Source: Alistipes sp.
GTDB taxonomy: Bacteria > Bacteroidota > Bacteroidia > Bacteroidales > Rikenellaceae
Direction: 5' to 3'
Length of the DNA stretch: 64,000 nt
Assembly (NCBI GenBank): GCA_017504485.1
Contig: JAFVRC010000004.1
Span: 1-64,000, forward strand
In this document: positions 1-64,000 of the stretch, piece by piece
Numbering within the stretch: the first letter of the stretch is position 1
Layout of the letters: each line of letters opens with the position of its first letter
Program-made: the position numbers and the translations under genes
The notes under the pieces: generated by a model
Seen by the model: only the letters and a program-made list of their open reading frames with translations
What the model was told of the DNA's origin: nothing
Database searches by the model: none

Positions 1-90
1 ACTTTATACACGCTATTATATTATGGTAAGTGATTTTATTGCACACCTGTGATATATTAATCTAAAAATTAGTACATAAATGCAGTTTTG

Positions 91-122
91 TTTGGTAAAT
101 TAGTTTTTAATACATATCTTTG
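91..122 (+). promoter_or_regulatory. Bacteroidetes-type promoter for the first glycoside hydrolase
   Basis: A TTTG box (91-94) lies 20 bases before TATCTTTG (115-122), matching the Bacteroidetes sigma-ABfr consensus TTTG/TAnnTTTG. It points at the gene starting at 183 and would leave a leader of about 55 bases. Bases 1-90 show no other feature. Confidence 0.7.
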
Positions 123-182
123 CACTACACTACAACACAGATATTGCGACAAGCTAAACCTTAATTTTATATTACTACTACT

Positions 183-1631
183 ATGAAGAGATTTGTTATT
201 GCGCTGTTGGCTCTCGCTATTGCTATGCCAACAATGGCCTATGTGCCGCCGAAGCGTAAGCACCCCGAGGTGGCTTACAACAAGTTCAAGATGTATCATA
301 CGATGCTGCCGCAGGTTGGTCGTCTCGATGTGTCGAACCCCGATAATGCCAACCGCACGCGTTGGTCTATCGGTTGCGAGACGCTCGACCGCGACTATGC
401 TACATTTGCCAACTACAAGCATCTGCTTGGCCCACTCGGTGTAGGTTGGGCGCGTCTGCAGAGCGGATGGGCTAAGTGCGAGCAGAAGAAGGGTAAGTAT
501 GACTTCGCATGGCTCGACGAGCACGTTGATGGCGTTATCGAGCAGGGCATGAAGCCTTGGCTTAGCTTGAGTTACGGAAACCCTATCTATAGCAAGGATG
601 GTGTCACACTGAACTCCTCAATTTGGACCGACGAGGAGACGATGAAGGCGTGGTGCAACTATGTGCGTGCTATCGTGCGCCACTATGGCGATAAGGTGAT
701 GATGTACGAGGTGTGGAACGAGCCGGATGGCAAGGCGGCCAACACGCCGGAGGTGGTAGCCAACCTTCTTATCCGTACCGCCGAGGTTATCCGCAAGGAG
801 AATCCAAAGGCCGAGATTCTTGCCTTTGGTCTCTGCAAGAACGAGATGTGCGACTATATCGCCAAGGTGCTCGACATCATGAAGAAGCAGAATAAGCTTC
901 ATCTGGTGGATCGCGTGTCGTATCACGTCTATTTCGAGAATCCGGACAACGCTACCGAGCGTATCAAAGCTCTGCGTGCTACGGTGAAGTCGTATGACGA
1001 GCGCATCGATATCTTCCAGGGTGAGAGCGGCTGCCCTGCAATCCTCGAGTTCGGCCACGCACTCAAGTATAAGGAGTGGAGCGAGTTCAAGCAGGTGAAG
1101 TGGGATTTGCGTCGCATGGCCAACGACTTTGTAAATAATGTTCCGTCGTCAATCTTTACATTCGTGGATTTGCAGTATCCGAATATGATTCAGTCATTCG
1201 GTATGGTGCGTATGAACCTCCTGCACGAGCCTATGTATAAGCGTCCTGCTTACTATGGTGTGCAGCACTTCGCAAGCCTTCTCCACGATGGCATTGTGCC
1301 GGCCGAGGTTAAGGCCGAGGCCCTCTGCAACCGCGAGGTGGCGTGTCACGGTCTTGCTACAAAGGATGGCAAGCTTATCGGTGCCATGTTGTGGTACTCG
1401 GATCTCACGCCTACCGACCAACTCGATAAGGATAATGTGAGCCTCACGCTCCACGGCTTCGATGTCGATAATCTGGTCTATGTAGAGCCTATTACGGGAT
1501 ATGTTCACGACCTGCGCCCTGTTATTACGCGCGGTGGCAAGGAGGGTGGCAAGGTTCGCTTCTCGGGCCTTCCGATGTGGGATTCGCCTATCCTGATTAT
1601 CCAGAAGTCGGCGTTGAAGGTTAAGAAATAG
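183..1631 (+). CDS. Secreted GH39-like (clan GH-A) glycoside hydrolase
   Basis: Predicted exported glycosidase of 482 residues. Residues 1-19 form a signal peptide (MKRF, hydrophobic stretch, cleavage near TMA-Y). The body reads as a TIM-barrel of the beta-xylosidase/cellulase type: a typical acid/base motif YEVWNEP places the proton donor at Glu180, and IFQGESG places a likely nucleophile at Glu281. A smaller beta-rich C-terminal part (about 385-475) fits the accessory sandwich seen in GH39 enzymes. ATG 183 was chosen because it opens the signal peptide and follows a good promoter. The gene stands alone, with a terminator just behind it. The substrate cannot be read from the sequence; xylo-oligosaccharides or host glycans are possible. 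GH5 or GH30 membership is the main alternative. Confidence 0.75.
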   Translation: MKRFVIALLALAIAMPTMAYVPPKRKHPEVAYNKFKMYHTMLPQVGRLDVSNPDNANRTRWSIGCETLDRDYATFANYKHLLGPLGVGWARLQSGWAKCEQKKGKYDFAWLDEHVDGVIEQGMKPWLSLSYGNPIYSKDGVTLNSSIWTDEETMKAWCNYVRAIVRHYGDKVMMYEVWNEPDGKAANTPEVVANLLIRTAEVIRKENPKAEILAFGLCKNEMCDYIAKVLDIMKKQNKLHLVDRVSYHVYFENPDNATERIKALRATVKSYDERIDIFQGESGCPAILEFGHALKYKEWSEFKQVKWDLRRMANDFVNNVPSSIFTFVDLQYPNMIQSFGMVRMNLLHEPMYKRPAYYGVQHFASLLHDGIVPAEVKAEALCNREVACHGLATKDGKLIGAMLWYSDLTPTDQLDKDNVSLTLHGFDVDNLVYVEPITGYVHDLRPVITRGGKEGGKVRFSGLPMWDSPILIIQKSALKVKK

Positions 1632-1655
1632 CGGCATAGACTCTGCCGTGTGCAA

Positions 1656-1690
1656 ACAAAGGATGCTTCGAAAGTCGAGGCATCCTTTGT
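1656..1690. terminator. Bidirectional terminator
   Basis: Perfect 11-bp inverted repeat ACAAAGGATGC (1656-1666) / GCATCCTTTGT (1680-1690) with a 13-base loop, between the converging glycoside hydrolase and DUF721 genes. Confidence 0.75.
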
Positions 1691-1708
1691 CTATATTATG
1701 AGTGTAGG

Positions 1709-1999
1709 TTACTGAACCACAACGCTCTTGATAATAGCCATTCCGGCCTCGCGGTTGAGGGCTGCGGTCAGGGCTTCGCGACGACGCATAAGCTCCGAGC
1801 GCACAACGCTCGAGGCGACATGCACATAGAGCGTGCCGCGCACAAAGCGCACCTGCCGAGTCTCGGCTGCCATGGCCGGCCCGACAACGCGTCGCCACGT
1901 CTCGGGCAGCGACCCCTCGACAATCTTGGCTGCGATGTTGGGACTCTTGAAGAGGCTGTCGAGCAACTCTCCGATGCTTGTAGGCTCTACGCGTTTCAT
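1709..1999 (-). CDS. DUF721 (DciA-like) family protein
   Basis: Small basic protein of 96 residues. The pattern (LLDSLFKSPNIAAKI, W in position 36, VGPAMAAETRQVRFVRGTLYVHV) is the DUF721 core, the family that contains the DnaB-helicase loader DciA and its short actinobacterial/Bacteroidetes relatives. Its ATG overlaps the recF stop by four bases, so translation is probably coupled to recF. Adjacency to recF is widespread for this family and supports a role in DNA replication or repair. A helicase-loading role is inferred from family membership only; the protein carries just the KH-like core. Confidence 0.8.
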   Translation of the reverse strand: MKRVEPTSIGELLDSLFKSPNIAAKIVEGSLPETWRRVVGPAMAAETRQVRFVRGTLYVHVASSVVRSELMRRREALTAALNREAGMAIIKSVVVQ

Positions 2000-3084
2000 T
2001 TCTCGACTTTGCCGTATGTCACGTTGAAAATCTTGTATGGACAGGCCGAGGCATTGAGCAGTCGCTCCATGCGCTCGCCATTGCAGTCGGTGATGATTAT
2101 CTGCCCGAAGCGCTCGTCGGCTACCAGATTGATAAGCTCGGCTACGCGCCCCTCGTCGAGCTTGTCGAAGAGGTCGTCGAGCAGGAGTATCGGCCGCTCG
2201 CCGCGTTTCTCGGCTATGATGTTGTACTGCGCCAACTTTAAGGCTATGATAAACGACTTCTGTTGCCCCTGCGAGCCATACTTGCGCAACGGGTAGCCGC
2301 CAATGCGGAGCGTCAGGTCGTCGCGATGTATGCCGCAGGTGGTGTGACCATTTATAATATCGCGCTCGCGTGAGGCGGCGAGCAACTCCTCGAGTGGTGC
2401 ATTGTTGAGTTCCGAGCGGTACTCTATCTCGACTTGCTCGCGATCGCCCGACAGTGCGCGGTAGTAGTCGGCTACGGCGGGTTGCAGTTGCTCGACAATG
2501 GCGCGGCGTGCTACGTGAATCTTCTCGGCCGAGGTTGCGAGTTGCATATCGTATATGCGCAGCATAACCTCGTCTGAGGATGCTTTCAGGAGGCTGTTGC
2601 GCATGGCAAGTGTCGAATTGTAGCGCATGACGGCCGCAAGGTACTCTTTGTCGAACTGCGAGATAAAACTATTGAGGTAGCGGCGACGCTCGTCTGCCGC
2701 ATCGCTTATGAGCACCGTGTCAGCCGGCGACACAATTACCGCCGGAATGAGCCCGACATGGTCGGCCAACCTTTCGTAAGCCTTGCCGTTGCGCTTCATA
2801 ACCTTCGACGAGGATGTCGAGTAGGTGCAGGCGATGCGCTCATGCCGCTCGTCGTCGGTGGCATAGTCGCCCTCGACCACGAAGAAACTCTCGCCGTGGC
2901 GCACACATTGGCGGTCGCTCATACCGAGTGCCGATTTGCACATCGAGAGGTAATAGACGGCATCCACGATATTTGTCTTGCAGGTGCCGTTGTCGCCGAC
3001 GAAGCAGTTTATCTTCTTATCGAGTGCGAGTTCCTCTTGTGCGAGGTTCTTGAAGTTGAGCAGCGATAGCTTTTTAAGGTACAT
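1996..3084 (-). CDS. recF: DNA replication and repair protein RecF
   Basis: SMC-like ATPase of 362 residues that helps load RecA at gapped DNA with RecO and RecR. Seen: N-terminal MYLKKLSLLNFKNL typical of RecF, an ABC signature YGSQGQQKSF, and Walker B with D-loop ILLLDDLFDKLDEGR. Length is normal. The Walker A motif reads GDNGTCKTN: the glycine before the invariant lysine is replaced by cysteine (codon TGC, complement of 2980-2982), one base from GGC glycine. This could weaken nucleotide binding or be a base error. DUF721 follows with a four-base overlap; a promoter lies 21 bases upstream. Confidence 0.92.
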   Translation of the reverse strand: MYLKKLSLLNFKNLAQEELALDKKINCFVGDNGTCKTNIVDAVYYLSMCKSALGMSDRQCVRHGESFFVVEGDYATDDERHERIACTYSTSSSKVMKRNGKAYERLADHVGLIPAVIVSPADTVLISDAADERRRYLNSFISQFDKEYLAAVMRYNSTLAMRNSLLKASSDEVMLRIYDMQLATSAEKIHVARRAIVEQLQPAVADYYRALSGDREQVEIEYRSELNNAPLEELLAASRERDIINGHTTCGIHRDDLTLRIGGYPLRKYGSQGQQKSFIIALKLAQYNIIAEKRGERPILLLDDLFDKLDEGRVAELINLVADERFGQIIITDCNGERMERLLNASACPYKIFNVTYGKVEK

Positions 3085-3104
3085 AATGCGATGTTTCGAT
3101 ACTC

Positions 3105-3112
3105 CAAAGATA
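3105..3112 (-). promoter_or_regulatory. -7 box of the recF promoter
   Basis: CAAAGATA on the plus strand is TATCTTTG on the minus strand, a perfect TAnnTTTG box, 21 bases before the recF start codon. Confidence 0.6.
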
Positions 3113-3185
3113 CAAATTTATTGGCAAATAGAGTGTCGATAGTAAAAAAAAGTGCGATAGGTTGGTTTTTTTCGACAAAAAAATG

Positions 3186-3193
3186 TATTTTTG
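3186..3193 (+). promoter_or_regulatory. -7 box of the TPR/RibH-like operon promoter
   Basis: TATTTTTG fits TAnnTTTG and lies 53 bases before the TPR start. It is back to back with the recF promoter. Confidence 0.6.
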
Positions 3194-3246
3194 TCGTTTG
3201 TAAGGCAAAATGACAAATTGAAAACAAATTAAAAATAGAAGAAACT

Positions 3247-3927
3247 ATGTCCAAGAAAGTAGAAAATCCACAGGACGCTGTGGTGGCCGAGGCCGTTAGC
3301 AAGACCGAGGCTTTCTTCGAGAAGAATGGCAAGTTGGTTGTTGCCATACTCGTCGTACTTGTACTGCTCGTGGCTGGAGGATACGCCTACAAGAGCTTCG
3401 TGCTGGATCGCAATGTAGCAGCTGCCGAGGAGCTTATCGTTGAGGCGCAGGAGCGCTTTGCGGGTGAGACGCCGGACTATGCTCTCGCACTGAATGGCGA
3501 CGAGGCGGGTGCCGGTTTTCTCGATGTCGTTGAGCAGTATGGCTCGACTCCTGCGGGTAACCTCGCAAAGCACTATGCCGGCGTATGTTATCTGCACCTT
3601 GGCGACCTTGACCTTGCTGCCGAGTATCTTGCCAAGTATAAGGCCGTGAAGGGTTTGGCCGGTGCTGTCGTGAATGCGCAGAACATCGGTCTGCGTGGCG
3701 ATATCGCTGTCGAGCAGGGCAACTACGAGGAGGCCGTGAAGCTCTACAAGAAGGCTGTTGCTGCGTCCGACAATAACTTTACGGTTCCGCTCTATCTCTA
3801 CAAGCAGGGCCTTGCATTGGTAGCTCTCGGCAATCAGGCAGAGGCGAAGGCTTGCTTCCAGACGATTGTTGATGACTATAAGTCGTCATTCGAGGCTCGC
3901 GAGGCAGAGCGCCACCTTGGCTTGTAA
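3247..3927 (+). CDS. Membrane-anchored tetratricopeptide repeat protein (YfgM-like)
   Basis: 226 residues. A basic/polar N-terminus (1-32) is followed by one hydrophobic helix (about 33-53) and then helical TPR-type repeats (PAGNLAKHYAGVCYLHLGDLDLAAEYLAKYK, GNYEEAVKLYKKAV, ALVALGNQAEAKACFQTIV). The layout resembles the YfgM/ancillary SecYEG chaperone family, with the repeats on the periplasmic side. It is followed after 20 bases by the RibH-like gene. In Bacteroides a TPR gene commonly sits between recF and ribH, and the same order is kept here. The exact partner is unknown. Confidence 0.75.
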   Translation: MSKKVENPQDAVVAEAVSKTEAFFEKNGKLVVAILVVLVLLVAGGYAYKSFVLDRNVAAAEELIVEAQERFAGETPDYALALNGDEAGAGFLDVVEQYGSTPAGNLAKHYAGVCYLHLGDLDLAAEYLAKYKAVKGLAGAVVNAQNIGLRGDIAVEQGNYEEAVKLYKKAVAASDNNFTVPLYLYKQGLALVALGNQAEAKACFQTIVDDYKSSFEAREAERHLGL

Positions 3928-3947
3928 TATTTAACGATTTGTCGGCT

Positions 3948-4364
3948 ATGCTACGGCCCTCCGAAATAAGAGTGGGTATCCTGTGTGCCACGCACGAGGT
4001 GGAGCGAAACTCCCTCCATGTCGCTATGGCGATGGCAGGGCTGGCTGAGCATAATGTCGAGATAAAGCATATCCGCGGCAACCGTCACGTTGCCTTGGGT
4101 GTGCTTTTCTTTGCCGAATACACCGAGGTCGATTGCGTTTTGGTTGTCACTTCCGAACCGCTCGACGTTGAGGTTCGCAAGACGTTGCTCGAGTTGCAGA
4201 TGCAGTGGAATATGCCGCTCGACTACATCGGGCCTTCGCAGGAGCATATTCGTATGGCTCTCGAGTCGCTCGTCGAGATGGTGCAGTTGCAGAGCGAAAT
4301 GGCGGCTGATGTGCCGGCCGAGCGTGTGGCAACCGCCAAGCCGAGGAAAGATAGTGTGAATTAG
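3948..4364 (+). CDS. Degenerate lumazine-synthase-like (RibH-fold) protein
   Basis: 138 residues from ATG 3948; an in-frame TTG at 3939 is less likely. Seen: IRVGILCATHEVERNSLHVAMAMAGLAE resembles the first beta-alpha unit of 6,7-dimethyl-8-ribityllumazine synthase, VDCVLVVTSEP the next core strand, and MPLDYIGPSQEHIRMALESL the C-terminal part. The catalytic landmarks are missing: no VPGAFE loop and no RGxTxHF segment carrying the catalytic histidine. It stands where ribH stands in Bacteroides (behind the TPR gene, beside recF). Inference: a diverged paralogue that kept the fold but not the chemistry; a functional ribH should then be elsewhere. It could also be an unrelated Rossmann-like protein. 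Confidence 0.5.
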   Translation: MLRPSEIRVGILCATHEVERNSLHVAMAMAGLAEHNVEIKHIRGNRHVALGVLFFAEYTEVDCVLVVTSEPLDVEVRKTLLELQMQWNMPLDYIGPSQEHIRMALESLVEMVQLQSEMAADVPAERVATAKPRKDSVN

Positions 4365-4386
4365 TTATTGTCGAACTCCAAGAGTA

Positions 4387-4428
4387 AGAGACCGTCGCAA
4401 CGTAACTTGTTGGGCGGTCTCTCTTTTT
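4387..4428 (+). terminator. Rho-independent terminator
   Basis: Stem AGAGACCG (4387-4394) / CGGTCTCT (4415-4422), followed by CTTTTT. It ends the TPR/RibH-like operon. Confidence 0.75.
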
Positions 4429-4536
4429 CGTAATCTTGCTCTATGATAGTAGAGCTTCTTGCCGTGTGTTTGACCACATATTGTATGAATACGCCACTTT
4501 TTGATGATAAAATGAGCCATTTCTGATAAAAATTGC

Positions 4537-4544
4537 TATATTTG
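4537..4544 (+). promoter_or_regulatory. -7 box upstream of the BASS transporter
   Basis: TATATTTG matches TAnnTTTG, 91 bases before the start codon. No clear TTTG box at the expected distance. Confidence 0.5.
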
Positions 4545-4635
4545 TAGTGTTTTGTGGCAATTGCGGGCACTCTCTTAACTGTGATATAGACTGTTCTCTC
4601 TTGTTACAAAGCGGTAAAATAGTAATAAAACAGGT

Positions 4636-5589
4636 ATGAAAGAGCATTTAGAGAGCCTAAATGTGCTGTCGTTGAGTTTCAATGACGGCGGAATGATGAT
4701 TGTTAATGTAATCCTTGCGTTTGTGATGTTCGGCGTTGCGCTCGGCATCAAGTTGCAGACCTTTAAGGATGTGTTCCGCTCGCCGAAATCTGTTATCGTA
4801 GGCGTGCTGTTGCAGTGGGTGGCGCTTCCGGCCGTAACTTTCCTTGTTAGCCTCGCCCTTAATTCGGTTATTACGCCGATGGTCGCTCTCGGAATGATTC
4901 TCGTAGCCTCGTGCCCGGGTGGCAATATCTCGAACTTTATATCGTCGCTCTCGAAGGGTAATGTCGAGTTGTCGGTGTCGATGACCGCTATCACTACGGC
5001 TTTTGCCCCTATCGTTACGCCGCTCAACTTCTTTGTCTGGGGCTCGCTCTACAACCATATCGTCAGCGTAGCCGACGAAGTGCCGCGCCTCGTGATACCG
5101 TTTATGCCTATGTTGGAGCAAATTTTGCTGCTGCTCGGTGTACCTATTGTGTTGGGTATGCTCGTGTCGCGCTACTTCCCGAATGTCACGAAGCGGCTGA
5201 CCAAGCCGGCGCAGGTGCTCTCGATACTGCTCTTTATCGGTATGGTCGTGGTGTCGTTTATGCAGGACTATAAGCTCTATTTGAGCAATCTGCACTATAT
5301 CTTCATCATCGTATTGCTGCACAATGCTTGCGCTCTATGTACGGGTTATCTCGGCGCTACGTTGGCGAAGGTGCCGCGTGTGGATCGTCGCTCGCTCACC
5401 ATCGAGGTCGGCATCCAGAACTCGGGCCTCGGCCTTGTGTTGCTCTTCAATCCGGCAATCTTCCCGCCGGAGGTGTGGCACGGACACTACGGAGGTATGC
5501 TCTTTGTGACGGCATGGTGGGGTATATGGCATATAATATCGGGCTTGACTGTGGCCACTATCTTTCGCCGCACGCCGCTTAAAGAGTAG
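4636..5589 (+). CDS. Bile acid:sodium symporter (BASS) family transporter
   Basis: 317 residues, almost entirely hydrophobic, with 9-10 predicted membrane helices. Conserved BASS features are seen: the ASCPGGNISNFISSLSKGN crossover region and the IEVGIQNSGLGLVLL segment near residue 255, which in the family line the Na+ and substrate sites. Substrates of bacterial BASS proteins include bile acids, pantoate and other organic anions; which applies here cannot be told. The acyltransferase gene begins five bases after its stop, so the two are one operon. Confidence 0.85.
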   Translation: MKEHLESLNVLSLSFNDGGMMIVNVILAFVMFGVALGIKLQTFKDVFRSPKSVIVGVLLQWVALPAVTFLVSLALNSVITPMVALGMILVASCPGGNISNFISSLSKGNVELSVSMTAITTAFAPIVTPLNFFVWGSLYNHIVSVADEVPRLVIPFMPMLEQILLLLGVPIVLGMLVSRYFPNVTKRLTKPAQVLSILLFIGMVVVSFMQDYKLYLSNLHYIFIIVLLHNACALCTGYLGATLAKVPRVDRRSLTIEVGIQNSGLGLVLLFNPAIFPPEVWHGHYGGMLFVTAWWGIWHIISGLTVATIFRRTPLKE

Positions 5590-5594
5590 ATATT

Positions 5595-6923
5595 ATGGGA
5601 CATAAAATTCAGGACAGCAATCGTCTTTACAGCTTCTTGCGATACTATGTCGATGCTGTAGTCAGACTCTCGTACCGCCACATCAACTATGTGGGGCTCG
5701 AAAATCTGCCAAAGGATGGAGCGATAATCTACGCTCCGAACCATACGAATGCCTTGATGGATGCGCTGGTTATCCTTGCGATGAATCATCGTGCAAAGGT
5801 CTTTGTTGCGCGTGCCGATATATTCCGCAATCCACTCTTTGCGCGCATTCTCTCCTTCCTGAAGATTATGCCGATTATGCGTCAGCGTGACGGGCTCGAT
5901 GAGGTGCGCAAAAATAACGATACCATCGAGCGTGCTGTAGATGTGCTGCACGATGGCGTACCGTTCTGCATCTTCCCGGAGGGTACGCATCAAACAAAGT
6001 TCTCGACTATGGCCCTCTCGAAGGGTGTATTCCGAATAGCCTTTCAGGCGCAGGAGATGATAAGCGATATGCCGCTCTATATCGTGCCTGTCGGTATGCG
6101 TTATGGCAACTTCTTCCGTTTCCGCTCTACTGTGCGAGTGCAGGTGGGGCAACCTATCAATGTCGGAGCATTCATCGCCGAGCATAGCGATATGACCACG
6201 GCCGAGCAGATGAATGCCATGCGTGATCTGTTGGTCGAGCGGATGCACGAAGCGATATTCTATATTCCGGACGACGAGTTCTACGATGCGACGGTCGAGA
6301 TTGCGGCCGCTGTGGTGCGTCGTCAGGTGCAGGCTCTGCGTCGCGAGAGTAGTAGGCCGCGCCTGCGAGGTCTGAATGCCTATTTCGAGGCGAATAATCG
6401 TACCGTGGCGCGTATTGCGCAGATTCGGGAGAGTGATCCCGGGCGTGCGGCGCAACTCCTTACGCTTGGCAATGAGGCCGCCGCTCTGCGCAAGGAGGCC
6501 GGCATAAGCCTCTCGTCGGTGGCGGTGCGCTTCCCTGTCCTGTCGCGCATACTCAAGAATCTGTTGTTGCTCGTGGCCTTGCCGTATAATCTTGCGGTGT
6601 CGCTACTCGCATTGCCTGTCGCGTTGGTGAGCCGATGGCTATGCTCGAAGTTCAAGGATGAGGCCTTCCATAACTCGGTGCGCTATCTGGTGCATCTTGT
6701 GCTGTGGCCACTGCTGCTCATTATCTACTCGATTGTGGCCTATGTGGCGCTGCCGTGGCAGTGGGCATTGCCGATTACGCTCGCTCTGGTGCCGGCACCT
6801 ATCATTGCCCACGAGACGTGGCGACTGCTACGCCTTGTAATCTCCGATTCGCGCCTTATGCGCCATCGTGAGTTGCGCCATCGTTACCGCGTCATCCGTC
6901 ATCTCTTCTTCGAGAAGCCGTAG
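5595..6923 (+). CDS. PlsC-type phospholipid/glycerol acyltransferase
   Basis: 442 residues. The N-terminal half is an acyltransferase domain: block I APNHTNALMD has catalytic His50 and Asp56 spaced as HX5D, as in glycerol-3-phosphate/DHAP acyltransferases of the Gat/Sct type, rather than the HX4D of classic PlsC; block III is FPEGTH. After a helical middle region (about 230-310), residues 315-410 hold several hydrophobic stretches that probably anchor it to the inner membrane. The likely role is transfer of an acyl group to glycerol phosphate or lysophosphatidate, or another small alcohol. It is co-transcribed with the BASS transporter. Confidence 0.82.
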   Translation: MGHKIQDSNRLYSFLRYYVDAVVRLSYRHINYVGLENLPKDGAIIYAPNHTNALMDALVILAMNHRAKVFVARADIFRNPLFARILSFLKIMPIMRQRDGLDEVRKNNDTIERAVDVLHDGVPFCIFPEGTHQTKFSTMALSKGVFRIAFQAQEMISDMPLYIVPVGMRYGNFFRFRSTVRVQVGQPINVGAFIAEHSDMTTAEQMNAMRDLLVERMHEAIFYIPDDEFYDATVEIAAAVVRRQVQALRRESSRPRLRGLNAYFEANNRTVARIAQIRESDPGRAAQLLTLGNEAAALRKEAGISLSSVAVRFPVLSRILKNLLLLVALPYNLAVSLLALPVALVSRWLCSKFKDEAFHNSVRYLVHLVLWPLLLIIYSIVAYVALPWQWALPITLALVPAPIIAHETWRLLRLVISDSRLMRHRELRHRYRVIRHLFFEKP

Positions 6924-6930
6924 CCGCCGC

Positions 6931-6961
6931 GTTGCGCTTTCCCCGAATTTTACTATCTTTG
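6931..6961 (+). promoter_or_regulatory. Promoter of the metallophosphoesterase operon
   Basis: GTTG (6931-6934), 19 bases, then TATCTTTG (6954-6961): a good -7 box with a partial -33 box, 25 bases before ATG 6987. Confidence 0.6.
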
Positions 6962-6986
6962 CACCGATGATACAAAGTTGTCGGTT

Positions 6987-8072
6987 ATGCACTATTTGTT
7001 TCTCCTGATGCTGTTCGGCTATCTCGCCGGAAACATTTACCTCTTCGTGCGAGTTGTGGAGGCTCTGGTCGCTCTGCCGCTGTGGGTGCGAGTAGGCGTT
7101 TCGCTACTCTTTTGGGTAGCCTTTGCGGCCCTACCACTGATGCTTGCGCTGCGAAATGTGCAGTTGCCAATGGCGGTGATGAGGTGCGTGTCGATAGTAG
7201 GCTCCGTCTGGCTTATATTTTCGCTCTATACGGTTGTGCTGCTGCTTGCGATGGAGGCAGTCAAGCGCTTTGTGCCGGCCTTTGGTTGTCCCGTAGCTGC
7301 GGCCGTAGCCGTGACAATTGTAGCCCTGATTTATGGCTACTGCAACTATCGCACAAACGATGTGGTGGAGATAGACGTGGTGACCGATAAACCACTCGGC
7401 GAGCCTCTGCGTATTGTCGCTGTCAGCGATATTCATCTTGGCTATAATCTCGGCCGCAAACGCTTTGCGGAGTATGTGGAGCGCATCGCCGCGCTCGATG
7501 GCGATGTGGTGCTGGTGTGTGGCGATTTGATTGACAACTCTACGCGGCCCATCATCGAGGAGGATATGCTGGCCGAGCTGTCGCGCCTTAAGCCGCGCTA
7601 CGGTATCTATGCCGTGCCGGGCAACCACGAATATATAAGCGGTATCGAGCAGTGCGAGCAACTCTTCGGGCAGAGTGCCGTGCAGTTGTTGCGCGACTCG
7701 GTGGCGACGTTGCCTTGTGGAGTGCGCATAATCGGGCGTGACGACCGCACAAATCGCCATCGCCAAAGACTATCGACTCTCGTGGAGGGGCTCGATAGTG
7801 TGCTGACCATTGTGCTCGATCATCAACCCTTCGACATTGCCGAGAGCGAGAGTTGTGGCGTGGATATACATTTGAGCGGCCACACGCACAATGGTCAGGT
7901 CTTCCCGCTCAACCTTCTCGTTGCGGCTATCTACGACCAACCATGCGGTTACCGCAAATGGAGCTCGACGCACGCCTTTGTGTCGAGCGGCCTCGCGCTG
8001 TGGGGTCCTCCGTTTCGTATAGGAACGCGCAGCGATATGGCACTGATAACACTCCGTTCATCACAACAATAA
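6987..8072 (+). CDS. Membrane metallophosphoesterase (calcineurin-like)
   Basis: 361 residues from ATG 6987; an in-frame TTG at 6978 is possible but the ATG sits better behind the promoter. About four hydrophobic helices (residues 1-115) precede a calcineurin-like phosphoesterase domain with all metal motifs: VSDIHLG, CGDLIDN, PGNHEY and LSGHTHNGQ. This is the YkuE/LpxG-like architecture; relatives act on lipid-linked phosphates such as UDP-diacylglucosamine or on cell-surface substrates. The substrate is not evident. The four genes from here to mntP are separated by only 4-9 bases. Confidence 0.85.
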   Translation: MHYLFLLMLFGYLAGNIYLFVRVVEALVALPLWVRVGVSLLFWVAFAALPLMLALRNVQLPMAVMRCVSIVGSVWLIFSLYTVVLLLAMEAVKRFVPAFGCPVAAAVAVTIVALIYGYCNYRTNDVVEIDVVTDKPLGEPLRIVAVSDIHLGYNLGRKRFAEYVERIAALDGDVVLVCGDLIDNSTRPIIEEDMLAELSRLKPRYGIYAVPGNHEYISGIEQCEQLFGQSAVQLLRDSVATLPCGVRIIGRDDRTNRHRQRLSTLVEGLDSVLTIVLDHQPFDIAESESCGVDIHLSGHTHNGQVFPLNLLVAAIYDQPCGYRKWSSTHAFVSSGLALWGPPFRIGTRSDMALITLRSSQQ

Positions 8073-8081
8073 CTTTCGATT

Positions 8082-8651
8082 ATGGAACAGAACGAATATT
8101 TCGATAACTACGAGAATAACTTGCAGGTCGAGTTGCTCAAACAATGCACGTCGCACGGAATGCTCGATGGCACGCTCCTCGCCTCCGACGATATCGAGGC
8201 GCGGTGGCACGACTACGCCCCCGAGTATATGGCCGATGCCGTCGGGCAGATAAACTCCTTTCCGGCCGCTGCCGTGGCATGGGCTGCCTATGTGGGCATG
8301 GCCGTAGCGGCGTGGTGGGATGTCGATTGGGAGCGTTATGCCTCCGAATCGTATGCCTCGCTGCACGGGCCGCGTGGCTTCGATGATATGGATGAGCATA
8401 TCGTCGAGCATATTCTCGCCCTCGACTTGGAGAGCAAGGAGGCTGCAGCCATCGAGGATATGTTGCGCAGCTGTGCGCAGACGGCTCTCACGTTCATACG
8501 CCGTGAGCAGGTCGAGGCGCAGAGCACCAAGGCCTTCTATATCTTTGCACGCACGGCGCGTGTTATGTTCCGCATAGGTGCTGCCCTCGAGTTGGCACGT
8601 CGCGGCTACCGCTTCGAGAAGGTTAATATGGCTGATATGCCAATTTCATAG
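8082..8651 (+). CDS. Conserved-looking hypothetical protein
   Basis: I do not recognise this 189-residue protein. It is acidic, has no signal peptide and looks mainly helical. A moderately hydrophobic segment (SFPAAAVAWAAYVGMAVAAWWDVDW, about 60-85) is rich in Ala and Trp and could be a buried helix. A charged helical stretch (ESKEAAAIEDMLRSCAQTALTFIRREQ) follows. Codon use matches its neighbours. It lies nine bases after the phosphoesterase and four before the nitroreductase, so it is expressed with them. Confidence 0.75.
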   Translation: MEQNEYFDNYENNLQVELLKQCTSHGMLDGTLLASDDIEARWHDYAPEYMADAVGQINSFPAAAVAWAAYVGMAVAAWWDVDWERYASESYASLHGPRGFDDMDEHIVEHILALDLESKEAAAIEDMLRSCAQTALTFIRREQVEAQSTKAFYIFARTARVMFRIGAALELARRGYRFEKVNMADMPIS

Positions 8652-8655
8652 AGCT

Positions 8656-9300
8656 ATGGCAGACAACTATTTGGGGAAGAAGATGGAGGAGCATATGGCC
8701 CGCTCGGCGCAGGGCCATAAGCCTCGCACGCAGCAGTCGCTCGGTCGGCTGTTGCGGCGTAATCGTAGTCATCGTGCTTACGATGCTTCGTTTGTGGTGC
8801 GTGACGATCAGCTGCGACGTATGGTTGCGGCTGCAGTCCTCGCCCCGTCGGCGATGAATAGGCAGCCGCTGCGCTACCGATTGGTGCGCGGTGAGGAGGC
8901 AGCCAAGCTATTGCCGCTCATTCGCTTGGGAGGGGGCCTTCCGGAGCTCAAATTGCCGCCTGCGGGGTGCGAGCCCAACGCCTTCATCGTCTGCTGCTCG
9001 GCTACGGAGCCCGACAAGTATCTCTATATGGATCTCGGCATTGCGGCGCAGAGTATGTTATTGCAGGCTGTCGAGATGGGACTGAACGGTATCTGCATCG
9101 GGGCTTTCGACCATGCGGCCCTGCGTGAAACTCTCAACCTCGATATGGAGCCTCTGCTCGTCATTGCCGTAGGGCGCGGCGTGGAGCATATCGAGCTGAC
9201 CGAGATTGCGGCCTCCGAGAGCCGCGCCTACTACCGTCGTGAGGGTGTGCACTATGTGCCAAAGGTGCGGCTTGATGAACTAATACTTAAAAACGAGTAG
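8656..9300 (+). CDS. Nitroreductase family FMN oxidoreductase
   Basis: 214 residues from ATG 8656; an upstream in-frame ATG at 8578 lies inside the previous gene and was not used. Seen: RRNRSHRAYDASFVVRDDQLRRMVAAAVLAPSAMNRQP is the FMN phosphate-binding N-terminal motif with the R-S-x-R-x-[FY] pattern and the PSAMNRQP helix, and YLYMDLGIAAQSMLLQAVEMGLNGICIGAF is the central helix and strand. NAD(P)H-dependent reduction of quinones or nitro compounds is the family activity; the physiological substrate is unknown. Confidence 0.85.
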   Translation: MADNYLGKKMEEHMARSAQGHKPRTQQSLGRLLRRNRSHRAYDASFVVRDDQLRRMVAAAVLAPSAMNRQPLRYRLVRGEEAAKLLPLIRLGGGLPELKLPPAGCEPNAFIVCCSATEPDKYLYMDLGIAAQSMLLQAVEMGLNGICIGAFDHAALRETLNLDMEPLLVIAVGRGVEHIELTEIAASESRAYYRREGVHYVPKVRLDELILKNE

Positions 9301-9306
9301 TGCGAT

Positions 9307-9861
9307 ATGGGCTTTGCCGAACTTCTGATTATCGCCATAGGCCTCTCGATGGATGCCTTCGCTGTAGCGATAGGCAAGGGACTCAGCGTGCGTGAGGTGC
9401 GCTTGCGCCACCTCTTTACGACGGGGGCGTGGTTTGGTGGCTTTCAGGCATTGATGCCGCTTGTTGGATATGCGCTCGGTGTCAGCTTTGCTACGTTTGT
9501 CGAGAGTGTGGACCATTGGATAGCCTTTGTGCTGTTGGGTGTTATTGGAGCCAATATGATTAGAGGCTCCTTTGCCGGTGACGATGAGGAGCATACGGCC
9601 GACTTCTCACCCCGTGCGATGTTGCCGCTTGCCATTGCTACGAGTATTGATGCGCTCGCCGTAGGAGTGTCGTTAGCCTTCCTCGGAGTGAATATATGGG
9701 CTGCCGCTGCGACCATAGGCATAACTACCTATCTCTTCTCTGTCGTCGGCATAAAGATTGGTAACCGCTTCGGCGTGCGTTATAAGTCGCGTGCCGAGTT
9801 TGTGGGTGGCGTGGTATTGGTGCTGATGGGTGTGAAAATTCTGGTAGAGCACACGCTGTAG
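9307..9861 (+). CDS. mntP: Manganese efflux pump MntP
   Basis: 184-residue inner-membrane protein with six predicted helices in two repeats. The paired motifs IGLSMDAFAVAIGKGL near the N-terminus and ATSIDALAVGVSLAF in the second half supply the conserved membrane Asp residues of MntP. It exports Mn2+. I looked for a yybP-ykoY Mn riboswitch before the gene, but it starts six bases after the nitroreductase stop, so there is no room for one. A strong terminator follows. Confidence 0.92.
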   Translation: MGFAELLIIAIGLSMDAFAVAIGKGLSVREVRLRHLFTTGAWFGGFQALMPLVGYALGVSFATFVESVDHWIAFVLLGVIGANMIRGSFAGDDEEHTADFSPRAMLPLAIATSIDALAVGVSLAFLGVNIWAAAATIGITTYLFSVVGIKIGNRFGVRYKSRAEFVGGVVLVLMGVKILVEHTL

Positions 9862-9874
9862 AGTAGTCTTGATA

Positions 9875-9919
9875 GCACAAGAGTGGGCCGCATAGATATC
9901 GTGCAGCCCACTCTTGTGC
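9875..9919. terminator. Bidirectional terminator between mntP and plsX
   Basis: Perfect 14-bp inverted repeat GCACAAGAGTGGGC (9875-9888) / GCCCACTCTTGTGC (9906-9919) between converging genes. Confidence 0.8.
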
Positions 9920-9938
9920 TTTGGTGATAGATAAACCT

Positions 9939-10892
9939 CTATTCGAAAGCCTTCTTGAGCTTCGCTACCAGCCCCGTGCGAATGGTGTTTTCGGTCGAGA
10001 GTATCATGTTTTTGATAGCCAGAGGTGTCGATTTGCCGTGGCCGATGGTTACCGGAGCATTCACACCGAGTACGGGAGTGCCTCCCGTGCGCTCGTAGTT
10101 CATCCCCTCCCAGAAGTCGTTGCCAACACCCATCTTGCGGTTTATGCCATAGAAACCCTCCGAGAGTTTGAGCACCGTGTTGCCGATAAAACCGTCGCAT
10201 ACCACAACATCGGCTACCTTCGAGGTGAAGATGTGCGAAGCCTCGACATTGCCAACGAAGTTGTACTTGCCTGTCTGCCCGCCAATTTCCATCAACTCGT
10301 GTGCGGCTTTGGCTTGCAGATTGCCCTTTGTTGCCTCCTCGCCGATGTTGAGCAAGGCGATGCGTGGTCGCTCGACACCGAGCACCGCCTCGGCATATAT
10401 CGAGCCGATAAGCGCATACTGCTCCAGCACATCAGGCTTGCAATCGACGTTCAGACCTATGTCGAGCAACAGCACCGGAGCCCCCGTGATTGTAGGTATC
10501 GCCGTGGCAATTGTCGGACGTATAACGCCGTGGATAGGCTTGATGGCGTACATCGAACCGACCATCATCGCACCCGTTGAGCCGGCACTTGCAAATCCGT
10601 CAATCTTGCCCTTGGCCAGATAGCCGAAGCCGACGCTGATGCTCGAATCGGCCTTCTGCTGAAAGGCTCGCGCCGGATGGTCGCCCATCTCGATAACCTC
10701 GGTCGTGGCTACAATATCGAAGTTCTCGGCCGCACAATCCTCCGTCTCGAGAATCTCGCGTATGCGGGCCTCGTCGCCGAAGATCACCAGACGACTCTCC
10801 TCATTCAACTCATCGAGTGCCATAATAGCACCTTTTACTGCCGCCTCGGGTGCGAAGTCGCCACCCATAGCATCCAAGCCAATCTTTATCAT
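9939..10892 (-). CDS. plsX: Phosphate acyltransferase PlsX
   Basis: 317 residues. Converts acyl-ACP to acyl phosphate, the donor for PlsY in phospholipid synthesis. The start MIKIGLDAMGGDFAPEAAVKGA is the family hallmark, and GSTGAMMVGSMYAIKPIHGVIRP and CDGFIGNTVLKLSEG are conserved blocks. The order yceD-rpmF-plsX is the same as in many Gram-negative bacteria. No fabH follows; a terminator is next instead. A hairpin between rpmF and plsX suggests that only part of the transcription continues into plsX. Confidence 0.95.
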   Translation of the reverse strand: MIKIGLDAMGGDFAPEAAVKGAIMALDELNEESRLVIFGDEARIREILETEDCAAENFDIVATTEVIEMGDHPARAFQQKADSSISVGFGYLAKGKIDGFASAGSTGAMMVGSMYAIKPIHGVIRPTIATAIPTITGAPVLLLDIGLNVDCKPDVLEQYALIGSIYAEAVLGVERPRIALLNIGEEATKGNLQAKAAHELMEIGGQTGKYNFVGNVEASHIFTSKVADVVVCDGFIGNTVLKLSEGFYGINRKMGVGNDFWEGMNYERTGGTPVLGVNAPVTIGHGKSTPLAIKNMILSTENTIRTGLVAKLKKAFE

Positions 10893-10921
10893 AACTCTAT
10901 CTCCTTACTTATTTATAAAAC

Positions 10922-10962
10922 AAGTGGGGCATCCGGCACACGATGGTCGAATCTCCCCACTT
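10922..10962 (-). terminator. Terminator or attenuator between rpmF and plsX
   Basis: AAGTGGGG (10922-10929) pairs with CCCCACTT (10955-10962). On the minus strand the stem is followed by GTTTT, so it can partly terminate rpmF transcripts before plsX. Confidence 0.6.
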
Positions 10963-11026
10963 CCTCTTTTTGTTGAACTCTCTGCCGCCGTAGCCCGCAG
11001 GCTGTTGTTCGGCAGTGACCACAAAT

Positions 11027-11212
11027 TTAAGCCTCTACGTTCTTCTCGATAGCCAACTTGCCACGGTAGAAACCGCATTCAGGGCATACACGGTGGTAGA
11101 GAACCGATGCTCCGCAATTCGAGCAGGTTACAACCGTAGGAACGGCTGCCTTGTAGTGAGTTCTGCGCTTGTCGCGTCGAGTTGACGAGACTTTGTGTTT
11201 TGGATGTGCCAT
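11027..11212 (-). CDS. rpmF: 50S ribosomal protein L32
   Basis: 61 residues with the L32 signature MAHPKHKVSSTRRDKRRTHY and a four-cysteine zinc ribbon (CSNCG, CPECG). All four cysteines are present, so this is the zinc-binding form. It lies downstream of the DUF177 gene, whose E. coli homologue YceD is co-transcribed with rpmF. Confidence 0.97.
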   Translation of the reverse strand: MAHPKHKVSSTRRDKRRTHYKAAVPTVVTCSNCGASVLYHRVCPECGFYRGKLAIEKNVEA

Positions 11213-11281
11213 AACTGTACTCTATTTTTTAAGTTTCACTTTTAATATTTGTCCTCTCTCGAGTAAAAAATCTCTTTTGCC

Positions 11282-11728
11282 CTATTCGTCGGCCGGCGTG
11301 AAGCGAGCCATCATCTCGGGGTTGCACTCGCCCTCGGCATGTACACGGCGGTAGGGTAGCGATACTACGATACTCTCGTAGATATACTGCTTGAGCGACA
11401 AGCGGTCGCCCGGTGCAATCCACATCTGGAAGCCGTCGTAGTCGTGTTCGGTCTCCGAGAAGCGGACATTCAGCACTCCCGAGTAGTCGATCGGGATGTT
11501 GCAATCTTCCAAGCAACGGTCGCACTCGACAACTACGCTGCCCGATATCGCAACATTAAGGTCGAGCTTCGACTCCGAGCGATTGAGGCAGACGTGCACG
11601 TCGCACGCTCCATCTTTAATCTCGTTGGATTCCATCGACTTGAAAAGCTCGCCATCGACCTTGAAGTCGAAGGTGTGCAGACCACTCGGCAGAGCGGTGT
11701 AATCGATGGTATATCTGTTCGTTGTCTC
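11282..11728 (-). CDS. yceD: DUF177 (YceD) family protein
   Basis: 148 residues from GTG 11728. An in-frame TTG at 11752 would extend it by eight residues, but the promoter box at 11761-11768 would then leave almost no leader, so the GTG is preferred. Seen: a central CDRCLEDCNIPI motif, and a middle region of alternating strands ending in LKQYIYESIVVSLP. The family is linked to 23S rRNA maturation in plants and E. coli and is nearly always beside rpmF, as here. The precise role in Bacteroidales is inferred from that linkage. Confidence 0.8.
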   Translation of the reverse strand, partial: ETTNRYTIDYTALPSGLHTFDFKVDGELFKSMESNEIKDGACDVHVCLNRSESKLDLNVAISGSVVVECDRCLEDCNIPIDYSGVLNVRFSETEHDYDGFQMWIAPGDRLSLKQYIYESIVVSLPYRRVHAEGECNPEMMARFTPADE

Positions 11729-11760
11729 CACTTGTGCGGCTTTTTTGCGCAATTAGTGTG

Positions 11761-11768
11761 CAAATGTA
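11761..11768 (-). promoter_or_regulatory. -7 box of the yceD-rpmF promoter
   Basis: CAAATGTA on the plus strand is TACATTTG on the minus strand, a perfect TAnnTTTG. Transcription would start near 11754, which argues for the internal GTG start of yceD. Confidence 0.55.
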
Positions 11769-11890
11769 CGACAAAAAAGCCAACCGTGCAAGTTTTCAGT
11801 GTAAAAGTTCGGAAAAAAGGTCGCGATGGCCCTATTGGTGGCTTAATTACGACGTGTTGCGCGAGATCTTGCCGGTGCTACTCCAAAGCC

Positions 11891-12490
11891 CTATTTGCCC
11901 TTTGCGCGGCGTATTTCGCGGCGGCGAGTAGAGCCCTTGACCGTCCAGCCGAAGGTGCCGAGCAGTCTGCCTATTGCGAAGTATTCGCCGTGGGCGTAGC
12001 ACAAAAGATGTGCGCGTTGCAGGTCGAGTTTGCCACTCTCGGGGTCGAGAAGGCTCTCATCGACCAATACATTCACCACCTCGGCTATAAACATATCGTG
12101 CGAGCCGAGCGGCATCACCTCGCGCACACGGCACTCGATGGATATAGGTGCCTCGGCAATGGCAGGGGCTGCCACGACCTTGCACTTTTCGGGCGTAAGA
12201 CCGCACATCTCAAACTTGTTGAAGTCGCGGCCGGAGCGCACGCCGCACCAGTCGGTCGCCTCGGCCAGAGCCTCGGTCGTGAGGTTTATGACAAACTCGC
12301 CGGTACGCTTGATAATCTCGTAGGAGTGTCGCTCGGGGCGTACCGAGATGTAGCACATCGCAGGCTCGGAGCATATCGTGCCCGTCCAGGCGATGGTTAT
12401 GATGTTGTAGTGCTCGGGGCTCTCTCCGCAGCTCACCATTACGGCCGGCACGGGCGATATCATAGTACCGGGTTTCCACGATTGTTTCAT
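11891..12490 (-). CDS. Flavin reductase family protein
   Basis: 199 residues of the FMN-binding split-barrel flavin reductase type. Seen: MKQSWKPGTMISPVPAVMVSCG, the N-terminal strand typical of the Bacteroidetes/archaeal group, the segment ITIAWTGTICSEPAMCYISVRPERHSYEIIKRTGEFVINL that forms the flavin pocket, and a C-terminal YFAIGRLLGTFGWTVKG. Probably reduces FMN or an iron-flavin partner with NAD(P)H; partner unknown. A single gene divergent from gcvP. Confidence 0.85.
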   Translation of the reverse strand: MKQSWKPGTMISPVPAVMVSCGESPEHYNIITIAWTGTICSEPAMCYISVRPERHSYEIIKRTGEFVINLTTEALAEATDWCGVRSGRDFNKFEMCGLTPEKCKVVAAPAIAEAPISIECRVREVMPLGSHDMFIAEVVNVLVDESLLDPESGKLDLQRAHLLCYAHGEYFAIGRLLGTFGWTVKGSTRRREIRRAKGK

Positions 12491-12514
12491 AGTGTATGGC
12501 TTATTTTGCGACTA

Positions 12515-12522
12515 CAAAGATA
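12515..12522 (-). promoter_or_regulatory. -7 box of the flavin reductase promoter
   Basis: CAAAGATA, which is TATCTTTG on the minus strand, 25 bases before the start codon. Confidence 0.6.
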
Positions 12523-12596
12523 CATCTTTTTGGCGTAACGGCTCGTTGCTATACAAAAAAATCGTACCGTGCTACGATATATCCCGAAAAAATGTC

Positions 12597-12604
12597 TATA
12601 TTTG
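12597..12604 (+). promoter_or_regulatory. -7 box of the gcvP promoter
   Basis: TATATTTG, 60 bases before the gcvP ATG. The short leader has no room for a glycine riboswitch. Confidence 0.6.
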
Positions 12605-12663
12605 TATGGTGTACGCACCGTATAGCCGGAGAATGATTACAAACAATATAAAATCCTAAAATT

Positions 12664-15486
12664 ATGTTCGACAAATTCGTTTCAAGACACGTTGGTACGA
12701 CTGACCCCAAGCAACTTGCCGAGATGCTGAAGGTTGTAGGTGTAGGCTCGATGGATGAGCTTATCGCACAGGTTATTCCGCAATCTATCCGCCTCGACCG
12801 ACCGCTTGCGCTCGATGAGGGCATGAGCGAGTATGAGTTCGCGGCCCATATCCGCGCCCTGGCCGAGCGTAATCTCGAGTATCGCTCGTTTATCGGTATG
12901 GGTTACTATCCGAATGCTTCGTCGGCCGCCATTATGCGCAACGTATTCGAGAATCCTGCGTGGTACACCTCCTACACTCCATATCAGGCCGAGATATCGC
13001 AGGGTCGTTTGGAGGCACTGCTGAACTATCAGACGGCGATTATCTCGCTGACGGGAATGGAGATTGCCAACTGTTCGCTGCTCGACGAGGCTACGGCTAC
13101 GGCCGAGGCCATGCTGATGATGTATGCCCTGCGCTCGCGCGAGGCGGTCAAGGAGGGGCGAAATCAACTTTTTGTCGATGTGAATATCTTTCCGCAGACA
13201 CTCGACGTGCTGCTCACGCGCAGCGAGCCATTCGGCATAGAGCTGATAGTCGATGACTACTCTGCCTATACGTTCAGTGGTAAGGAATTTGGCGCGATAG
13301 TGCAATATCCGGCTGCCAATGGCGAGGTGCGCGACTATGCCGACTTCGTGGCGGCGGCGCACGCCGTCGGAGCTCTTGTTACGGCCGAGGCCGACCTGCT
13401 CTCGCTCGCACTCCTGACGCCTCCGGCCGAGTGGGGTGCCGATGTCGCTGTCGGCTCGTCGCAACGTCTGGGTTGCCCGATGGGCTTCGGAGGTCCGTCG
13501 GCTGGATATATGGCCACGCGCGAGGCCTTCAAGCGTAATATCCCGGGCCGTATTATCGGTGTGTCGGTGGATAGGCTCGGCCGTCGTGCTCTGCGTATGT
13601 CGTTGCAGATGCGCGAGCAGCATATCAAGCGCGAGCGTGCCACCTCGAATATATGCACAGCTTCGGCTCTGATGGCCTCTATTGTCGGCTTCCACTGCGT
13701 CTATAACGGAGCCGAGGGCTTGGTGCGTGCGGCCCGCACGGCGCATCTCGCCGCCGTTACGGTAAGCAAGGCATTGGAGAGTATGGGCTATAGGCTCTCG
13801 ACCGCCTCGTTCTTCGATACGTTGGAGGTGGAGGCCGAGGCATCGGTTGTCGAGTCGGTAGCCCTCGAACACCACATCAACTTCTACTATCCGTCGGAGG
13901 AGCGTGTGCGCATAGCCTTCGACGAGGTGACTACCGCCGAGGAGATTGCTGAGGTGGTGGCTATCTTTGCCGAGGTCAAGGGGCGTAAGGCCAAGGCCGT
14001 AAAGCCTATTACAGAGCCAGCAATCGCTTCGTCGTTGCTTCGTGCAACGCCTCTGCTCGCCGAGCCAATCTTCAACCGCTATCGCTCGGAGAGTGATATT
14101 ATGCGTTACATCAAGCAACTCGAACTACGCGATATCTCGCTTGCCAACTCGATGATTTCGCTCGGTAGCTGCACGATGAAACTCAATGCCGCAGCCATTA
14201 TGCAGCCGCTCTCGCTTGCCGGCTTCCAGAATATACATCCATTTGCGCCGGCCGACCAGCACGAGGGCTATACGATGCTCATCGAGGAGCTGGAGCGCGA
14301 CTTGGCAACTATCACGGGCTTTGCCGCCTGCTCCGTGCAGTCTAATTCGGGTGCGGCGGGCGAGTATGCTGGTCTGATGGTTATCCGTGCCTACCACCAG
14401 AGTCGTGGTCAGGGATACCGCAATGTAGTGCTTATTCCTGCTTCGGCGCATGGCACTAACCCTGCTTCGGCCGCTATGGCCGGTATGCGTATTGTGACTG
14501 TGGCGTGCGATGCGCAGGGTAATATTGATGTTGAGGATCTGAAGGCCAAGGCCGAGCAGTACTCTACGGAGCTATGTGCGCTGATGGTCACCTACCCTTC
14601 GACACACGGAGTATTCGAGAGTCGTATCCGCGAGATTGTAGATGCGGTGCACGATGCCGGTGGCGAGGTATATATGGATGGTGCCAATATGAATGCACAG
14701 GTGGGGCTCACCAATCCGGGATATATCGGTGCGGATGTCTGCCATCTGAATCTACACAAGACCTTCGCAATGCCTCACGGTGGCGGCGGCCCTGGTGTAG
14801 GCCCAATCTGCGTGGCGGAGCATCTCGCACCATTCCTCCCTTCGCACTCGGTTGTGCCTACGGGTGGCGACGAGGGTATCACCGCCGTGTCATCATCGCC
14901 TTGGGGCTCGGCGATGCTGCTGCCAATCACATACGGCTACATAAAGATGCTCGGCGAGGAGGGATTGCGCAGAGCTACCGAGATGGCTATCCTCAATGCC
15001 AACTATATGGCTTCGGCTATCAAGGATGAGTTCCGCACCTACTACTCGGGTGAGACGGGCCGCGTAGGCCACGAGATGATTCTCGACCTGACGAACTTCA
15101 AGCGCGACTACGGCGTGGATTGTGGCGACGTGGCACACCGCTTGATGGACTACGGTTTCCACGCTCCTACACTCTCGTTCCCTGTGCACGAGACCTTGAT
15201 GGTCGAGCCTACCGAGTCGGAGCCGAAGGAGGAGATGGATCGCTTTATCGAGGCTCTGGTGCAGATTAAGCGCGAGGCCGAGGCAATCAACGGCGAGGCC
15301 GACAATGTGGTGGCCAATGCCCCGCATATCGCCGAGGAACTCGCCGGTGAGTGGTCGCACCCATATTCGCGCCGCGAGGCCGCCTTCCCGCTCGAGTGGG
15401 TTGCCCGCTCGAAGTTCTTCCCTTATGTATCGAAGATTGACAACGGCTACGGCGACCGCAATCTCGTCTGCCGCAACGAAGAGTAA
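12664..15486 (+). CDS. gcvP: Glycine dehydrogenase (decarboxylating), P protein
   Basis: 940 residues, the full-length fused homodimer form found in E. coli, not the split gcvPA/gcvPB. It decarboxylates glycine and passes the aminomethyl group to the lipoylated H protein. The PLP lysine lies in HLNLHKTFAMPHGGGGPGVG. N-terminal FIGMGYYPNASSAAIMRNVFENPAWYTSYTPYQAEISQGRLE and the QSNSGAAGEYAGLMVI block are typical. No gcvT or gcvH is beside it; they should be elsewhere. It starts after its own promoter and is followed six bases later by the amidohydrolase gene. Confidence 0.97.
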   Translation: MFDKFVSRHVGTTDPKQLAEMLKVVGVGSMDELIAQVIPQSIRLDRPLALDEGMSEYEFAAHIRALAERNLEYRSFIGMGYYPNASSAAIMRNVFENPAWYTSYTPYQAEISQGRLEALLNYQTAIISLTGMEIANCSLLDEATATAEAMLMMYALRSREAVKEGRNQLFVDVNIFPQTLDVLLTRSEPFGIELIVDDYSAYTFSGKEFGAIVQYPAANGEVRDYADFVAAAHAVGALVTAEADLLSLALLTPPAEWGADVAVGSSQRLGCPMGFGGPSAGYMATREAFKRNIPGRIIGVSVDRLGRRALRMSLQMREQHIKRERATSNICTASALMASIVGFHCVYNGAEGLVRAARTAHLAAVTVSKALESMGYRLSTASFFDTLEVEAEASVVESVALEHHINFYYPSEERVRIAFDEVTTAEEIAEVVAIFAEVKGRKAKAVKPITEPAIASSLLRATPLLAEPIFNRYRSESDIMRYIKQLELRDISLANSMISLGSCTMKLNAAAIMQPLSLAGFQNIHPFAPADQHEGYTMLIEELERDLATITGFAACSVQSNSGAAGEYAGLMVIRAYHQSRGQGYRNVVLIPASAHGTNPASAAMAGMRIVTVACDAQGNIDVEDLKAKAEQYSTELCALMVTYPSTHGVFESRIREIVDAVHDAGGEVYMDGANMNAQVGLTNPGYIGADVCHLNLHKTFAMPHGGGGPGVGPICVAEHLAPFLPSHSVVPTGGDEGITAVSSSPWGSAMLLPITYGYIKMLGEEGLRRATEMAILNANYMASAIKDEFRTYYSGETGRVGHEMILDLTNFKRDYGVDCGDVAHRLMDYGFHAPTLSFPVHETLMVEPTESEPKEEMDRFIEALVQIKREAEAINGEADNVVANAPHIAEELAGEWSHPYSRREAAFPLEWVARSKFFPYVSKIDNGYGDRNLVCRNEE

Positions 15487-15492
15487 TAGATT

Positions 15493-16623
15493 ATGAAACT
15501 GATAGCCAAAGTCCTATTGCTGTTTGCCACGCTCGCTGCGTGGCAGACGGCCGAGGCTTGCACGGCGGCTGTAGTGGCGGCCAAGGCATCGAAAGAGGGA
15601 GGCGCAATCCTATGGAAAAACCGAGATAGTAAATACTATCGAACAAGCCTTCGCTATGTCGAGGGCGAGGGGTATGCCTATCTCGGCGTGGTGCGTACCG
15701 ATAAGCCCGAAGGGGGTGTCTTCAGTGGCGTGAACGAGGTGGGCTTTGGTATTATCAATACCGCATCGAACAACCTTCCCGAGAACAAGGAGTTGGAGGG
15801 TACGCGCTCGCGACCTTCGTTTATGCGCGATGCGCTCATGCGCTGCTCGACGATAGACGAGTTCGAGGAGTTTGTCAGAGGCTACAAGCGCGGTCATAAG
15901 TTCACCACCAATGTCGGCGTAGGTGATGCTACGGGTGCCGCGGCCTTTTTCGAGGTATGGGGCAATGGCTACCGCCGCTACGATGTGGATAAGACCGATA
16001 AGGGCTACGATATACGCTCGAGTTTCTCGTTTGCGGGTAATATGCAGGCTCTCGGTTCGAGCAAGCGCCGCTACGATGCGATGGTCGAGCAGACCAAGGG
16101 TCGAAAGAGTTTCTCGGCACGCGACTTCTTTGATTACGCACAGTCGTTCTATGTGGCCGGCAGGGGTGATGCCCTGATCGGCGAGGGAAAGCTCTACAAC
16201 CATCGCTACGAAACGGTGCCGCATCGCTCGACGGTCGGCTCCTTCTCGATTGTCTGCGGCGAGCATCCGCGAATACTTGTCTCGATGGGCTATCCGGCGG
16301 CTTGTCCGGCTATCCCCGTGTGGGTGGAGGCCAAGGGGGCTATTCCGAAGTGCTTGAGTGGTACGGCATCGCATGAGCTTGGCCGCCGATTTATCGAAGC
16401 GGCCTATATCAAGGATGGTACAATCAAGAGTAAGGGCAAGAAGAAGGGGCGTTACTATCTCAGTAAGTCGCTTGTGCGCGAGGCGTTGAGGGTTAAGACC
16501 AAGTTGCCGTTTCCCGTGAAGATGCCGAAGAGTATCGAGAAGTTCAACGACAGGGCCGACAAGGCATTCTGTAAGCACGAGCGAAAGATTGACGCATTGA
16601 TAGCCGGTTCCGCCGTAAAATAG
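15493..16623 (+). CDS. Secreted Ntn-hydrolase (choloylglycine hydrolase/C45-like amidohydrolase)
   Basis: 376 residues. Residues 1-22 form a signal peptide ending AEA, so cleavage would expose Cys23 in CTAAVVAAKAS as the N-terminal nucleophile. WKNRDS supplies the Arg/Asp pair seen in this fold, and GVNEVGFGIINTASNN and GDATGAAAFFEVWG resemble the oxyanion and Asn-containing loops of the linear amide C-N hydrolases. Bile salt hydrolase, acyl-amino acid hydrolase or carcinine-type activity are all possible, and the sequence alone does not decide. It probably acts in the periplasm and is co-transcribed with gcvP. Confidence 0.7.
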   Translation: MKLIAKVLLLFATLAAWQTAEACTAAVVAAKASKEGGAILWKNRDSKYYRTSLRYVEGEGYAYLGVVRTDKPEGGVFSGVNEVGFGIINTASNNLPENKELEGTRSRPSFMRDALMRCSTIDEFEEFVRGYKRGHKFTTNVGVGDATGAAAFFEVWGNGYRRYDVDKTDKGYDIRSSFSFAGNMQALGSSKRRYDAMVEQTKGRKSFSARDFFDYAQSFYVAGRGDALIGEGKLYNHRYETVPHRSTVGSFSIVCGEHPRILVSMGYPAACPAIPVWVEAKGAIPKCLSGTASHELGRRFIEAAYIKDGTIKSKGKKKGRYYLSKSLVREALRVKTKLPFPVKMPKSIEKFNDRADKAFCKHERKIDALIAGSAVK

Positions 16624-16654
16624 GGGCGCATAATGGTAATTTGAAAAATTTTAC

Positions 16655-16662
16655 TACCTTTG
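16655..16662 (+). promoter_or_regulatory. -7 box of the slyD promoter
   Basis: TACCTTTG fits TAnnTTTG, 49 bases before the slyD ATG. Confidence 0.6.
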
Positions 16663-16711
16663 CCGAACAATACAAAACAGAGTACAAACAATTAAACTTT
16701 TTACCAAAGAT

Positions 16712-17257
16712 ATGAAAGTAGAAAATAGCAAGATGGTGGCCGTAAACTACACGCTCACCGTAGATGGCGAAATCGCAGATCAGAATCAGCCGGGCAAGCC
16801 GCTCGAGTTTATCTGTGGCGCAGGTATGTTGCTCCCGAAGTTCGAGGGTGCAATTTTGGGTAAGGAGCCGGGCGAGAAGGTGTCGTTCACGCTCGAGCCG
16901 AAGGATGGCTATGGCGAGGTTATTGCCGAGGCCGTTGTTGAGCTTCCGAAAACAATCTTTATGATCGACGGCAAACTCGCCGAGGATATCCTCTTCGTGG
17001 GCAATGTAGTGCCTATGAGCGACGCCGAGGGACACCGTATGAACGGTATCATCCGCGAGGTCAAGGAGGAGACTATCACGATGGACTTCAACCACCCGAT
17101 GGCGGGCAAGACCTTGAACTTCGACGTTGAGGTTGTCTCGGTGCGCGATGTAACCCCCGAGGATTTGATGTCGGCCGGCGGTTGCGGCTGCGGCTGCGGC
17201 GAGCACGACTGTCACTGCGAGGGCGACTGCGGCGACGGTTGCGAGGGCTGTCACTAA
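16712..17257 (+). CDS. slyD: SlyD-like FKBP peptidyl-prolyl isomerase
   Basis: 181 residues, cytoplasmic. The FKBP domain (1-65 and 120-150) is interrupted by an insert-in-flap domain (about 66-120), as in SlyD. The C-terminal tail (about 158-181) is packed with Cys, His and Gly (CGCGCGEHDCHCEGDCGDGCEGCH) and should bind Ni2+ or other metals. It catalyses prolyl isomerisation with chaperone activity; metal delivery to a hydrogenase or another nickel enzyme is an inference from E. coli SlyD. A tiny signal-peptide ORF starts ten bases after the stop. Confidence 0.92.
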   Translation: MKVENSKMVAVNYTLTVDGEIADQNQPGKPLEFICGAGMLLPKFEGAILGKEPGEKVSFTLEPKDGYGEVIAEAVVELPKTIFMIDGKLAEDILFVGNVVPMSDAEGHRMNGIIREVKEETITMDFNHPMAGKTLNFDVEVVSVRDVTPEDLMSAGGCGCGCGEHDCHCEGDCGDGCEGCH

Positions 17258-17267
17258 AATGTGATAT

Positions 17268-17381
17268 ATGAGAACTATTCAGTCCATTATATGTGGAATC
17301 TACACGCTTGCTGCAATCGCATTTGCAGCAAGCGTGTCTGCTCAAACGGTTAGCTATACTCACAATGGAGCGACTGAATAG
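17268..17381 (+). CDS. Tiny exported peptide ORF (37 aa), possible leader or gene remnant
   Basis: ATG 17268 to TAG 17381 encodes 37 residues: a full signal peptide (MRTIQSIICGIYTLAAIAFA followed by ASVSA) and then only QTVSYTHNGATE. It lies between slyD and the HD protein gene and overlaps the latter by 17 bases. Either a short secreted peptide, a coupling leader for the HD gene, or the stump of a larger secreted protein whose body was lost. No database recall. The signal peptide is convincing; expression is not proven. Confidence 0.45.
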   Translation: MRTIQSIICGIYTLAAIAFAASVSAQTVSYTHNGATE

Positions 17382-17994
17382 AGAGCTTGTCGAGTATGTC
17401 GAGCGTGAGATACTACCTCGCTACGAGGGCTTCGATGCGGCGCATCGGCGCGATCACGTTGAGGCTGTGATAGAGCGCAGTATGTCGCTGGCACGCCACT
17501 ACGATGTTGATAGAGATATGGTCTATACGATTGCGGCCTATCACGATACGGGTCTTGTCGAGGGGCGTGAGCACCATCACACGGCTTCGGCTGCAATTCT
17601 TCGTGCAGATGACGTTTTGCGGCGTTGGTTCTCCGAGGAGAGCATCTGTGTTATGGCGGAGGCCGTTGCCGACCATCGAGCCTCGTTGGAGAGTGCTCCA
17701 CGCTCGATATATGGCAAGATTGTGGCCGAGGCCGACCGTCTTATAGATCCGCAAACGGTCATCCGTCGCACGGTGCAGTATGGGCTGTCACACTACGCAC
17801 ATCTCGACCGCGAGGGGCATTTCCGTCGCTTCTGCGACCACCTGCGCGAAAAGTATTCGGATGATGGGTACTTGCAACTCTGGTTGCCCGAGTCGGACAA
17901 CGCACCGCGCCTCGAGGAGCTGCGCCGCATTATTCGCTCGGCAGAGGCTTTGCTGCGTGTGTTTGATGAGGAGTATGAACGACAAACTATGTAG
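17365..17994 (+). CDS. HD-domain phosphohydrolase
   Basis: 209 residues from ATG 17365; a longer frame from 17293 would overlap the tiny signal-peptide ORF and adds a poor N-terminus. HD motifs are seen: HRRDHVEAV (first His), AAYHDTGLV (the His-Asp pair) and later VADHRASL, with DRLIDPQTVIRRTV in the C-terminal half. Such small HD proteins hydrolyse nucleotides or phosphate esters in the cytoplasm. The substrate is unknown. The YjbR gene starts two bases after its stop. Confidence 0.8.
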   Translation: MERLNRELVEYVEREILPRYEGFDAAHRRDHVEAVIERSMSLARHYDVDRDMVYTIAAYHDTGLVEGREHHHTASAAILRADDVLRRWFSEESICVMAEAVADHRASLESAPRSIYGKIVAEADRLIDPQTVIRRTVQYGLSHYAHLDREGHFRRFCDHLREKYSDDGYLQLWLPESDNAPRLEELRRIIRSAEALLRVFDEEYERQTM

Positions 17995-17996
17995 CT

Positions 17997-18398
17997 ATGG
18001 ATATTGAGAGTTTTCGCGACTATTGTCTCTCGCTTCCCGAGGTGGAGGAGACACTGCCATTCGACGATTCGACGCTCGTCTATAAGATTGGCGGACGTAT
18101 GTTCGCTATGCTTGCACTTGAACGCCCCGACCACTTCGCCGTCAAGTGTAATCCCGACCGTGCGCTGATGTTGCGCGAGCGTTACTTTCAGGTTACGGCC
18201 GCCTGGCATCTCAACAAGCGTCATTGGAACGATGTGGCCTTCGAGGGGCATATGTCCGACGAGCAGCTGCGTGCCGAACTGCGCCACTCGTACCTTACGG
18301 TCATACGGCAGAATGTTACGCCTCGTGCGCGTCGCGACGATCTACTCGCCTTGGCTGCGGCGGCCGGTGTGGTGGATGATGCCGAATGCGAGATATAG
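17997..18398 (+). CDS. MmcQ/YjbR family protein
   Basis: 133 residues, cyanophage/YjbR fold. Seen: MDIESFRDYCLSLPEVEETLPFDDSTLVYKIGGRMFAML and the ending HLNKRHWNDVAFEGHMSDEQLRAELRHSY, which carry the family's typical LPGVEE-PFG and KxHWN-V motifs. The family has a DNA-binding-like double-wing fold but no established function. It is co-transcribed with the HD protein. Confidence 0.85.
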   Translation: MDIESFRDYCLSLPEVEETLPFDDSTLVYKIGGRMFAMLALERPDHFAVKCNPDRALMLRERYFQVTAAWHLNKRHWNDVAFEGHMSDEQLRAELRHSYLTVIRQNVTPRARRDDLLALAAAAGVVDDAECEI

Positions 18399-18409
18399 CA
18401 GCAAAGAGT

Positions 18410-18526
18410 GGAGTTGTATAACAAGAGGGATTTCAAGGCCTGCGAAGCCCGATAAGCCGCAGCATACCGGGCGTATGTGAGGATTTTGAGGGCGAGTAAA
18501 CGAAGAAATGACCTTGTCATACAGTT
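18410..18526 (-). repeat. Dispersed intergenic repeat, copy A
   Basis: On the minus strand this segment aligns with copy B (33751-33871): shared blocks include CCCTCAAAAT, TATGCTGCGG, GCCTTGAAATCC and an upstream ATTTCT. By eye most bases match over about 115 positions, with single-base indels that break any common reading frame, so it is not coding. It sits just beside a terminator, as does copy B. Confidence 0.65.
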
Positions 18527-18534
18527 CAAAATGC

Positions 18535-18571
18535 AAGGGGCTGTCCAACAGTAATGTTGTGACAGCCCCTT
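18535..18571. terminator. Bidirectional terminator between yjbR and rpsU
   Basis: AAGGGGCTGTC (18535-18545) pairs with GACAGCCCCTT (18561-18571), extended inside by CAACA/TGTTG. It ends transcription from both sides. Confidence 0.75.
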
Positions 18572-18589
18572 TCGGTGAAGCGTTTTGTA

Positions 18590-18784
18590 CTACTCCTCCT
18601 CGCGGCGGTGCAACTGCTCAACGTAGATAGCGTGAGCCATCTTGTCGCGCTTCGCAATCGAAGGCTTGGTGAAGTACTGACGGGCGCGGAGCTCCTTCAA
18701 AACACCTGTACGCTCGTACTTACGCTTAAACTTCTTCAGGGCGCGCTCGATGTTCTCGCCCTCTTTTACCGGCATGATAATCAT
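18590..18784 (-). CDS. rpsU: 30S ribosomal protein S21
   Basis: 64 residues, MIIMPVKEGENIERALKKFKRKYERTGV, then the basic helical region ending in RREEE. S21 sits near the anti-Shine-Dalgarno end of 16S rRNA. ATG 18784 is used because S21 normally starts with MII before PVKEGE. It lies downstream of the HHH gene at the end of the long minus-strand run. Confidence 0.95.
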   Translation of the reverse strand: MIIMPVKEGENIERALKKFKRKYERTGVLKELRARQYFTKPSIAKRDKMAHAIYVEQLHRREEE

Positions 18785-18870
18785 AATATTCTTCCTTGTT
18801 TAGTTGTTTGTAATCTTTTTGTTGTGGCGGCTCTTCGAAGCCGAGCTGCCGAGGCTTTTCCGAGTGAAAG

Positions 18871-19926
18871 TTAGTTGAAACTCTGTGGTGTAGTACCGAA
18901 AAGAAGATACGGGGCGATGGCCGCAGCCTGCTCCTTGGTGAATATGTTGTTCTCCATCATCTCTTCAATACTGTTCCAGCCTCCTTTCGATTCGCGTAGT
19001 GCAATTATTCTCGTTATAGCCTTGCGAGTCATATATGGATGATGCTCCATCTCCAAGGCGGATGCAAAGTTAATATCTATTTTTGAAATATTGCAACTAT
19101 CGCAGTAAATTTGTTTGGAAAAACGTGCAAAATTTTCGGGAGTGACGCATTTTAGCTCCAAAATTTGCTCTTTATGGTGGTAACCACCGAGAAATTTGCG
19201 ATATTGTACGATTGCCGCGGCACTCTTTGCTCCGATCCCCGACAAGCGTACAAGAGTAGCCGAGTCGGCGCTATTAATCTCGACGAGGTGCTTGTATGGG
19301 TCGCGCGGTGTGAAGATGACGTAGCGCGATAAGGAGTCGGCCATCTCCTCGCTTACGGCATAGCAGTCGCGTAGCTCGTTGAGGTCGTAGATGCCTTCGC
19401 CCCGCTCGCGATACTCGATGAGCGAGCGTGCCTGCCGTGTTGAGAATCCGATAAGCCGCAGATAGGCTACGCCCACCGTGTCGATGCTGAATGGCTCGAA
19501 GGGGCGCGGTACGAAGCGTCGTTGCGGTGGCTTGTGCTCTTTGTGCTCCTTGCGTTGAAGCGTGGCGGCATAGCTCTCGCCAATATGGATATAGGGCTTA
19601 AGTTGCGCGTATATCGAGTCCGTTACGCCGTAGCAGAGCGCGAAATCTTCGGCTATGGCGAACACCTTGCCCATCTTGCGATATTTCACTATGCCTACAG
19701 CCGTACGCTTGTCGAAGCCCATGGCGCGCAGCTCCTCGTAGCTCACCGTATTGGGGTCGAATACGAAGAGTGAGTCGCGCTTCGTGCTTTGCGCCTCTTT
19801 GTTGCGCTCGGCCGGTTTGGCGATAAAGTCGAAGTCGCGTGGGCGGCCGAGAAGCGTAATCATAGCGATTACAATCACGAGGGTTACTATGACTACTATT
19901 CCGCGTATGTTGCTGCTACTCATCAT
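18871..19926 (-). CDS. Membrane-anchored helix-hairpin-helix (ComEA-like) protein
   Basis: 351 residues. One N-terminal hydrophobic helix (about 8-26) anchors it. Several HhH units follow: FDPNTVSYEELRAMGFDKRTAVGIVKYRKMG, VAYLRLIGFSTRQARSLIEYRERG, INSADSATLVRLSGIGAKSAAAIVQYRKFLG and INFASALEMEHHPYMTRKAITRIIALRES. Each has the hairpin pattern used for non-specific double-stranded DNA binding. A role in DNA uptake or surface DNA binding is inferred from ComEA; no other competence genes are nearby. It starts six bases after ubiD. Confidence 0.8.
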   Translation of the reverse strand: MMSSSNIRGIVVIVTLVIVIAMITLLGRPRDFDFIAKPAERNKEAQSTKRDSLFVFDPNTVSYEELRAMGFDKRTAVGIVKYRKMGKVFAIAEDFALCYGVTDSIYAQLKPYIHIGESYAATLQRKEHKEHKPPQRRFVPRPFEPFSIDTVGVAYLRLIGFSTRQARSLIEYRERGEGIYDLNELRDCYAVSEEMADSLSRYVIFTPRDPYKHLVEINSADSATLVRLSGIGAKSAAAIVQYRKFLGGYHHKEQILELKCVTPENFARFSKQIYCDSCNISKIDINFASALEMEHHPYMTRKAITRIIALRESKGGWNSIEEMMENNIFTKEQAAAIAPYLLFGTTPQSFN

Positions 19927-19932
19927 TGTCGT

Positions 19933-21759
19933 TTACCATTCTGCTTTGTCCGACAGGCGCAACTTCGCATAGTGCATCGATGGCGACTCGCGCCACTCGC
20001 CGAGCCCGTACTCCTCCCAACGCCGATCAACCTTGGCGATGGTTGCCTCCGAAGATGTTACGACATTGGGCCAGCGCGATGGGTTTCGGTCGTTTGCATT
20101 AGGGTATTTAGGGCGTGCATCCACGATGAGCGTCGAGCCGCAGAGCCTAATGTCGCGTAGGGGCTCCGTATTGGCAGCTGCGAGCCACAACAGGTCGTTC
20201 AACTCAAAGCCCTCGGCCTCGGGGCCGAAGATGACGATAAAGTTGCAGTCGGCAGCCGTGGCAAGTGCGGATGCATCTAACTCGGCCGTATGCGCGGCAT
20301 ATACGATGGCGAGGCTCCACTTCTCGACAAAGCGACTATCGCCTACACATCCCTCGGGCAGCTGTGCTACATCAAAATAGCTCTTGCGCTCGGCCCCCTC
20401 GCCGCACTCCGTCAGGTCGAGAGCCAACTTGCCGCCATAGCCGCACCTGGCCGTGGCGTGATCGAGCACATCATAGACACCCTCGCTACGAATCAGGCAT
20501 AGCGCAGGGTTGCAATGCCGCATGAGCGACGCCATGGTTTCGCTGCTGCGGATGTTGCATCCCGAAGGTGCAAGCACAAGATACTTGTTGAACATCATTT
20601 GTCCGGCACCCCATAATCCGGCTGCAACCTTGGCTGTCTGCCCTGCATAGCGACTGCGCATCGTGACGATAGCGATGTTGTGCGATGTGCCGGCCGACGG
20701 CATCGACATATCCTCGATTTCGGGCTGCATAACCAATCGTATCGGCGTGAGGAATATCGTCTCCGTAGCACGCGAGATATAGGCATCCTCCTGCGGAGGT
20801 ACACCTACGATGGTAGCAGGATAGATGGCATCGCGACGGTGCGTGATGGCCGTGATGTGAAAGCGAGGGTATAGGTCGGTGAGTGAGTAGAAGCCCGTGT
20901 GGTCGCCAAAATCCCCCTCGACAACCTTCTCCTCGGAGGTGTCAATATAGCCCTCGATGACAAAGTCGCAATCCTCCGGCACATGAATGTCGTTTGTCAA
21001 GCATTTTACGAGGCGCACCGGCCTCTTGCGCAACATGCCGGCCAAAAGATACTCGTCCATGTTGTCGGGCATAGGTGCTGTGGCGCAATAGGTGTAGATG
21101 GGGTCGCCTCCGAGTGCAACGGACACGGGCATACGCTCGCCACGCACCTTGTACGCCTCGTAGTGGCGTGCTCCCGTCTTGTGGCGGTGCCAATGCATAC
21201 CTGTCGTGTGGTCGTCGAATATCTGCATGCGGTACATTCCCACGTTGCGCACTCCGCTGTCGGGGTCTATGGTATTTACCATCGGTAGCGTTACGAAACG
21301 ACCTCCATCGTGAGGCCAGCACTTCAAAATGGGCAGCAACGATAGCTTTGCCTCTTCGCCTTGAAGCACGACCTGCTGGCACGTTCCGCGCCGCTTCAGT
21401 TTGCGCGGGAACCACTTGGCCGCCTCGCCAAGAAGGGGTAGCATACGCATCTTGTCCATGAGTGACTCCTTGGGCGAGAGCACCGAGCGTACAAGCTCTT
21501 CGAGTCGCTCGTGTATCTCCGACAGACTATCAACTCCAAGAGCCAACGCCATTCTTCGCTCCGAGCCCATCATATTCGTTACGACGGGAAACTGCGTACC
21601 CGTATGCTCGAAGAGCAGAGCGCGACCACCACCCGGGCTCTTGGCCTCGCGGTCGGTCAGTTCGGCTATCTCCTCGATGGCGGATACCTCAACGGAGATG
21701 CGGACGAGTTCGCCCGCATCCTCCAATCGTTCTATGTACTTGCCGAGAGAGCTATACAT
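19933..21759 (-). CDS. UbiD family (prenylated-FMN) decarboxylase
   Basis: 608 residues from ATG 21759; a longer in-frame extension to 21876 lies inside the transporter gene's end and lacks family similarity. Seen: MYSSLGKYIERLEDAGELVRI start, the MYRMQIFDDHTTGMHWHRHKTGARHY block, and EGDFGDHTGFYSLTDLYPRFHITAITHRRDAIYPATIVGVPPQED, which holds the E-x-x-x-R-type catalytic and metal residues of UbiD. In Bacteroidetes these enzymes are commonly assigned to menaquinone synthesis; the reaction on a polyprenyl hydroxybenzoate or a related aromatic acid is inferred. No ubiX was seen nearby. Confidence 0.85.
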   Translation of the reverse strand: MYSSLGKYIERLEDAGELVRISVEVSAIEEIAELTDREAKSPGGGRALLFEHTGTQFPVVTNMMGSERRMALALGVDSLSEIHERLEELVRSVLSPKESLMDKMRMLPLLGEAAKWFPRKLKRRGTCQQVVLQGEEAKLSLLPILKCWPHDGGRFVTLPMVNTIDPDSGVRNVGMYRMQIFDDHTTGMHWHRHKTGARHYEAYKVRGERMPVSVALGGDPIYTYCATAPMPDNMDEYLLAGMLRKRPVRLVKCLTNDIHVPEDCDFVIEGYIDTSEEKVVEGDFGDHTGFYSLTDLYPRFHITAITHRRDAIYPATIVGVPPQEDAYISRATETIFLTPIRLVMQPEIEDMSMPSAGTSHNIAIVTMRSRYAGQTAKVAAGLWGAGQMMFNKYLVLAPSGCNIRSSETMASLMRHCNPALCLIRSEGVYDVLDHATARCGYGGKLALDLTECGEGAERKSYFDVAQLPEGCVGDSRFVEKWSLAIVYAAHTAELDASALATAADCNFIVIFGPEAEGFELNDLLWLAAANTEPLRDIRLCGSTLIVDARPKYPNANDRNPSRWPNVVTSSEATIAKVDRRWEEYGLGEWRESPSMHYAKLRLSDKAEW

Positions 21760-21787
21760 ATTTATATATAATAATATAGTCCGTCTA

Positions 21788-23230
21788 TTACTTCTGTTCG
21801 GCCTTCGCAGCAGCGATACGCTCGGCGAGCATCTTCTTCTCCTTGCCCATAGCAACCATGCAGATAATGGCGGCAATGATACTTGTTGCGAAGAAACACT
21901 CGAAGGTGAAGTTCCAGCCGAGCGAGCTCTCTGCTACATATCCGAAGGCAATCTTTGAGAGAATAGCATCGCCTATCAAGTAGCCAAGCAGGCCCATAAA
22001 ACCGGCAGCCGTACCTGCGGCATTCTTCGGCACAATAGATATTGCCTGAATCGAAATCATCGCCACAGGGCCATATATTGCAGCGCCAATGAGGGCCAAT
22101 GAAACATAAACGACATACTTCACGTCGAGAGCAAGAATCTCGGCCAATGGAGCGGCCTGCCAGTAGGCCAACACGCCGACGGCAACGAGCAACATATAGA
22201 TTACGTTCACCGGAGCGCAACGACCTTGGAAGAACTTCGATGACAGCCATCCGCAAAGGAGAGTTCCGAAGATACCGGCATATTCACGGATGGTGTATGC
22301 AAGCGAGCTGTCCAGCTTCGACATTCCCAACTCGTCTTGCAGATATATTGGTGACCAGTCGGCAATACCGTAGCGAATGAAATATACGAAGATGTTTGCG
22401 AAACCGATAAGCCAAAGCGTAGGGTTTTTCAAGACGTAGTCCACGAAGAGTGTCTTGAACGGAATCTTTGTCTCTTCGCCCTTCTTGGCTTTTGCACCCG
22501 AGTAGTCGTTACGATACTTCTCGATAGCGGGCAGGCCACACGATTCGGGTGTGTCGCGGATAAACCACCAACACATCGCAGCAAACAACAACGCTACCAA
22601 TGCCGGAGCGATAAATGCTGCACGCCACGTCTGCTCGATGCCGAGTGCAGCGAAGATGACAATGCCGGCAGGGATTATAATTCCGAGCGAGCCGTTACCT
22701 ATGTTGTGTGCCGTATTCCAGATAGACATCTTGAACGAGCGCTCGTTGGTCGAGAACCAGTGCGACATCACACGTCCGCATGGAGGCCATCCCATGCCCG
22801 AAAGCCAACCCGCAAAGAGCATCAACACGAACATAATGCCGATCGTGATGGAGTAGTTGCCGTTTACGCCCACAGGATAAGGTACCAAACCGGCTACAAT
22901 CATTACCAAAGCCGAAAGAATAAGACCAACGGTCATAAACTTGCGGGCGTCGGAACGATCCGAGAGGCTTCCCATCAAGAACTTACTTACGGCGTAGGCA
23001 ATCGGAATACCGGCCATCGCAATACCTGCTCCCGGTTTGTCGATAAGGCCATCTTCGATCATCCCGTTTGTGGCAAACGAGAGGTTCTTGCGCACAAGGT
23101 AGTAGGCCGCATAGCCGAAATAGATGCCGAGGAATACTTTGAGGCGCATCCACTTGTACTCCTTCTCGATTTTGTTTTCGGGCATCAGAGGCTTGTGTGC
23201 CGGTGGTGCCATAAAGTCTAAAAGTCCCAT
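21788..23230 (-). CDS. OPA-family MFS transporter (GlpT/UhpT-like)
   Basis: 480 residues with 12 predicted membrane helices. The N-terminal YKWMRLKVFLGIYFGYAAYYLVRKNLSFA carries the Tyr/Arg pair of organophosphate:phosphate antiporters, and KFLMGSLSDRSDARKFMTVGLILSA is the MFS signature loop. Such proteins exchange glycerol-3-phosphate or hexose phosphates for phosphate. It begins 14 bases after kdsD, so an arabinose- or other sugar-phosphate substrate is conceivable, but that is inference from position only. Confidence 0.85.
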   Translation of the reverse strand: MGLLDFMAPPAHKPLMPENKIEKEYKWMRLKVFLGIYFGYAAYYLVRKNLSFATNGMIEDGLIDKPGAGIAMAGIPIAYAVSKFLMGSLSDRSDARKFMTVGLILSALVMIVAGLVPYPVGVNGNYSITIGIMFVLMLFAGWLSGMGWPPCGRVMSHWFSTNERSFKMSIWNTAHNIGNGSLGIIIPAGIVIFAALGIEQTWRAAFIAPALVALLFAAMCWWFIRDTPESCGLPAIEKYRNDYSGAKAKKGEETKIPFKTLFVDYVLKNPTLWLIGFANIFVYFIRYGIADWSPIYLQDELGMSKLDSSLAYTIREYAGIFGTLLCGWLSSKFFQGRCAPVNVIYMLLVAVGVLAYWQAAPLAEILALDVKYVVYVSLALIGAAIYGPVAMISIQAISIVPKNAAGTAAGFMGLLGYLIGDAILSKIAFGYVAESSLGWNFTFECFFATSIIAAIICMVAMGKEKKMLAERIAAAKAEQK

Positions 23231-23244
23231 ATTTAGAGTTTGGT

Positions 23245-24210
23245 TTATAGTTTAATATCGTAAATTTGAATGACGCCCACCAGATGTTTCGCCGCATCGA
23301 CGACGAGCAGCGAATTGACCTTATGGCGTGTCATAATCTTTTCGGCCTCGATGAGTTTCTCATCGGGCGATATGCTCTTCGGGTTAGGGGTGGCAATATC
23401 CATCGGGTGGATGTCGAAGAAGTCGGTCTGGCGGCTCTCCATCGCACGACGTATGTCGCCATCGGTCACGATGCCGAGAATATCCTCGCCACGCATAACT
23501 ACGATAAGGCCCAAACCGCCACGCGAGATGGCGTGTATCATCTCGGTTGCCGAGGCCTCTTCGGCTACAATCGGCAGGTCGCTCTTGCGCATTACGTTGC
23601 CGACATTCATCAGCAGACGGCGGCCAAGGCTGCCGCCCGGATGCAGACGCGCGAAGTCCATCGACGAGAAGTTGCGCATCTTCATCAACGCACAAGCCAA
23701 CGCATCGCCCATGGCGAGTTGTGCGGTGGTTGAGGTCGTTGGCGCAAGGTGTAGGATGCAAGCCTCACGCTCGACCGATACGTCGAGGTGGATATTCGAG
23801 TTTTTGGCCAGAGTGGATTTTGGGTTGCCCGTCATCGAGATAAGGAAGTTGCCATTCTCGATGATGAATGGCACGATCTTGAGTACCTCGTCGGTCTCGC
23901 CCGAGTAGGAGAGGGCGATGATGATATCCTCTTTCGATATCATTCCCAAGTCGCCGTGAAAGGCCTCGCCCGGGTGGAGATAGAAGCTCGGCGTACCCGT
24001 CGAGGCGAGCGTGGCGGCAATCTTGCGCGCTATGAGGCCGGACTTGCCCATTCCGGTCATTATCACCTTGCCGTTGTTGGCGAGAATATGCTCTACTGCT
24101 CCAATGAAGCAGTCGCCAAGCTCGGCTCTAATCTTTTGTAGCGCATCGGCCTCCGTCTGCAACGCCTCGCGTGCGACGTCAAGTATCTGCGCCCGTTGAT
24201 TGGTATTCAT
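23245..24210 (-). CDS. kdsD: D-arabinose 5-phosphate isomerase
   Basis: 321 residues. An SIS domain (about 40-175; GMGKSGLIARKIAATLASTGTPSFYLHPGEAFHGDLGM) is followed by two CBS domains (about 205-321). It converts ribulose 5-phosphate to arabinose 5-phosphate, the first step to Kdo. It starts one base after the kdsA stop, and kdsB is further upstream in the same run, so the whole Kdo route is encoded together. GutQ-type annotation is the only alternative and is unlikely in this context. Confidence 0.93.
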   Translation of the reverse strand: MNTNQRAQILDVAREALQTEADALQKIRAELGDCFIGAVEHILANNGKVIMTGMGKSGLIARKIAATLASTGTPSFYLHPGEAFHGDLGMISKEDIIIALSYSGETDEVLKIVPFIIENGNFLISMTGNPKSTLAKNSNIHLDVSVEREACILHLAPTTSTTAQLAMGDALACALMKMRNFSSMDFARLHPGGSLGRRLLMNVGNVMRKSDLPIVAEEASATEMIHAISRGGLGLIVVMRGEDILGIVTDGDIRRAMESRQTDFFDIHPMDIATPNPKSISPDEKLIEAEKIMTRHKVNSLLVVDAAKHLVGVIQIYDIKL

Positions 24211-24211
24211 T

Positions 24212-24964
24212 TTATATAAGGGTTTTTATAACGTTTTCCAATTCGTCAAGTTTCAACATATTCGGGCCATCGCTGAGAGCCTTGTCCGGCTCGGGGTGTA
24301 CCTCGAAGAAGTAGCCCGTCGCACCAAAAGCCTTGGCGGCCAATGCCATCGACGGCACAAACTCGCGGTTGCCTCCTGTCTTACCGCCTGCCGCACCCGG
24401 TCGCTGCACGGAGTGCGTGCAGTCCATGATGACCGTCGGTGCAATCTTGCGCATATCGGCAATATTGCGGAAATCGACCACGAGGTTGTTGTAGCCAAAC
24501 GAGTTGCCGCGCTCGGTGAGCCACACATCGGTGGCTCCCGACTCGACGGACTTCTCGTAAGGGTAGCGCATATCCTCACCAGAGAGGAATTGCGCCTTCT
24601 TGATATTTACGGCCTTACCCGTGCGTGCCGCAGCGACCAAAAGGTCGGTCTGGCGGCATAGAAAGGCTGGAATTTGTAGCACATCGACCACTTCGCCTGC
24701 CGGTGCTGCCTGATACGACTCGTGAATATCGGTTAGCAGGCGCAAGCCCCACTTCGACTTCACGTCGGCGAGCATCTGCAAGCCGCGCTCCAAACCTACA
24801 CCGCGATATGAGCGGATAGAGGTACGGTTGGCCTTGTCAAACGAGGCCTTAAAGATGATATCCATACCGAGCGTGCGGTTTATCTCTACGAGTCGTGCTG
24901 CGACGCAATCGAGCAACTCGGCCGATTCGATGACGCATGGCCCGGCAATAACGATAGGTTTCAT
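24212..24964 (-). CDS. kdsA: 3-deoxy-8-phosphooctulonate synthase
   Basis: 250 residues. Condenses phosphoenolpyruvate with arabinose 5-phosphate to Kdo 8-phosphate. Seen: MKPIVIAGPCVIESAELLD, FKASFDKANRTSIRSYRGVGLERGLQML and MDCTHSVQRPGAAGGKTGGNREFVP, all diagnostic for KdsA. The DCTHS motif, instead of DATHS, and the absence of a cysteine in the IAGPC+EDE metal site pattern cannot be classed firmly here. It sits between GH2 and kdsD, with gaps of 5 bases and 1 base. Confidence 0.95.
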   Translation of the reverse strand: MKPIVIAGPCVIESAELLDCVAARLVEINRTLGMDIIFKASFDKANRTSIRSYRGVGLERGLQMLADVKSKWGLRLLTDIHESYQAAPAGEVVDVLQIPAFLCRQTDLLVAAARTGKAVNIKKAQFLSGEDMRYPYEKSVESGATDVWLTERGNSFGYNNLVVDFRNIADMRKIAPTVIMDCTHSVQRPGAAGGKTGGNREFVPSMALAAKAFGATGYFFEVHPEPDKALSDGPNMLKLDELENVIKTLI

Positions 24965-24969
24965 TGCTG

Positions 24970-26802
24970 CTATTTCAAGGCGTTGATAACTCTCTGATTT
25001 ACGTCGTGTATGCGTTTAATATCCATCTTGATAACCTTGCGGTCGTAGGTCACGAAGCCGTTTACCTCGCCCTCGACATCGGTTGTCTGCGTGTAGATGG
25101 CACCCGACATACCCTGCGGAATGAATGGTATAATCATCTCCGCATACTCGATGTAGGTCTTCGTTACATCCTCCTGATTCTTGCGGTTGCCACCATAACC
25201 CCAGTTGCGCATCTCGGGATTCCAGAGGTGGTCCTTAACGGGCAGACCAAGACCTCCGTACTCGCCGAGCATCAAGATATAGTCGGCGTGGTGAACACCC
25301 ATGCAAGGCTTCGGATAGTTGTGCCAATCCATAATGTCGCCACACTCGCGGAGGTTACCGCCGCTGGCCGGATTGACAAGGCGCGAGTAGTCACGCTCAT
25401 AGGTCCAAGCCACGACCTTCTCGGTGTCGAACTGCGACCAGGCCTCGTTGAAAGGTACCCATACGACTACCGAAGGGAAGAAGCGGCAGAAGTCGATAAT
25501 CTCGCCCCACTCCTTGTAGTAGTTGCGCTTGAATTCGTCGGTCAGCTCCGTGTCCGAGCCGCCGTTAACCTGGTGGCGCGACCACGAGAACTTATTCTTG
25601 CTTGCCTGCTCGCCACACGGCATATCCTGCCATACGAGCATACCAAGGCGGTCGCAGTGGTAGAACCAACGTGCAGGCTCAACCTTGATGTGCTTGCGGA
25701 TGGTGTTGAAACCGAGATCCTTCGTCAGCTGAATATCCCAAGCCAACGCCTCGTCGGTCGGAGCCGTATAGAGGCCGTCAGGCCACCAACCCTGGTCGAG
25801 TGGGCCGTACATAAATACAGGCTTGCCGTTGAGCGTGGCGCGAAGATGACCATACTGGTCGCGCTTCTTGCCAAGCTCGCGCATCGCTGTATAGGACTCT
25901 ACGCTCTCGACAACCTTACCGTTCTGCTTCAGCGTAACCTTCAAGTCGTAGAGGTGCGGGGTCTCCGGAGTCCACCACTTGGCATTTGCAATATGTACCT
26001 TGGCCGGTGTGCCGCAAGGGGCCGAGCCCTCGCCGACCTTTGTGCCGTTGTCGAACACCTCGACCGTAATGAGGCCCTCCTGCTTGGCACACTTGGTATC
26101 GACGATGATGTCATTGTGACGCAGGTCGCTCGATGGGAGGATATTCACGATATGGTTCTGCTTCGATACGGGCTCCAACCAGACGGTTTGCCAGATACCC
26201 GAAACAGGAGTGTACCAGATGCTGCCGCGTCTTGTGAGCTGCTTGCCGACCGGCTGCTCGCCCTTCTCGCTTGGATCCCATACACGCACCCTCAACGTCT
26301 GTGCGCCCTTCTTGCAGAGGGCTTCGGTGATATCGCAGGCGAAAGGAGTATAGCCTCCCGTATGGCTGCCAACAAGCACGTCATTGACATATACATCGGC
26401 TTTCCAATCTACTGCGCCGAAGTGAAGCAACACGCGCTGCGATAGCCACTTCGATGGCACAGTGAACTTGCGCTCGTACCAAAGGAGCTGCTTCTCAGTG
26501 AGGGGCTTCTGCACGCCCGAGAGTGCAGACTCCAATGCAAACGGAACGAGAATCTCGTCTGCAAACTGCTGCGGAGCCTCGGCCGTAAGGTCGGTGATGG
26601 CGTAGTTCCACAGGCCATTGAGGTTCTGCCACTCGCCGCGTACTAACTGCGGACGCGGATACTCGGGGAGTACGTTAGACGGGGTGACTTCATCGGCCCA
26701 CTTGGTACGAATCTTGTCGCCTGCAATTTTCCACTCGGCTGAAGCCGTTGTAAGGCCTACGATAACGGCCAAAACGGTAAGTGTAATCTTCTTCATAATC
26801 AT
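24970..26802 (-). CDS. Secreted GH2-family glycoside hydrolase
   Basis: 610 residues. Start at 26802 or the second ATG at 26796, followed by a signal peptide (to about residue 22, TTASA). The sugar-binding and immunoglobulin-like domains (about 50-310) precede a TIM barrel: VVVWVPFNEAW places the acid/base at Glu453, and ILMLGEYGGLG the nucleophile at Glu514. This is the beta-galactosidase/glucuronidase clan; sugar specificity is not readable. Its place inside the Kdo operon, five bases from both kdsB and kdsA, is odd and suggests read-through expression with envelope synthesis. Confidence 0.88.
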   Translation of the reverse strand: MIMKKITLTVLAVIVGLTTASAEWKIAGDKIRTKWADEVTPSNVLPEYPRPQLVRGEWQNLNGLWNYAITDLTAEAPQQFADEILVPFALESALSGVQKPLTEKQLLWYERKFTVPSKWLSQRVLLHFGAVDWKADVYVNDVLVGSHTGGYTPFACDITEALCKKGAQTLRVRVWDPSEKGEQPVGKQLTRRGSIWYTPVSGIWQTVWLEPVSKQNHIVNILPSSDLRHNDIIVDTKCAKQEGLITVEVFDNGTKVGEGSAPCGTPAKVHIANAKWWTPETPHLYDLKVTLKQNGKVVESVESYTAMRELGKKRDQYGHLRATLNGKPVFMYGPLDQGWWPDGLYTAPTDEALAWDIQLTKDLGFNTIRKHIKVEPARWFYHCDRLGMLVWQDMPCGEQASKNKFSWSRHQVNGGSDTELTDEFKRNYYKEWGEIIDFCRFFPSVVVWVPFNEAWSQFDTEKVVAWTYERDYSRLVNPASGGNLRECGDIMDWHNYPKPCMGVHHADYILMLGEYGGLGLPVKDHLWNPEMRNWGYGGNRKNQEDVTKTYIEYAEMIIPFIPQGMSGAIYTQTTDVEGEVNGFVTYDRKVIKMDIKRIHDVNQRVINALK

Positions 26803-26807
26803 AAAGT

Positions 26808-27572
26808 CTATTTAGGTTTGTTGTTTTGTGTTGCAAGGAACCGCTCGGCACGCTCCAAATCCTCGGGGGTGTCGATGCCTATGGTCTCGACGTCGGTGAT
26901 GCCTACGCCTATGGTGTAGCCATTCTCGAGCCAACGCAGCTGCTCGAGCGACTCGGCCCTCTCGAGCTGCGACTGCGGCAGGGCCGTCACGGCCTTCAAT
27001 ACCTCGGCGCGGAAGCCGTAGATGCCGATATGTTTGTAGAAAGTGTGGCGCGAGAGCCACTCGTTGCGCTCCACACCGCGCAGATACGGGATTACCGAGC
27101 GCGAGAAGTATAGGGCGTGCATACGGTTGTCGAGCACCACTTTTGGTGAGTTGGGGTTCTCGAGGGCCTCGATACCGCTCTGCGCATCGAAGGGCTTGAC
27201 AAGCGTGGCTATCTGCGTATCTTCACTCTCGAAGCAACACTTGATAGTCTCTATCTGCGATGGCTGAATGAACGGCTCGTCGCCCTGAACGTTAATAACA
27301 ATATCGTACTCCTCGCCCGCCTTGGTGTAGGCTTCGAAGCAGCGATCCGTGCCGCTGCGATGCTCCGTGGAGGTCATCACCGCCTCACCACCGAAAGCGA
27401 GAACAGCGTTGTAGATACGCTCGTCGTCGGTGGCAACGATTGTGCGGTCGGTCACTCCTGCTACCTGTTCATAGACGCGCTGTATGACACTCTTACCGCC
27501 GAGCATCGCCAAAGGCTTGGCCGGAAATCGAGTGCTCGCGTAGCGGGCCGGAATGATTGCTATACTTCGCAT
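26808..27572 (-). CDS. kdsB: CMP-Kdo synthetase
   Basis: 254 residues. Activates Kdo with CTP for transfer to lipid A. Seen: [31 protein letters not shown] with the nucleotide-binding RYxSTRFPGKPL pattern, VATDDERI, and [13 protein letters not shown]. It is the first gene of the Kdo run, 43 bases downstream of lon; no separate promoter was obvious in that gap, so transcription may come from lon. Confidence 0.95.
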
Positions 27573-27615
27573 ATCCGATTAAGTGTTAAGGGTTTAAAAT
27601 GCATCAATTATTGTG

Positions 27616-30054
27616 TTACTCTTGCAGTGCAAGTGCAAGAACTTGGTCGTTGCTGCGCACATAGTGGAAGGTCAGACCCTCGACGTACTCCTTGGTTATC
27701 TCCTCGATATCGCGACGATTCTCCTCGGGCAGCAGAATGTCGGTTATGCCGGCACGCTTGGCTGCCAAAATCTTCTCCTTCACTCCGCCGATAGGGAGCA
27801 CGCGGCCACGGAGCGTCGTCTCGCCCGTCATCGCCACACGCTCGCGCACCTTGCGGCCCGTGTAGGTCGAGGTGATAGAGGTTATCATCGTGATACCGGC
27901 CGATGGACCATCTTTCGGCGTGGCACCTTCGGGAACGTGGATGTTAAGGTCGTACTTCTCGAACTTCTCGGCATCGATACCCAACTCTTCGTAGTGCGCC
28001 TTTACCCACTCGAAGGCGATGGTTGCCGACTCCTTCATCACGTCGCCGAGGCTGCCCGTGAGCGATAGCTTGCCCTTGCCCGGGGTTAGTATGCTCTCGA
28101 TGTAGAGGATGTCGCCACCCACCTGCGTCCACGCAAGGCCGGTTACTACGCCGACCATATCCTTCACCTCGTACTCGTCGTTGCGAAACTTTGGCTTGCC
28201 GAGAATCTCCTCGATGTCGCCGGCCGAGAACGCATTCTCGTATTGCTCCTCAAAGGCGATGTTCTTGGCACGAGCGCGCGCTAACTTGGCGAGATGCTTG
28301 TCGAGCGAGCGCACGCCCGACTCGCGCGTATATTCCGATATAATCTTCTCGATAATCTCATTCGATACAACCATCTTCTCCTCGTCGATGCCGTGTGCCT
28401 CGCACTGCTTCTTCACCAAGTGCGTCGAGGCTATCTGCACCTTGTCCTCGAGGATGTAGCCCGGGATGTTTATGAGCTCCATGCGGTCGCGGAGTGCAGG
28501 ATTTACGGCACTGATGTCGTTTGCCGTAGCTATGAAGAGCACCTTCGAGAGATCGTACTCCACGTCGAGGTAGTTGTCGTGGAAGGTGGTGTTCTGCTCG
28601 GGGTCGAGCACCTCTAAGAGAGCCGACGAAGGGTCGCCGTGGTTGCTTACCGTAATCTTATCCACCTCGTCGAGTATGATTACGGGGTTCGATGAGCCGC
28701 AACGCTTGATGGTCTCGATAACGCGGCCCGGCATAGCACCAATATATGTGCGGCGGTGTCCGCGAATTTCCGCTTCGTCGTGCAGACCACCGAGGGCTAT
28801 ACGGCCGAACTTGCGACCGAGAGCCGTAGCTACCGACTTGCCGAGCGAGGTTTTACCCACTCCCGGAGGGCCGTATAGGCAGAGAATTGGTGATTTGAGG
28901 TCGCCCTTGAGCTTGATGACTGCCAAGTGCTCCAAGATACGCTCCTTGACCTCTTCGAGACCGAAGTGATCGGCATCGAGCTGCTCGCGGGCACAACGCA
29001 GATCGAGGTTGTCCTCCGTATATTCATCCCACGGCAGGTCGAGCATCAGCTGCAGATAGGTGAGCTGCACCGAGTACTCGGCAACGGCCGGGTTCAGACG
29101 CTCCATCTTCGCTACCTCTTTCTCGAAGAGCTCGGCAATGTGCTTGCCCCATTTCTTCTTCGTGGCAGCTTCGCGTAGGCGCGAGATGTCGTCATCGTCG
29201 CTCTCGCCCAGCTCCTGCTGTATGGTGCGCATCTGCTGTTGCAGGTAGTAGTCGCGCTGCTGCTTGTCGATCTCCTGCTTGACCTTGCTCTGTATATCCT
29301 GTTTGAGTTCGAGGAGTTGTTGCTCGCGGATGAGTATCTCGAGCAACTTGCGCGAGCGAGCCAGGAGGCCCGGAGCTTCGAGCAACATCTGACGGTCGTC
29401 GTCGGTAAATTCGAGGTTCGAGCAGATGAAATTGACGATACCGCGCTTCGAGTCTATATTCTTGATGGCGAAGGTTGCCTCTTTGGGAATCGAGGGTGAG
29501 ATGTTGATGATGTTGAGAGCCACGTCGCGAATCGAATCGACAAGGGCATCGAATTCTACGCTGCTCGACTCCGGAGAGGCATCGAGTAGAGGCGTTACGG
29601 TCGCCTTGAAGAAAGGCTCGGTCGAGACATACTCGCCCACCTCAATCTTCTCCAAACCGGAGAGTATCACCGTGAGGTTGCCATTCGGCATCTCGAGAAT
29701 CTTCAGTATGCGGGCCGCCGTGCCGATGCGATACATATCGTCGGGCGTCGGCGTCTCTATCTCGTTGTTGCGCTGCAGAACTGCGCCAAGCAGTCCATTG
29801 TCGGCCTGCACGGCACGCACAAGGGCGATACTCTTCTCGCGACCGACGGTGATGGGCGTGATGGCCCCCGGGAAGAGAACCGACGAGCGTAGCGTGAGGA
29901 TAGGCAGCACTTCGGGCAGCTTTATATCCTCGATTACATCATCGTCATTACCCGATATAATCGGTATTACCTGGTGTCGTTGATCGGCAATGTCGGGCGC
30001 AAATCCAAACTCGTCAAGGCCGAAATTATCTTTGTTGTCGTTGTTCTTTGACAT
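27616..30054 (-). CDS. lon: ATP-dependent protease Lon
   Basis: 812 residues from ATG 30054; the frame continues upstream to 30210 but that stretch runs across the promoter. Domains: N-terminal substrate-binding (about 35-250), coiled helical region, AAA+ module with Walker A GPPGVGKTS starting at Gly395, and a C-terminal serine-lysine protease domain with the catalytic Ser718 in KDGPSAG. The first 30 residues are Asn/Asp-rich and variable. It degrades misfolded and regulatory proteins in the cytoplasm. It is divergent from valS. Confidence 0.97.
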   Translation of the reverse strand: MSKNNDNKDNFGLDEFGFAPDIADQRHQVIPIISGNDDDVIEDIKLPEVLPILTLRSSVLFPGAITPITVGREKSIALVRAVQADNGLLGAVLQRNNEIETPTPDDMYRIGTAARILKILEMPNGNLTVILSGLEKIEVGEYVSTEPFFKATVTPLLDASPESSSVEFDALVDSIRDVALNIINISPSIPKEATFAIKNIDSKRGIVNFICSNLEFTDDDRQMLLEAPGLLARSRKLLEILIREQQLLELKQDIQSKVKQEIDKQQRDYYLQQQMRTIQQELGESDDDDISRLREAATKKKWGKHIAELFEKEVAKMERLNPAVAEYSVQLTYLQLMLDLPWDEYTEDNLDLRCAREQLDADHFGLEEVKERILEHLAVIKLKGDLKSPILCLYGPPGVGKTSLGKSVATALGRKFGRIALGGLHDEAEIRGHRRTYIGAMPGRVIETIKRCGSSNPVIILDEVDKITVSNHGDPSSALLEVLDPEQNTTFHDNYLDVEYDLSKVLFIATANDISAVNPALRDRMELINIPGYILEDKVQIASTHLVKKQCEAHGIDEEKMVVSNEIIEKIISEYTRESGVRSLDKHLAKLARARAKNIAFEEQYENAFSAGDIEEILGKPKFRNDEYEVKDMVGVVTGLAWTQVGGDILYIESILTPGKGKLSLTGSLGDVMKESATIAFEWVKAHYEELGIDAEKFEKYDLNIHVPEGATPKDGPSAGITMITSITSTYTGRKVRERVAMTGETTLRGRVLPIGGVKEKILAAKRAGITDILLPEENRRDIEEITKEYVEGLTFHYVRSNDQVLALALQE

Positions 30055-30097
30055 ATTGCTGTGAATCTCTTTATATGCGTGTATGTGTATATCCTTG

Positions 30098-30105
30098 CAA
30101 AGATA
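30098..30105 (-). promoter_or_regulatory. -7 box of the lon promoter
   Basis: CAAAGATA, TATCTTTG on the minus strand, 43 bases before the lon start. No heat-shock-type sequence was evident. Confidence 0.6.
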
Positions 30106-30209
30106 ATACTTTTTCTTGAAAAAGCATAGAATCTTCGACTCTTTGTGACACTTTATTGTAAAAGTGCGAGAAAAGTGCGAGAAATATCTCTTTTTCCGAA
30201 AATGTTTCA

Positions 30210-30217
30210 TATTTTTG
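30210..30217 (+). promoter_or_regulatory. -7 box of the valS promoter
   Basis: TATTTTTG fits TAnnTTTG, 33 bases before the valS ATG. The leader is too short for a T-box. Confidence 0.6.
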
Positions 30218-30250
30218 CGGTTTGGAAACGAATAAAAACCATATATAGTT

Positions 30251-32878
30251 ATGCAGATTGCCGATAAATACTCTCCACAAGAGATTGAATCGAAGTGGTA
30301 CGACTACTGGATTGACAACAAACTTTTCCACTCGGAGCCCGATGCTCGCGAGCCATACACCATAGTTATTCCGCCGCCAAACGTAACGGGTATGCTCCAC
30401 ATGGGACACATGCTCAACAATACGTTGCAGGATGTGTTGGTGCGTCGCGCCCGCATGCTTGGTAAGAATGCCTGCTGGGTGCCGGGTACCGACCACGCTT
30501 CGATTGCTACCGAGGCGAAGGTGGTTGCGAAGTTGAAGGCCGAGGGTATCGACAAATCGACTCTTACGCGCGAGGAGTTCCTTGCACACGCTTGGAAGTG
30601 GAAGGAGAAGCACGGCGGCATCATCCTCAAGCAGTTGCGTAAGCTCGGTGCTTCGTGCGATTGGGATCGCACATGTTTTACGATGGATGCGGAGCGTACC
30701 GAGAGCGTTATTTCGGTATTTTGCGACCTCTATCGTAAGGGTAAAATCTACCGTGGTGTGCGTATGGTGCACTGGGACCCGTCGGCAAAGACGGCTCTGT
30801 CGGACGAGGAGGTGCTCTACAAGGAGTCGCAGGGTAAGCTCTACTACCTGCGCTACAAGTTGGAGGGTACCGACCGCAATATTATCGTTGCCACGACACG
30901 CCCCGAGACCATCTTGGGCGATACGGCCGTCTGTCTCAATCCTAACGACCCTCGCTACGCTGATGTGCCGGAGGGTGCGCGTGTTATCGTGCCGCTCGTT
31001 GGCCGCTCGATTCCTATTATCCGCGATGAGTATGTCGATATAGAGTTCGGAACGGGAGCCTTGAAGGTAACTCCTGCGCATGATGTGAACGACTATATGC
31101 TCGGCGAAAAGTATGGACTCGAAACCATAGATATCTTCAACGACGATGGTACAATCAACGACAAGGTCGGAATGTATGTCGGTGTGGATCGCTTCGAGTG
31201 CCGCAAGCAGATAGAGAAGGACTTGGAGGCTGCCGGCTTGCTCGAGAAGACCGAGGCCTACACCAATAATGTGGGATATTCGGAGCGCACGGGCGTAGCC
31301 ATCGAGCCGAAGTTGTCGATGCAGTGGTTTATGTCGATGAAGGAGATTGCCGAGCCTGCAACGAAGGCCGTCTTGGATGATATTATCCGTTTCGTGCCCG
31401 AGAAGTACAAGAATACCTACCGCCACTGGATGGAGAATATCAAGGATTGGTGCATCTCGCGTCAGCTGTGGTGGGGACAGCGCATCCCTGCGTACTATCT
31501 TCCGAAGGGTGGCTATGTCGTGGCCGAGACAGCCGAGAAGGCATTGGCTTTGGCGCACGAAAAGACGGGTGATACATCGCTCACGCTGGCCGATTTACGT
31601 CAGGATGACGATGTGCTCGATACCTGGTTTTCGTCGTGGTTGTGGCCGATATCTGTGTTCGACGGTATCCGCAATCCGGACAACGAGCAGATAAAGTATT
31701 ACTATCCGACCAACGACCTTGTGACGGGCCCGGATATCATCTTCTTCTGGGTGGCACGAATGATTATGGCAGGCTACGAGTACCGTGGCGAGAAGCCATT
31801 CGGTAATGTCTATTTCACGGGTATCGTGCGCGATAAGATTGGTCGCAAGATGTCGAAGCAGCTCGGCAATTCGCCCGATCCGCTCGACTTGATTGCCGAG
31901 TATGGTGCGGATGGTGTGCGTGTAGCTATGATGCTCTGTTCTTCGGCCGGCAACGACCTGATGTTCGACAATGCTCTCTGCGAGCAGGGCCGCAATTTCG
32001 GAAATAAGATTTGGAATGCCTACCGCCTGATTAACGGCTGGCAGGTGGACGAGTCACTCGCGCAGAGCGACTGCTCGAAGCAGGCTGTGGCGTGGTTTAC
32101 GAACCGCTTCAATGCGGCACTTGCGGAGATTGAGGATAATTTCAATAACTACCGCATCTCGGAGGCCTTGATGGTTGCCTACAAACTCTTCTGGGACGAC
32201 TTCAGCTGTTGGTATCTCGAGATGATTAAGTCGGCCTACGGCTCGCCTTGTGATGCTGCGACAATGGCCGCTACAAAGCAGATGTTCGAGCAGCTGATGC
32301 TCCTCCTTCATCCGTTTATGCCATTCGTGACCGAGGAGATTTGGCAGGACTTGGCCGAGCGTAAGGAGGGTGAGTCTATCTGTGTTGCCGCAATGCCAAA
32401 GGCCGAGGCTGCTGACGAGGCCGCTTTGGCACGCTTTGTTCTGGCACAGGAGGTCGTATCGGCCGTGCGTAATGTTCGCAAGCAGAAGAATTTGCCGCAG
32501 AAGGAGACCTTGGAGCTGAAGGTTGTGTGCGATGAGAACTATCCTTCGGAGTATGAGGCAGCTATCGCCAAGATGGCAAACCTCTCGGCTGTGACGTTTG
32601 TCGAGGAGAAGAATCCGATGGATGCAGCCTTTATAGTCAAGACTACGCAATATTTCGTGCCGCTTGGCGACAATATCGACCGCGAGGCCGAGCTTGCCAA
32701 GTTGGAGAAAGATTTGGCATACCAGCAGGGCTTCCTTGCAACCGTGATGAAGAAACTCTCGAATGAGCGTTTCGTATCGTCGGCACCGGCGCAGGTTGTG
32801 GCCAACGAGCAGAACAAGAAACGTGATGCCGAAGCGAAGATTGCGGCCTTGGAGGAGCAGATTGCTGCGTTGCGATAG
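30251..32878 (+). CDS. valS: Valyl-tRNA synthetase
   Basis: 875 residues, normal for the family. Class I signature MLHMGHMLN (HIGH) near residue 50 and [16 protein letters not shown] (KMSKS). An editing domain (about 210-350; [14 protein letters not shown]) removes mischarged threonine. The C-terminal coiled-coil arm (about 810-875; [31 protein letters not shown]) is typical of ValRS. A single-gene unit with a strong terminator. Confidence 0.97.
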
Positions 32879-32895
32879 TTCGTGGCAGATAAAGA

Positions 32896-32937
32896 AAAGA
32901 TGGGCAACATCGTTGAAGGTGTTGCCCATCTTTTTTG
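32896..32937 (+). terminator. Rho-independent terminator of valS
   Basis: Fourteen-base stem AAAGATGGGCAACA (32896-32909) / TGTTGCCCATCTTT (32920-32933), followed by a T run. Confidence 0.85.
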
Positions 32938-32951
32938 TCTGTGTGATATGC

Positions 32952-33317
32952 TTACATATAGGCGGCTATCCATGGTATGATGGCGAGCAGAGCTATCACA
33001 AACAGCAGGATGTAGAGCACTGCACGCAACGTAGTGTTCGGAACTACACGGTGGAAGAATGTCGAGACGCTCGACCAATGCAACACGACGTGCAGTACGA
33101 GCAGCGCAAGCAGTATGTAGCTGGTGTAGAGATGCGCATCGTGCCAACCTCGGCGGTTGAGCCCGAATACGGCCTCCACAACTTGGCGTGTCTGCTCAAA
33201 TTCGAGTGTCGGCTTACGACGTGCCACATATTGCAGTACGAAGCCCGAGAAGCTGACAATGCCCATTGCAACCATCATCAGCAGGTCGATGATCAGATTT
33301 AGTGTTGTTTTTTTCAT
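32952..33317 (-). CDS. DUF4405-like membrane cytochrome b-type protein
   Basis: 121 residues from ATG 33317; the longer frame to 33365 overlaps the end of the NifX-like gene. Three hydrophobic helices (about 8-30, 60-83, 97-119). The second carries HDAHLYTSYILLALLVLHVVLHW with four histidines at helix-like spacing, a pattern used for haem b ligation in DUF4405/FdnI-like proteins. Probably a small membrane electron carrier. It follows the NifX-like gene by 13 bases. Confidence 0.7.
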   Translation of the reverse strand: MKKTTLNLIIDLLMMVAMGIVSFSGFVLQYVARRKPTLEFEQTRQVVEAVFGLNRRGWHDAHLYTSYILLALLVLHVVLHWSSVSTFFHRVVPNTTLRAVLYILLFVIALLAIIPWIAAYM

Positions 33318-33330
33318 GATATGCTCATTT

Positions 33331-33681
33331 TTAGTGGCAATCGTGGTGGTCGCACGCCTCGCCATTGTCGCTCACACGACCGGCAAGAAACTCCTCGACG
33401 AGAGGTCTTACCTCGCCGCTGCATCCGCGTATAACCCGTATATGGTGCTTTTCGAGCGTGCGCCGCGCACCTTCGCCCATATTGCCGGCGAGCATAACAT
33501 CGACACCCATACGCTCGAATACGGCCGCTATGCCCGATTTGCAGCCGCACCCCTGCGGCGACGGGAGTTCGGCCGTCGATATTATCGTACCCTTGTCGTC
33601 GGTGACAAAAATGGTGTAGTGGTCGCAGTGCCCGAAGTGATTATCTACGAGCCCCTCGCGTGTTGGAACTACTATCTTCAT
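33331..33681 (-). CDS. NifX/NifB-type metal-cluster-binding domain protein
   Basis: 116 residues of the dinitrogenase iron-molybdenum cofactor biosynthesis fold: MKIVVPTREGLVDNHFGHCDHYTIFVTDD start, LPSPQGCGCKSGIAAVFERMGVDVMLAGNMGEGA and a C-terminal CDHHDCH tail that looks metal-binding. The HFGHC and GCGC motifs also suggest metal ligands. In bacteria without nitrogenase such proteins are thought to carry iron-sulfur or molybdenum clusters. No nif genes are near; cargo is unknown. Confidence 0.8.
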   Translation of the reverse strand: MKIVVPTREGLVDNHFGHCDHYTIFVTDDKGTIISTAELPSPQGCGCKSGIAAVFERMGVDVMLAGNMGEGARRTLEKHHIRVIRGCSGEVRPLVEEFLAGRVSDNGEACDHHDCH

Positions 33682-33709
33682 GTCCTTAATTTTGAAAGTT
33701 TGTATGATG

Positions 33710-33717
33710 CAAATATA
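33710..33717 (-). promoter_or_regulatory. -7 box for the NifX-like/DUF4405 pair
   Basis: CAAATATA, TATATTTG on the minus strand, 28 bases before the NifX-like start codon. Confidence 0.6.
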
Positions 33718-33750
33718 CGAAAAAAATCTTATTGCCGTTCAAAAAAAAGT

Positions 33751-33871
33751 GAAACTGTCTAACACAGGTGATTTCTGCGTGACGCTTACCCTCAAAATGC
33801 TCATTTACGCTCAAGTATGCTGCGGTTTCTCGCGCTGCGCAAGCCTTGAAATCCTATTCGTTACACAATTT
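33751..33871 (+). repeat. Dispersed intergenic repeat, copy B
   Basis: Same family as copy A (minus strand 18410-18526) and copy C (43706-43780). Shared blocks: ATTTCTGCGT-like start, CCCTCAAAAT, TATGCTGCGG, GCCTTGAAATCC and a C/TACACAA end. It ends ten bases before a strong inverted repeat. A short open frame crosses it but the indel against copy A shows the frame is not conserved. Confidence 0.65.
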
Positions 33872-33880
33872 CTTAAAAAA

Positions 33881-33916
33881 ATGGGGAGTGTCTAACTTTA
33901 GTTAGACACTCCCCAT
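33881..33916. terminator. Strong inverted-repeat terminator after glutamate decarboxylase
   Basis: Perfect 16-bp stem ATGGGGAGTGTCTAAC (33881-33896) / GTTAGACACTCCCCAT (33901-33916) with a four-base loop. On the minus strand it follows the gadB stop (33937). Confidence 0.75.
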
Positions 33917-33936
33917 GGTAGTGGAGGGACGAAGAA

Positions 33937-35331
33937 TTAATGCGTAAATACCTTGCCCAGCTGCTTTTCGCGCTTCTCGTAGGCGATGCGCGAGCTTGTT
34001 GGATATTTCAGTTTTTCGAACTCCGTTACGGCGTTGGCGATGTCGGTAAGGAGCATATCGGCCATATCGCGTGTCATGCCTTGTCGCACCACAACTCGCA
34101 TCACGACCATATCCTCGATGTTCTTGGGCATCGTGTAGGCCGGCACCATCCAGCCGCTCTGTTGCAAGACGGCTTGAAGGTCGTAGAGAGTCCATTTCGC
34201 ACTCTTGTCATACTCCGGATTCATATACCAGATGAAGAGAGGATTGTCGAGCGTCTTGGCGTAGTTCGAGAAGCACTTCATCTGCCCAATCTTTTGGTGA
34301 CAGTAGCAGGCGATATCCATCGACTCCTGCTGAATCTCGCGGTAGCCCTCGAAGCCGTAGCGTATGAAGTTGTAATATTGGCCGAGAATTTGCGCTGCGG
34401 GGCGCGAAAAGTTCAGGCCTACCTGCGTGATGTTGGCACCGAGATAGTTTACGCTGAATGCCATCTCCTCGGGCAGGCAATTCTTGTCGCGCCACACAAC
34501 CCATCCGAGGCCCGGATATACAAGACCGTACTTGTGGCCCGAGGTCGAGATGGAATATACCCATTTGAGGCGGAAGTCCCACTTCACGTCGGGCTTCAAG
34601 AATGGCATAATGAAGCCTCCCGAGGCGGCATCGACGTGTATGGCAACCTCGTAGCCCGTCTTTTTGTTGAAGGAGTCGAGCTCCTTGTCGAGAGCCTCGA
34701 TGTCATCGTTGAGACCTGTCCAAGTGACACCGGCAATTGGTACTACACAGATGGTGTTCTCGTCGCACATAGCCACGGCCTGCTTGGTGTCGAGCGATGG
34801 GTGCTCGTGGGTGAGGGGTACCTCGCGCATCTCCACATCCCACAGCTGCGCAAACTTCTCCCATACGACCTGATATGCCGAGCTGAGCACGATGTTCGGC
34901 TTGTCGCACGACTTGCCCTCTCGCTTGCGGCGTGCCTTCCAGCGCATAAGTGCTGCTACGCCGCCGAGCATACACGCCTCCGAGGAGCCTATGCCGAGTG
35001 CTCCGGCCTTCCATTCGGCCTTCTCGGGCGTGTGCCACAGGTTGGCTATGATGTTGATGCAGCGGCCGCACATAACCGCTACGCGCGGATACTCCGTCTC
35101 ATCTATGTAGTTGATATTCACCGCCTCGTTCATCAGCTTGGTGGCATACTCGTCCATGTATGTCGTGACGAAAGTGGCGAGGTTCAGGCGCGGCTGCGTC
35201 TGAGGATAGGTCTCGTCCTTGACCAATTTGTAGGCCACCTCCGGCGAGCTTGGCGATTGCGGTATGTGCTCTGTAGGTGCGACCGTCATACGGCCATCGG
35301 TGATGGGTGTGCTTTTGGTTGATGTTTTCAT
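33937..35331 (-). CDS. gadB: Glutamate decarboxylase
   Basis: 464 residues from ATG 35331; the frame runs 15 codons further up but lacks family similarity there. A PLP-dependent group II decarboxylase turning glutamate into GABA and consuming a proton. Seen: HVDAASGGFIMPF, the PLP lysine in SISTSGHKYGLVYPG, and NYLGANITQVGLNFSRPA. The C-terminus ends KVFTH; in E. coli GadB a near-terminal histidine (His465) closes the active site at neutral pH, and the histidine here may serve the same purpose. No glutamate/GABA antiporter gene lies beside it. Confidence 0.95.
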   Translation of the reverse strand: MKTSTKSTPITDGRMTVAPTEHIPQSPSSPEVAYKLVKDETYPQTQPRLNLATFVTTYMDEYATKLMNEAVNINYIDETEYPRVAVMCGRCINIIANLWHTPEKAEWKAGALGIGSSEACMLGGVAALMRWKARRKREGKSCDKPNIVLSSAYQVVWEKFAQLWDVEMREVPLTHEHPSLDTKQAVAMCDENTICVVPIAGVTWTGLNDDIEALDKELDSFNKKTGYEVAIHVDAASGGFIMPFLKPDVKWDFRLKWVYSISTSGHKYGLVYPGLGWVVWRDKNCLPEEMAFSVNYLGANITQVGLNFSRPAAQILGQYYNFIRYGFEGYREIQQESMDIACYCHQKIGQMKCFSNYAKTLDNPLFIWYMNPEYDKSAKWTLYDLQAVLQQSGWMVPAYTMPKNIEDMVVMRVVVRQGMTRDMADMLLTDIANAVTEFEKLKYPTSSRIAYEKREKQLGKVFTH

Positions 35332-35398
35332 AGCAAAATATTTTAAGGTTTTTGATATCGTCTTCTCGTATCGCACAAATTATACCACAAATTTTTAC

Positions 35399-35406
35399 TA
35401 CCTTTG
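35399..35406 (+). promoter_or_regulatory. -7 box of the GH20 promoter
   Basis: TACCTTTG, 26 bases before the lipoprotein start codon at 35433. Confidence 0.6.
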
Positions 35407-35432
35407 TGCAAAACACCAAAAAACGAATAACT

Positions 35433-37085
35433 ATGAAGCAGATGTCTATCTTTTTGGCAGCAATGGCCCTTATGGTCGGCTGTTCGCGCCATGTTGAATC
35501 TATGGGCAGTGTGTCGGTAATTCCGTGTCCTGCAAAGGTTGAGTTGGCGCAAGGTGTATTCACGCTTGCCCCCTCGACCGTCGTGGCACTTCACTTCGAG
35601 GATGCAGGTCTGCCGGCTGCCGTAGCACTGATAAATAGGGTGTTGGAGCCTATCTTCGGGCGTGCTCTTGCGATAGTGGGCAGCGACGAGGCGCCGATGG
35701 AGAATGTAATAAATATCTTCCGAAGCGCCGAGATTGCCGACGAGGGCTATACGCTTGATATCACCCCTTCGGCAATCGACATTGCGGCGGCCGATGCTCA
35801 CGGCGTGTTCTACGCCTTGCAGACGCTGCGTCAGATGTTGCCTGTCGAAGCACTGAAGGGACGTGTCGGCTCGGTCGATATTCCGGCTGCGAAGATTGAG
35901 GACGCTCCGCACTTTCAGTATCGAGGTCTGCTACTCGACGTAGGCCGCTACTTCTTCGATGTCGATGAGGTGAAGAGTATGATTGACATAGCTGCGATGC
36001 ACAAGATGAACTACTTCCATTGGCACCTCACCGAGGATCAGGGTTGGCGCATCGAGATAAAGAAGTATCCGCGTCTGACGGAGGTGGGTAGTCGTCGCGA
36101 CGACTCGATGGAGATAGGCGTGCACTACGCGCGTGGCGCCAAACTCAAGGGTGAGCCTTATGGCCCGTTCTTCTATACGCAGGAGCAGATTCGTGAGGTG
36201 GTGCGCTATGCCGAGGAGCGATTTGTCACCATCATCCCCGAGATTGACCTGCCCGGACATATGGTTGCGGCGTTGGCCTCGTATCCGCACCTCGGTTGTG
36301 TGGGTGAAGGCTATAAGGTGCGCGTGTCGTGGGGTATCTCGGAGGATGTGATGTGCGTGGGCAAGGAGAGCACCTTCGAGTTTATCGAGGATGTTCTCAC
36401 CGAGGTCCTCGACCTCTTCCCTTCGGAGTATATCCATATCGGTGGCGACGAGTGCCCGCGTGTGGCGTGGACGAAGTGTCCTCACTGCCAAGCGCGTATG
36501 AAGGCGGAGGGCCTTACGAGTGAGGCGCAGCTGCAAACATACTGCAATCACCGCGTCGAGGCCTTCTTGCAGAAGCACGGCCGCAAGATGATTGGTTGGG
36601 ACGAGATTCTCGAGGGTGGTGTGTCGCCTACGACGACCGTGATGTCGTGGACCGGCGTAGAGGGCGGTATTGCTGCGGCAAAGGCGGGCAATCCTGTCGT
36701 TATGACTCCGCGCAACTACTTCTACATCAATCGTCCGCAGAGTCGCCATCTCGAAAAAGAGCCTCCGTTTGGACAGCCTAAAAACAAGGCTCCGCGCTAC
36801 CTGACGCTCGACAGTATCTATAAGTATAACCCTTACGACAGGCTGACTGCCGACGAGCAACGCAATATTAAGGGCGTGGAGGCGTGCCTCTGGACCGAGC
36901 AGATTGATACCTACGACTATCTCGAGTACCTCACTCTGCCGCGTCTCTCGGCTGTTTCGGAGGTCGCTTGGAGCCTCAATCACCGCGATTGGAATCGCTA
37001 TATCTCCGACCTCGAACATCTGCGAAAGTTGTATGACTATCACGGTTACAACTACGCCACCTCATATTGGCGCGATAACGAGTAG
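35433..37085 (+). CDS. GH20 beta-N-acetylhexosaminidase lipoprotein
   Basis: 550 residues from ATG 35433. Signal peptide II ending LMVGC, so lipidation at Cys17. A GH20b domain (about 30-150) precedes the catalytic barrel (YRGLLLDVGRYFFDVDEVKSMIDIAAMHKMNYFHWHLTEDQGWRIEIKKYP). Catalytic Asp339-Glu340 lie in HIGGDECPRVAW. It removes terminal GlcNAc or GalNAc by substrate-assisted catalysis, most likely from host or bacterial glycans at the cell surface. It follows its own promoter. Confidence 0.93.
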   Translation: MKQMSIFLAAMALMVGCSRHVESMGSVSVIPCPAKVELAQGVFTLAPSTVVALHFEDAGLPAAVALINRVLEPIFGRALAIVGSDEAPMENVINIFRSAEIADEGYTLDITPSAIDIAAADAHGVFYALQTLRQMLPVEALKGRVGSVDIPAAKIEDAPHFQYRGLLLDVGRYFFDVDEVKSMIDIAAMHKMNYFHWHLTEDQGWRIEIKKYPRLTEVGSRRDDSMEIGVHYARGAKLKGEPYGPFFYTQEQIREVVRYAEERFVTIIPEIDLPGHMVAALASYPHLGCVGEGYKVRVSWGISEDVMCVGKESTFEFIEDVLTEVLDLFPSEYIHIGGDECPRVAWTKCPHCQARMKAEGLTSEAQLQTYCNHRVEAFLQKHGRKMIGWDEILEGGVSPTTTVMSWTGVEGGIAAAKAGNPVVMTPRNYFYINRPQSRHLEKEPPFGQPKNKAPRYLTLDSIYKYNPYDRLTADEQRNIKGVEACLWTEQIDTYDYLEYLTLPRLSAVSEVAWSLNHRDWNRYISDLEHLRKLYDYHGYNYATSYWRDNE

Positions 37086-37102
37086 AACTATCCCATAAAA
37101 CA

Positions 37103-37137
37103 AGCGAGAGCTGCTCCTGCATGGGGCAGCTCTCGCT
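37103..37137. terminator. Terminator between GH20 and cyclophilin genes
   Basis: AGCGAGAGCTGC (37103-37114) / GCAGCTCTCGCT (37126-37137). On the minus strand it is followed by TGTTTTATG, so it mainly serves the cyclophilin side. Confidence 0.7.
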
Positions 37138-37154
37138 GTGTTGTAAGGGGTGTA

Positions 37155-37595
37155 TTACTCCTCCTTCGAGATTGTTACGGAGAAGATAAGGTCGCCCGGG
37201 CGGATGTCGTCAATCACATCTTCACCCTCGACCACCTTGCCGAAGCAGGTGTGTACGCCGTCAAGGTGCTGCGTGTTGCGGCGGTTGTGGCAGATGAAGA
37301 ACTGCGAGCCGCCCGTGTCCTTGCCTCGATGCGCCATCGAAAGAACGCCGCGGTCATGGTACTGACGCTCGGCATCCGTCTCACACGGAATAGTCCATCC
37401 AGGGCCTCCCGCTCCATTGCCGATAGGGCAGCCGCCCTGAATCACAAAGTCGGGAATCACACGGTGGAACGTCAGTCCGTCGTAGAAACGTGCCTCGGCG
37501 AGTTTGACAAAATTTGCTACGGTGATGGGTGTCTCCTTCTCGTAGAGTTCTACCTTCATATCACCCTTCTCGGTCGAAATAATAGCGTAGGTCAT
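37155..37595 (-). CDS. Cyclophilin-type peptidyl-prolyl isomerase
   Basis: 146 residues from ATG 37595, no signal peptide, so cytoplasmic. Seen: [57 protein letters not shown], with the catalytic [13 protein letters not shown] block, and GGSQFFICH. It is a PpiB-like folding catalyst. It is downstream of the sirtuin gene with a 25-base gap. Confidence 0.93.
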
Positions 37596-37620
37596 AATTT
37601 TATCTCTTTTATAGAGGTGT

Positions 37621-38331
37621 TTAGTGGCTGTTGATCTCGGCAAACTCTTTGAGCTGTGCGACCAATTTTGGCAGACCGACGGCCGCACGCTCCTTCTTGT
37701 GGAAAATGCGGTTGCGGAGGAACGGAATCTTCGGCACGGCAGGATCGACCACATAGATTGGCACATCGTTGTTCTTAACCCAGCCGACCAACGAGGCTGC
37801 AGGATAGACCGCGAGCGAAGTACCCACGACAATCAGCATATCCGCCTCCTTGACTATCTCGCGTGCCTTGTCGAACATCGGTACAGCCTCGCCGAAAAAT
37901 ACGATATGTGGGCGCAGAAGTTCGCCATTCGGGGCCTTCTCGTTGGGCTCTTGGTCGCGCAGACCGATGTCGGTGATGAACTGCTCGCCACTCTCCTCGC
38001 GCAGCTTCGTAAGCTCGCCGTGCAGGTGGGTGATTTTGGTCGAGCCGGCCTGCTCGTGCAGGTTGTCTATGTTTTGTGTAATTATCTCTACGTCAAAATA
38101 TTGCTCCAACTCGACAAGAGCCTTATGTCCTGCATTTGGCTGCTTGCCGGCCATCTCGCGGCGGCGCATATTGTAGAAGTTTATCACTTTGGCTCTATCA
38201 CGCGCCAAAGCCTCTGGCGTGCAGACCTCCTCAATCTTGTAGTTCGCCCACAGGCCATCGCTACTACGATAGGTCGGAATGCCCGAATCGGCACTTATGC
38301 CCGCCCCTGTAAGTACAACTATCTTTAACAT
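37621..38331 (-). CDS. SIR2-family NAD-dependent protein deacylase lacking the zinc cysteines
   Basis: 236 residues from ATG 38331. NAD-binding [14 protein letters not shown] (the GAGxSxxSGIPxFR motif), QNIDNLH and the catalytic His in HLHGEL are all there, as are [14 protein letters not shown] and the end-of-domain IYVVDP. The usual Cys-X2-Cys pairs after HLHGEL are missing; the protein has one cysteine in all (EEVC). Bacteroidetes sirtuins often lack this zinc ribbon. Likely removes acyl groups from lysines in the cytoplasm. Confidence 0.88.
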
Positions 38332-38353
38332 AATTTTAGCTCTCCGTTTATAT

Positions 38354-39472
38354 CTATTTCGCCTTGCCAAAATAGATGTCCAACAGCTCTTTTGCGGCGA
38401 TAAACGAACTCAACTTTGCGCTGAGTACGCGCTCCTCGACATCGGCGATACGGCTCTCAATCTCGGGGTTGAGGTAGAAGCGGCTCTTCAATGTCTCGTT
38501 TATGCTCTCGTACATCCAATACTTGTTCTGCTCGTTGCGGTGGTGTTGGAAGTATCCGTTACGTTTGGTATGCTCGAGGTACTCCTCTACGCCCTTCCAT
38601 ATCTCCTCCAAGCCGACACCTTCGAGCGAGGAGCAGGTATAGACCTTTGCCCGCCAATCGCTTTCGGGAGTAGGGAAGAGGTGAAGCGCGTTTTGGAACT
38701 GACGGCGTGCCACCTCGGCCTTGACCTTGTTCTCCCCGTCGGCCTTGGTGATGACCATCAGGTCGGCCATCTCCATAATGCCGCGTTTGATACCCTGCAG
38801 CTCGTCGCCGGCACCCGAAATCTGCAACAAGAGGAACATATCGACCATCGAATGCACGGCCGTCTCCGACTGACCGACACCCACGGTCTCGATAAAGATA
38901 ACATCGAAGCCTGCCGCCTCGCACAATACGACCGTTTCGCGGGTTTTGCGAGCTACGCCGCCGAGCGAGCCTGCTGATGGCGAAGGGCGGATAAAGATGT
39001 CGGGGTTGTGGCAGATGGTCTCCATACGGGTTTTGTCGCCGAGGATAGAGCCTCCGCTACGCTCCGACGATGGGTCAATAGCCAGAACAGCCAACTTGTG
39101 GTGCAGCGAGGTGACCATATTGCCGACAGCCTCAATCCACGTCGATTTTCCCGCACCCGGAACACCCGTGATACCTATGCGTACCGAGTTGCCGGCATAG
39201 GGAAGACATCGCTCGATAATCTCTTGTGCCTGTGCGTAGTTGTCGGGGTTGTTGCTCTCGATGAGTGTTATCGCCTGTGAGAGTATGGTTATGTTGCCCG
39301 CCAAGATGCCCTCGACAAACTCGTCGGTCGTAAGACGGCGGCGACGCTTCTTGACGAAGTAGGGGTTTACAATCGGTTGGTCGGCCACGCCATCCGTAAC
39401 CGAGAGTGCGCTGTCGTGGTGCGTGTCGCGGTACTCACCACGCTCGTAATGGTCTATTTTAGTGAAAGACAT
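38354..39472 (-). CDS. meaB: Methylmalonyl-CoA mutase-associated GTPase MeaB
   Basis: 372 residues. G3E-family P-loop GTPase with Walker A GVPGAGKS at 103-110, VLAIDPSSERSGGSILGDKTRM, FIETVGVGQSE and ITKADGEN (the NKxD-like guanine motif). It guards and reloads cobalamin in methylmalonyl-CoA mutase. The mutase itself is not in the window, but the epimerase and decarboxylase lie four kb away. It ends 22 bases before the sirtuin start. Confidence 0.95.
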   Translation of the reverse strand: MSFTKIDHYERGEYRDTHHDSALSVTDGVADQPIVNPYFVKKRRRRLTTDEFVEGILAGNITILSQAITLIESNNPDNYAQAQEIIERCLPYAGNSVRIGITGVPGAGKSTWIEAVGNMVTSLHHKLAVLAIDPSSERSGGSILGDKTRMETICHNPDIFIRPSPSAGSLGGVARKTRETVVLCEAAGFDVIFIETVGVGQSETAVHSMVDMFLLLQISGAGDELQGIKRGIMEMADLMVITKADGENKVKAEVARRQFQNALHLFPTPESDWRAKVYTCSSLEGVGLEEIWKGVEEYLEHTKRNGYFQHHRNEQNKYWMYESINETLKSRFYLNPEIESRIADVEERVLSAKLSSFIAAKELLDIYFGKAK

Positions 39473-39478
39473 CGCGTA

Positions 39479-39958
39479 TTATTGTTTCGTTGTTGTTAGT
39501 TTCTCTATAAGCTCTCTGTTGAGCGTGCGCGGGTTGCCGAACCATATAGCACGCCTCTTGTGCAACATAACACCAAAGGGGGCATATCGCACTCCGTAGC
39601 GATCGAAGAACTCGTCGCCGAGCACTACTACGCCCGACGTGCCTTGCGCCAAGGTATGAACCCACGGCGCAAGTGCTGCACCCTCCTCCTTGGTTACGAC
39701 CACGATGTTGAGCTCCTTGATATTGTCGGCAATGGCGGCTATGCGCTCCGACGATAGGCGGCACGGCTCGCTCTTCGAGTGTATAAACTCAATATATGTA
39801 TATGTGTGAGCCTCGGGGGTGTGGCCATTCAGCCACCTTATGTGGCTCGACTTGATGCGCGGCGTGCGCTCGCCGAGAGCGATGTTCTGCGCCCCGACAC
39901 TCGGCACTGTGAGCAGCCCCGCAAGCCCTACGGCCAAATACATAATAAATTTTCTCAT
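39479..39958 (-). CDS. Exported thioredoxin-fold protein with an SxxC site
   Basis: 159 residues from ATG 39958; a longer frame to 40015 has no family support. Signal peptide to about residue 23 (SVGAQ). YTYIEFIHSKSEPCRLSSERI resembles the WCxxC loop of TlpA-like thioredoxins but the first cysteine is serine (Ser-Glu-Pro-Cys). YGVRYAPFGVMLHKRRAIWFG has the cis-proline loop and last strands of the fold. Redox activity would need one cysteine only, or is lost. It begins a unit followed by meaB. Confidence 0.6.
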   Translation of the reverse strand: MRKFIMYLAVGLAGLLTVPSVGAQNIALGERTPRIKSSHIRWLNGHTPEAHTYTYIEFIHSKSEPCRLSSERIAAIADNIKELNIVVVTKEEGAALAPWVHTLAQGTSGVVVLGDEFFDRYGVRYAPFGVMLHKRRAIWFGNPRTLNRELIEKLTTTKQ

Positions 39959-39984
39959 TCTACGGCAAGAATTCAAACCAACTA

Positions 39985-39992
39985 CAAAGATA
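39985..39992 (-). promoter_or_regulatory. -7 box for the thioredoxin-like/meaB operon
   Basis: CAAAGATA, TATCTTTG on the minus strand, 27 bases before the start codon at 39958. Confidence 0.6.
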
Positions 39993-40063
39993 CATTTTTT
40001 TCGCCGAAAGTCCAAAATTTAAAAAAAATTGCGATTATGATGGTTGTTTTGATAAAAAGTTGC

Positions 40064-40071
40064 TATATTTG
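40064..40071 (+). promoter_or_regulatory. -7 box upstream of the 6S-like RNA
   Basis: TATATTTG fits TAnnTTTG; expected start near 40078. No protein-coding start follows within 330 bases, which fits an RNA gene. Confidence 0.6.
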
Positions 40072-40077
40072 TGATAT

Positions 40078-40328
40078 AATAATCGAAAAAGTTTATTGCC
40101 TATGGAACATTAGCGTAGTTTTGATACGCATAATTTAGACATATAAGAAGGAAAAGCATTTTGATTTATTCACTCTCTGACTAAAGTTTGGCGACTTAAA
40201 ATAGAGAACTTTGGAATAACAATTGAAATGCTCACGCAGCGGCGTGGGCTTTTTGTTGTTTCGTAGTTCTCGGGTTACGCCAAACACCCTGTCAGAGCGA
40301 GATACAGAAAGTACCGCGCTTTTTTTTG
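40078..40328 (+). ncRNA. ssrS: 6S RNA-like (probable Bacteroidales-1) RNA
   Basis: A 330-base non-coding stretch holds one long rod of paired segments: CTCTGAC (40175-40181) with GTCAGAG (40291-40297), GTTTGGCG (40186-40193) with CGCCAAAC (40278-40285), GAGAACT (40204-40210) with AGTTCTC (40265-40271), AACAA with TTGTT, and the tip GCTCACGC (40230-40237) with GCGTGGGC (40242-40249). Internal loops between helices give the opened-promoter look of 6S RNA. A T run (40320-40327) could end it. Family knowledge: 6S RNA binds housekeeping RNA polymerase. The assignment to 6S is inference from structure; the 5' end is set by the promoter. Confidence 0.6.
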
Positions 40329-40415
40329 TGCGTATCTGTCAAATATTTAAGGTACAGCGGAGTAGCCCGAAAAGCCATCAAGTGAGTAGGGGAAAGACGA
40401 AAAAACTTAAATATT

Positions 40416-40556
40416 ATGAAAAAGAACTTGAAGAGATTTGTTCTTTTGCTCGTTGCAGCAATGACTGTTGGAGCAATTTGCACGGCATGCGACCCCGATG
40501 ATGTTGATGCATTCGCCGAGGGATATCGCGATGGCTACTACGGCTCGTATTATTAA
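40416..40556 (+). CDS. Small predicted lipoprotein (46 aa), first of five small exported proteins
   Basis: ATG 40416 to TAA 40556, 46 residues. A basic start (MKKNLKRF) and hydrophobic core lead to ICTAC, an imperfect lipobox with lipidation expected at Cys25. The mature part is DPDDVDAFAEGYRDGYYGSYY, an acidic head followed by Gly/Tyr repeats. Acidic residues right after the lipid cysteine resemble the Bacteroidetes surface-export signal, an inference. I do not recognise the family. Four more small exported proteins follow with gaps of 29, 32, 11 and 28 bases. Confidence 0.65.
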   Translation: MKKNLKRFVLLLVAAMTVGAICTACDPDDVDAFAEGYRDGYYGSYY

Positions 40557-40585
40557 ATCACTTGTGCAAACCAAATGTAGAAGAG

Positions 40586-40885
40586 ATGAAAAGGATTTTT
40601 ATATTGTTGTTGGCAGTTGCTTTCTCGACGATGTGCGCGTTGGCACTTCCAAAGGGTAAGTATTCGGATGGTGGTGACTCGACGATTATAGTGACCGACA
40701 CATATATTTATCTATACATAGGTCAGTATAGTGCCGGCTCATTTACAATTGCAGATGTGGACCACGAGGCGCAGACATTTGTTGCCATCATGAGTGATGG
40801 TGGCCGCGTTCAGGGCCGATGGTATTACAAGGATGGCTCCCTCTATGTGAAGATAGGCAGCAGAACCTTGAAATATTGCGATTAG
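40586..40885 (+). CDS. Small exported protein of unknown function (99 aa)
   Basis: 99 residues from ATG 40586. Signal peptide to about residue 20 (FSTMCALALPKG). The mature part looks all-beta: STIIVTDTYIYLYIGQ, SFTIADVDHEAQTFVAIMSDGG, VQGRWYYKDGSLYVKIG, ending YCD. One cysteine remains in the mature chain, two before the end. It could be a small lipocalin-like or protease-inhibitor-like barrel, but I do not recognise it. Codon use is AT-richer than in the metabolic genes around the cassette. Confidence 0.65.
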   Translation: MKRIFILLLAVAFSTMCALALPKGKYSDGGDSTIIVTDTYIYLYIGQYSAGSFTIADVDHEAQTFVAIMSDGGRVQGRWYYKDGSLYVKIGSRTLKYCD

Positions 40886-40917
40886 TTTGATTATTAACTA
40901 CAAAAAAGAACGACAAG

Positions 40918-41259
40918 ATGAATAAGATGTTTTTAAGTGCTATTGCCCTGCTTTTGTCGGTGGTGGCATATGCAGATGACACCAAGACGTGCCGGGTTCT
41001 AGAGACCGACGGCTCGGTTGAGGTTAGCGTTATGGTTACGGATGAATCGACGGGCAAGTGCATTGTTTCGTTTTCGAATGATACGGAGCGTAACGTAAAT
41101 GTTCGCTATGTGGTTTATGATGAAGTTTCGTGCAAGCGTTTGCCGGGCTCAAAATTGGTCTATTCCAATAGCGAGGCTACGAGAGAGGTAGTTTTTGGTA
41201 TCCCGGTCAAGTCCGGACGTGTGAAAATCACATCCTTGACAGGTGAAAAATGTAAGTAA
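40918..41259 (+). CDS. Small exported protein of unknown function (113 aa)
   Basis: 113 residues. Signal peptide to about residue 19 (LLLSVVAYA-DD). The mature part has four cysteines (TKTC, TGKC, EVSC, GEKC), which could pair in two disulfides, and an Ig-like pattern of strands (VEVSVMVTDE, CIVSFSND, VNVRYVVYDE, TREVVFGIPV, GRVKITSL). The family is not recognised. Third gene of the cassette. Confidence 0.65.
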   Translation: MNKMFLSAIALLLSVVAYADDTKTCRVLETDGSVEVSVMVTDESTGKCIVSFSNDTERNVNVRYVVYDEVSCKRLPGSKLVYSNSEATREVVFGIPVKSGRVKITSLTGEKCK

Positions 41260-41270
41260 CGGCAGATGTT

Positions 41271-41621
41271 ATGAAAAGGATAATATTGACATTGGTTTCT
41301 ATCGTATGCCTTTGCGCGGTTGTGTCGGCAAATTATCGTTACATAGGATGGGATTTTGTATGCAAAGAGGGCGGCGAGGTTGTCGGCCGAATGCATTTCT
41401 CGCCATCCGATGCACAAAATGGTACATTCCGGGTGGAGTATCGCGGAGAGGTTATATCGGGTAGGTATGAGATGGAAAGACCGGTAAGTAAAGGTGAAAG
41501 CGTGCCGATTACTTACTACTCTTCGGATGGACGACAGACTCGTGGTGACCACGTTTGGGCATTGAACGGGGATAGGCTTGTCTCGATTGATGGGCTCTGT
41601 TTTTATCCAATAGGCAGATAA
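41271..41621 (+). CDS. Small exported protein of unknown function (116 aa)
   Basis: 116 residues. Signal peptide to about residue 20 (CLCAVVSA-NY). The mature chain is beta-rich with many aromatic residues (YRYIGWDFVCKEGG, MHFSPSDAQNGTFRVEYRGEVISGRYEME) and one cysteine in the FVCKEGG segment plus one near the end (GLCFYPIG), so a disulfide is possible. Its opening RYIGWDF resembles the aromatic-rich style of the last cassette protein. It starts 11 bases after the preceding gene. Confidence 0.65.
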   Translation: MKRIILTLVSIVCLCAVVSANYRYIGWDFVCKEGGEVVGRMHFSPSDAQNGTFRVEYRGEVISGRYEMERPVSKGESVPITYYSSDGRQTRGDHVWALNGDRLVSIDGLCFYPIGR

Positions 41622-41649
41622 TATTAAACTTCTAAACAAAAACTTAAAA

Positions 41650-41985
41650 ATGAAAACGAATACGATTATTTTGGTAGTTATCGCTATGTTGTTGGGCGTA
41701 TTTTCGGCCAATGCAACAGCGACAGAGTCGGCCACTTCTGTAAATGTAGAGAACGCAACGGAGATTGCTCCTTCTTACAGTTTTGTGGCAAACATAACAG
41801 CTTATAAATTCAGCGGACGTGGAGGCATTAGCATTAAGACTCAAAGCTCCGCGAAGTTGTACGAAAAAGATGGTAATTACTACGCTTTTAAGAATGGTAA
41901 CTACTATCGCGTAAGAAGCTCAAATCGTGACGGTTACGACTATATGTTCTATGATGATTACGGAACATGGTATTTTAACTATTAG
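41650..41985 (+). CDS. Small exported Tyr-rich protein of unknown function (111 aa)
   Basis: 111 residues. Signal peptide to about residue 23 (VFSANATA). No cysteine in the mature part. The C-terminal half is loaded with Tyr, Asn and Gly (LYEKDGNYYAFKNGNYYRV, DGYDYMFYDDYGTWYFNY), giving a repeated YEKDGNYYAF/KNGNYYRV unit that looks like a beta-hairpin repeat. Possibly a surface-binding or self-assembling peptide; that is speculation. It closes the cassette before a strong terminator. Confidence 0.65.
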   Translation: MKTNTIILVVIAMLLGVFSANATATESATSVNVENATEIAPSYSFVANITAYKFSGRGGISIKTQSSAKLYEKDGNYYAFKNGNYYRVRSSNRDGYDYMFYDDYGTWYFNY

Positions 41986-42002
41986 CAGTTGAAAGACGCA
42001 AA

Positions 42003-42041
42003 AAAAAATCGGCGAGGCGAATGGCCTTGCCGATTTTTTTT
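42003..42041 (+). terminator. Terminator of the small exported protein cassette
   Basis: AAAATCGGC (42005-42013) / GCCGATTTT (42029-42037), with inner AGGC/GCCT, followed by T residues. It may also serve the converging GH43 gene. Confidence 0.85.
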
Positions 42042-42069
42042 GCTGTCGATATTTTGCATCGGGCGGATG

Positions 42070-43038
42070 CTATTTAGGCGACTTGTCGAGACGAGGTGTT
42101 ATGTAGCGGTTGCTGATGGCGAAGCGGTCGCGGCCATCGATGCGGCGGAATGAGGCGCGACTGATGTACATGCAGCGCGGATGTATCTTCTCGCGACTAT
42201 TGTGGGCGTGAAATACGTAGTGTAGCCGTCCGCGCTTGTCGAGGAAGGGTGCGCCATGACCCGAGCCTACGAGGTCGCCCGGGCGTTGCAGGATGGGATT
42301 CCCCTTCGACTTCACCCACGGCCCTCGGATGCTCTTTGCCGTGGCGTAGCCTATGCCGTACTTTTGGCTGTGGTAGCCATTGCCCGAGTAGAGTAGGTAG
42401 TAGATGCCGTTGTGTTTGAGGATGCTCGGTCCCTCGTTTACCTTGCCTTCGAGTCGTTCCCATTGCTGCTTCGGGCGGATGCAGAAGGAAGCGGTGGCGG
42501 GCTTGATGGTCGTAAGGTCGCGCTCGAGTTCGGCAACATAGATGCTGAATCCCTTGTTCGTGACGACATACAACATGTACGGCGTGCCGTCGTCGTCGAT
42601 GAAGAGCGTGTTGTCGATAATGTGTTGGTCGGGGAGTATCGGCTCCTGCTTTGCCTGACGGAATGGGCCGGTCGGGGAGTCGGCCGTCGCTACGCAGATA
42701 TGCTTCTCGGCGGTGTAGTACATGTAGAACTTGCCGTCGATATGATAGACCTCAGGAGCCCAAAACCACTTCTCGCCGTAGGAGTCCTTTTTGTGGAGCG
42801 CAAGCCCCTCGCGTTGCCATGTCTTCAGGTCGTCGGAGCTGTAAACCTCGATGCCGTTCCGCGAGTGGGTTCCGTAGGCATAGTAAGTGTCGCCGTGTAG
42901 CAGTATAAACGGATCTGCGAGTGGCACCAATTCTTCGGGAGCTACGGTTATGGTGCGACCGGTAACCGCCGTGGTGCAGAGTAGCAGGACGACGAATATC
43001 AGCGATTTGGTGGGCGAAAGTGTGGTGTGTGCGCTCAT
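42070..43038 (-). CDS. Secreted GH43-family glycoside hydrolase
   Basis: 322 residues. N-terminal signal peptide (hydrophobic stretch about 12-25, ending AVTG). Five-bladed propeller features of GH43: LADPFILLHGDTYYAYGT with the base Asp, IIDNTLFIDDDGTPYMLY with the pKa-modulating Asp, and KVNEGPSILKHNGIYYLLYSG with the acid Glu. Substrate likely an arabinan, xylan or beta-galactan side chain; not decided by sequence. It stands alone on the minus strand and converges with the small protein cassette. Confidence 0.88.
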   Translation of the reverse strand: MSAHTTLSPTKSLIFVVLLLCTTAVTGRTITVAPEELVPLADPFILLHGDTYYAYGTHSRNGIEVYSSDDLKTWQREGLALHKKDSYGEKWFWAPEVYHIDGKFYMYYTAEKHICVATADSPTGPFRQAKQEPILPDQHIIDNTLFIDDDGTPYMLYVVTNKGFSIYVAELERDLTTIKPATASFCIRPKQQWERLEGKVNEGPSILKHNGIYYLLYSGNGYHSQKYGIGYATAKSIRGPWVKSKGNPILQRPGDLVGSGHGAPFLDKRGRLHYVFHAHNSREKIHPRCMYISRASFRRIDGRDRFAISNRYITPRLDKSPK

Positions 43039-43168
43039 TTTGCGGAGATTATTGGGTATTGTATAGCAAATGTATGAAAAATTTGCAAAGTGGAATATGT
43101 GTTGTCAGATATTTCACAAATGGCAAAAAGTTTTTGTGAAAATGGTTGGTTATTTTCTATGAAAATAG

Positions 43169-43176
43169 TAACTTTG
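43169..43176 (+). promoter_or_regulatory. -7 box of the epimerase promoter
   Basis: TAACTTTG fits TAnnTTTG, 80 bases before the mce ATG. Confidence 0.55.
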
Positions 43177-43256
43177 TCGGGTTTATATGGTGAACTGCCG
43201 GATAGACACTTGAAAAACAACAATATTTCTTTATTAACCAATAAAAACTTTTTGCT

Positions 43257-43661
43257 ATGAAAGTATCGCACATTGAGCATCTCGGTATCGCAGTGAAGAG
43301 CCTGGATGAGGCCATTCCTTATTGGGAGGGCGCACTTGGATTGAAGTGTTACAAGATTGAGGAGGTTGCCGACCAGAAGGTTCGCACCGCATTCTTTATG
43401 TTGGGTCAGACCAAGATTGAACTCTTGGAGGCTACGTCGGAGGACTCGACCATCGCCAAGTTTATCGAGAACAAGGGTATCGGTATTCACCACATGGCTC
43501 TCGCCGTTGAGGGTATCGAGGAGCAACTCGCTGATGCCGAGGCTCAGGGCATCCGTCTTATTGACAAGACCCCTCGCAAGGGTGCTGACGATATGACTAT
43601 CGCATTCCTCCACCCGAAGAGCACGCAGGGTATCCTTACCGAGCTTTGCGAGAAGAAGTAA
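43257..43661 (+). CDS. mce: Methylmalonyl-CoA epimerase
   Basis: 134 residues, vicinal-oxygen-chelate fold. Interconverts (R)- and (S)-methylmalonyl-CoA between the mutase and the decarboxylase. Metal and catalytic residues: KVSHIEHLGIAVKSLDEAIPYW (first His), KIELLE (Glu), GIGIHHMALAVEGIEE (His pair) and the end Glu in GILTELCE. The decarboxylase genes follow 174 bases downstream, with repeat copy C between them. Confidence 0.95.
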   Translation: MKVSHIEHLGIAVKSLDEAIPYWEGALGLKCYKIEEVADQKVRTAFFMLGQTKIELLEATSEDSTIAKFIENKGIGIHHMALAVEGIEEQLADAEAQGIRLIDKTPRKGADDMTIAFLHPKSTQGILTELCEKK

Positions 43662-43705
43662 AAGTCGTTCTGATTGGTAAATTTTGTACGGGCGTGTCGG
43701 GTACC

Positions 43706-43780
43706 AAATTCCTCACATAGGCTACTATGCTGCGGATTTGCTGCCTCACCTCGCGCAAAATTTCCTCAATCATTTACGAT
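43706..43780 (+). repeat. Dispersed intergenic repeat, copy C
   Basis: AAATTCCTCACATAGGCTAC, then TATGCTGCGG, then a short gap and CGCGCAAAATTTCCT. The CTCACATA and TATGCTGCGG blocks match copy A and the downstream part resembles the GCCTTGAAATCC end of A and B. More diverged than A and B. It lies between mce and mmdA. Confidence 0.5.
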
Positions 43781-43835
43781 TTTTAGTGCTTTTTAAGAAA
43801 AAACAAATCTAAATTCACAAAATAGAAAAATAGCT

Positions 43836-45398
43836 ATGAGCGAAATTCAAAACAAAATCAACAAGCTCATCGAGAACCGTGAGACGGCTCGTATGGGTGG
43901 TGGCGAGAAGGCTATCGCCAAGCAGCACGAGAAGGGCAAGTACACGGCTCGTGAGCGTATTCAGATGTTGCTCGATGAGGGCAGCTTCGAGGAGTTCGAT
44001 ATGTTCGTTACACACCGTTGCTACGACTTCGGTATGGAGAAGAAGCACACCTTTGGTGATGGCGTTGTGACGGGTTATGGTACCATCGACGGCCGCCTCG
44101 TGTATGTATTTGCGCAGGATTTCACAGTTACGGCAGGTTCGTTGTCGCTCGCCTTGGCCGACAAGATTTGCAAGGTGATGGATATGGCTATGCGCAACGG
44201 AGCCCCTTGCATCGGCTTGAACGACTCGGGTGGTGCGCGTATTCAGGAGGGCGTTAATGCCTTGGCCGGTTATGCCAACATCTTCCAGCGCAACGTGATG
44301 TCGTCGGGTGTCATTCCGCAGATTTCGGCTATCTTCGGCCCTTGCGCCGGTGGTGCTGTATATTCGCCTGCACTGACCGACTTTATCATCATGAAGAAGA
44401 ATACCTCGAATATGTTCCTTACGGGCCCGAAGGTTGTTAAGACCGTGACGGGTGAGGATGTAACGCAGGAGCAGCTCGGTGGTGCCGTGGTTCATACCAC
44501 CAAGTCGGGTGTTGCGCAGTTCGCCGTTGATACCGAGGAGGAGGGTATCGCTCTCATCCGCAAGCTTATCTCGTACATGCCGCAGAACAATATGGAGGAT
44601 GCTCCACTCGCTATGTGCACCGACAACATCGCACGCTTGGAGGACTCGCTCAACGAGATTATCCCTGATAACCCTAACCAGGCTTACGATATGTACGATG
44701 TTATCAAGGCTATCGTCGATAATGGCGATTACTTGGAGTCGGCCGCTTCGTATGCCAAGAATATCATCACCTGCTTCGCTCGCTTCAACGGCCAGTCGGT
44801 TGGTATTATCGCCAACCAGCCGAAGTTCATGGCAGGTGTATTGGATATCAACGCTTCGCGCAAGGCTGCGCGTTTCGTGCGCTTCTGCGATGCGTTCAAT
44901 ATTCCGCTTGTTACGCTCGTTGATGTTCCGGGCTTCTTGCCGGGTACGACTCAGGAGTATGGTGGCGTTATCTGCCACGGTGCAAAGCTCCTCTTCGCAT
45001 ACTGCGAGGCTACGGTGCCAAAGGTTACCGTTACGTTGCGTAAGGCCTATGGTGGTGCCTATATCGTGATGTCGTCGAAGCATATCCGTGGTGATATCAA
45101 CTATGCTTGGCCATCGGCCGAGATCGCCGTTATGGGTGCATCGGGTGCCGTTGAGGTGTTGCACGCCAAGGCTTTGGCCGCATTCACCGATCCGGAGGAG
45201 AAGGCGAAGTTCATCGCCGAGAAGGAGCAGGAGTACAAGGATCTCTTCTCGAATCCTTACAACGCTGCCCGCTACGGCTATATCGACGATGTAATCGAGC
45301 CTCGTAACACTCGTTTCCGTATCATCCGTGCATTGCAGTCGCTCTCGACCAAGCGTTTGCAGAACCCTGCTCGCAAGCACTCTAACATTCCATTGTAG
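43836..45398 (+). CDS. mmdA: Methylmalonyl-CoA decarboxylase alpha subunit (carboxyltransferase)
   Basis: 520 residues of the acyl-CoA carboxyltransferase family. Seen: [18 protein letters not shown], the [14 protein letters not shown] and [19 protein letters not shown] motifs of the first half and [27 protein letters not shown] of the second, which bind the two CoA/biotin faces. It moves CO2 from methylmalonyl-CoA to biotin. Together with the following three genes this is the Na+-pumping decarboxylase rather than propionyl-CoA carboxylase, because the OadG-like and beta subunits are present. Confidence 0.93.
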
Positions 45399-45424
45399 TC
45401 CAACCTATAAAACAAATTTGAACT

Positions 45425-45781
45425 ATGGATAAATTTGCAAATGTAGGCTGGCCCGAGATGTTGCTCATGGCGCTCATCGGCTTTGTGCTTGTCTTCGTGG
45501 TGCTCGTTCTTCTTATCTACATTATGAAGGCGATGGGCTGGGGTTTCACCCGCCAGAAGAAGGCTGCCAAGGCTACGGTGCAGGGTGCTGCCGTTACCGA
45601 GGAGCACGATGCAATAAGCGACCAAGAGATTGCTGCGGCTATTATCACGGCCCTCAAACTCTACAAGAGCAACTTGCACGACCAGGAGTCGGAGATGCTG
45701 ACCATCAACCGCATCGCTCGTGCATACTCGCCTTGGAACTCTAAAATTCACGGATTGACTCAGGTACCTGAGCATAAATAA
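45425..45781 (+). CDS. OadG-family small membrane subunit of the decarboxylase
   Basis: 118 residues. One hydrophobic helix (about 10-38; EMLLMALIGFVLVFVVLVLLIYIMKAMGW) and a cytoplasmic tail, as in OadG/MmdD subunits that hold the complex together. The tail region EEHDAISDQEIAAAIITALKLYKS resembles the segment that binds the carboxyltransferase subunit. It starts 26 bases after mmdA. Confidence 0.88.
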   Translation: MDKFANVGWPEMLLMALIGFVLVFVVLVLLIYIMKAMGWGFTRQKKAAKATVQGAAVTEEHDAISDQEIAAAIITALKLYKSNLHDQESEMLTINRIARAYSPWNSKIHGLTQVPEHK

Positions 45782-45798
45782 TTAGACACACGAAACAA

Positions 45799-46257
45799 AT
45801 GAAAAAGTATTCATTGAAAATCAACGGCAACTCTTACGAAGTTAAGATTGACGATATCAACGAGGCCTCGACCTTGGCGCACGTTACGGTCAATGGCACG
45901 AAGTACAATGTGGAGATCGAGGGCGGCAAGGCTGTGGCCCTAAAGAAGCCGCAGGTTATCGCTGCTCCGGAGGCTACCGGCCTCTCGGTTACGCCGAAGA
46001 CCCCTATCGCAACCAAGCCTGCTGCTGCTCCTGTTGCAGCCGGTGGCTTGAAGGTGGCTTGTCCGCTTCCGGGCACGGTTATCTCCATCAATGTCAAGGA
46101 GGGCGACACCGTGTCGGCCGGCCAGACGCTCATCGTATTGGAGGCTATGAAGATGGAGAACAACATCGACGCCGAGCGCGGTGGTGTTGTTAAGCAGGTG
46201 CTTGTTTCGGCAGGCGCAACTGTAATGGAGGGTGATGTTTTACTTGTTATTGAGTAG
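45799..46257 (+). CDS. mmdC: Biotin carrier subunit of methylmalonyl-CoA decarboxylase
   Basis: 152 residues. N-terminal region (1-60), then an Ala/Pro-rich flexible linker (about 61-83), then a biotinyl domain (84-152). The biotin attaches at Lys118 in EAMKMEN. It swings CO2 from the carboxyltransferase to the membrane subunit. It starts 17 bases after the OadG-like gene and five bases before mmdB. Confidence 0.93.
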
Positions 46258-46262
46258 GCGTT

Positions 46263-47474
46263 ATGATTACTCTTTTGCAGTCTGATAGTTTTATCCTCGA
46301 TAGTCTTGTCAAGTTTGTCGAGACTTCGGGATTTATGGCCTTCTTTGCACCGGGCGGTTGGAAGTATATCGTGATGATTGCGATTGCTTGCTTGCTGCTC
46401 TACCTTGCTATTAAGAAGGAGTTTGAGCCACTCTTGTTGCTCCCTATCGCATTCGGTATGTTGCTCACGAACCTTCCGGGTGCCGGTATGTTCCACTCGG
46501 AGTTCTTCGCGGGTGGTCACGTTGATTGGGCGCAGTTTGCAGCAGGAAAGGCCGGTCTGCTCGATGTGTTGTATCTGGGTGTTAAGCTCGGAGTCTATCC
46601 GTGTCTTATCTTTATTGGAGTAGGTGCGATGACCGACTTCGGTCCGCTGATTGCCAACCCGAAGAGCTTCCTCTTGGGTGCTGCAGCGCAGATTGGTATC
46701 TTCGCCACATTCTTGGGTGCGTATGCTCTCGGTTTCGAGCCTAATCAGTGTGGTTCGATTGGTATTATCGGTGGTGCTGACGGTCCAACCTCTATCTTCA
46801 TTACGGCTCGTCTTGCTCCGGAGTTGCTCGGCCCTATCGCCATTGCAGCTTACTCGTATATGGCTCTTGTGCCGGTTATTCAGCCTCCTATCATGAAGGC
46901 TCTTACTACCGACAAGGAGCGTCGTATCAAGATGAAGCAGCTTCGTCAGGTGTCGAAGGTGGAGAAGATTCTTTTCCCTGTAATCATCACCATCATCATC
47001 TCGTTGTTCTTGCCGGATGCTGCTCCACTCGTGGGCTGCCTGATGCTCGGTAACCTGATGAAGGAGTGTGGTGTTGTAGATCGTCTGTCGAAGACCGTGC
47101 AAAATGAGCTGATGAATATCGTGGTTATCTTCCTCGGTATCTCGGTTGGTGCTACGGCTACTGCCGAGTCTTTCCTTAACGAGAAGACGCTCTTCATTCT
47201 TGCGCTGGGTATTATTGCTTTCAGTTTTGGTACGGCCGGCGGTGTGATTCTCGCCAAGATTATGAACCTCTTTGCCAAGGAGGGTAACAAGATTAACCCG
47301 CTTATCGGCTCGGCCGGTGTGTCGGCAGTGCCTATGGCTGCTCGCGTATCGCAGACGGTAGGTCATCAGTACGACAAGTCGAACTTCCTGCTTATGCACG
47401 CTATGGGTCCTAACGTAGCGGGTGTGGTAGGTTCGGCCGTTGCAGCAGGTATCATGCTCGCCTTCCTCGGCTAA
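46263..47474 (+). CDS. mmdB: Na+-pumping decarboxylase beta subunit
   Basis: 403 residues, about 9-10 membrane helices. It decarboxylates carboxybiotin and exports Na+. Conserved segments: [20 protein letters not shown] (the motif with the essential Asp of OadB/MmdB), [17 protein letters not shown] and the C-terminal [21 protein letters not shown]. Ends the operon; a strong terminator follows. Its activity makes the Na+ gradient useful to the BASS and other symporters of the cell. Confidence 0.95.
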
Positions 47475-47505
47475 AATGCTGTAAGGGGTGCTTGCCCCGA
47501 TATCT

Positions 47506-47551
47506 AAAATGAGATGGTTGCACGCAGTGTTGGGTGCAACCATCTCATTTT
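47506..47551 (+). terminator. Rho-independent terminator of the mmd operon
   Basis: An 18-bp perfect stem (47506-47523 with 47534-47551), core ATGAGATGGTTGCAC / GTGCAACCATCTCAT, ending in TTTT. Confidence 0.85.
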
Positions 47552-47662
47552 CTACTAGGTAGTAGCGTCGGAAAAAAGAGTGCGAAAAGTGAAATTATAT
47601 GTTCGAAGTGTAGCATTTCTCGAAAATATGATTAACTTTACAATCTAAAAACTACAAGCCCG

Positions 47663-49186
47663 ATGAAATACGATGTCTTTATAAGCTACTCGTCGCACGA
47701 CCAGAAAGTTGTCGAGGGGCTGTGTGCCTATCTCGAATCGCAGAAGATACGCTGCTTTGTCGCCTATCGCGATATACTGCCTACTGATGTGTGGGCATCG
47801 GTTATTGTCGATGCTTTGGAGCAGAGCCGTATGATGGTTGTGGTCTTTTCGCCGCACTTCAATCTGTCGCGGCAGGTAGATCGCGAAATCAGCTTGGCCA
47901 GCGAGGCTATGAAGCCGATACTTACGTTCCGTATATCGGACGATGCCTTCAAGGGAGTCAAGAAGTATTATCTCGAGAATATAAATTGGATAGATGCCTT
48001 TCCGGACCCTGAAATGGCATTTGGCAGCGTCGCGCGACATATCGTGCAATTGCTCAATATATGTCCGACGGAGAACGCCGAAGTGCAATCTCCGCAGGTG
48101 CCATCCGTAGTGCCGCCGCTTGTTCCACAGGAGCCCGTTTCGCAGCCGACTCCCGTGGTGCCGCCGCCAATACCACCAATGCCACCAATGCCACCAACGC
48201 CGCCAACGCCACCAGCATCGCCCGTAGAACCTCCGCAGAGAGAAACAAAGGTGTCGCGACAGTCGCTCGTAAGGTGGGTTGTGCTTGCAGCAGTGGCTAT
48301 AGCGCTTATCGTCGGAGGCGTTGTGGTGGGCCGATTGCTGCATAGCCGGCCTACCGCCGTGCCGCAGGCGCAAGTTGTCGAGGAGCTGAAAGCAGAGGTG
48401 GTGATTGCGCCCGATACCTCTATTATAAATAATATAGAGGCTCCCGATTCGCTCCCTGTTGCCGCCGTGGATGTTGCGCCGGTAAAGGTCGAGGAGGCTG
48501 CGCCGCAGCCGAGCGCGAAGGCCGCACCAGCACAGAATTTGGATGCCACACCTCGCCCACGTCGTGCAGCGTCCAAGGTCACCATTGAGCCAAAATCTGT
48601 CGTAGTGCCAAAGGACGGCCCATCGGTCGAGGATCGTGTTGCCAAGATGGTGCTCGAAGGCAAGGGACGCAATGGCCTCTATGAGGTGGGTTACTACTTC
48701 AACCGCGACGGCAAAGAGGGCATCGTCTTTGAGGTTACGCAGGATGGTCGCCACGGCAAAATCATATCGATGCAGCAGATGCATGTTGCGTGGGCGCAGG
48801 CCTCGGCGGTCAATATGCCTACAAATGCCGTGTCGCGCACTCGCGGAGATGAGAATGCCGCTATGATAGAGAGGGTGGGGCAATGGGCAACGCTCTTTCC
48901 GGCATACGCTTGGTGTCGCTCGCTTGGTGCCGATTGGTATCTGCCGTCCATCGATGAGCTGCGCCTCTTTACGATAAATGATGAAGTGCGTTATAAGGTG
49001 AATGCCACATTGGGTGCCAAGCAGTGCGATGCAATTATAAATATAGGCGACCATGGCTTCTATTGGTCATCGACCGAGGGTGCGAGGGTGCAGTCGAATG
49101 TGTGGGTTGTCAATATGTATGACGGTAAGCTGCGTAGCGCAAACAAGGTGGGCAGTAACTATATTCGCGCCGTGGCACAATTCTAA
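47663..49186 (+). CDS. TIR domain - transmembrane - DUF1566 protein
   Basis: 507 residues. TIR domain (about 2-130): YDVFISYSSHDQKVVEGL, RCFVAYRDILPT (BB-loop region) and SRQVDREISLAS with Glu75 where NAD+-cleaving TIRs have their catalytic Glu. A Pro-rich linker (about 143-192) leads to one membrane helix (about 205-223). A second Pro/Ala linker precedes a C-terminal domain (about 335-507) of DUF1566/Lcl type: DWYLPSIDELRLF, FYWSSTEG and WVVNMYDGKLRSANKVGSNYIRAVAQF. No signal peptide, so TIR should be inside and DUF1566 outside the inner membrane. Inference: an outside signal triggers TIR, which cleaves NAD+ or makes a signal nucleotide. A weak box (TAACTTTA, 47633-47640) precedes. The RyR gene starts 7 bases after. 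Confidence 0.85.
   Translation: MKYDVFISYSSHDQKVVEGLCAYLESQKIRCFVAYRDILPTDVWASVIVDALEQSRMMVVVFSPHFNLSRQVDREISLASEAMKPILTFRISDDAFKGVKKYYLENINWIDAFPDPEMAFGSVARHIVQLLNICPTENAEVQSPQVPSVVPPLVPQEPVSQPTPVVPPPIPPMPPMPPTPPTPPASPVEPPQRETKVSRQSLVRWVVLAAVAIALIVGGVVVGRLLHSRPTAVPQAQVVEELKAEVVIAPDTSIINNIEAPDSLPVAAVDVAPVKVEEAAPQPSAKAAPAQNLDATPRPRRAASKVTIEPKSVVVPKDGPSVEDRVAKMVLEGKGRNGLYEVGYYFNRDGKEGIVFEVTQDGRHGKIISMQQMHVAWAQASAVNMPTNAVSRTRGDENAAMIERVGQWATLFPAYAWCRSLGADWYLPSIDELRLFTINDEVRYKVNATLGAKQCDAIINIGDHGFYWSSTEGARVQSNVWVVNMYDGKLRSANKVGSNYIRAVAQF
48164..48217 (+). repeat. Six 9-bp tandem repeats inside the TIR gene
   Basis: Six units of consensus CCACCAATG/CCGCCAACG (48164-48217) encode Pro-Pro-[Ile/Met/Thr/Ala] repeats in the linker. 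Unit count could vary between strains without breaking the frame. Confidence 0.7.
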
Positions 49187-49193
49187 TTACTCT

Positions 49194-49484
49194 ATGGAAC
49201 ATAAAAAATACATACCGCAGCCGATAGATGTTGAGGGTGTGGAACTGCCGACCGAACTCTATGAGTTGGCCGAGCGTATTGCCGAGAATGTTCACGAGGT
49301 GTGGGCCGCAGGGCGTGTGTTCGAGGGGTGGAGTTATGGCCCTGAGCGCAACGACCACTTGAAGCAGCACCCGGGAATAGTGCCCTATGACGAGCTCTCC
49401 GAGCAGGAGAAGGAGTACGACCGAGCCACCGCATTCAACACACTGAAACTGATAGTATCGCTCGGCTTCAAGATAGGTAAGTAA
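49194..49484 (+). CDS. RyR-domain protein
   Basis: 96 residues from ATG 49194. Nearly the whole protein is one ryanodine receptor (RyR, PF02026) domain: PQPIDVEGVELPTELYELAERIAENVHEVWAAGRVFEGWSYGPERNDHLKQHPGIVPYDELSEQEKEYDRATAFNTLKLIVSLGF, with the family's N-x-H-x-x-W-A, GW-YG-R-D/N and HP-x-x-VPYD-L signatures. Soluble and cytoplasmic. Some bacterial RyR domains are proposed to bind nucleotides in conflict or stress systems. It follows the TIR gene by seven bases, so the two form one operon. Inference: it senses or handles the product of the TIR domain. Confidence 0.85.
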   Translation: MEHKKYIPQPIDVEGVELPTELYELAERIAENVHEVWAAGRVFEGWSYGPERNDHLKQHPGIVPYDELSEQEKEYDRATAFNTLKLIVSLGFKIGK

Positions 49485-49502
49485 GCGAGATGACGATACA
49501 CG

Positions 49503-49545
49503 AAGGGCTGTCGCGGCACACCTTGTCGGACAGCCCTTGTTTTTT
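49503..49545. terminator. Terminator after the TIR/RyR operon
   Basis: AAGGGCTGTC (49503-49512) / GACAGCCCTT (49529-49538), followed by GTTTTTT. Converging aminotransferase gene begins its end at 49552. Confidence 0.8.
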
Positions 49546-49551
49546 GTCACT

Positions 49552-50754
49552 CTATTTGATTGTGCGCCCCGGGTATTGCTCCAAGGCCTTGCCGAGAGTG
49601 CGAATAGCCTGTTTAAGCTCCGCTTTCTCGAGAACATAGGCGATGCGCACCTCGTTGCGGCCTAATCCCTTCTCCGAGTAGAAGCCCGAAGCGGGGGCGA
49701 GCATTATGGTCGTACCTTCGTACTCGAACTCGCGCAGACACCACTCGTAGAAGCGGTCGCTGTCGTCGATAGGCAGTCGGGCTACCGTGTAGAACGCACC
49801 CATAGGTATTGGCGAATAGACACCCTCGAGTTTGTTGAGCTCGTCTATAAGGCAGTTGCGGCGATCGATATACTCCTCGTAGGTGTGTATGGCGTAGGAG
49901 CGCGGAGCATCGAGCGAAGCCTCGGCTACAATCTGACCGAGAAGTGGTGGCGAGAGTCGCGCTTGGCAGAACTTCATCACGGCCTTGCGCAGAGCCTTAT
50001 TCTTCGTAATCAGAGCACCGATGCGAATGCCGCACTCGGAGTATCGCTTCGATACCGAGTCGATGAGCACCACATTGTCCTCTATTCCCTCGAGGTGGCA
50101 GGCCGAGATGTATGGCGAGCCCGTGTAGATAAACTCGCGATATACCTCATCGGAGAATAGGAAAAGATTGTATCGCTTGACCAAGTCGCGGATGCGGTTC
50201 ATCTCCTTGCGCGTGTAGAGGTAGCCCGTCGGGTTGTTCGGGTTGCAGATGAGGATTCCGCGCGTGCGCTCATTAATTAGAGCCTCGAACTGCTCGATGG
50301 ATGGAAGCGCAAAGCCGTCGTCGATAGTCGAGGTTATAGGGCGGATGACAGCTCCTGCCGAGATGGCAAAGGCCATATAGTTGGCATAGGCCGGCTCCGG
50401 TACAATAATCTCGTCGCCCGGGTTGAGGCACGACATAAAGGCGAAGAGCACCGCCTCCGAGCCTCCCGACGTGATGATTATATCGTCGGGCGAGAGTTTT
50501 ATCTGGTACTGGTCGTAATAACCTACCAACTTCTCGCGCAGTGAGTAAAAACCATCACTCGGGCTATACTCCAATATCTCGCGGTCGATATGTCTTAGTG
50601 CATCGAGAGCCACCTGTGGGGTCTTGATGTCGGGCTGTCCGATGTTCAGATGAAAGACCTTCACGCCTCGCATCTTAGCCTCCTCGGCCAGCGGGGCGAG
50701 TCGCCTAATGGGCGATTCGGGCATCAGCACAGCGCGTTCCGATAGTTGTGGCAT
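49552..50754 (-). CDS. Class I/II PLP-dependent aminotransferase
   Basis: 400 residues. Seen: VFHLNIGQPDIKTPQVALDALR, the ICNPNNPTGYLYTRKEMNRI block, LFSDEVYREFIYTGSPY and the PLP lysine in LIDSVSKRYSECGIRIGAL. Fold type I aspartate/aromatic aminotransferase family; the amino donor is not decided. It is the last gene of a minus-strand run secA, dCMP deaminase, aminotransferase, though gaps of 15-23 bases leave the co-transcription likely but unproven. Confidence 0.9.
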   Translation of the reverse strand: MPQLSERAVLMPESPIRRLAPLAEEAKMRGVKVFHLNIGQPDIKTPQVALDALRHIDREILEYSPSDGFYSLREKLVGYYDQYQIKLSPDDIIITSGGSEAVLFAFMSCLNPGDEIIVPEPAYANYMAFAISAGAVIRPITSTIDDGFALPSIEQFEALINERTRGILICNPNNPTGYLYTRKEMNRIRDLVKRYNLFLFSDEVYREFIYTGSPYISACHLEGIEDNVVLIDSVSKRYSECGIRIGALITKNKALRKAVMKFCQARLSPPLLGQIVAEASLDAPRSYAIHTYEEYIDRRNCLIDELNKLEGVYSPIPMGAFYTVARLPIDDSDRFYEWCLREFEYEGTTIMLAPASGFYSEKGLGRNEVRIAYVLEKAELKQAIRTLGKALEQYPGRTIK

Positions 50755-50777
50755 ATTATCTTCTCCTTAAATTTCGA

Positions 50778-51209
50778 TTATAACTCTACGCATACACACT
50801 CTATGCCGACACGGCGCAGAAGGTCAAGGCCCTCCTCCGTGCGGTATGGTTCGCTATATACCACGCGCTTGATGCCGGCCTGAATGATGAGCTTCGAACA
50901 CTCGAGGCAAGGCGCAGCGGTGATGTAGAGCGTAGCTCCGTCGCAGTTGTTGGCGCTCTTGGCCACTTTCGTAATAGCGTTAGCCTCGGCGTGCAGAACG
51001 TATGGCTTGGTCTTGCCCATATCGTCCTCGCAGATATTCTCGAAGCCCGAAGGGGTGCCGTTGTAGCCGTCCGAGATAATCATCTTGTCCTTGACGATAA
51101 GTGCTCCTACCTGACGACGCACACAGTATGAGTTCTCGGCCCATATACGCGCCATCTTCAGGTAGCGGATGTCGAGTTGTCGCTGCTTCTCTATTGCGTA
51201 TGCTCCCAT
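50778..51209 (-). CDS. dCMP deaminase family protein
   Basis: 143 residues of the cytidine/deoxycytidylate deaminase fold. The zinc site is complete: HAEANAIT and APCLECSKLII, and N-terminal SYCVRRQVGALIVKDKMIISDGYNGTPSG is typical for dCMP deaminase (ComEB-like). It deaminates dCMP to dUMP for dTTP synthesis. It ends 23 bases before the aminotransferase start and starts 15 bases after secA. Confidence 0.9.
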   Translation of the reverse strand: MGAYAIEKQRQLDIRYLKMARIWAENSYCVRRQVGALIVKDKMIISDGYNGTPSGFENICEDDMGKTKPYVLHAEANAITKVAKSANNCDGATLYITAAPCLECSKLIIQAGIKRVVYSEPYRTEEGLDLLRRVGIECVCVEL

Positions 51210-51224
51210 AGTCTGTTTTGCTGG

Positions 51225-54200
51225 TTATTTGCCGTGACAATGTTTGTACTTCTTGCCGCTACCGCAAGGGCATGGGTCGTTGCGTCCCACCTTCTTCTCG
51301 ACGTGCACCGGCATAGGCTTGCTCTTGTCGCCCTGACCGGCAGCCGCGGCGGCAGCCATACGCGATGCCTGCAACTTATTGACATCGACCTTGGCACGCT
51401 GCTGGCGTGCGTTCTGTATTGCCTCCGGATTTTGCTGCTGCACCGGAACATACGCCTTGTTGAGAATGGCCAACACGTCGCGATTTACCTTCTCGAGCAT
51501 CTTCGAGAAGAGACCAAACGACTCGAACTTGTAGATGAGCAGTGGGTCTTTCTGCTCGTAGGATGCATTCTGCACGCTCTGGCGCAGGTCGTCCATCTCG
51601 CGCAAGTGCTCTCGCCAAGCGTCGTCGATGGTCGTGAACATCACCACCTTCGAGAATACCTTGAATATCTCTGCGCCGTCCGTATCCTTGCAGCGTTGCA
51701 GATTGACGGGCACATTGTAGCCTAACTTGCCGTTGGTGAGCGGGAAGTATATCGTGCCGTCCATCTGATCCTTGCGCTCCTCGTAGATGCGTGCCATCAC
51801 AGGGCGCACGGTGTCGGCTACGGCCTTCGCACGGCGTGCGTAGAGGGCCTGCATGTCGGCAACAATAAACTCGACAATCTCCTCGCGGCGAGCCTTCTTG
51901 TAACGCTCCTCGTCGAAGGATGGCTGCAAACCTACCTCGCGAATAAGCTCAAACAAGAACTCCTCGAACGGATAATCCTCGTGTTCGTTCATAAAGGCCT
52001 CGGCATAGTCGTACATGAGGTTGTTTAGGTCGATCTCGATACGCTCGCCATAGAGTGCGTGGCGGCGGCGAGTGTAGATAACCTCGCGCTGCGAGTTCAT
52101 CACATCATCGTACTCCAACAGACGCTTACGGATGCCAAAGTTGTTCTCCTCGACCTTCTTCTGCGCACGCTCCACAGCCTTCGACATCATACCTGCCTGA
52201 ATAGCCTCGCCTTCCTCGATGCCCATGCGGTCCATCATTGCGGCGATGCGCTCCGAGCCGAAGAGTCGCATAAGATCATCCTCAAACGATACGAAGAACT
52301 GCGAAGAGCCCGGATCGCCTTGACGACCGGCACGGCCACGCAGCTGGCGGTCCACACGGCGGCTCTCGTGACGCTCCGTGCCGATAATCGCAAGACCTCC
52401 GGCAGCCTTAACCTCCTCGGAGAGCTTGATATCGGTACCACGACCGGCCATATTCGTTGCGATGGTAATTTGCCCAGGTCGGCCTGCCTCGGCGACAATT
52501 TGTGCCTCGAGCTGGTGTTGCTTGGCGTTCAAGACGTTGTGCTTCAGGCCTCGAATCTTCAACATACGACTCAAGAGTTCCGAAATCTCGACCGACGTAG
52601 TGCCGACCAACACCGGACGGCCCTCCTGCTTGACGAGTCGCTCGATTTCGGCAATCACAGCGTTGTACTTTTCGCGCTTGGTCTTATAGATGATATCCTC
52701 GCGGTCGTCGCGTGCGATAGGGCGGTTCGTAGGTATTACCACCACGTCGAGTTTGTAGATGTTCCAGAACTCCGATGACTCGGTCTCGGCCGTACCGGTC
52801 ATACCGCCGAGCTTGTGGTACATACGGAAGTAGTTCTGCAAGGTGATGGTGGCGAAGGTCTGCGTGGCGGCCTCGACCTTCACACGCTCCTTGGCCTCGA
52901 TAGCCTGATGCAGACCATCCGAGTAGCGGCGGCCATCCAAAATACGGCCCGTCTGCTCATCGACAATCTTCACCTTGTTGTCCATTACGACGTACTCGAC
53001 ATCCTTCTCGAACATCGCGTATGCCTTGAGCAGCTGATTTACGGTATGCACGCGCTCCGAGCGTATCGAGTAGTCGTTTACCAGCTCATCCTTCTTCTGT
53101 GCCTTCTCCTCGAGTGACAACTCCTGCTGTTCGAGTTCGGCAATCTCAGCACCGATGTCAGGCAGTACGAAGAAACCCTCCTCGCCTACACGCTTCGAGA
53201 GTGCCTCGTGGCCTTTGTCCGTCAGTTCCACGGAGTTCATCTTCTCGTCGATAACGAAGAAGAGCTCGTCGGTAACCTCCGGCATACGGCGGTTGTTGTC
53301 GGCCATATAGATATTCTCGGTCTTCTGCATCTGCACCTTAATGCCCTGCTCCGAGAGGAACTTGATGAGCGGCTTGTACTTTGGCAGGCCCTTGTAGGCA
53401 CGGTAGGTCAAAAGACCACACTCCTCCATCTTGCCCTCGGCGGCCAACTTACGCGCCTCAGCAACGAGGTTCGTAACAAAGTCCTTCTGCAAGCCGTGCA
53501 GATACTCGATGGCCGGGCGATACTCCTCGAAGAGCTGATCCTCACCCTTTGGCACAGGGCCCGAGATGATGAGCGGTGTTCGCGCGTCGTCGATGAGCAC
53601 CGAGTCCACCTCATCGACAATCGCGAAGTGGTGCTTACGCTGCACGAGGTCGTTTGGCGAAGAGGCCATGTTATCGCGCAGATAGTCGAAGCCGTACTCG
53701 TTGTTCGTACCGAAGGTGATATCCGCAAGGTAGGCATTGCGACGTGCTTCGGAGTTTGGTTGATGTGCGTCTATGCAATCCACCGAAAGACCGTGGAACT
53801 GATACATCGGGCCCATCCACTCGGCATCACGCTTGGCGAGGTAATCATTCACGGTCACCATGTGCACGCCCTTGCCTGCCAAGGCGTTGAGGAATACGGG
53901 CAGAGTAGCAACAAGGGTTTTACCCTCACCCGTTGCCATCTCGGCAATCTTGCCCTTGTGCAGCACTACACCGCCGAAGAGCTGCACGTCGTAGTGCACC
54001 ATATCCCACTTTATGTCGTTTCCGCCGGCAATCCAATGCGTAGCATAGATGGCCTTGTCGCCCTCGATGGTCACAAAATCCTTCGAGGCTGCGAGGTTGC
54101 GGTCGAAGTTGTTTGCCGTAACCTCCACAACATCGCCCTCGGCGAAGCGGCGTGCCGTATCCTTCATTATCGCAAAGGCCTCGGGCAGAATCTCGTCGAG

Positions 54201-54515
54201 TACCTTCTCGATCTTCTCGTCTATGCGCTTAACGGTCTGGTCGATATCTTTCGATATTTTCTCCTTCTCGGACAGAGCAATGTCCGAGCCCTCCAGCTTC
54301 GACTTCTGCTCTACGATGTGCGCCTCGTCGTCGGCTATAAAGTCAGCTATGCGCTTGCGCAACGCAGCACTGCGCTCGCGAAGTTGGTCATTCGTGAGAG
54401 CCTGTATCGAAGGGTATATATCCTTGATTTTTACGAGGTAGGGCTCTACCTGCTTGCGGTCCTTGTCGGCCTTCGAGCCGAAAAAGAGTTTGATAATGTT
54501 GCTAAGTATATCCAT
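51225..54515 (-). CDS. secA: Preprotein translocase ATPase SecA
   Basis: 1096 residues from ATG 54515. The frame runs up to 54578 but that part lies across the likely -7 box (TAAAGATA, 54556-54563). Seen: Walker [15 protein letters not shown], the DEAD-type core with a long variable insertion between motifs, as in other Bacteroidetes Sec[13 protein letters not shown], and a C-terminal zinc tail [16 protein letters not shown] that binds SecB and ribosomes. It drives export of signal-peptide proteins such as the glycoside hydrolases here. Confidence 0.97.
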
Positions 54516-54808
54516 TGCGTAGATAGAATTTTTAAGTGTTGTGCATATAACGCGGTAAAGATACAAAAAATTACCCAAACCACCAACTCCGAGGGGGCTT
54601 TTTAGTGGCTCGGGTGTAATTACGTTGTTGCCGAAATCGAGATAGTGCAGCGATGTCGTATCAGGATAGAAGGATTAATAGGCCGTTTGCAGTGTGATTA
54701 GTCGTTTTTTGTATCTTTGCGTGGCGTACAACATTGAGAATTACACTCTTCCCTGAACGGAAAATGCCTACTAAAAAATAGGGGGGGGGCTTTATCGTTG
54801 TCGGCTTG
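54516..54808 (+). other. Gap with an orphan plus-strand promoter and a G9 run
   Basis: 293 bases between secA and DUF2851, both minus strand. TATCTTTG at 54714-54721 is a perfect plus-strand box with no gene ahead; only a five-codon ORF (ATGCCTACTAAAAAATAG) follows. A run of nine G (54781-54789) comes just before the DUF2851 end. I see no tRNA or terminator hairpin. Confidence 0.4.
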
Positions 54809-55741
54809 CTATTTTGCCTCGTTGCTCGTCATCGCGGCGATGTGTTGGCCTATGCGGCACTTGTCGCAACGGCGAGGCTGACAAAATTCGGTTGATATCT
54901 GCAATAGCGCCTGACTATCGTATGCGTTGCGCGCGAGGATGCCGGCCGAGTACCACTGCCGCGTATATTTGTTCATCTCGGGGCGCAGGGCGCGGAGCAG
55001 CTCTATCGAGTGGTCGAAGAGAGCATTGTCGCCTACAAACTCGCTATATGTGAATTGCAACGGCACGATAAGGTTGATGCCGAAGATGTTGGCCTTCTCG
55101 CGTCCCAATCGTAGCGCGCTCTGATTATCCTCGTCGCAGGCGAAGTGTTTGCGCCAATATGGCGAAGGTTCGATGCAGAATAGTTTCTCGACCTGCTTTG
55201 GAGTGCGGCATGAGAGTATGCAACTGAGTATAAAGTTGTGGTGTATCAGAAAGGCGGCCACCTGCGCAAGGCGCAGTAGTGGATGGTTTTGCGGACGCAC
55301 GCCCGAGAGACTCCAATCTTCGGGCTTCAATGGCTCGATATTGTACTTGTGAAGCAGGTGTTCCGCCTCGCGTTTCAGGGAGACGATGTAGCTGTCGTCA
55401 TCGTCAAGTATCTCCAACAGGCCCGAGCCTCCGATAACCATCGCCTCTATAGAGCGCAGCGAAGTGTGCTCGCGCAGCAGATTGCTATACGCTACACGCA
55501 GTGCAAGTTGCTCGAAGGCCTTGCGGTTGCGCCCTACGTCGAGCGTGCGGAGCAGCATATAGTAGAAGGTTTGATTCCAATCATGCGCCGAGTTGCAGAA
55601 TATATCCTTCACCTTATTGAACTTGCGCAGAAAACGGTCTGCGCAGAAGTGTTGTAATAGGTCGTTACGTGCCTCATCGTCGAGCGAAGCGACAAAGTCG
55701 AGACATTGCTTCGGAACAATATTCTGCTGTAGAAGAGCCAT
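54809..55741 (-). CDS. DUF2851 family protein, N-terminally short
   Basis: 310 residues. It matches the middle and end of DUF2851: WNQTFYYMLLRTLDVGRNRKAFEQLALRV, SIEAMVIGGSGLLE, SGVRPQNHPLLRLAQVAAFL, GREKANIFGINLIVPL and a C-terminal Cys motif CQPRRCDKCRIGQH. Typical family members are about 420 residues and begin with a conserved GNVEIH/SDWxxHxHxxDxxYDNVxLHVV segment; that N-terminal part is absent. The function of the family is unknown. Twelve bases separate it from the DUF59 gene. Confidence 0.8.
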   Translation of the reverse strand: MALLQQNIVPKQCLDFVASLDDEARNDLLQHFCADRFLRKFNKVKDIFCNSAHDWNQTFYYMLLRTLDVGRNRKAFEQLALRVAYSNLLREHTSLRSIEAMVIGGSGLLEILDDDDSYIVSLKREAEHLLHKYNIEPLKPEDWSLSGVRPQNHPLLRLAQVAAFLIHHNFILSCILSCRTPKQVEKLFCIEPSPYWRKHFACDEDNQSALRLGREKANIFGINLIVPLQFTYSEFVGDNALFDHSIELLRALRPEMNKYTRQWYSAGILARNAYDSQALLQISTEFCQPRRCDKCRIGQHIAAMTSNEAK

Positions 55742-55753
55742 ACGACAAGTCGA

Positions 55754-56074
55754 TTATAGTAGGTTGAGTTCCAAAAGAGCCTCCTCGCTCATCATACTGC
55801 GATCCCAGACTGGCTCGAATACCAGCGAAACCTCTACGCTCTGCACACCCTTGACTTTGGCTACCTCGCGCTTCACATCCTCGACGAGTACGTCGGCCAT
55901 AGGACAGTTGGGGGCCGTGAGAGTCATCTGTATAGTCACTTCGCCCGACGGATCGAAGTCGATGTTGTAGATAAGACCGAGGTCGTAGATATTAACCGGA
56001 ATCTCGGGGTCGTATATATTTTTGAGAGTGAGAACTATATCTCGCTCTACGTTAAGGATCTCTTCTGCTGTCAT
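55754..56074 (-). CDS. DUF59 (SufT/MIP18-like) iron-sulfur assembly protein
   Basis: 106 residues. VLTLKNIYDPEIPVNIYDLGLIYNIDFD and LTLTAPNCPMADVLVEDVKREVAKVKGVQSVEVSLVFEPVW are family hallmarks; Cys in PNCPM is the conserved thiol. It helps mature iron-sulfur proteins. It follows SufE by six bases, so an Fe-S assembly pair, with no sufBCD in the window. Confidence 0.9.
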   Translation of the reverse strand: MTAEEILNVERDIVLTLKNIYDPEIPVNIYDLGLIYNIDFDPSGEVTIQMTLTAPNCPMADVLVEDVKREVAKVKGVQSVEVSLVFEPVWDRSMMSEEALLELNLL

Positions 56075-56080
56075 AACCTA

Positions 56081-56500
56081 TTACTCCTGTGTTGATTGAA
56101 AGGCGAGCGCATAGAGGCGCATCTGCTTGATAGTTGCGAGCAATCCATTGCCGCGCGTGGGCGAGAGATTCTCCTTGAGCCCTATTGCCTCGATGAAGTA
56201 GAGCTCGGTGTCGATAATCTCCTGCGGCGTGCGACCACTCAATGCGCGCACCAGCAACGCAAGCAGGCCCTTGACAATAATAGCATCGCTATCGGCCGAA
56301 TAGTAAACCTTTCTGCCGTCGAGTCGAGCATCAACCCATACACGCGATTGGCACCCCTCGATAATGTACTTCTCGCTTTTGTGCGCCGCATCTATCAGAG
56401 GCAGCGTATCGCTCAGACCGATAAGGTAGTCGTACTTGTCGAGCCAGTCGTCGAACAAGGCAAACTCCTCGATAATCTCCTCTTGTATCTGATCTTTCAT
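56081..56500 (-). CDS. sufE: SufE family cysteine desulfuration protein
   Basis: 139 residues. Accepts sulfur from SufS. Seen: EEFALFDDWLDKYDYLIGLSDTLP start, the sulfur-accepting Cys50 in IIEGCQSRVWVDARL and the C-terminal LSPTRGNGLLATIKQMRLYAL, all conserved. It starts 15 bases after the phosphatase-like gene and precedes DUF59 by six bases. Confidence 0.93.
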   Translation of the reverse strand: MKDQIQEEIIEEFALFDDWLDKYDYLIGLSDTLPLIDAAHKSEKYIIEGCQSRVWVDARLDGRKVYYSADSDAIIVKGLLALLVRALSGRTPQEIIDTELYFIEAIGLKENLSPTRGNGLLATIKQMRLYALAFQSTQE

Positions 56501-56515
56501 CTTCGAAATGTGTAT

Positions 56516-58129
56516 TTATCGTTTTATGCCGGCAATCTTCTTCGCATCGCAGCACTGCGGACGCGCAATGCCGAGTATGGCAGCCACTGTAGGGGCTATC
56601 TGCTCGCTGCACACGCGGTCGTCATTCTGTTGATGTGCCACGCCGCCTCCCCAGATGAGTAGCGGAATATGTCGGTCGTAGTTGTATGGCGAGCCGGAGG
56701 CCGAGCAGCGCGTAGCATCCAACTCTATGCGCTCGGGCTCGAGAACAACCATCACATCGCCCGAGTAGCGCGGATGGTAACCATTCTGCACAAGACGCGA
56801 GGTGCCGTGTAGCAGCGTGCCCCCTTTGAGAGCCGTGGCTGTCAGGGCATTGGTTACGCCGCGAAATTGCAAGGCGAAGGTCGCCACCTCGTTCTGCACT
56901 TGCGCTATCGACACCTTGTGCTTGTAGATGATGTCGTGGTTGAGGTATAGCGAGCCGTTGGTGTATCCGAGCACCCAATTGTCCTGCCCGTAGCGTGCGC
57001 CAAGGAAGGCGTTCATTATAACCTCGAACTGTCGCTTGTTGAAGCGCAGGCGATCGCTCGACTCGCCCAGCTGCGTAGGGCTTGTGCCGTGGTCGGAGGT
57101 CAGCGTGAAGAGCACATCCTCCTGCGAGGCGACTTGCGCATAGACAAACGTGATGAACTCGCCGAGTAGTACATCGAGCGAGTAGAGCATATCCTCGTAC
57201 TCGGCCGAGTCGGGCCCATATCGCTCGACAATATTGCGAGGCACATCGAGGCATATGTTGAGCACCTTGCACTCGTCGTTTATGTGCAGCGGCATCATTG
57301 AGCCGACGGCACGCTTTGCGAACTCGAAGAGTGCGTGGTTGCCTGCCGGCATACGGAGCATACGCTTCACCCACTCGCTTTCGCGGCTCTTGACCATCGT
57401 GCGAGGGCTCTTCTTGCCGCTCTTGCCCTGCTCGTATATTGTTATATCTGTTGCTCGCTTGTTGCGGTAGCGGTTGGCCGTGTAGCGGCCGTACCACACC
57501 TCGGAGGCAAAGACACGATTCATATCGTCGTCGTTGTAGCTGCGCACCCACGATGGCAGTTCGGCAGCATAGCAGTCGGCCGTGCTCCAACGGCCCTTCT
57601 CGTCAATCCAGTAGCACTCACCGCCGCGCCCTGCCAGGATTATGGCCGAGAGGGGATTGTGCGCAATGGTTATGGTGCGGGCATTGGCCACCGAGGAGCG
57701 TGCCGCCTCGGCGAGAGTCTGTGCCGAGAGGTGCGATGTGTCGTAGTTGGTTGCCACCTCGCTTATGATTACTTCACGGCTCGTGCGGCTCTTGTGGCAG
57801 AGCGATACGGGGACATTTGCCGTGCGGTCGAAGCGTGTGGCGGATATTATGCCGTGCATCGAGGGTAGTGCCCCTGTGGCGAGTGTTGCCAGGCCTGCCT
57901 CGGTAGATGTCGGGGCGTAGTCGGCATAGCACTCGGTAAATGTCGCACCCTCCTGCATCGCGCGACGAAAGCCTCCGGCCGCGAAGTTATGGCCATAGCG
58001 TTGCAGGTCGTCGGCACTCATTCCTCCGACAACAATATTTATCGCAAGGCGTGGTCGCGCCGCCACATCTATCGGCAAGAGAGCGCCCTGCACCGTGCAT
58101 ATTGCTATAAATAGAATTTTTAGCTTCAT
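56516..58129 (-). CDS. PafA-like alkaline phosphatase superfamily protein with missing metal ligands
   Basis: 537 residues, signal peptide to about residue 24. It is a type I phosphodiesterase/phosphatase fold: LATLATGALPSMHG near the nucleophile (PTSTEAG, Thr around 74-76), LTSDHGTSPT and GSPYNYDRHIPLLIWGGG. Two ligand positions differ from PafA: the VVDQM Asp is Gly35 in INIVVGGMSADD, and the H in D-x-x-G-H-x-F-G-P is absent (VPRNIVERYGPDS). Likely a non-catalytic or altered paralogue. It overlaps GSCFA by four bases. Confidence 0.78.
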   Translation of the reverse strand: MKLKILFIAICTVQGALLPIDVAARPRLAINIVVGGMSADDLQRYGHNFAAGGFRRAMQEGATFTECYADYAPTSTEAGLATLATGALPSMHGIISATRFDRTANVPVSLCHKSRTSREVIISEVATNYDTSHLSAQTLAEAARSSVANARTITIAHNPLSAIILAGRGGECYWIDEKGRWSTADCYAAELPSWVRSYNDDDMNRVFASEVWYGRYTANRYRNKRATDITIYEQGKSGKKSPRTMVKSRESEWVKRMLRMPAGNHALFEFAKRAVGSMMPLHINDECKVLNICLDVPRNIVERYGPDSAEYEDMLYSLDVLLGEFITFVYAQVASQEDVLFTLTSDHGTSPTQLGESSDRLRFNKRQFEVIMNAFLGARYGQDNWVLGYTNGSLYLNHDIIYKHKVSIAQVQNEVATFALQFRGVTNALTATALKGGTLLHGTSRLVQNGYHPRYSGDVMVVLEPERIELDATRCSASGSPYNYDRHIPLLIWGGGVAHQQNDDRVCSEQIAPTVAAILGIARPQCCDAKKIAGIKR

Positions 58130-59079
58130 AAAAATCTGTTAAATATCTCCTTCTCGAGTGTAAAGTCCATCTCGGGCATCGCCTCGGCCTTGGCTATCAT
58201 CTTGCGGCAGAACTCGCGGTGAGCCTCGCTCTCGGGGTTGAACGGGCGATGCTCGGCAGCGGCTACAATCTGCTCTATCTGTGGCAGTAATTCGCGTGCG
58301 CTATGTGATAGCACAACTTCGCAGAAGTGTTCCCAAATATAATCGACTGCCATTTTCGAGGGGTGCACCATGTCTTCATTGTAGTAGCGATAGTCGCGCA
58401 GGTCGTCAGTCATAATTTCGTAGGAGGGAAAGTAGTGCACATCTTCGTATTGCGTGCATAGCTCCTCCGCCGCAAGGCGCAACACGGCTTTGCTTACGCT
58501 GTTCTCCTGCAGACCGTCACCCAAATGTCGCACGGGGCTGACGGTCAGAATAACTCTCTTGCCGTGCAGTGCCCCCTCAAAGAGAGCGGTATATCGCTCC
58601 ACAATCTCCTCGACCGTAAGTCTGCGACGCGAGAATTGCGAAGATGGCTGCTTGTGGCAGTTAGCCACAATGCGCCCCTCGCGCTCATATACCCACGCCG
58701 TGCCGAAAGTTATAATAACCCAATCCGCTTCATGCAGAGCCTTCGCACCTTGTGCTACCGCCTTGTTGAGCTTCGAGAAGGCTTCGGTGGGTGTTGCGCC
58801 ATCGAGCGAGGAGTGTGCCTCGAAAGAGAAGAAGCCCTCCTTGCCCTCTCGAATATCGCACACGGCAAAACTCCTTGTGTCGGCCAGTCGCTCAATCGCT
58901 GCGGCGATCGACAACGGGTTGAACAGCACGCCCAACGGGTTAGTCGTAACCGCGAATTTTGCTCTCGAAAGTCGCTCCGCCACACGCTCCGCAAAACAAG
59001 AACCAAGCGCAAAAATCTTTGCGCCATGGTTCAAGCCCTTCGACAGAGGGGTGATTGATATTTCGGTGCGAAACTTCAC
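58126..59079 (-). CDS. GSCFA-domain protein
   Basis: 317 residues, GTG start at 59079. The name motif is visible in KIFALGSCFAERVAERL, with NPLGVLFNPLSIAAAI after it, and VIITFGTAWVYERE. The GSCFA domain is an SGNH-hydrolase-like fold seen mainly in Bacteroidetes; it has been associated with cell-surface polysaccharide or lipid modification, not proven. It overlaps the phosphatase-like gene by four bases and starts six bases after glnS. Confidence 0.9.
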   Translation of the reverse strand: MKFRTEISITPLSKGLNHGAKIFALGSCFAERVAERLSRAKFAVTTNPLGVLFNPLSIAAAIERLADTRSFAVCDIREGKEGFFSFEAHSSLDGATPTEAFSKLNKAVAQGAKALHEADWVIITFGTAWVYEREGRIVANCHKQPSSQFSRRRLTVEEIVERYTALFEGALHGKRVILTVSPVRHLGDGLQENSVSKAVLRLAAEELCTQYEDVHYFPSYEIMTDDLRDYRYYNEDMVHPSKMAVDYIWEHFCEVVLSHSARELLPQIEQIVAAAEHRPFNPESEAHREFCRKMIAKAEAMPEMDFTLEKEIFNRFL

Positions 59080-59085
59080 GCTGCT

Positions 59086-60765
59086 CTACTTGTTAATCTT
59101 TGCCCACGAATCTTTCAGCGTCACAGTGCGGTTGAACACGAGGTGGTCGGCTGTCGAGTCGGTATCGGGGCAGAAGTAGCCCACACGCTCGAACTGGAAG
59201 GTGGTACCTACGGGGGCATCTTTTAATGCCGGCTCCAAATATCCCTTGGTGACAATCAGCGACTCGGGGTTAAGGTTATCCTGCCAAGAGGTCTGGCCCT
59301 CCGAAGTGTCGTATGGGTCCTCGGTCTTGAACAGAGGGTTATACAAGCGAACTTCTGCCTCCACGGCGTGCTCGGCCGACACCCAATGGATAACGCCCTT
59401 CACGCGGCGACCGTCGCTCGATGAGCCTTCGCCAGACATCGGGTCGTAGGTGCAATGAAGCTCCACAATATTACCTGCCTCATCCTTGACAACCTCCTCG
59501 CACTTGATGAGGTACGAGTAGCGCAGGCGCACCTCGCCACCCGGCGAGAGTCGGAAGTACTTCTTCGGTGGGTTCTCCATAAAGTCGTCGCGCTCGATAT
59601 AGAGCACCTTCGAGAATGGCACCTCGCGCATACCGGCCTCCTCGTTTTCAGGGTTATTGACCGCCTTGCGCATCTCGACCTTGCCCTCCTCCCAGTTGGT
59701 TATAACCACCTTGAGTGGGTTGAGTACGGCCATGCGTCGCTCGGCAACCTTATTGAGATCCTCGCGTACGCAGTACTCCATTTTGCCGAGGTCGATTACG
59801 TTGTCGCGCTTCGCTACACCCACCATCTCGGCAAAGGCGCGCACCGAAGCCGGCGTATAGCCTTTGCGGCGCAGAGCGCAGATGGTCGGCATTCGAGGGT
59901 CATCCCAACCTGTCACGGCACCCTCCTGAACGAGTTTCAAGAGGTTGCGCTTCGACATCATCGTGTAGGTGAGGTTGAGGCGTGCGAACTCGTACTGATG
60001 TGACGGGTAAATCTCCAACGACTCGATAAACCAGTCGTACAGCGGACGGTGTACGTCGAACTCCAACGTGCAGATGGAGTGCGAAATCTGCTCTATCGAG
60101 TCACTCTGGCCGTGAGCATAGTCGTACATAGGGTAGATACACCACTTGTTGCCCGTGCGGTGGTGCTCGGTGTGGAGAATACGGTACATGATAGGGTCGC
60201 GGAAGAGCATATTCGGGTGTGCCATATCAATCTTGGCACGCAACACCTTTGCTCCGTCCTCGAACTCGCCGGCACGCATACGCTCGAACAAATCGAGGTT
60301 CTCCTCGACCGATCGGTCGCGCCAAGGCGACGGCTTACCCGGCTCCGAAACGGTGCCGCGATTTTCGCGAATCTGCTCCTGCGTTTGGTCATCGACGTAT
60401 GCCAACCCCTTCTTGATAAGTACCACGGCCCAATCGTAGAGTTGGTCGAAATAGTCCGACGCATAACGCTCAATAGCCCAGTCGAAACCGAGCCACTTGA
60501 TGTCGCGCTTAATCGAATCGACATACTCGGTATCCTCCTTCACGGGGTTCGTGTCGTCGAAGCGGAGGTTGCACTTGCCGCCATACTTCTTCGCCAGACC
60601 GAAGTTGATGCAGATGCTCTTTGCGTGACCTATATGCAGGTAGCCGTTTGGCTCGGGTGGAAATCGTGTTTGAACGTGCGACAATCCATTCGCAATCGAC
60701 TCCTCGATAATCTCCTCAAGAAAATTCAAGGATTTCTCCTTTACCTCAATGTTCTCTGTTGCCAT
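59086..60765 (-). CDS. glnS: Glutaminyl-tRNA synthetase
   Basis: 559 residues. Class Ib: [22 protein letters not shown] (HIGH), and [10 protein letters not shown] (KMSKS), with [18 protein letters not shown] in the anticodon-binding half. GlnRS suggests glutamine is charged directly, so transamidation is not needed for Gln. It is followed by GSCFA with six bases between and preceded by the barrel gene with 12 bases between. Confidence 0.96.
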
Positions 60766-60777
60766 ATTTGTTTAGCT

Positions 60778-61896
60778 TTATTTTGTTCTTTTAGTTGCCT
60801 TGTCATAAAGTTTTGGTGCGAGGTTTACGCCCAACGCAATAACCTGCTGGTTGTACAACCTCTTGCCGTCGGTTTTCAGTGCCACCTCGGCCTTGACCTT
60901 CACACGCTCGCGCCAGAATGTACGCTCGTAGCCTATGCTTGTACGGTTGTAAATGCCGTGCGTCGTGCCGTAGAAGGGGTCTGCGGTGTAGAGATCTGCA
61001 CCATATATCGTACCCTCTCTGCCTATCGAGTAGTAGAGAGGTTGCAGGTTTTTACCAACGTATAGGTTGTTCGAGATAAATACTCCCCAGCGGCTCATGC
61101 GGAAGAACAGCTCGCCGCCCATAGGTGCCTGCCAGCCACTCTCCGTACATCTGTCGCGTTGCAGCGATTGCAGGTATCCGAGGCGGATGTCGAAGTCAAA
61201 GAAGGCCTTGAATGCTACACCGAGATATGGGTTTATGACTATGTCATCAACCACATTGCCCTCGAATGTCGAGCGGTTGGCGTAGTGCTGCATCGAGGCG
61301 GCGGCACCGGCATACATAACCTTTGCAAAGTGTCCCTCTCCCGAGAAGAGTATGCGAAAACGCTCGCGTGTCGCCTCCGAGTAGAGGCCGTTCCAATCTA
61401 CCGACAACTCGGCAAAGCCTGCCGCATCGCTATATTGCAGTGCAAGGCCCTGCACCATGCGGTTGTCGGCCAGCCATGCACTGCTGAATATGGCTTCCGA
61501 GTAGCGGCCTATAAGCTTGTCGCGGCGGAACAATCCGGCCACGGCGCCGTAGCGGCCATTGTTGAATTGATAGTATGCCACGAGGTCTATATCGTCGAGA
61601 AAGCGCACCGAGCCGAACATCTTCTGCATATTGACACCCACGCCGAGCGAGTGCTTCTTATTCCACTCATAGCGCAGCACGGGCGCGAGGGATATGCCAA
61701 AAAGAGTCTCCGACGTGCCGAGATTGCTGCCCGTGTACTCCGTGTTGTCAAAGTCGAAGTCGAGGGCCACGTCGAGGTATAGTTGTTCACTGCGCACGAC
61801 TGTCGTATCGCATTTTGCAGCAGCAAGTTGCTCCTGCCCGAACAGGTCGAGCGAGAGCAGCACCAATGCCACAAAAACCACGATTTTCCGTATCAT
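60778..61896 (-). CDS. Predicted outer-membrane beta-barrel protein
   Basis: 372 residues, signal peptide to about residue 20 (LLSLDLFGQ). The rest alternates hydrophobic and polar residues in short strands with aromatic girdles (LYLDVALDFDFDNTEYTG, HSLGVGVNMQKMFG, IGYERTFWRERVKVKAEVALKTDGKRLYNQQVIALGVNL), typical of a barrel of about 14-16 strands. No recognised family. Position upstream of glnS and divergent from the SpoU methyltransferase gene. Confidence 0.7.
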   Translation of the reverse strand: MIRKIVVFVALVLLSLDLFGQEQLAAAKCDTTVVRSEQLYLDVALDFDFDNTEYTGSNLGTSETLFGISLAPVLRYEWNKKHSLGVGVNMQKMFGSVRFLDDIDLVAYYQFNNGRYGAVAGLFRRDKLIGRYSEAIFSSAWLADNRMVQGLALQYSDAAGFAELSVDWNGLYSEATRERFRILFSGEGHFAKVMYAGAAASMQHYANRSTFEGNVVDDIVINPYLGVAFKAFFDFDIRLGYLQSLQRDRCTESGWQAPMGGELFFRMSRWGVFISNNLYVGKNLQPLYYSIGREGTIYGADLYTADPFYGTTHGIYNRTSIGYERTFWRERVKVKAEVALKTDGKRLYNQQVIALGVNLAPKLYDKATKRTK

Positions 61897-61953
61897 ACCT
61901 ATATTGAAATATAAATATCGTGCGAAAGTAGCGAAAATTTTTCAAATAATGAT

Positions 61954-61961
61954 TACTTTTG
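61954..61961 (+). promoter_or_regulatory. -7 box of the SpoU methyltransferase promoter
   Basis: TACTTTTG fits TAnnTTTG, 64 bases before the ATG. Confidence 0.5.
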
Positions 61962-62025
61962 TGCGAAAAAAATAAGTACAAAAATAGCCATTGGCTGACA
62001 TCCAACGGCTAGAAGCCTCAAAAAT

Positions 62026-62553
62026 ATGAAGAAAACAACCAACGCAGAGCTTGGCCGCCCCTCGGTCGAGGAGTTCCGCAAGATGGAGAAGATGCCCGTC
62101 GTCGTGGTTTTGGACAATGTGCGCTCGGCCCAAAATGTAGGCTCGTTTTTCCGCACGGGCGATGCCTTTGCTATCGAGCGACTTGCGCTCTGCGGCATCA
62201 CTGCCACACCCCCTTCGCGCGAGATTCACAAGAGCTCGCTCGGTGCCGAATTTTCGGTTGCGTGGAGCTATTTCTCTACTACGGCCGAATGTGTGCAACA
62301 GCTTAAAAACGAGGGATATACCATCGTGGCTGTCGAGCAGATTGCCGAGTCGGTGATGTTGGATAAGCTCGAGCCCGTTTCGGGCGAGAAATACGCCCTT
62401 ATTTTCGGCAACGAGGTTGATGGCGTGGCGCAGGAGGTGGTCGATATGTGCGACTCGGCCATCGAAATTCCGCAACTCGGCACCAAGCACTCGCTGAACG
62501 TCTCGGTATCGGGCGGCGTGGTGCTCTGGAAATTCTTCGAGAATCTGCGATAG
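62026..62553 (+). CDS. TrmH/SpoU-family RNA 2'-O-methyltransferase
   Basis: 175 residues. The SPOUT knot is clear: VVLDNVRSAQNVGSFFRTGDAFAIERL, ALIFGNEVDGVAQEVVDMCDSAIEIPQLGTKHSLNVSVSGGVVLW, with the NxxNVGxxxRT, FGxExxG and P..G...SLNVS motifs. It methylates a ribose 2'-OH in tRNA or rRNA with SAM; the target nucleotide is not evident. No N-terminal substrate-binding domain, so it is the short form. Confidence 0.9.
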   Translation: MKKTTNAELGRPSVEEFRKMEKMPVVVVLDNVRSAQNVGSFFRTGDAFAIERLALCGITATPPSREIHKSSLGAEFSVAWSYFSTTAECVQQLKNEGYTIVAVEQIAESVMLDKLEPVSGEKYALIFGNEVDGVAQEVVDMCDSAIEIPQLGTKHSLNVSVSGGVVLWKFFENLR

Positions 62554-62648
62554 TTGGAATAGATAAGGTGGCAATGAATAACAATCGCCACTTTGGTCGC
62601 TGAATGGCAAGCCGACAAGATATTTAATGCCATTGCTCCCCAAAACAA

Positions 62649-62672
62649 CGCCCTCACACTTAAAGCGAGGGC
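62649..62672 (-). terminator. Terminator behind the tiny hydrophobic peptide gene
   Basis: CGCCCTC (62649-62655) / GAGGGCG (62666-62672), nine nucleotides of loop region apart. On the minus strand it follows the peptide gene and precedes GTTGTTTTGG. Confidence 0.5.
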
Positions 62673-62693
62673 GTAAAACTTAAAGTCAAAAGC

Positions 62694-62780
62694 CTAATTC
62701 TTAAAAAGCAGACACAGCACGCACATAGAGGTAGATGTGAATGTGAATATCGCAATAGATGCAAGTAAAATCTTCTTCAT
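62694..62780 (-). CDS. Tiny hydrophobic peptide (28 aa)
   Basis: Minus-strand ATG (62778-62780) to TAG (62694-62696) encodes 28 residues: MKKILLASIAIFTFTSTSM followed by CVLCLLFKN. One predicted membrane helix between charged ends, with two cysteines near its end. It has all parts of a small gene: a TAnnTTTG promoter box 25 bases upstream, an A-rich region before the ATG, and a hairpin terminator downstream. Could be a small membrane regulatory protein or a type I toxin-like peptide; no partner RNA was identified. Confidence 0.5.
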   Translation of the reverse strand: MKKILLASIAIFTFTSTSMCVLCLLFKN

Positions 62781-62805
62781 ATCTTTTTATGTGTTATATC
62801 CCACA

Positions 62806-62813
62806 CAAAAATA
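62806..62813 (-). promoter_or_regulatory. -7 box for the tiny hydrophobic peptide
   Basis: CAAAAATA, TATTTTTG on the minus strand, 25 bases before the peptide's start codon. Confidence 0.5.
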
Positions 62814-62895
62814 ATGATTTAGTTTGAAAGTTGTAAAAATGGCAACCTGCATAAGGTAAATATCGGTAGTCCTTGTTTATCTCCGTTTTGTTTTA

Positions 62896-62903
62896 TACCT
62901 TTG
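62896..62903 (+). promoter_or_regulatory. -7 box of the prfB promoter
   Basis: TACCTTTG, 20 bases before the prfB ATG. Bases 62554-62923 otherwise hold only the tiny peptide gene described above. Confidence 0.6.
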
Positions 62904-62923
62904 TAGCAATTAAATCGCGAAAT

Positions 62924-64000
62924 ATGATTCAAACCGAACAGATTAAAGAGATTGTAAGGCGTCTGGATACGCTGGGGAGGTGTCTTTGACATCGACCAAC
63001 GACGCATAGACCTTCAAAATGAGGAGGAAAAAACTTTAGAGCCCGACTTTTGGGAGCGGCCCGATGCGGCGCGTCAGCAATTGCAAAAGGTAGCCTCGAT
63101 AAAGAGTTGGGTATCTGATTTTGATGCTATACGCAAGGAGGTCGAGGAGCTGGAGATGCTGCCATCATTTATCGAAGAGGGCATAGCAACCGAGGAGGAT
63201 ATAGAGCAGTGTTACAGCCGCTGCCTCGAGCTTATCGAGGCCCTTGAGTTGCGCAACATGCTGCGCGGCGAGGAGGATAGGCTTGGAGCGATAATCGATA
63301 TAAACGCCGGCGCAGGAGGCACCGAGGCGCTCGATTGGGCGTCGATGTTGCTACGCATGTACACCCGTTGGTGTGAGGCCCACGGCTACCGAGTAAAGAT
63401 GCTCGACTATCAGGCGGGCGACGAGGTCGGCGTGAAGTCCTGCACGATGGAGATTGAGGGTGACTTCGCCTACGGCTACCTCAAGAGTGAGAATGGCGTA
63501 CACCGCATGGTGCGCCTATCGCCTTTCAACGCCAACAACAAGCGTCAGACAACCTTCGCCTCCGTGGCCGTAACGCCGGCCGTGGATGATACGATAGAGA
63601 TTGTCGTAAACCCCGCAAACGTCGAGTGGGAGACCTACCGCTCGAGCGGTGCAGGCGGCCAGAATGTCAATAAGGTAGAAACGGCGGCACGTCTGCGCTA
63701 TCACTTCAAGGATGCCGACACGGGCGAGGAGATTTCGTATGTCATCGAGAATCAGGAGACGCGCTCGCAGCTGATGAACAAGGAGAATGCCATGCGCATC
63801 CTACGCTCGAAGCTCTACCAGCATGAGCTCGACAAGCGTCTGGCCACACAACAGGCCATAGAGGCCGAGAAGAAGCGCATCGAGTGGGGTTCACAAATTC
63901 GCTCGTACGTCTTCGACGACCGCCGCGTCAAGGACCATCGCACGGGCCACCAAACATCCAATGTCGATGCTGTAATGGATGGTGCAATCGACGACTTCAT
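62924..64000 (+). CDS. prfB: Peptide chain release factor 2, programmed +1 frameshift, cut by the window end
   Basis: ATG 62924 opens a 21-codon frame that ends at TGA 62987-62989 in CTT-TGA-C (62984-62990), preceded by a GGGGAGG Shine-Dalgarno-like block (62974-62980). Moving +1 past T62987 (join 62924-62986, 62988 onward) opens the whole RF2: DIDQRRIDLQNEEEKTLEPDFWERPDAARQQLQ, the stop-codon-reading SPF (LSPFNANNKRQ) and the peptidyl-hydrolysing GGQ (SSGAGGQNVNKVET). RF2 reads UGA and UAA; low RF2 favours the shift, an autoregulation known in E. coli. The C-terminal end lies beyond 64000. Confidence 0.95.

Follow-up and report, generated by a model that had tools for sequence, protein, structure and literature searches.

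The locus studied here raises the question of whether a gene for a TIR protein with a predicted membrane helix (gene A) and the gene for a small RyR-domain protein directly behind it (gene B) work together, and if so, whether the RyR protein could act on a product of the TIR protein. Both genes lie in the window, the 64,000-nucleotide stretch of an Alistipes sp. genome which was analysed (contig JAFVRC010000004.1, positions 1 to 64,000, forward strand). The genome itself (G000) comprises 1.92 Mb in 48 contigs and is 82% complete.

Organisation of the TIR and RyR genes

Genes A and B are real genes. The first-pass annotation had described a 507-aa protein with a TIR domain, a Pro-rich linker, one membrane helix and a DUF1566 domain, with the start of a 96-aa RyR protein seven bases after its stop codon, and this was confirmed by open reading frames, Pfam and hydropathy. 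The features of the locus are as follows:

47506..47551, plus strand: terminator-like inverted repeat downstream of the preceding gene (repeat search, fold)
47663..49186, plus strand: gene A, TIR - Pro-rich linker - membrane helix - Lcl_C, 507 aa (ORF and Pfam)
47675..48013, plus strand: TIR domain, aa 5-117 (Pfam TIR_2, E 3.2e-19)
47885-47887, plus strand: codon of the putative catalytic Glu75 in the TIR domain of gene A (Glu column in aligned TIRs)
48080..48253, plus strand: Pro-rich linker, about aa 140-197 (sequence)
48275..48331, plus strand: predicted membrane helix, aa 205-223 (hydropathy script)
48677..49183, plus strand: Lcl_C (DUF1566) domain, aa 339-507 by our own profile, aa 418-504 by Pfam
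49194..49484, plus strand: gene B, stand-alone RyR-domain protein, 96 aa, with the H34, W37, H59 and D76 pocket (Pfam, alignment)
49503..49545, plus strand: terminator-like hairpin and T tract 3' of gene B (RNA fold of 49500-49545)

The inverted repeat behind the preceding gene has 21-nt arms which are 95% complementary (-31.5 kcal/mol for the fold of 47500-47560), and the hairpin behind gene B (-25.0 kcal/mol) is followed by TTGTTTTTT. With an inverted repeat on one side and a hairpin plus T tract on the other, A-B looks like a transcription unit of its own. The shared terminator proposed earlier was recovered by folding, but not by a consensus terminator scan with a loop limit of 8, which returned nothing at A-B, this hairpin included. 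No promoter for A-B was found: two σ70-like sites were detected, against an expectation of 2.0, and each of them is on the minus strand. Elsewhere in the window, positions 40562-41985 (plus strand) contain four successive small ORFs of 107, 113, 116 and 111 aa with signal-peptide-like starts.

Gene A is a candidate NADase TIR protein

Both Pfam matches of gene A (TIR_2, and Lcl_C with E 1e-9) are above cut-off, and a single hydrophobic helix follows the Pro-rich linker. Glu75, which we take to be the catalytic Glu of NADase TIR domains, lies in a column that is E in 84/88 aligned TIR domains from RyR loci, in agreement with its earlier designation as the candidate catalytic residue. With the TIR_2 domain and the Glu column both present, gene A would belong with the NADase TIRs. 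A profile of 22 TIRs, consisting of gene A and 21 TIRs from RyR loci (14-48% identity to gene A), matched the SARM1/TIR-1 NAD hydrolases best in PDB (E about 1e-28), with AbTIR at 4e-13, a likeness consistent with a putative NADase activity of gene A; the first matches of the gene A TIR alone (aa 1-147) are animal Toll, TLR and MyD88 TIRs, not NADases.

The Lcl_C domain was also considered as a hypervariable DGR target, and this was rejected: neither a template-like repeat of 48640-49190 nor RVT_1 was found in the 82% complete genome, where the best other DNA match to this region is 78% over 50 bases. A viral origin was considered as well: searches for viral relatives gave two for the TIR query, five for the RyR alignment and none for Lcl_C with a single-sequence query. 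Within the genus of the window, Lcl_C is joined to different N-termini, as a second Lcl_C protein (L084:1498-3495) has a protein-kinase-like N-terminus and a Pro-rich linker in front of this domain.

Gene B has the pocket residues of the phage protein RyDEP

Gene B matches the PF02026 RyR profile over positions 1-90 of 91, and so has a complete domain (E 1.1e-33, 115.8 bits against a cut-off of 27.4); no output domain was found by Pfam and no match by PADLOC. Residues 5-96 align to PDB 3NRT (E 1.4e-35), a putative ryanodine receptor compared here by its solved structure only, which is presumably the B. thetaiotaomicron RyR named without an entry code in the RyDEP preprint. In that 2026 preprint (PMC13232231), RyDEP, or gp78 of phage DyoEdafos, is a homodimeric phage PF02026 protein which hydrolyses TIR-made 2'/3'cADPR, with H75 and D117 as catalytic dyad, W78 against the adenine and H100 at the phosphates. 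The eight homologues tested there are all phage proteins; six bind 2'/3'cADPR signals, two do not and none cleaves them, and for two a sponge action that blocks Thoeris was demonstrated (PMC13232231).

We used the gp78 sequence, which is identical to PDB 35tm over residues 2-138, as alignment reference, and found H34, W37, H59 and D76 of gene B in the columns of H75, W78, H100 and D117 with identical spacing. Gene B is thus like RyDEP a small stand-alone PF02026 protein with the same four pocket residues, but differs from it in being a host gene adjoining a TIR gene, whereas RyDEP is a phage gene inside a NARP1 operon; identity is also low (29.5% over 73% of gene B), and gene B is a putative binder. 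The earlier suggestion that the RyR protein may bind the TIR product has in this way gained outside support from the preprint (PMC13232231) together with matching pocket residues, albeit that the four residues guarantee neither binding nor cleavage, given two non-binding and no cleaving proteins among the eight homologues.

Conservation of the pocket differs between RyR classes. In the 106 stand-alone RyRs the residues equivalent to H75, W78, H100 and D117 are present in 106, 106, 87 and 105 proteins, respectively, compared to 26, 26, 10 and 25 of the 26 RyRs from sigma-operons (where T replaces H100 in 14), and 33, 34, 35 and 31 of the 35 channel-type RyRs, while all four are present in the small remaining class (5/5). 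These counts bear on an antidote model, in which gene A would be a toxin or suicide NADase and gene B would bind the TIR protein and not its product. An arrangement of two genes 7 bases apart, the second of them small, would suit such a pair, and TIR NADases can be effectors, but the near-invariant pocket of the stand-alone RyRs argues for a small ligand and RyRs are also present where TIR is absent, making an antidote distinctly improbable. The small ligand could also be ATP, ADP or NAD+, with the RyR protein reporting the energy state and the TIR domain serving as a non-catalytic scaffold, and human RyR3 R12, solved with the ATP analogue AMP-PCP, uses the corresponding residues (PMC13232231). 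We consider energy sensing improbable in view of the conserved Glu75 column and the strong linkage of RyR to TIR genes.

RyR and TIR genes are linked across genomes

RyR and TIR genes lie near each other more often than chance would predict. In a family set of 200 genomes, RyR was found in 36, TIR_2 in 57 and both in 31 (Fisher p 9e-16), and 17/59 RyR matches lie within 3 kb of a TIR match versus 0.72 expected from TIR density with an assumed 2.1-Mb genome, rising to 28/59 within 5 kb. As a defence-island control we used HSDR_N, for which 5/150 of the matches listed are within 3 kb of a TIR and 6/150 within 5 kb; the 3-kb contrast with RyR (17/59 vs 5/150 among matches listed) has p 6e-7, and remains when restricted to TIR-bearing genomes (17/51 vs 5/51 among matches listed, p 0.007). 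In a phylum set of 296 genomes, RyR was found in 22 and TIR in 126, with TIR present in 19/22 RyR genomes (counted by eye; p 2e-5), the RyRs being mostly partial-domain matches in long open frames. None of these co-occurrence and linkage tests takes kinship between genomes into account, and as the genomes are related, the independent events are fewer than the counts. Genomes of family f18/g70 in the phylum scan contain open frames of ~880-920 aa in which two RyR repeats lie in tandem, which calls to mind the repeat pairs of animal RyR.

The RyR alignment was also scanned over species genomes, which gave at least 592 pattern matches, and the best 80 loci were kept. Most of these come from Bacteroidales groups, some are from Clostridia, and Myxococcota and planctomycetes contribute one each. 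A TIR is present in 37, a recurrent membrane protein in 57, both in 29 and neither in 15 of the best 80 loci. For the 103 non-redundant stand-alone RyRs from both locus sets, a co-directional run includes a TIR gene in 36, a channel-like membrane protein in 61 and either of these in 74. The TIR gene is immediately upstream of the stand-alone RyR gene in 14/103, from which the window is absent, apparently due to a spurious opposite-strand ORF that breaks its run. Two contigs from the viral collection (L181, L182) contain a stand-alone RyR which is 63% identical to the query and may be either phage-borne or the result of misbinning.

The exact TIR-Lcl_C and RyR pair is rare

The stretches around the TIR_2 matches of the 200-genome family set were then scanned for TIR-Lcl_C and RyR, yielding 39 TIR-Lcl_C proteins in 20 genomes. 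Only 4/39 (the window, G080 twice and G091) have a RyR within 5 kb, compared to 22/92 other TIR ORFs, and in its strict form the A-B pair as a conserved two-gene system is thereby ruled out. The first-pass annotation had proposed testing whether co-occurrence exceeds chance; RyR-TIR linkage does, and the exact pair is found in a minority of cases. It had also suggested that the DUF1566 domain would face outside; gene A does have the helix, but a helix between TIR and Lcl_C is predicted in only 15/39 proteins, and an outward-facing DUF1566 domain is therefore not a rule of the family.

At the genome level the picture is reversed: RyR is found anywhere in the genome in 18/20 genomes with TIR-Lcl_C, versus 18/180 of the others (p 8e-14) and 13/37 of the other TIR-bearing genomes (p 7e-5). 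Cis-linkage is lower and co-occurrence at the genome level higher, two results which point in opposite directions, and the partnership of TIR-Lcl_C and RyR, if real, is mostly in trans, with the window as one of the few operon cases. Absence of the pairing from other genomes had been named beforehand as a refuting test, and the pairing is present in G080, G091 and L179. The Lcl_C profile found five proteins in the RyR loci examined, all of which are TIR fusions. One is that of the window. L054 (G080), from a different genus, has two, one of them a TIR-TM-Lcl_C protein immediately upstream of a stand-alone RyR. In L072 (G091) the fusion comes after a RyR-tailed membrane protein, and in L179 (Alistipes sp.) it lacks a helix between TIR and Lcl_C and has both a RyR and a RyR-tailed membrane protein upstream of it.

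The adjacency of genes A and B could be due to chance or to defence-island association, with no joint function, as is suggested by the 35/39 TIR-Lcl_C proteins without RyR within 5 kb and by L080 (G241:C21; 41% identity), which is closest to gene A among full-length orthologues and where the RyR of that genome is on another contig. We consider this highly improbable, as RyR lies close to TIR more often than the restriction enzyme control does among matches listed, TIR-Lcl_C and RyR co-occur in nearly all of the 20 genomes, and all five Lcl_C proteins which the profile found in the RyR loci examined carry a TIR domain.

RyR/TIR islands and channel-like proteins

Seen across genomes, the A-B pair is a small variant within a more extensive RyR/TIR/channel-like network. 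In several genomes an island order was found consisting of a channel-like membrane protein, an ECF-sigma-like gene (sigma70-ECF 35.3 bits, below the 42.9 cut-off), a RyR protein, variable cargo and a last stand-alone RyR. The island RyR protein combines a C39 peptidase match below cut-off with RyR and often a zinc ribbon, and its N-terminus may be anti-sigma-like; the cargo comprises TIR-TM proteins, PrsW and M48 (both above cut-off) and small conserved genes. Islands of this kind, with an A-clade RyR towards one end and a stand-alone RyR at the other, are present in L034-L035, L042, L045, L046, L054 and L059-L060; their sets of ECF-sigma-like, C39-like, PrsW, M48 and TIR-TM genes vary (L042 is without TIR).

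A tree of 131 RyR domains places 25/26 sigma-operon RyRs and eight short ones on one side with support 0.95 (A-clade), with gene B on the other side (S-clade). The genome of the window has a second RyR, of 139 aa with two C-terminal CxxC motifs (G000:C28:7937-9688 region), which falls on the A-clade side, has N in place of the phosphate-binding His, and is directly followed by a second, 437-aa TIR protein for which a membrane helix is predicted. This genome thus has one RyR of each clade in two places, each with a TIR-TM gene; it has no single island in which an A-clade RyR, TIR-TM cargo and a terminal S-clade RyR are brought together, as its RyRs of the two clades are on two contigs. The third TIR_2 match of the genome (G000:C3:71759-72082) is on a contig without a RyR match and has no Lcl_C.

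Two families of membrane proteins recur in RyR loci. Members of family 1 match BK, DMI1 and CASTOR weakly in the pore-RCK or RCK region (E 4e-4 to 1e-3), and 14/25 have Slo-like_RCK (best 3.7e-7); they differ from these RCK channels (BK/Slo1, DMI1, CASTOR) by a C-terminus which keeps the H-x-x-W, H, D RyR-like motif (L112:846-3005, L158:152-2761). In family 2, RyR is found in 11/20 and a weak TrkA_N match in 4/20. A TrkA label for the RyR-locus membrane proteins was dropped after Pfam on four of them showed no TrkA_N. From these weak matches, a channel function is likely for family 1 alone. No channel-like protein was found in the 82% complete genome of the window, nor an anti-sigma/C39 protein, the latter in a search without a positive control. 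In L077:1653-9862, on a Priestia plasmid, a stand-alone RyR directly follows a nucleotide cyclase gene, with a Pycsar-type effector and a TIR nearby.

These proteins would provide partners if gene B were a receptor, which when bound to the signal pairs with another RyR protein and relays it, here perhaps the RyR-zinc ribbon protein on C28 and elsewhere the RyR-like tail of a channel-like protein. Relatives do build RyR pockets into channel-like membrane proteins and sigma-operon proteins, the RyDEP homodimer (PMC13232231) makes mixed RyR dimers conceivable, and the window's own genome has a RyR of each clade. Nonetheless, a receptor is unlikely, as gene B has no output domain and its genome yielded neither a channel-like protein nor an anti-sigma/C39 protein in the searches described above.

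A proposed signal and its limiter

The reading we tentatively favour, at close to but short of an even chance, is that the TIR domain of gene A makes an ADP-ribose-type signal which the RyR protein of gene B binds and limits. It builds on features taken from the sequence, i.e. the domains, the gene order, the RyR-TIR linkage and the conservation of the TIR Glu and the RyR pocket. Gene A would sit in the membrane with its TIR domain in the cytoplasm, and a cue, perhaps sensed by Lcl_C, would trigger the TIR domain to convert NAD+ into an ADP-ribose-type signal, possibly of the 2'/3'cADPR kind. The co-expressed gene B may then bind this signal in its H34/W37/H59/D76 pocket, and buffer it as a sponge or hydrolyse it, by which the TIR system would stay silent until strongly activated and could be switched off again. 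Host ring nucleases limit CRISPR signals in a comparable manner. We infer that the downstream reader could be the RyR-zinc-ribbon protein on C28, beside the other TIR-TM gene. By analogy, the A-B pair may have a role in defence. Points against a signal with a limiter are the rarity of the exact pair and the many stand-alone RyRs accompanied by a channel-like protein but no TIR.

Thoeris consists of the TIR protein ThsB and the effector ThsA, with SIR2-SLOG, macro-domain and caspase-like effector types. The A-B unit resembles it in having a TIR beside a protein of a family which binds ADP-ribose signals, and in weak TIR-only matches to the ThsB and ThcB4 models, but the gene A TIR reaches 16.3 bits against a cut-off of 220, gene A carries a membrane helix and Lcl_C, and the unit contains no SIR2-SLOG, macro-domain or caspase-like effector, gene B being a RyR alone. 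We therefore place the unit with TIR/NAD signalling and not as a member of Thoeris.

Neither the RyR domain nor TIR signalling is new, and counter-defence by phage RyR proteins is known too. In our literature search we came across no paper that assigns bacterial RyR-domain proteins a host role, and among the papers listed PMC13232231 was the one to connect RyR domains with TIR signals, though an earlier description is possible. The same holds for a host unit of membrane TIR and RyDEP-like protein and for its tie to RyR-tailed channel-like proteins or sigma-factor-like operons, neither of which was found; a host RyR/TIR system is absent from the available parts of PMC13142454, PMC13174449, PMC10907252 and PMC8195603.

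On a wider scale, gut Bacteroidales may have a bacterial counterpart of the cADPR-to-RyR pathway, in which TIRs would make the signal, RyRs on RCK-channel-like proteins and sigma-factor regulators would read it, and stand-alone RyRs such as gene B would clear it. The window would then be a reduced outpost, without a channel found and with one RyR per clade at two places. We regard this as possible, if on the unlikely side. Should the A-B pair act as we propose, bacteria would themselves possess an off-switch or a receptor for TIR signals, from which the trick used by phage RyDEP may have come, while the RyR-tailed channel-like proteins would make the relation between cADPR and the ryanodine receptor, an old question, testable in bacteria.
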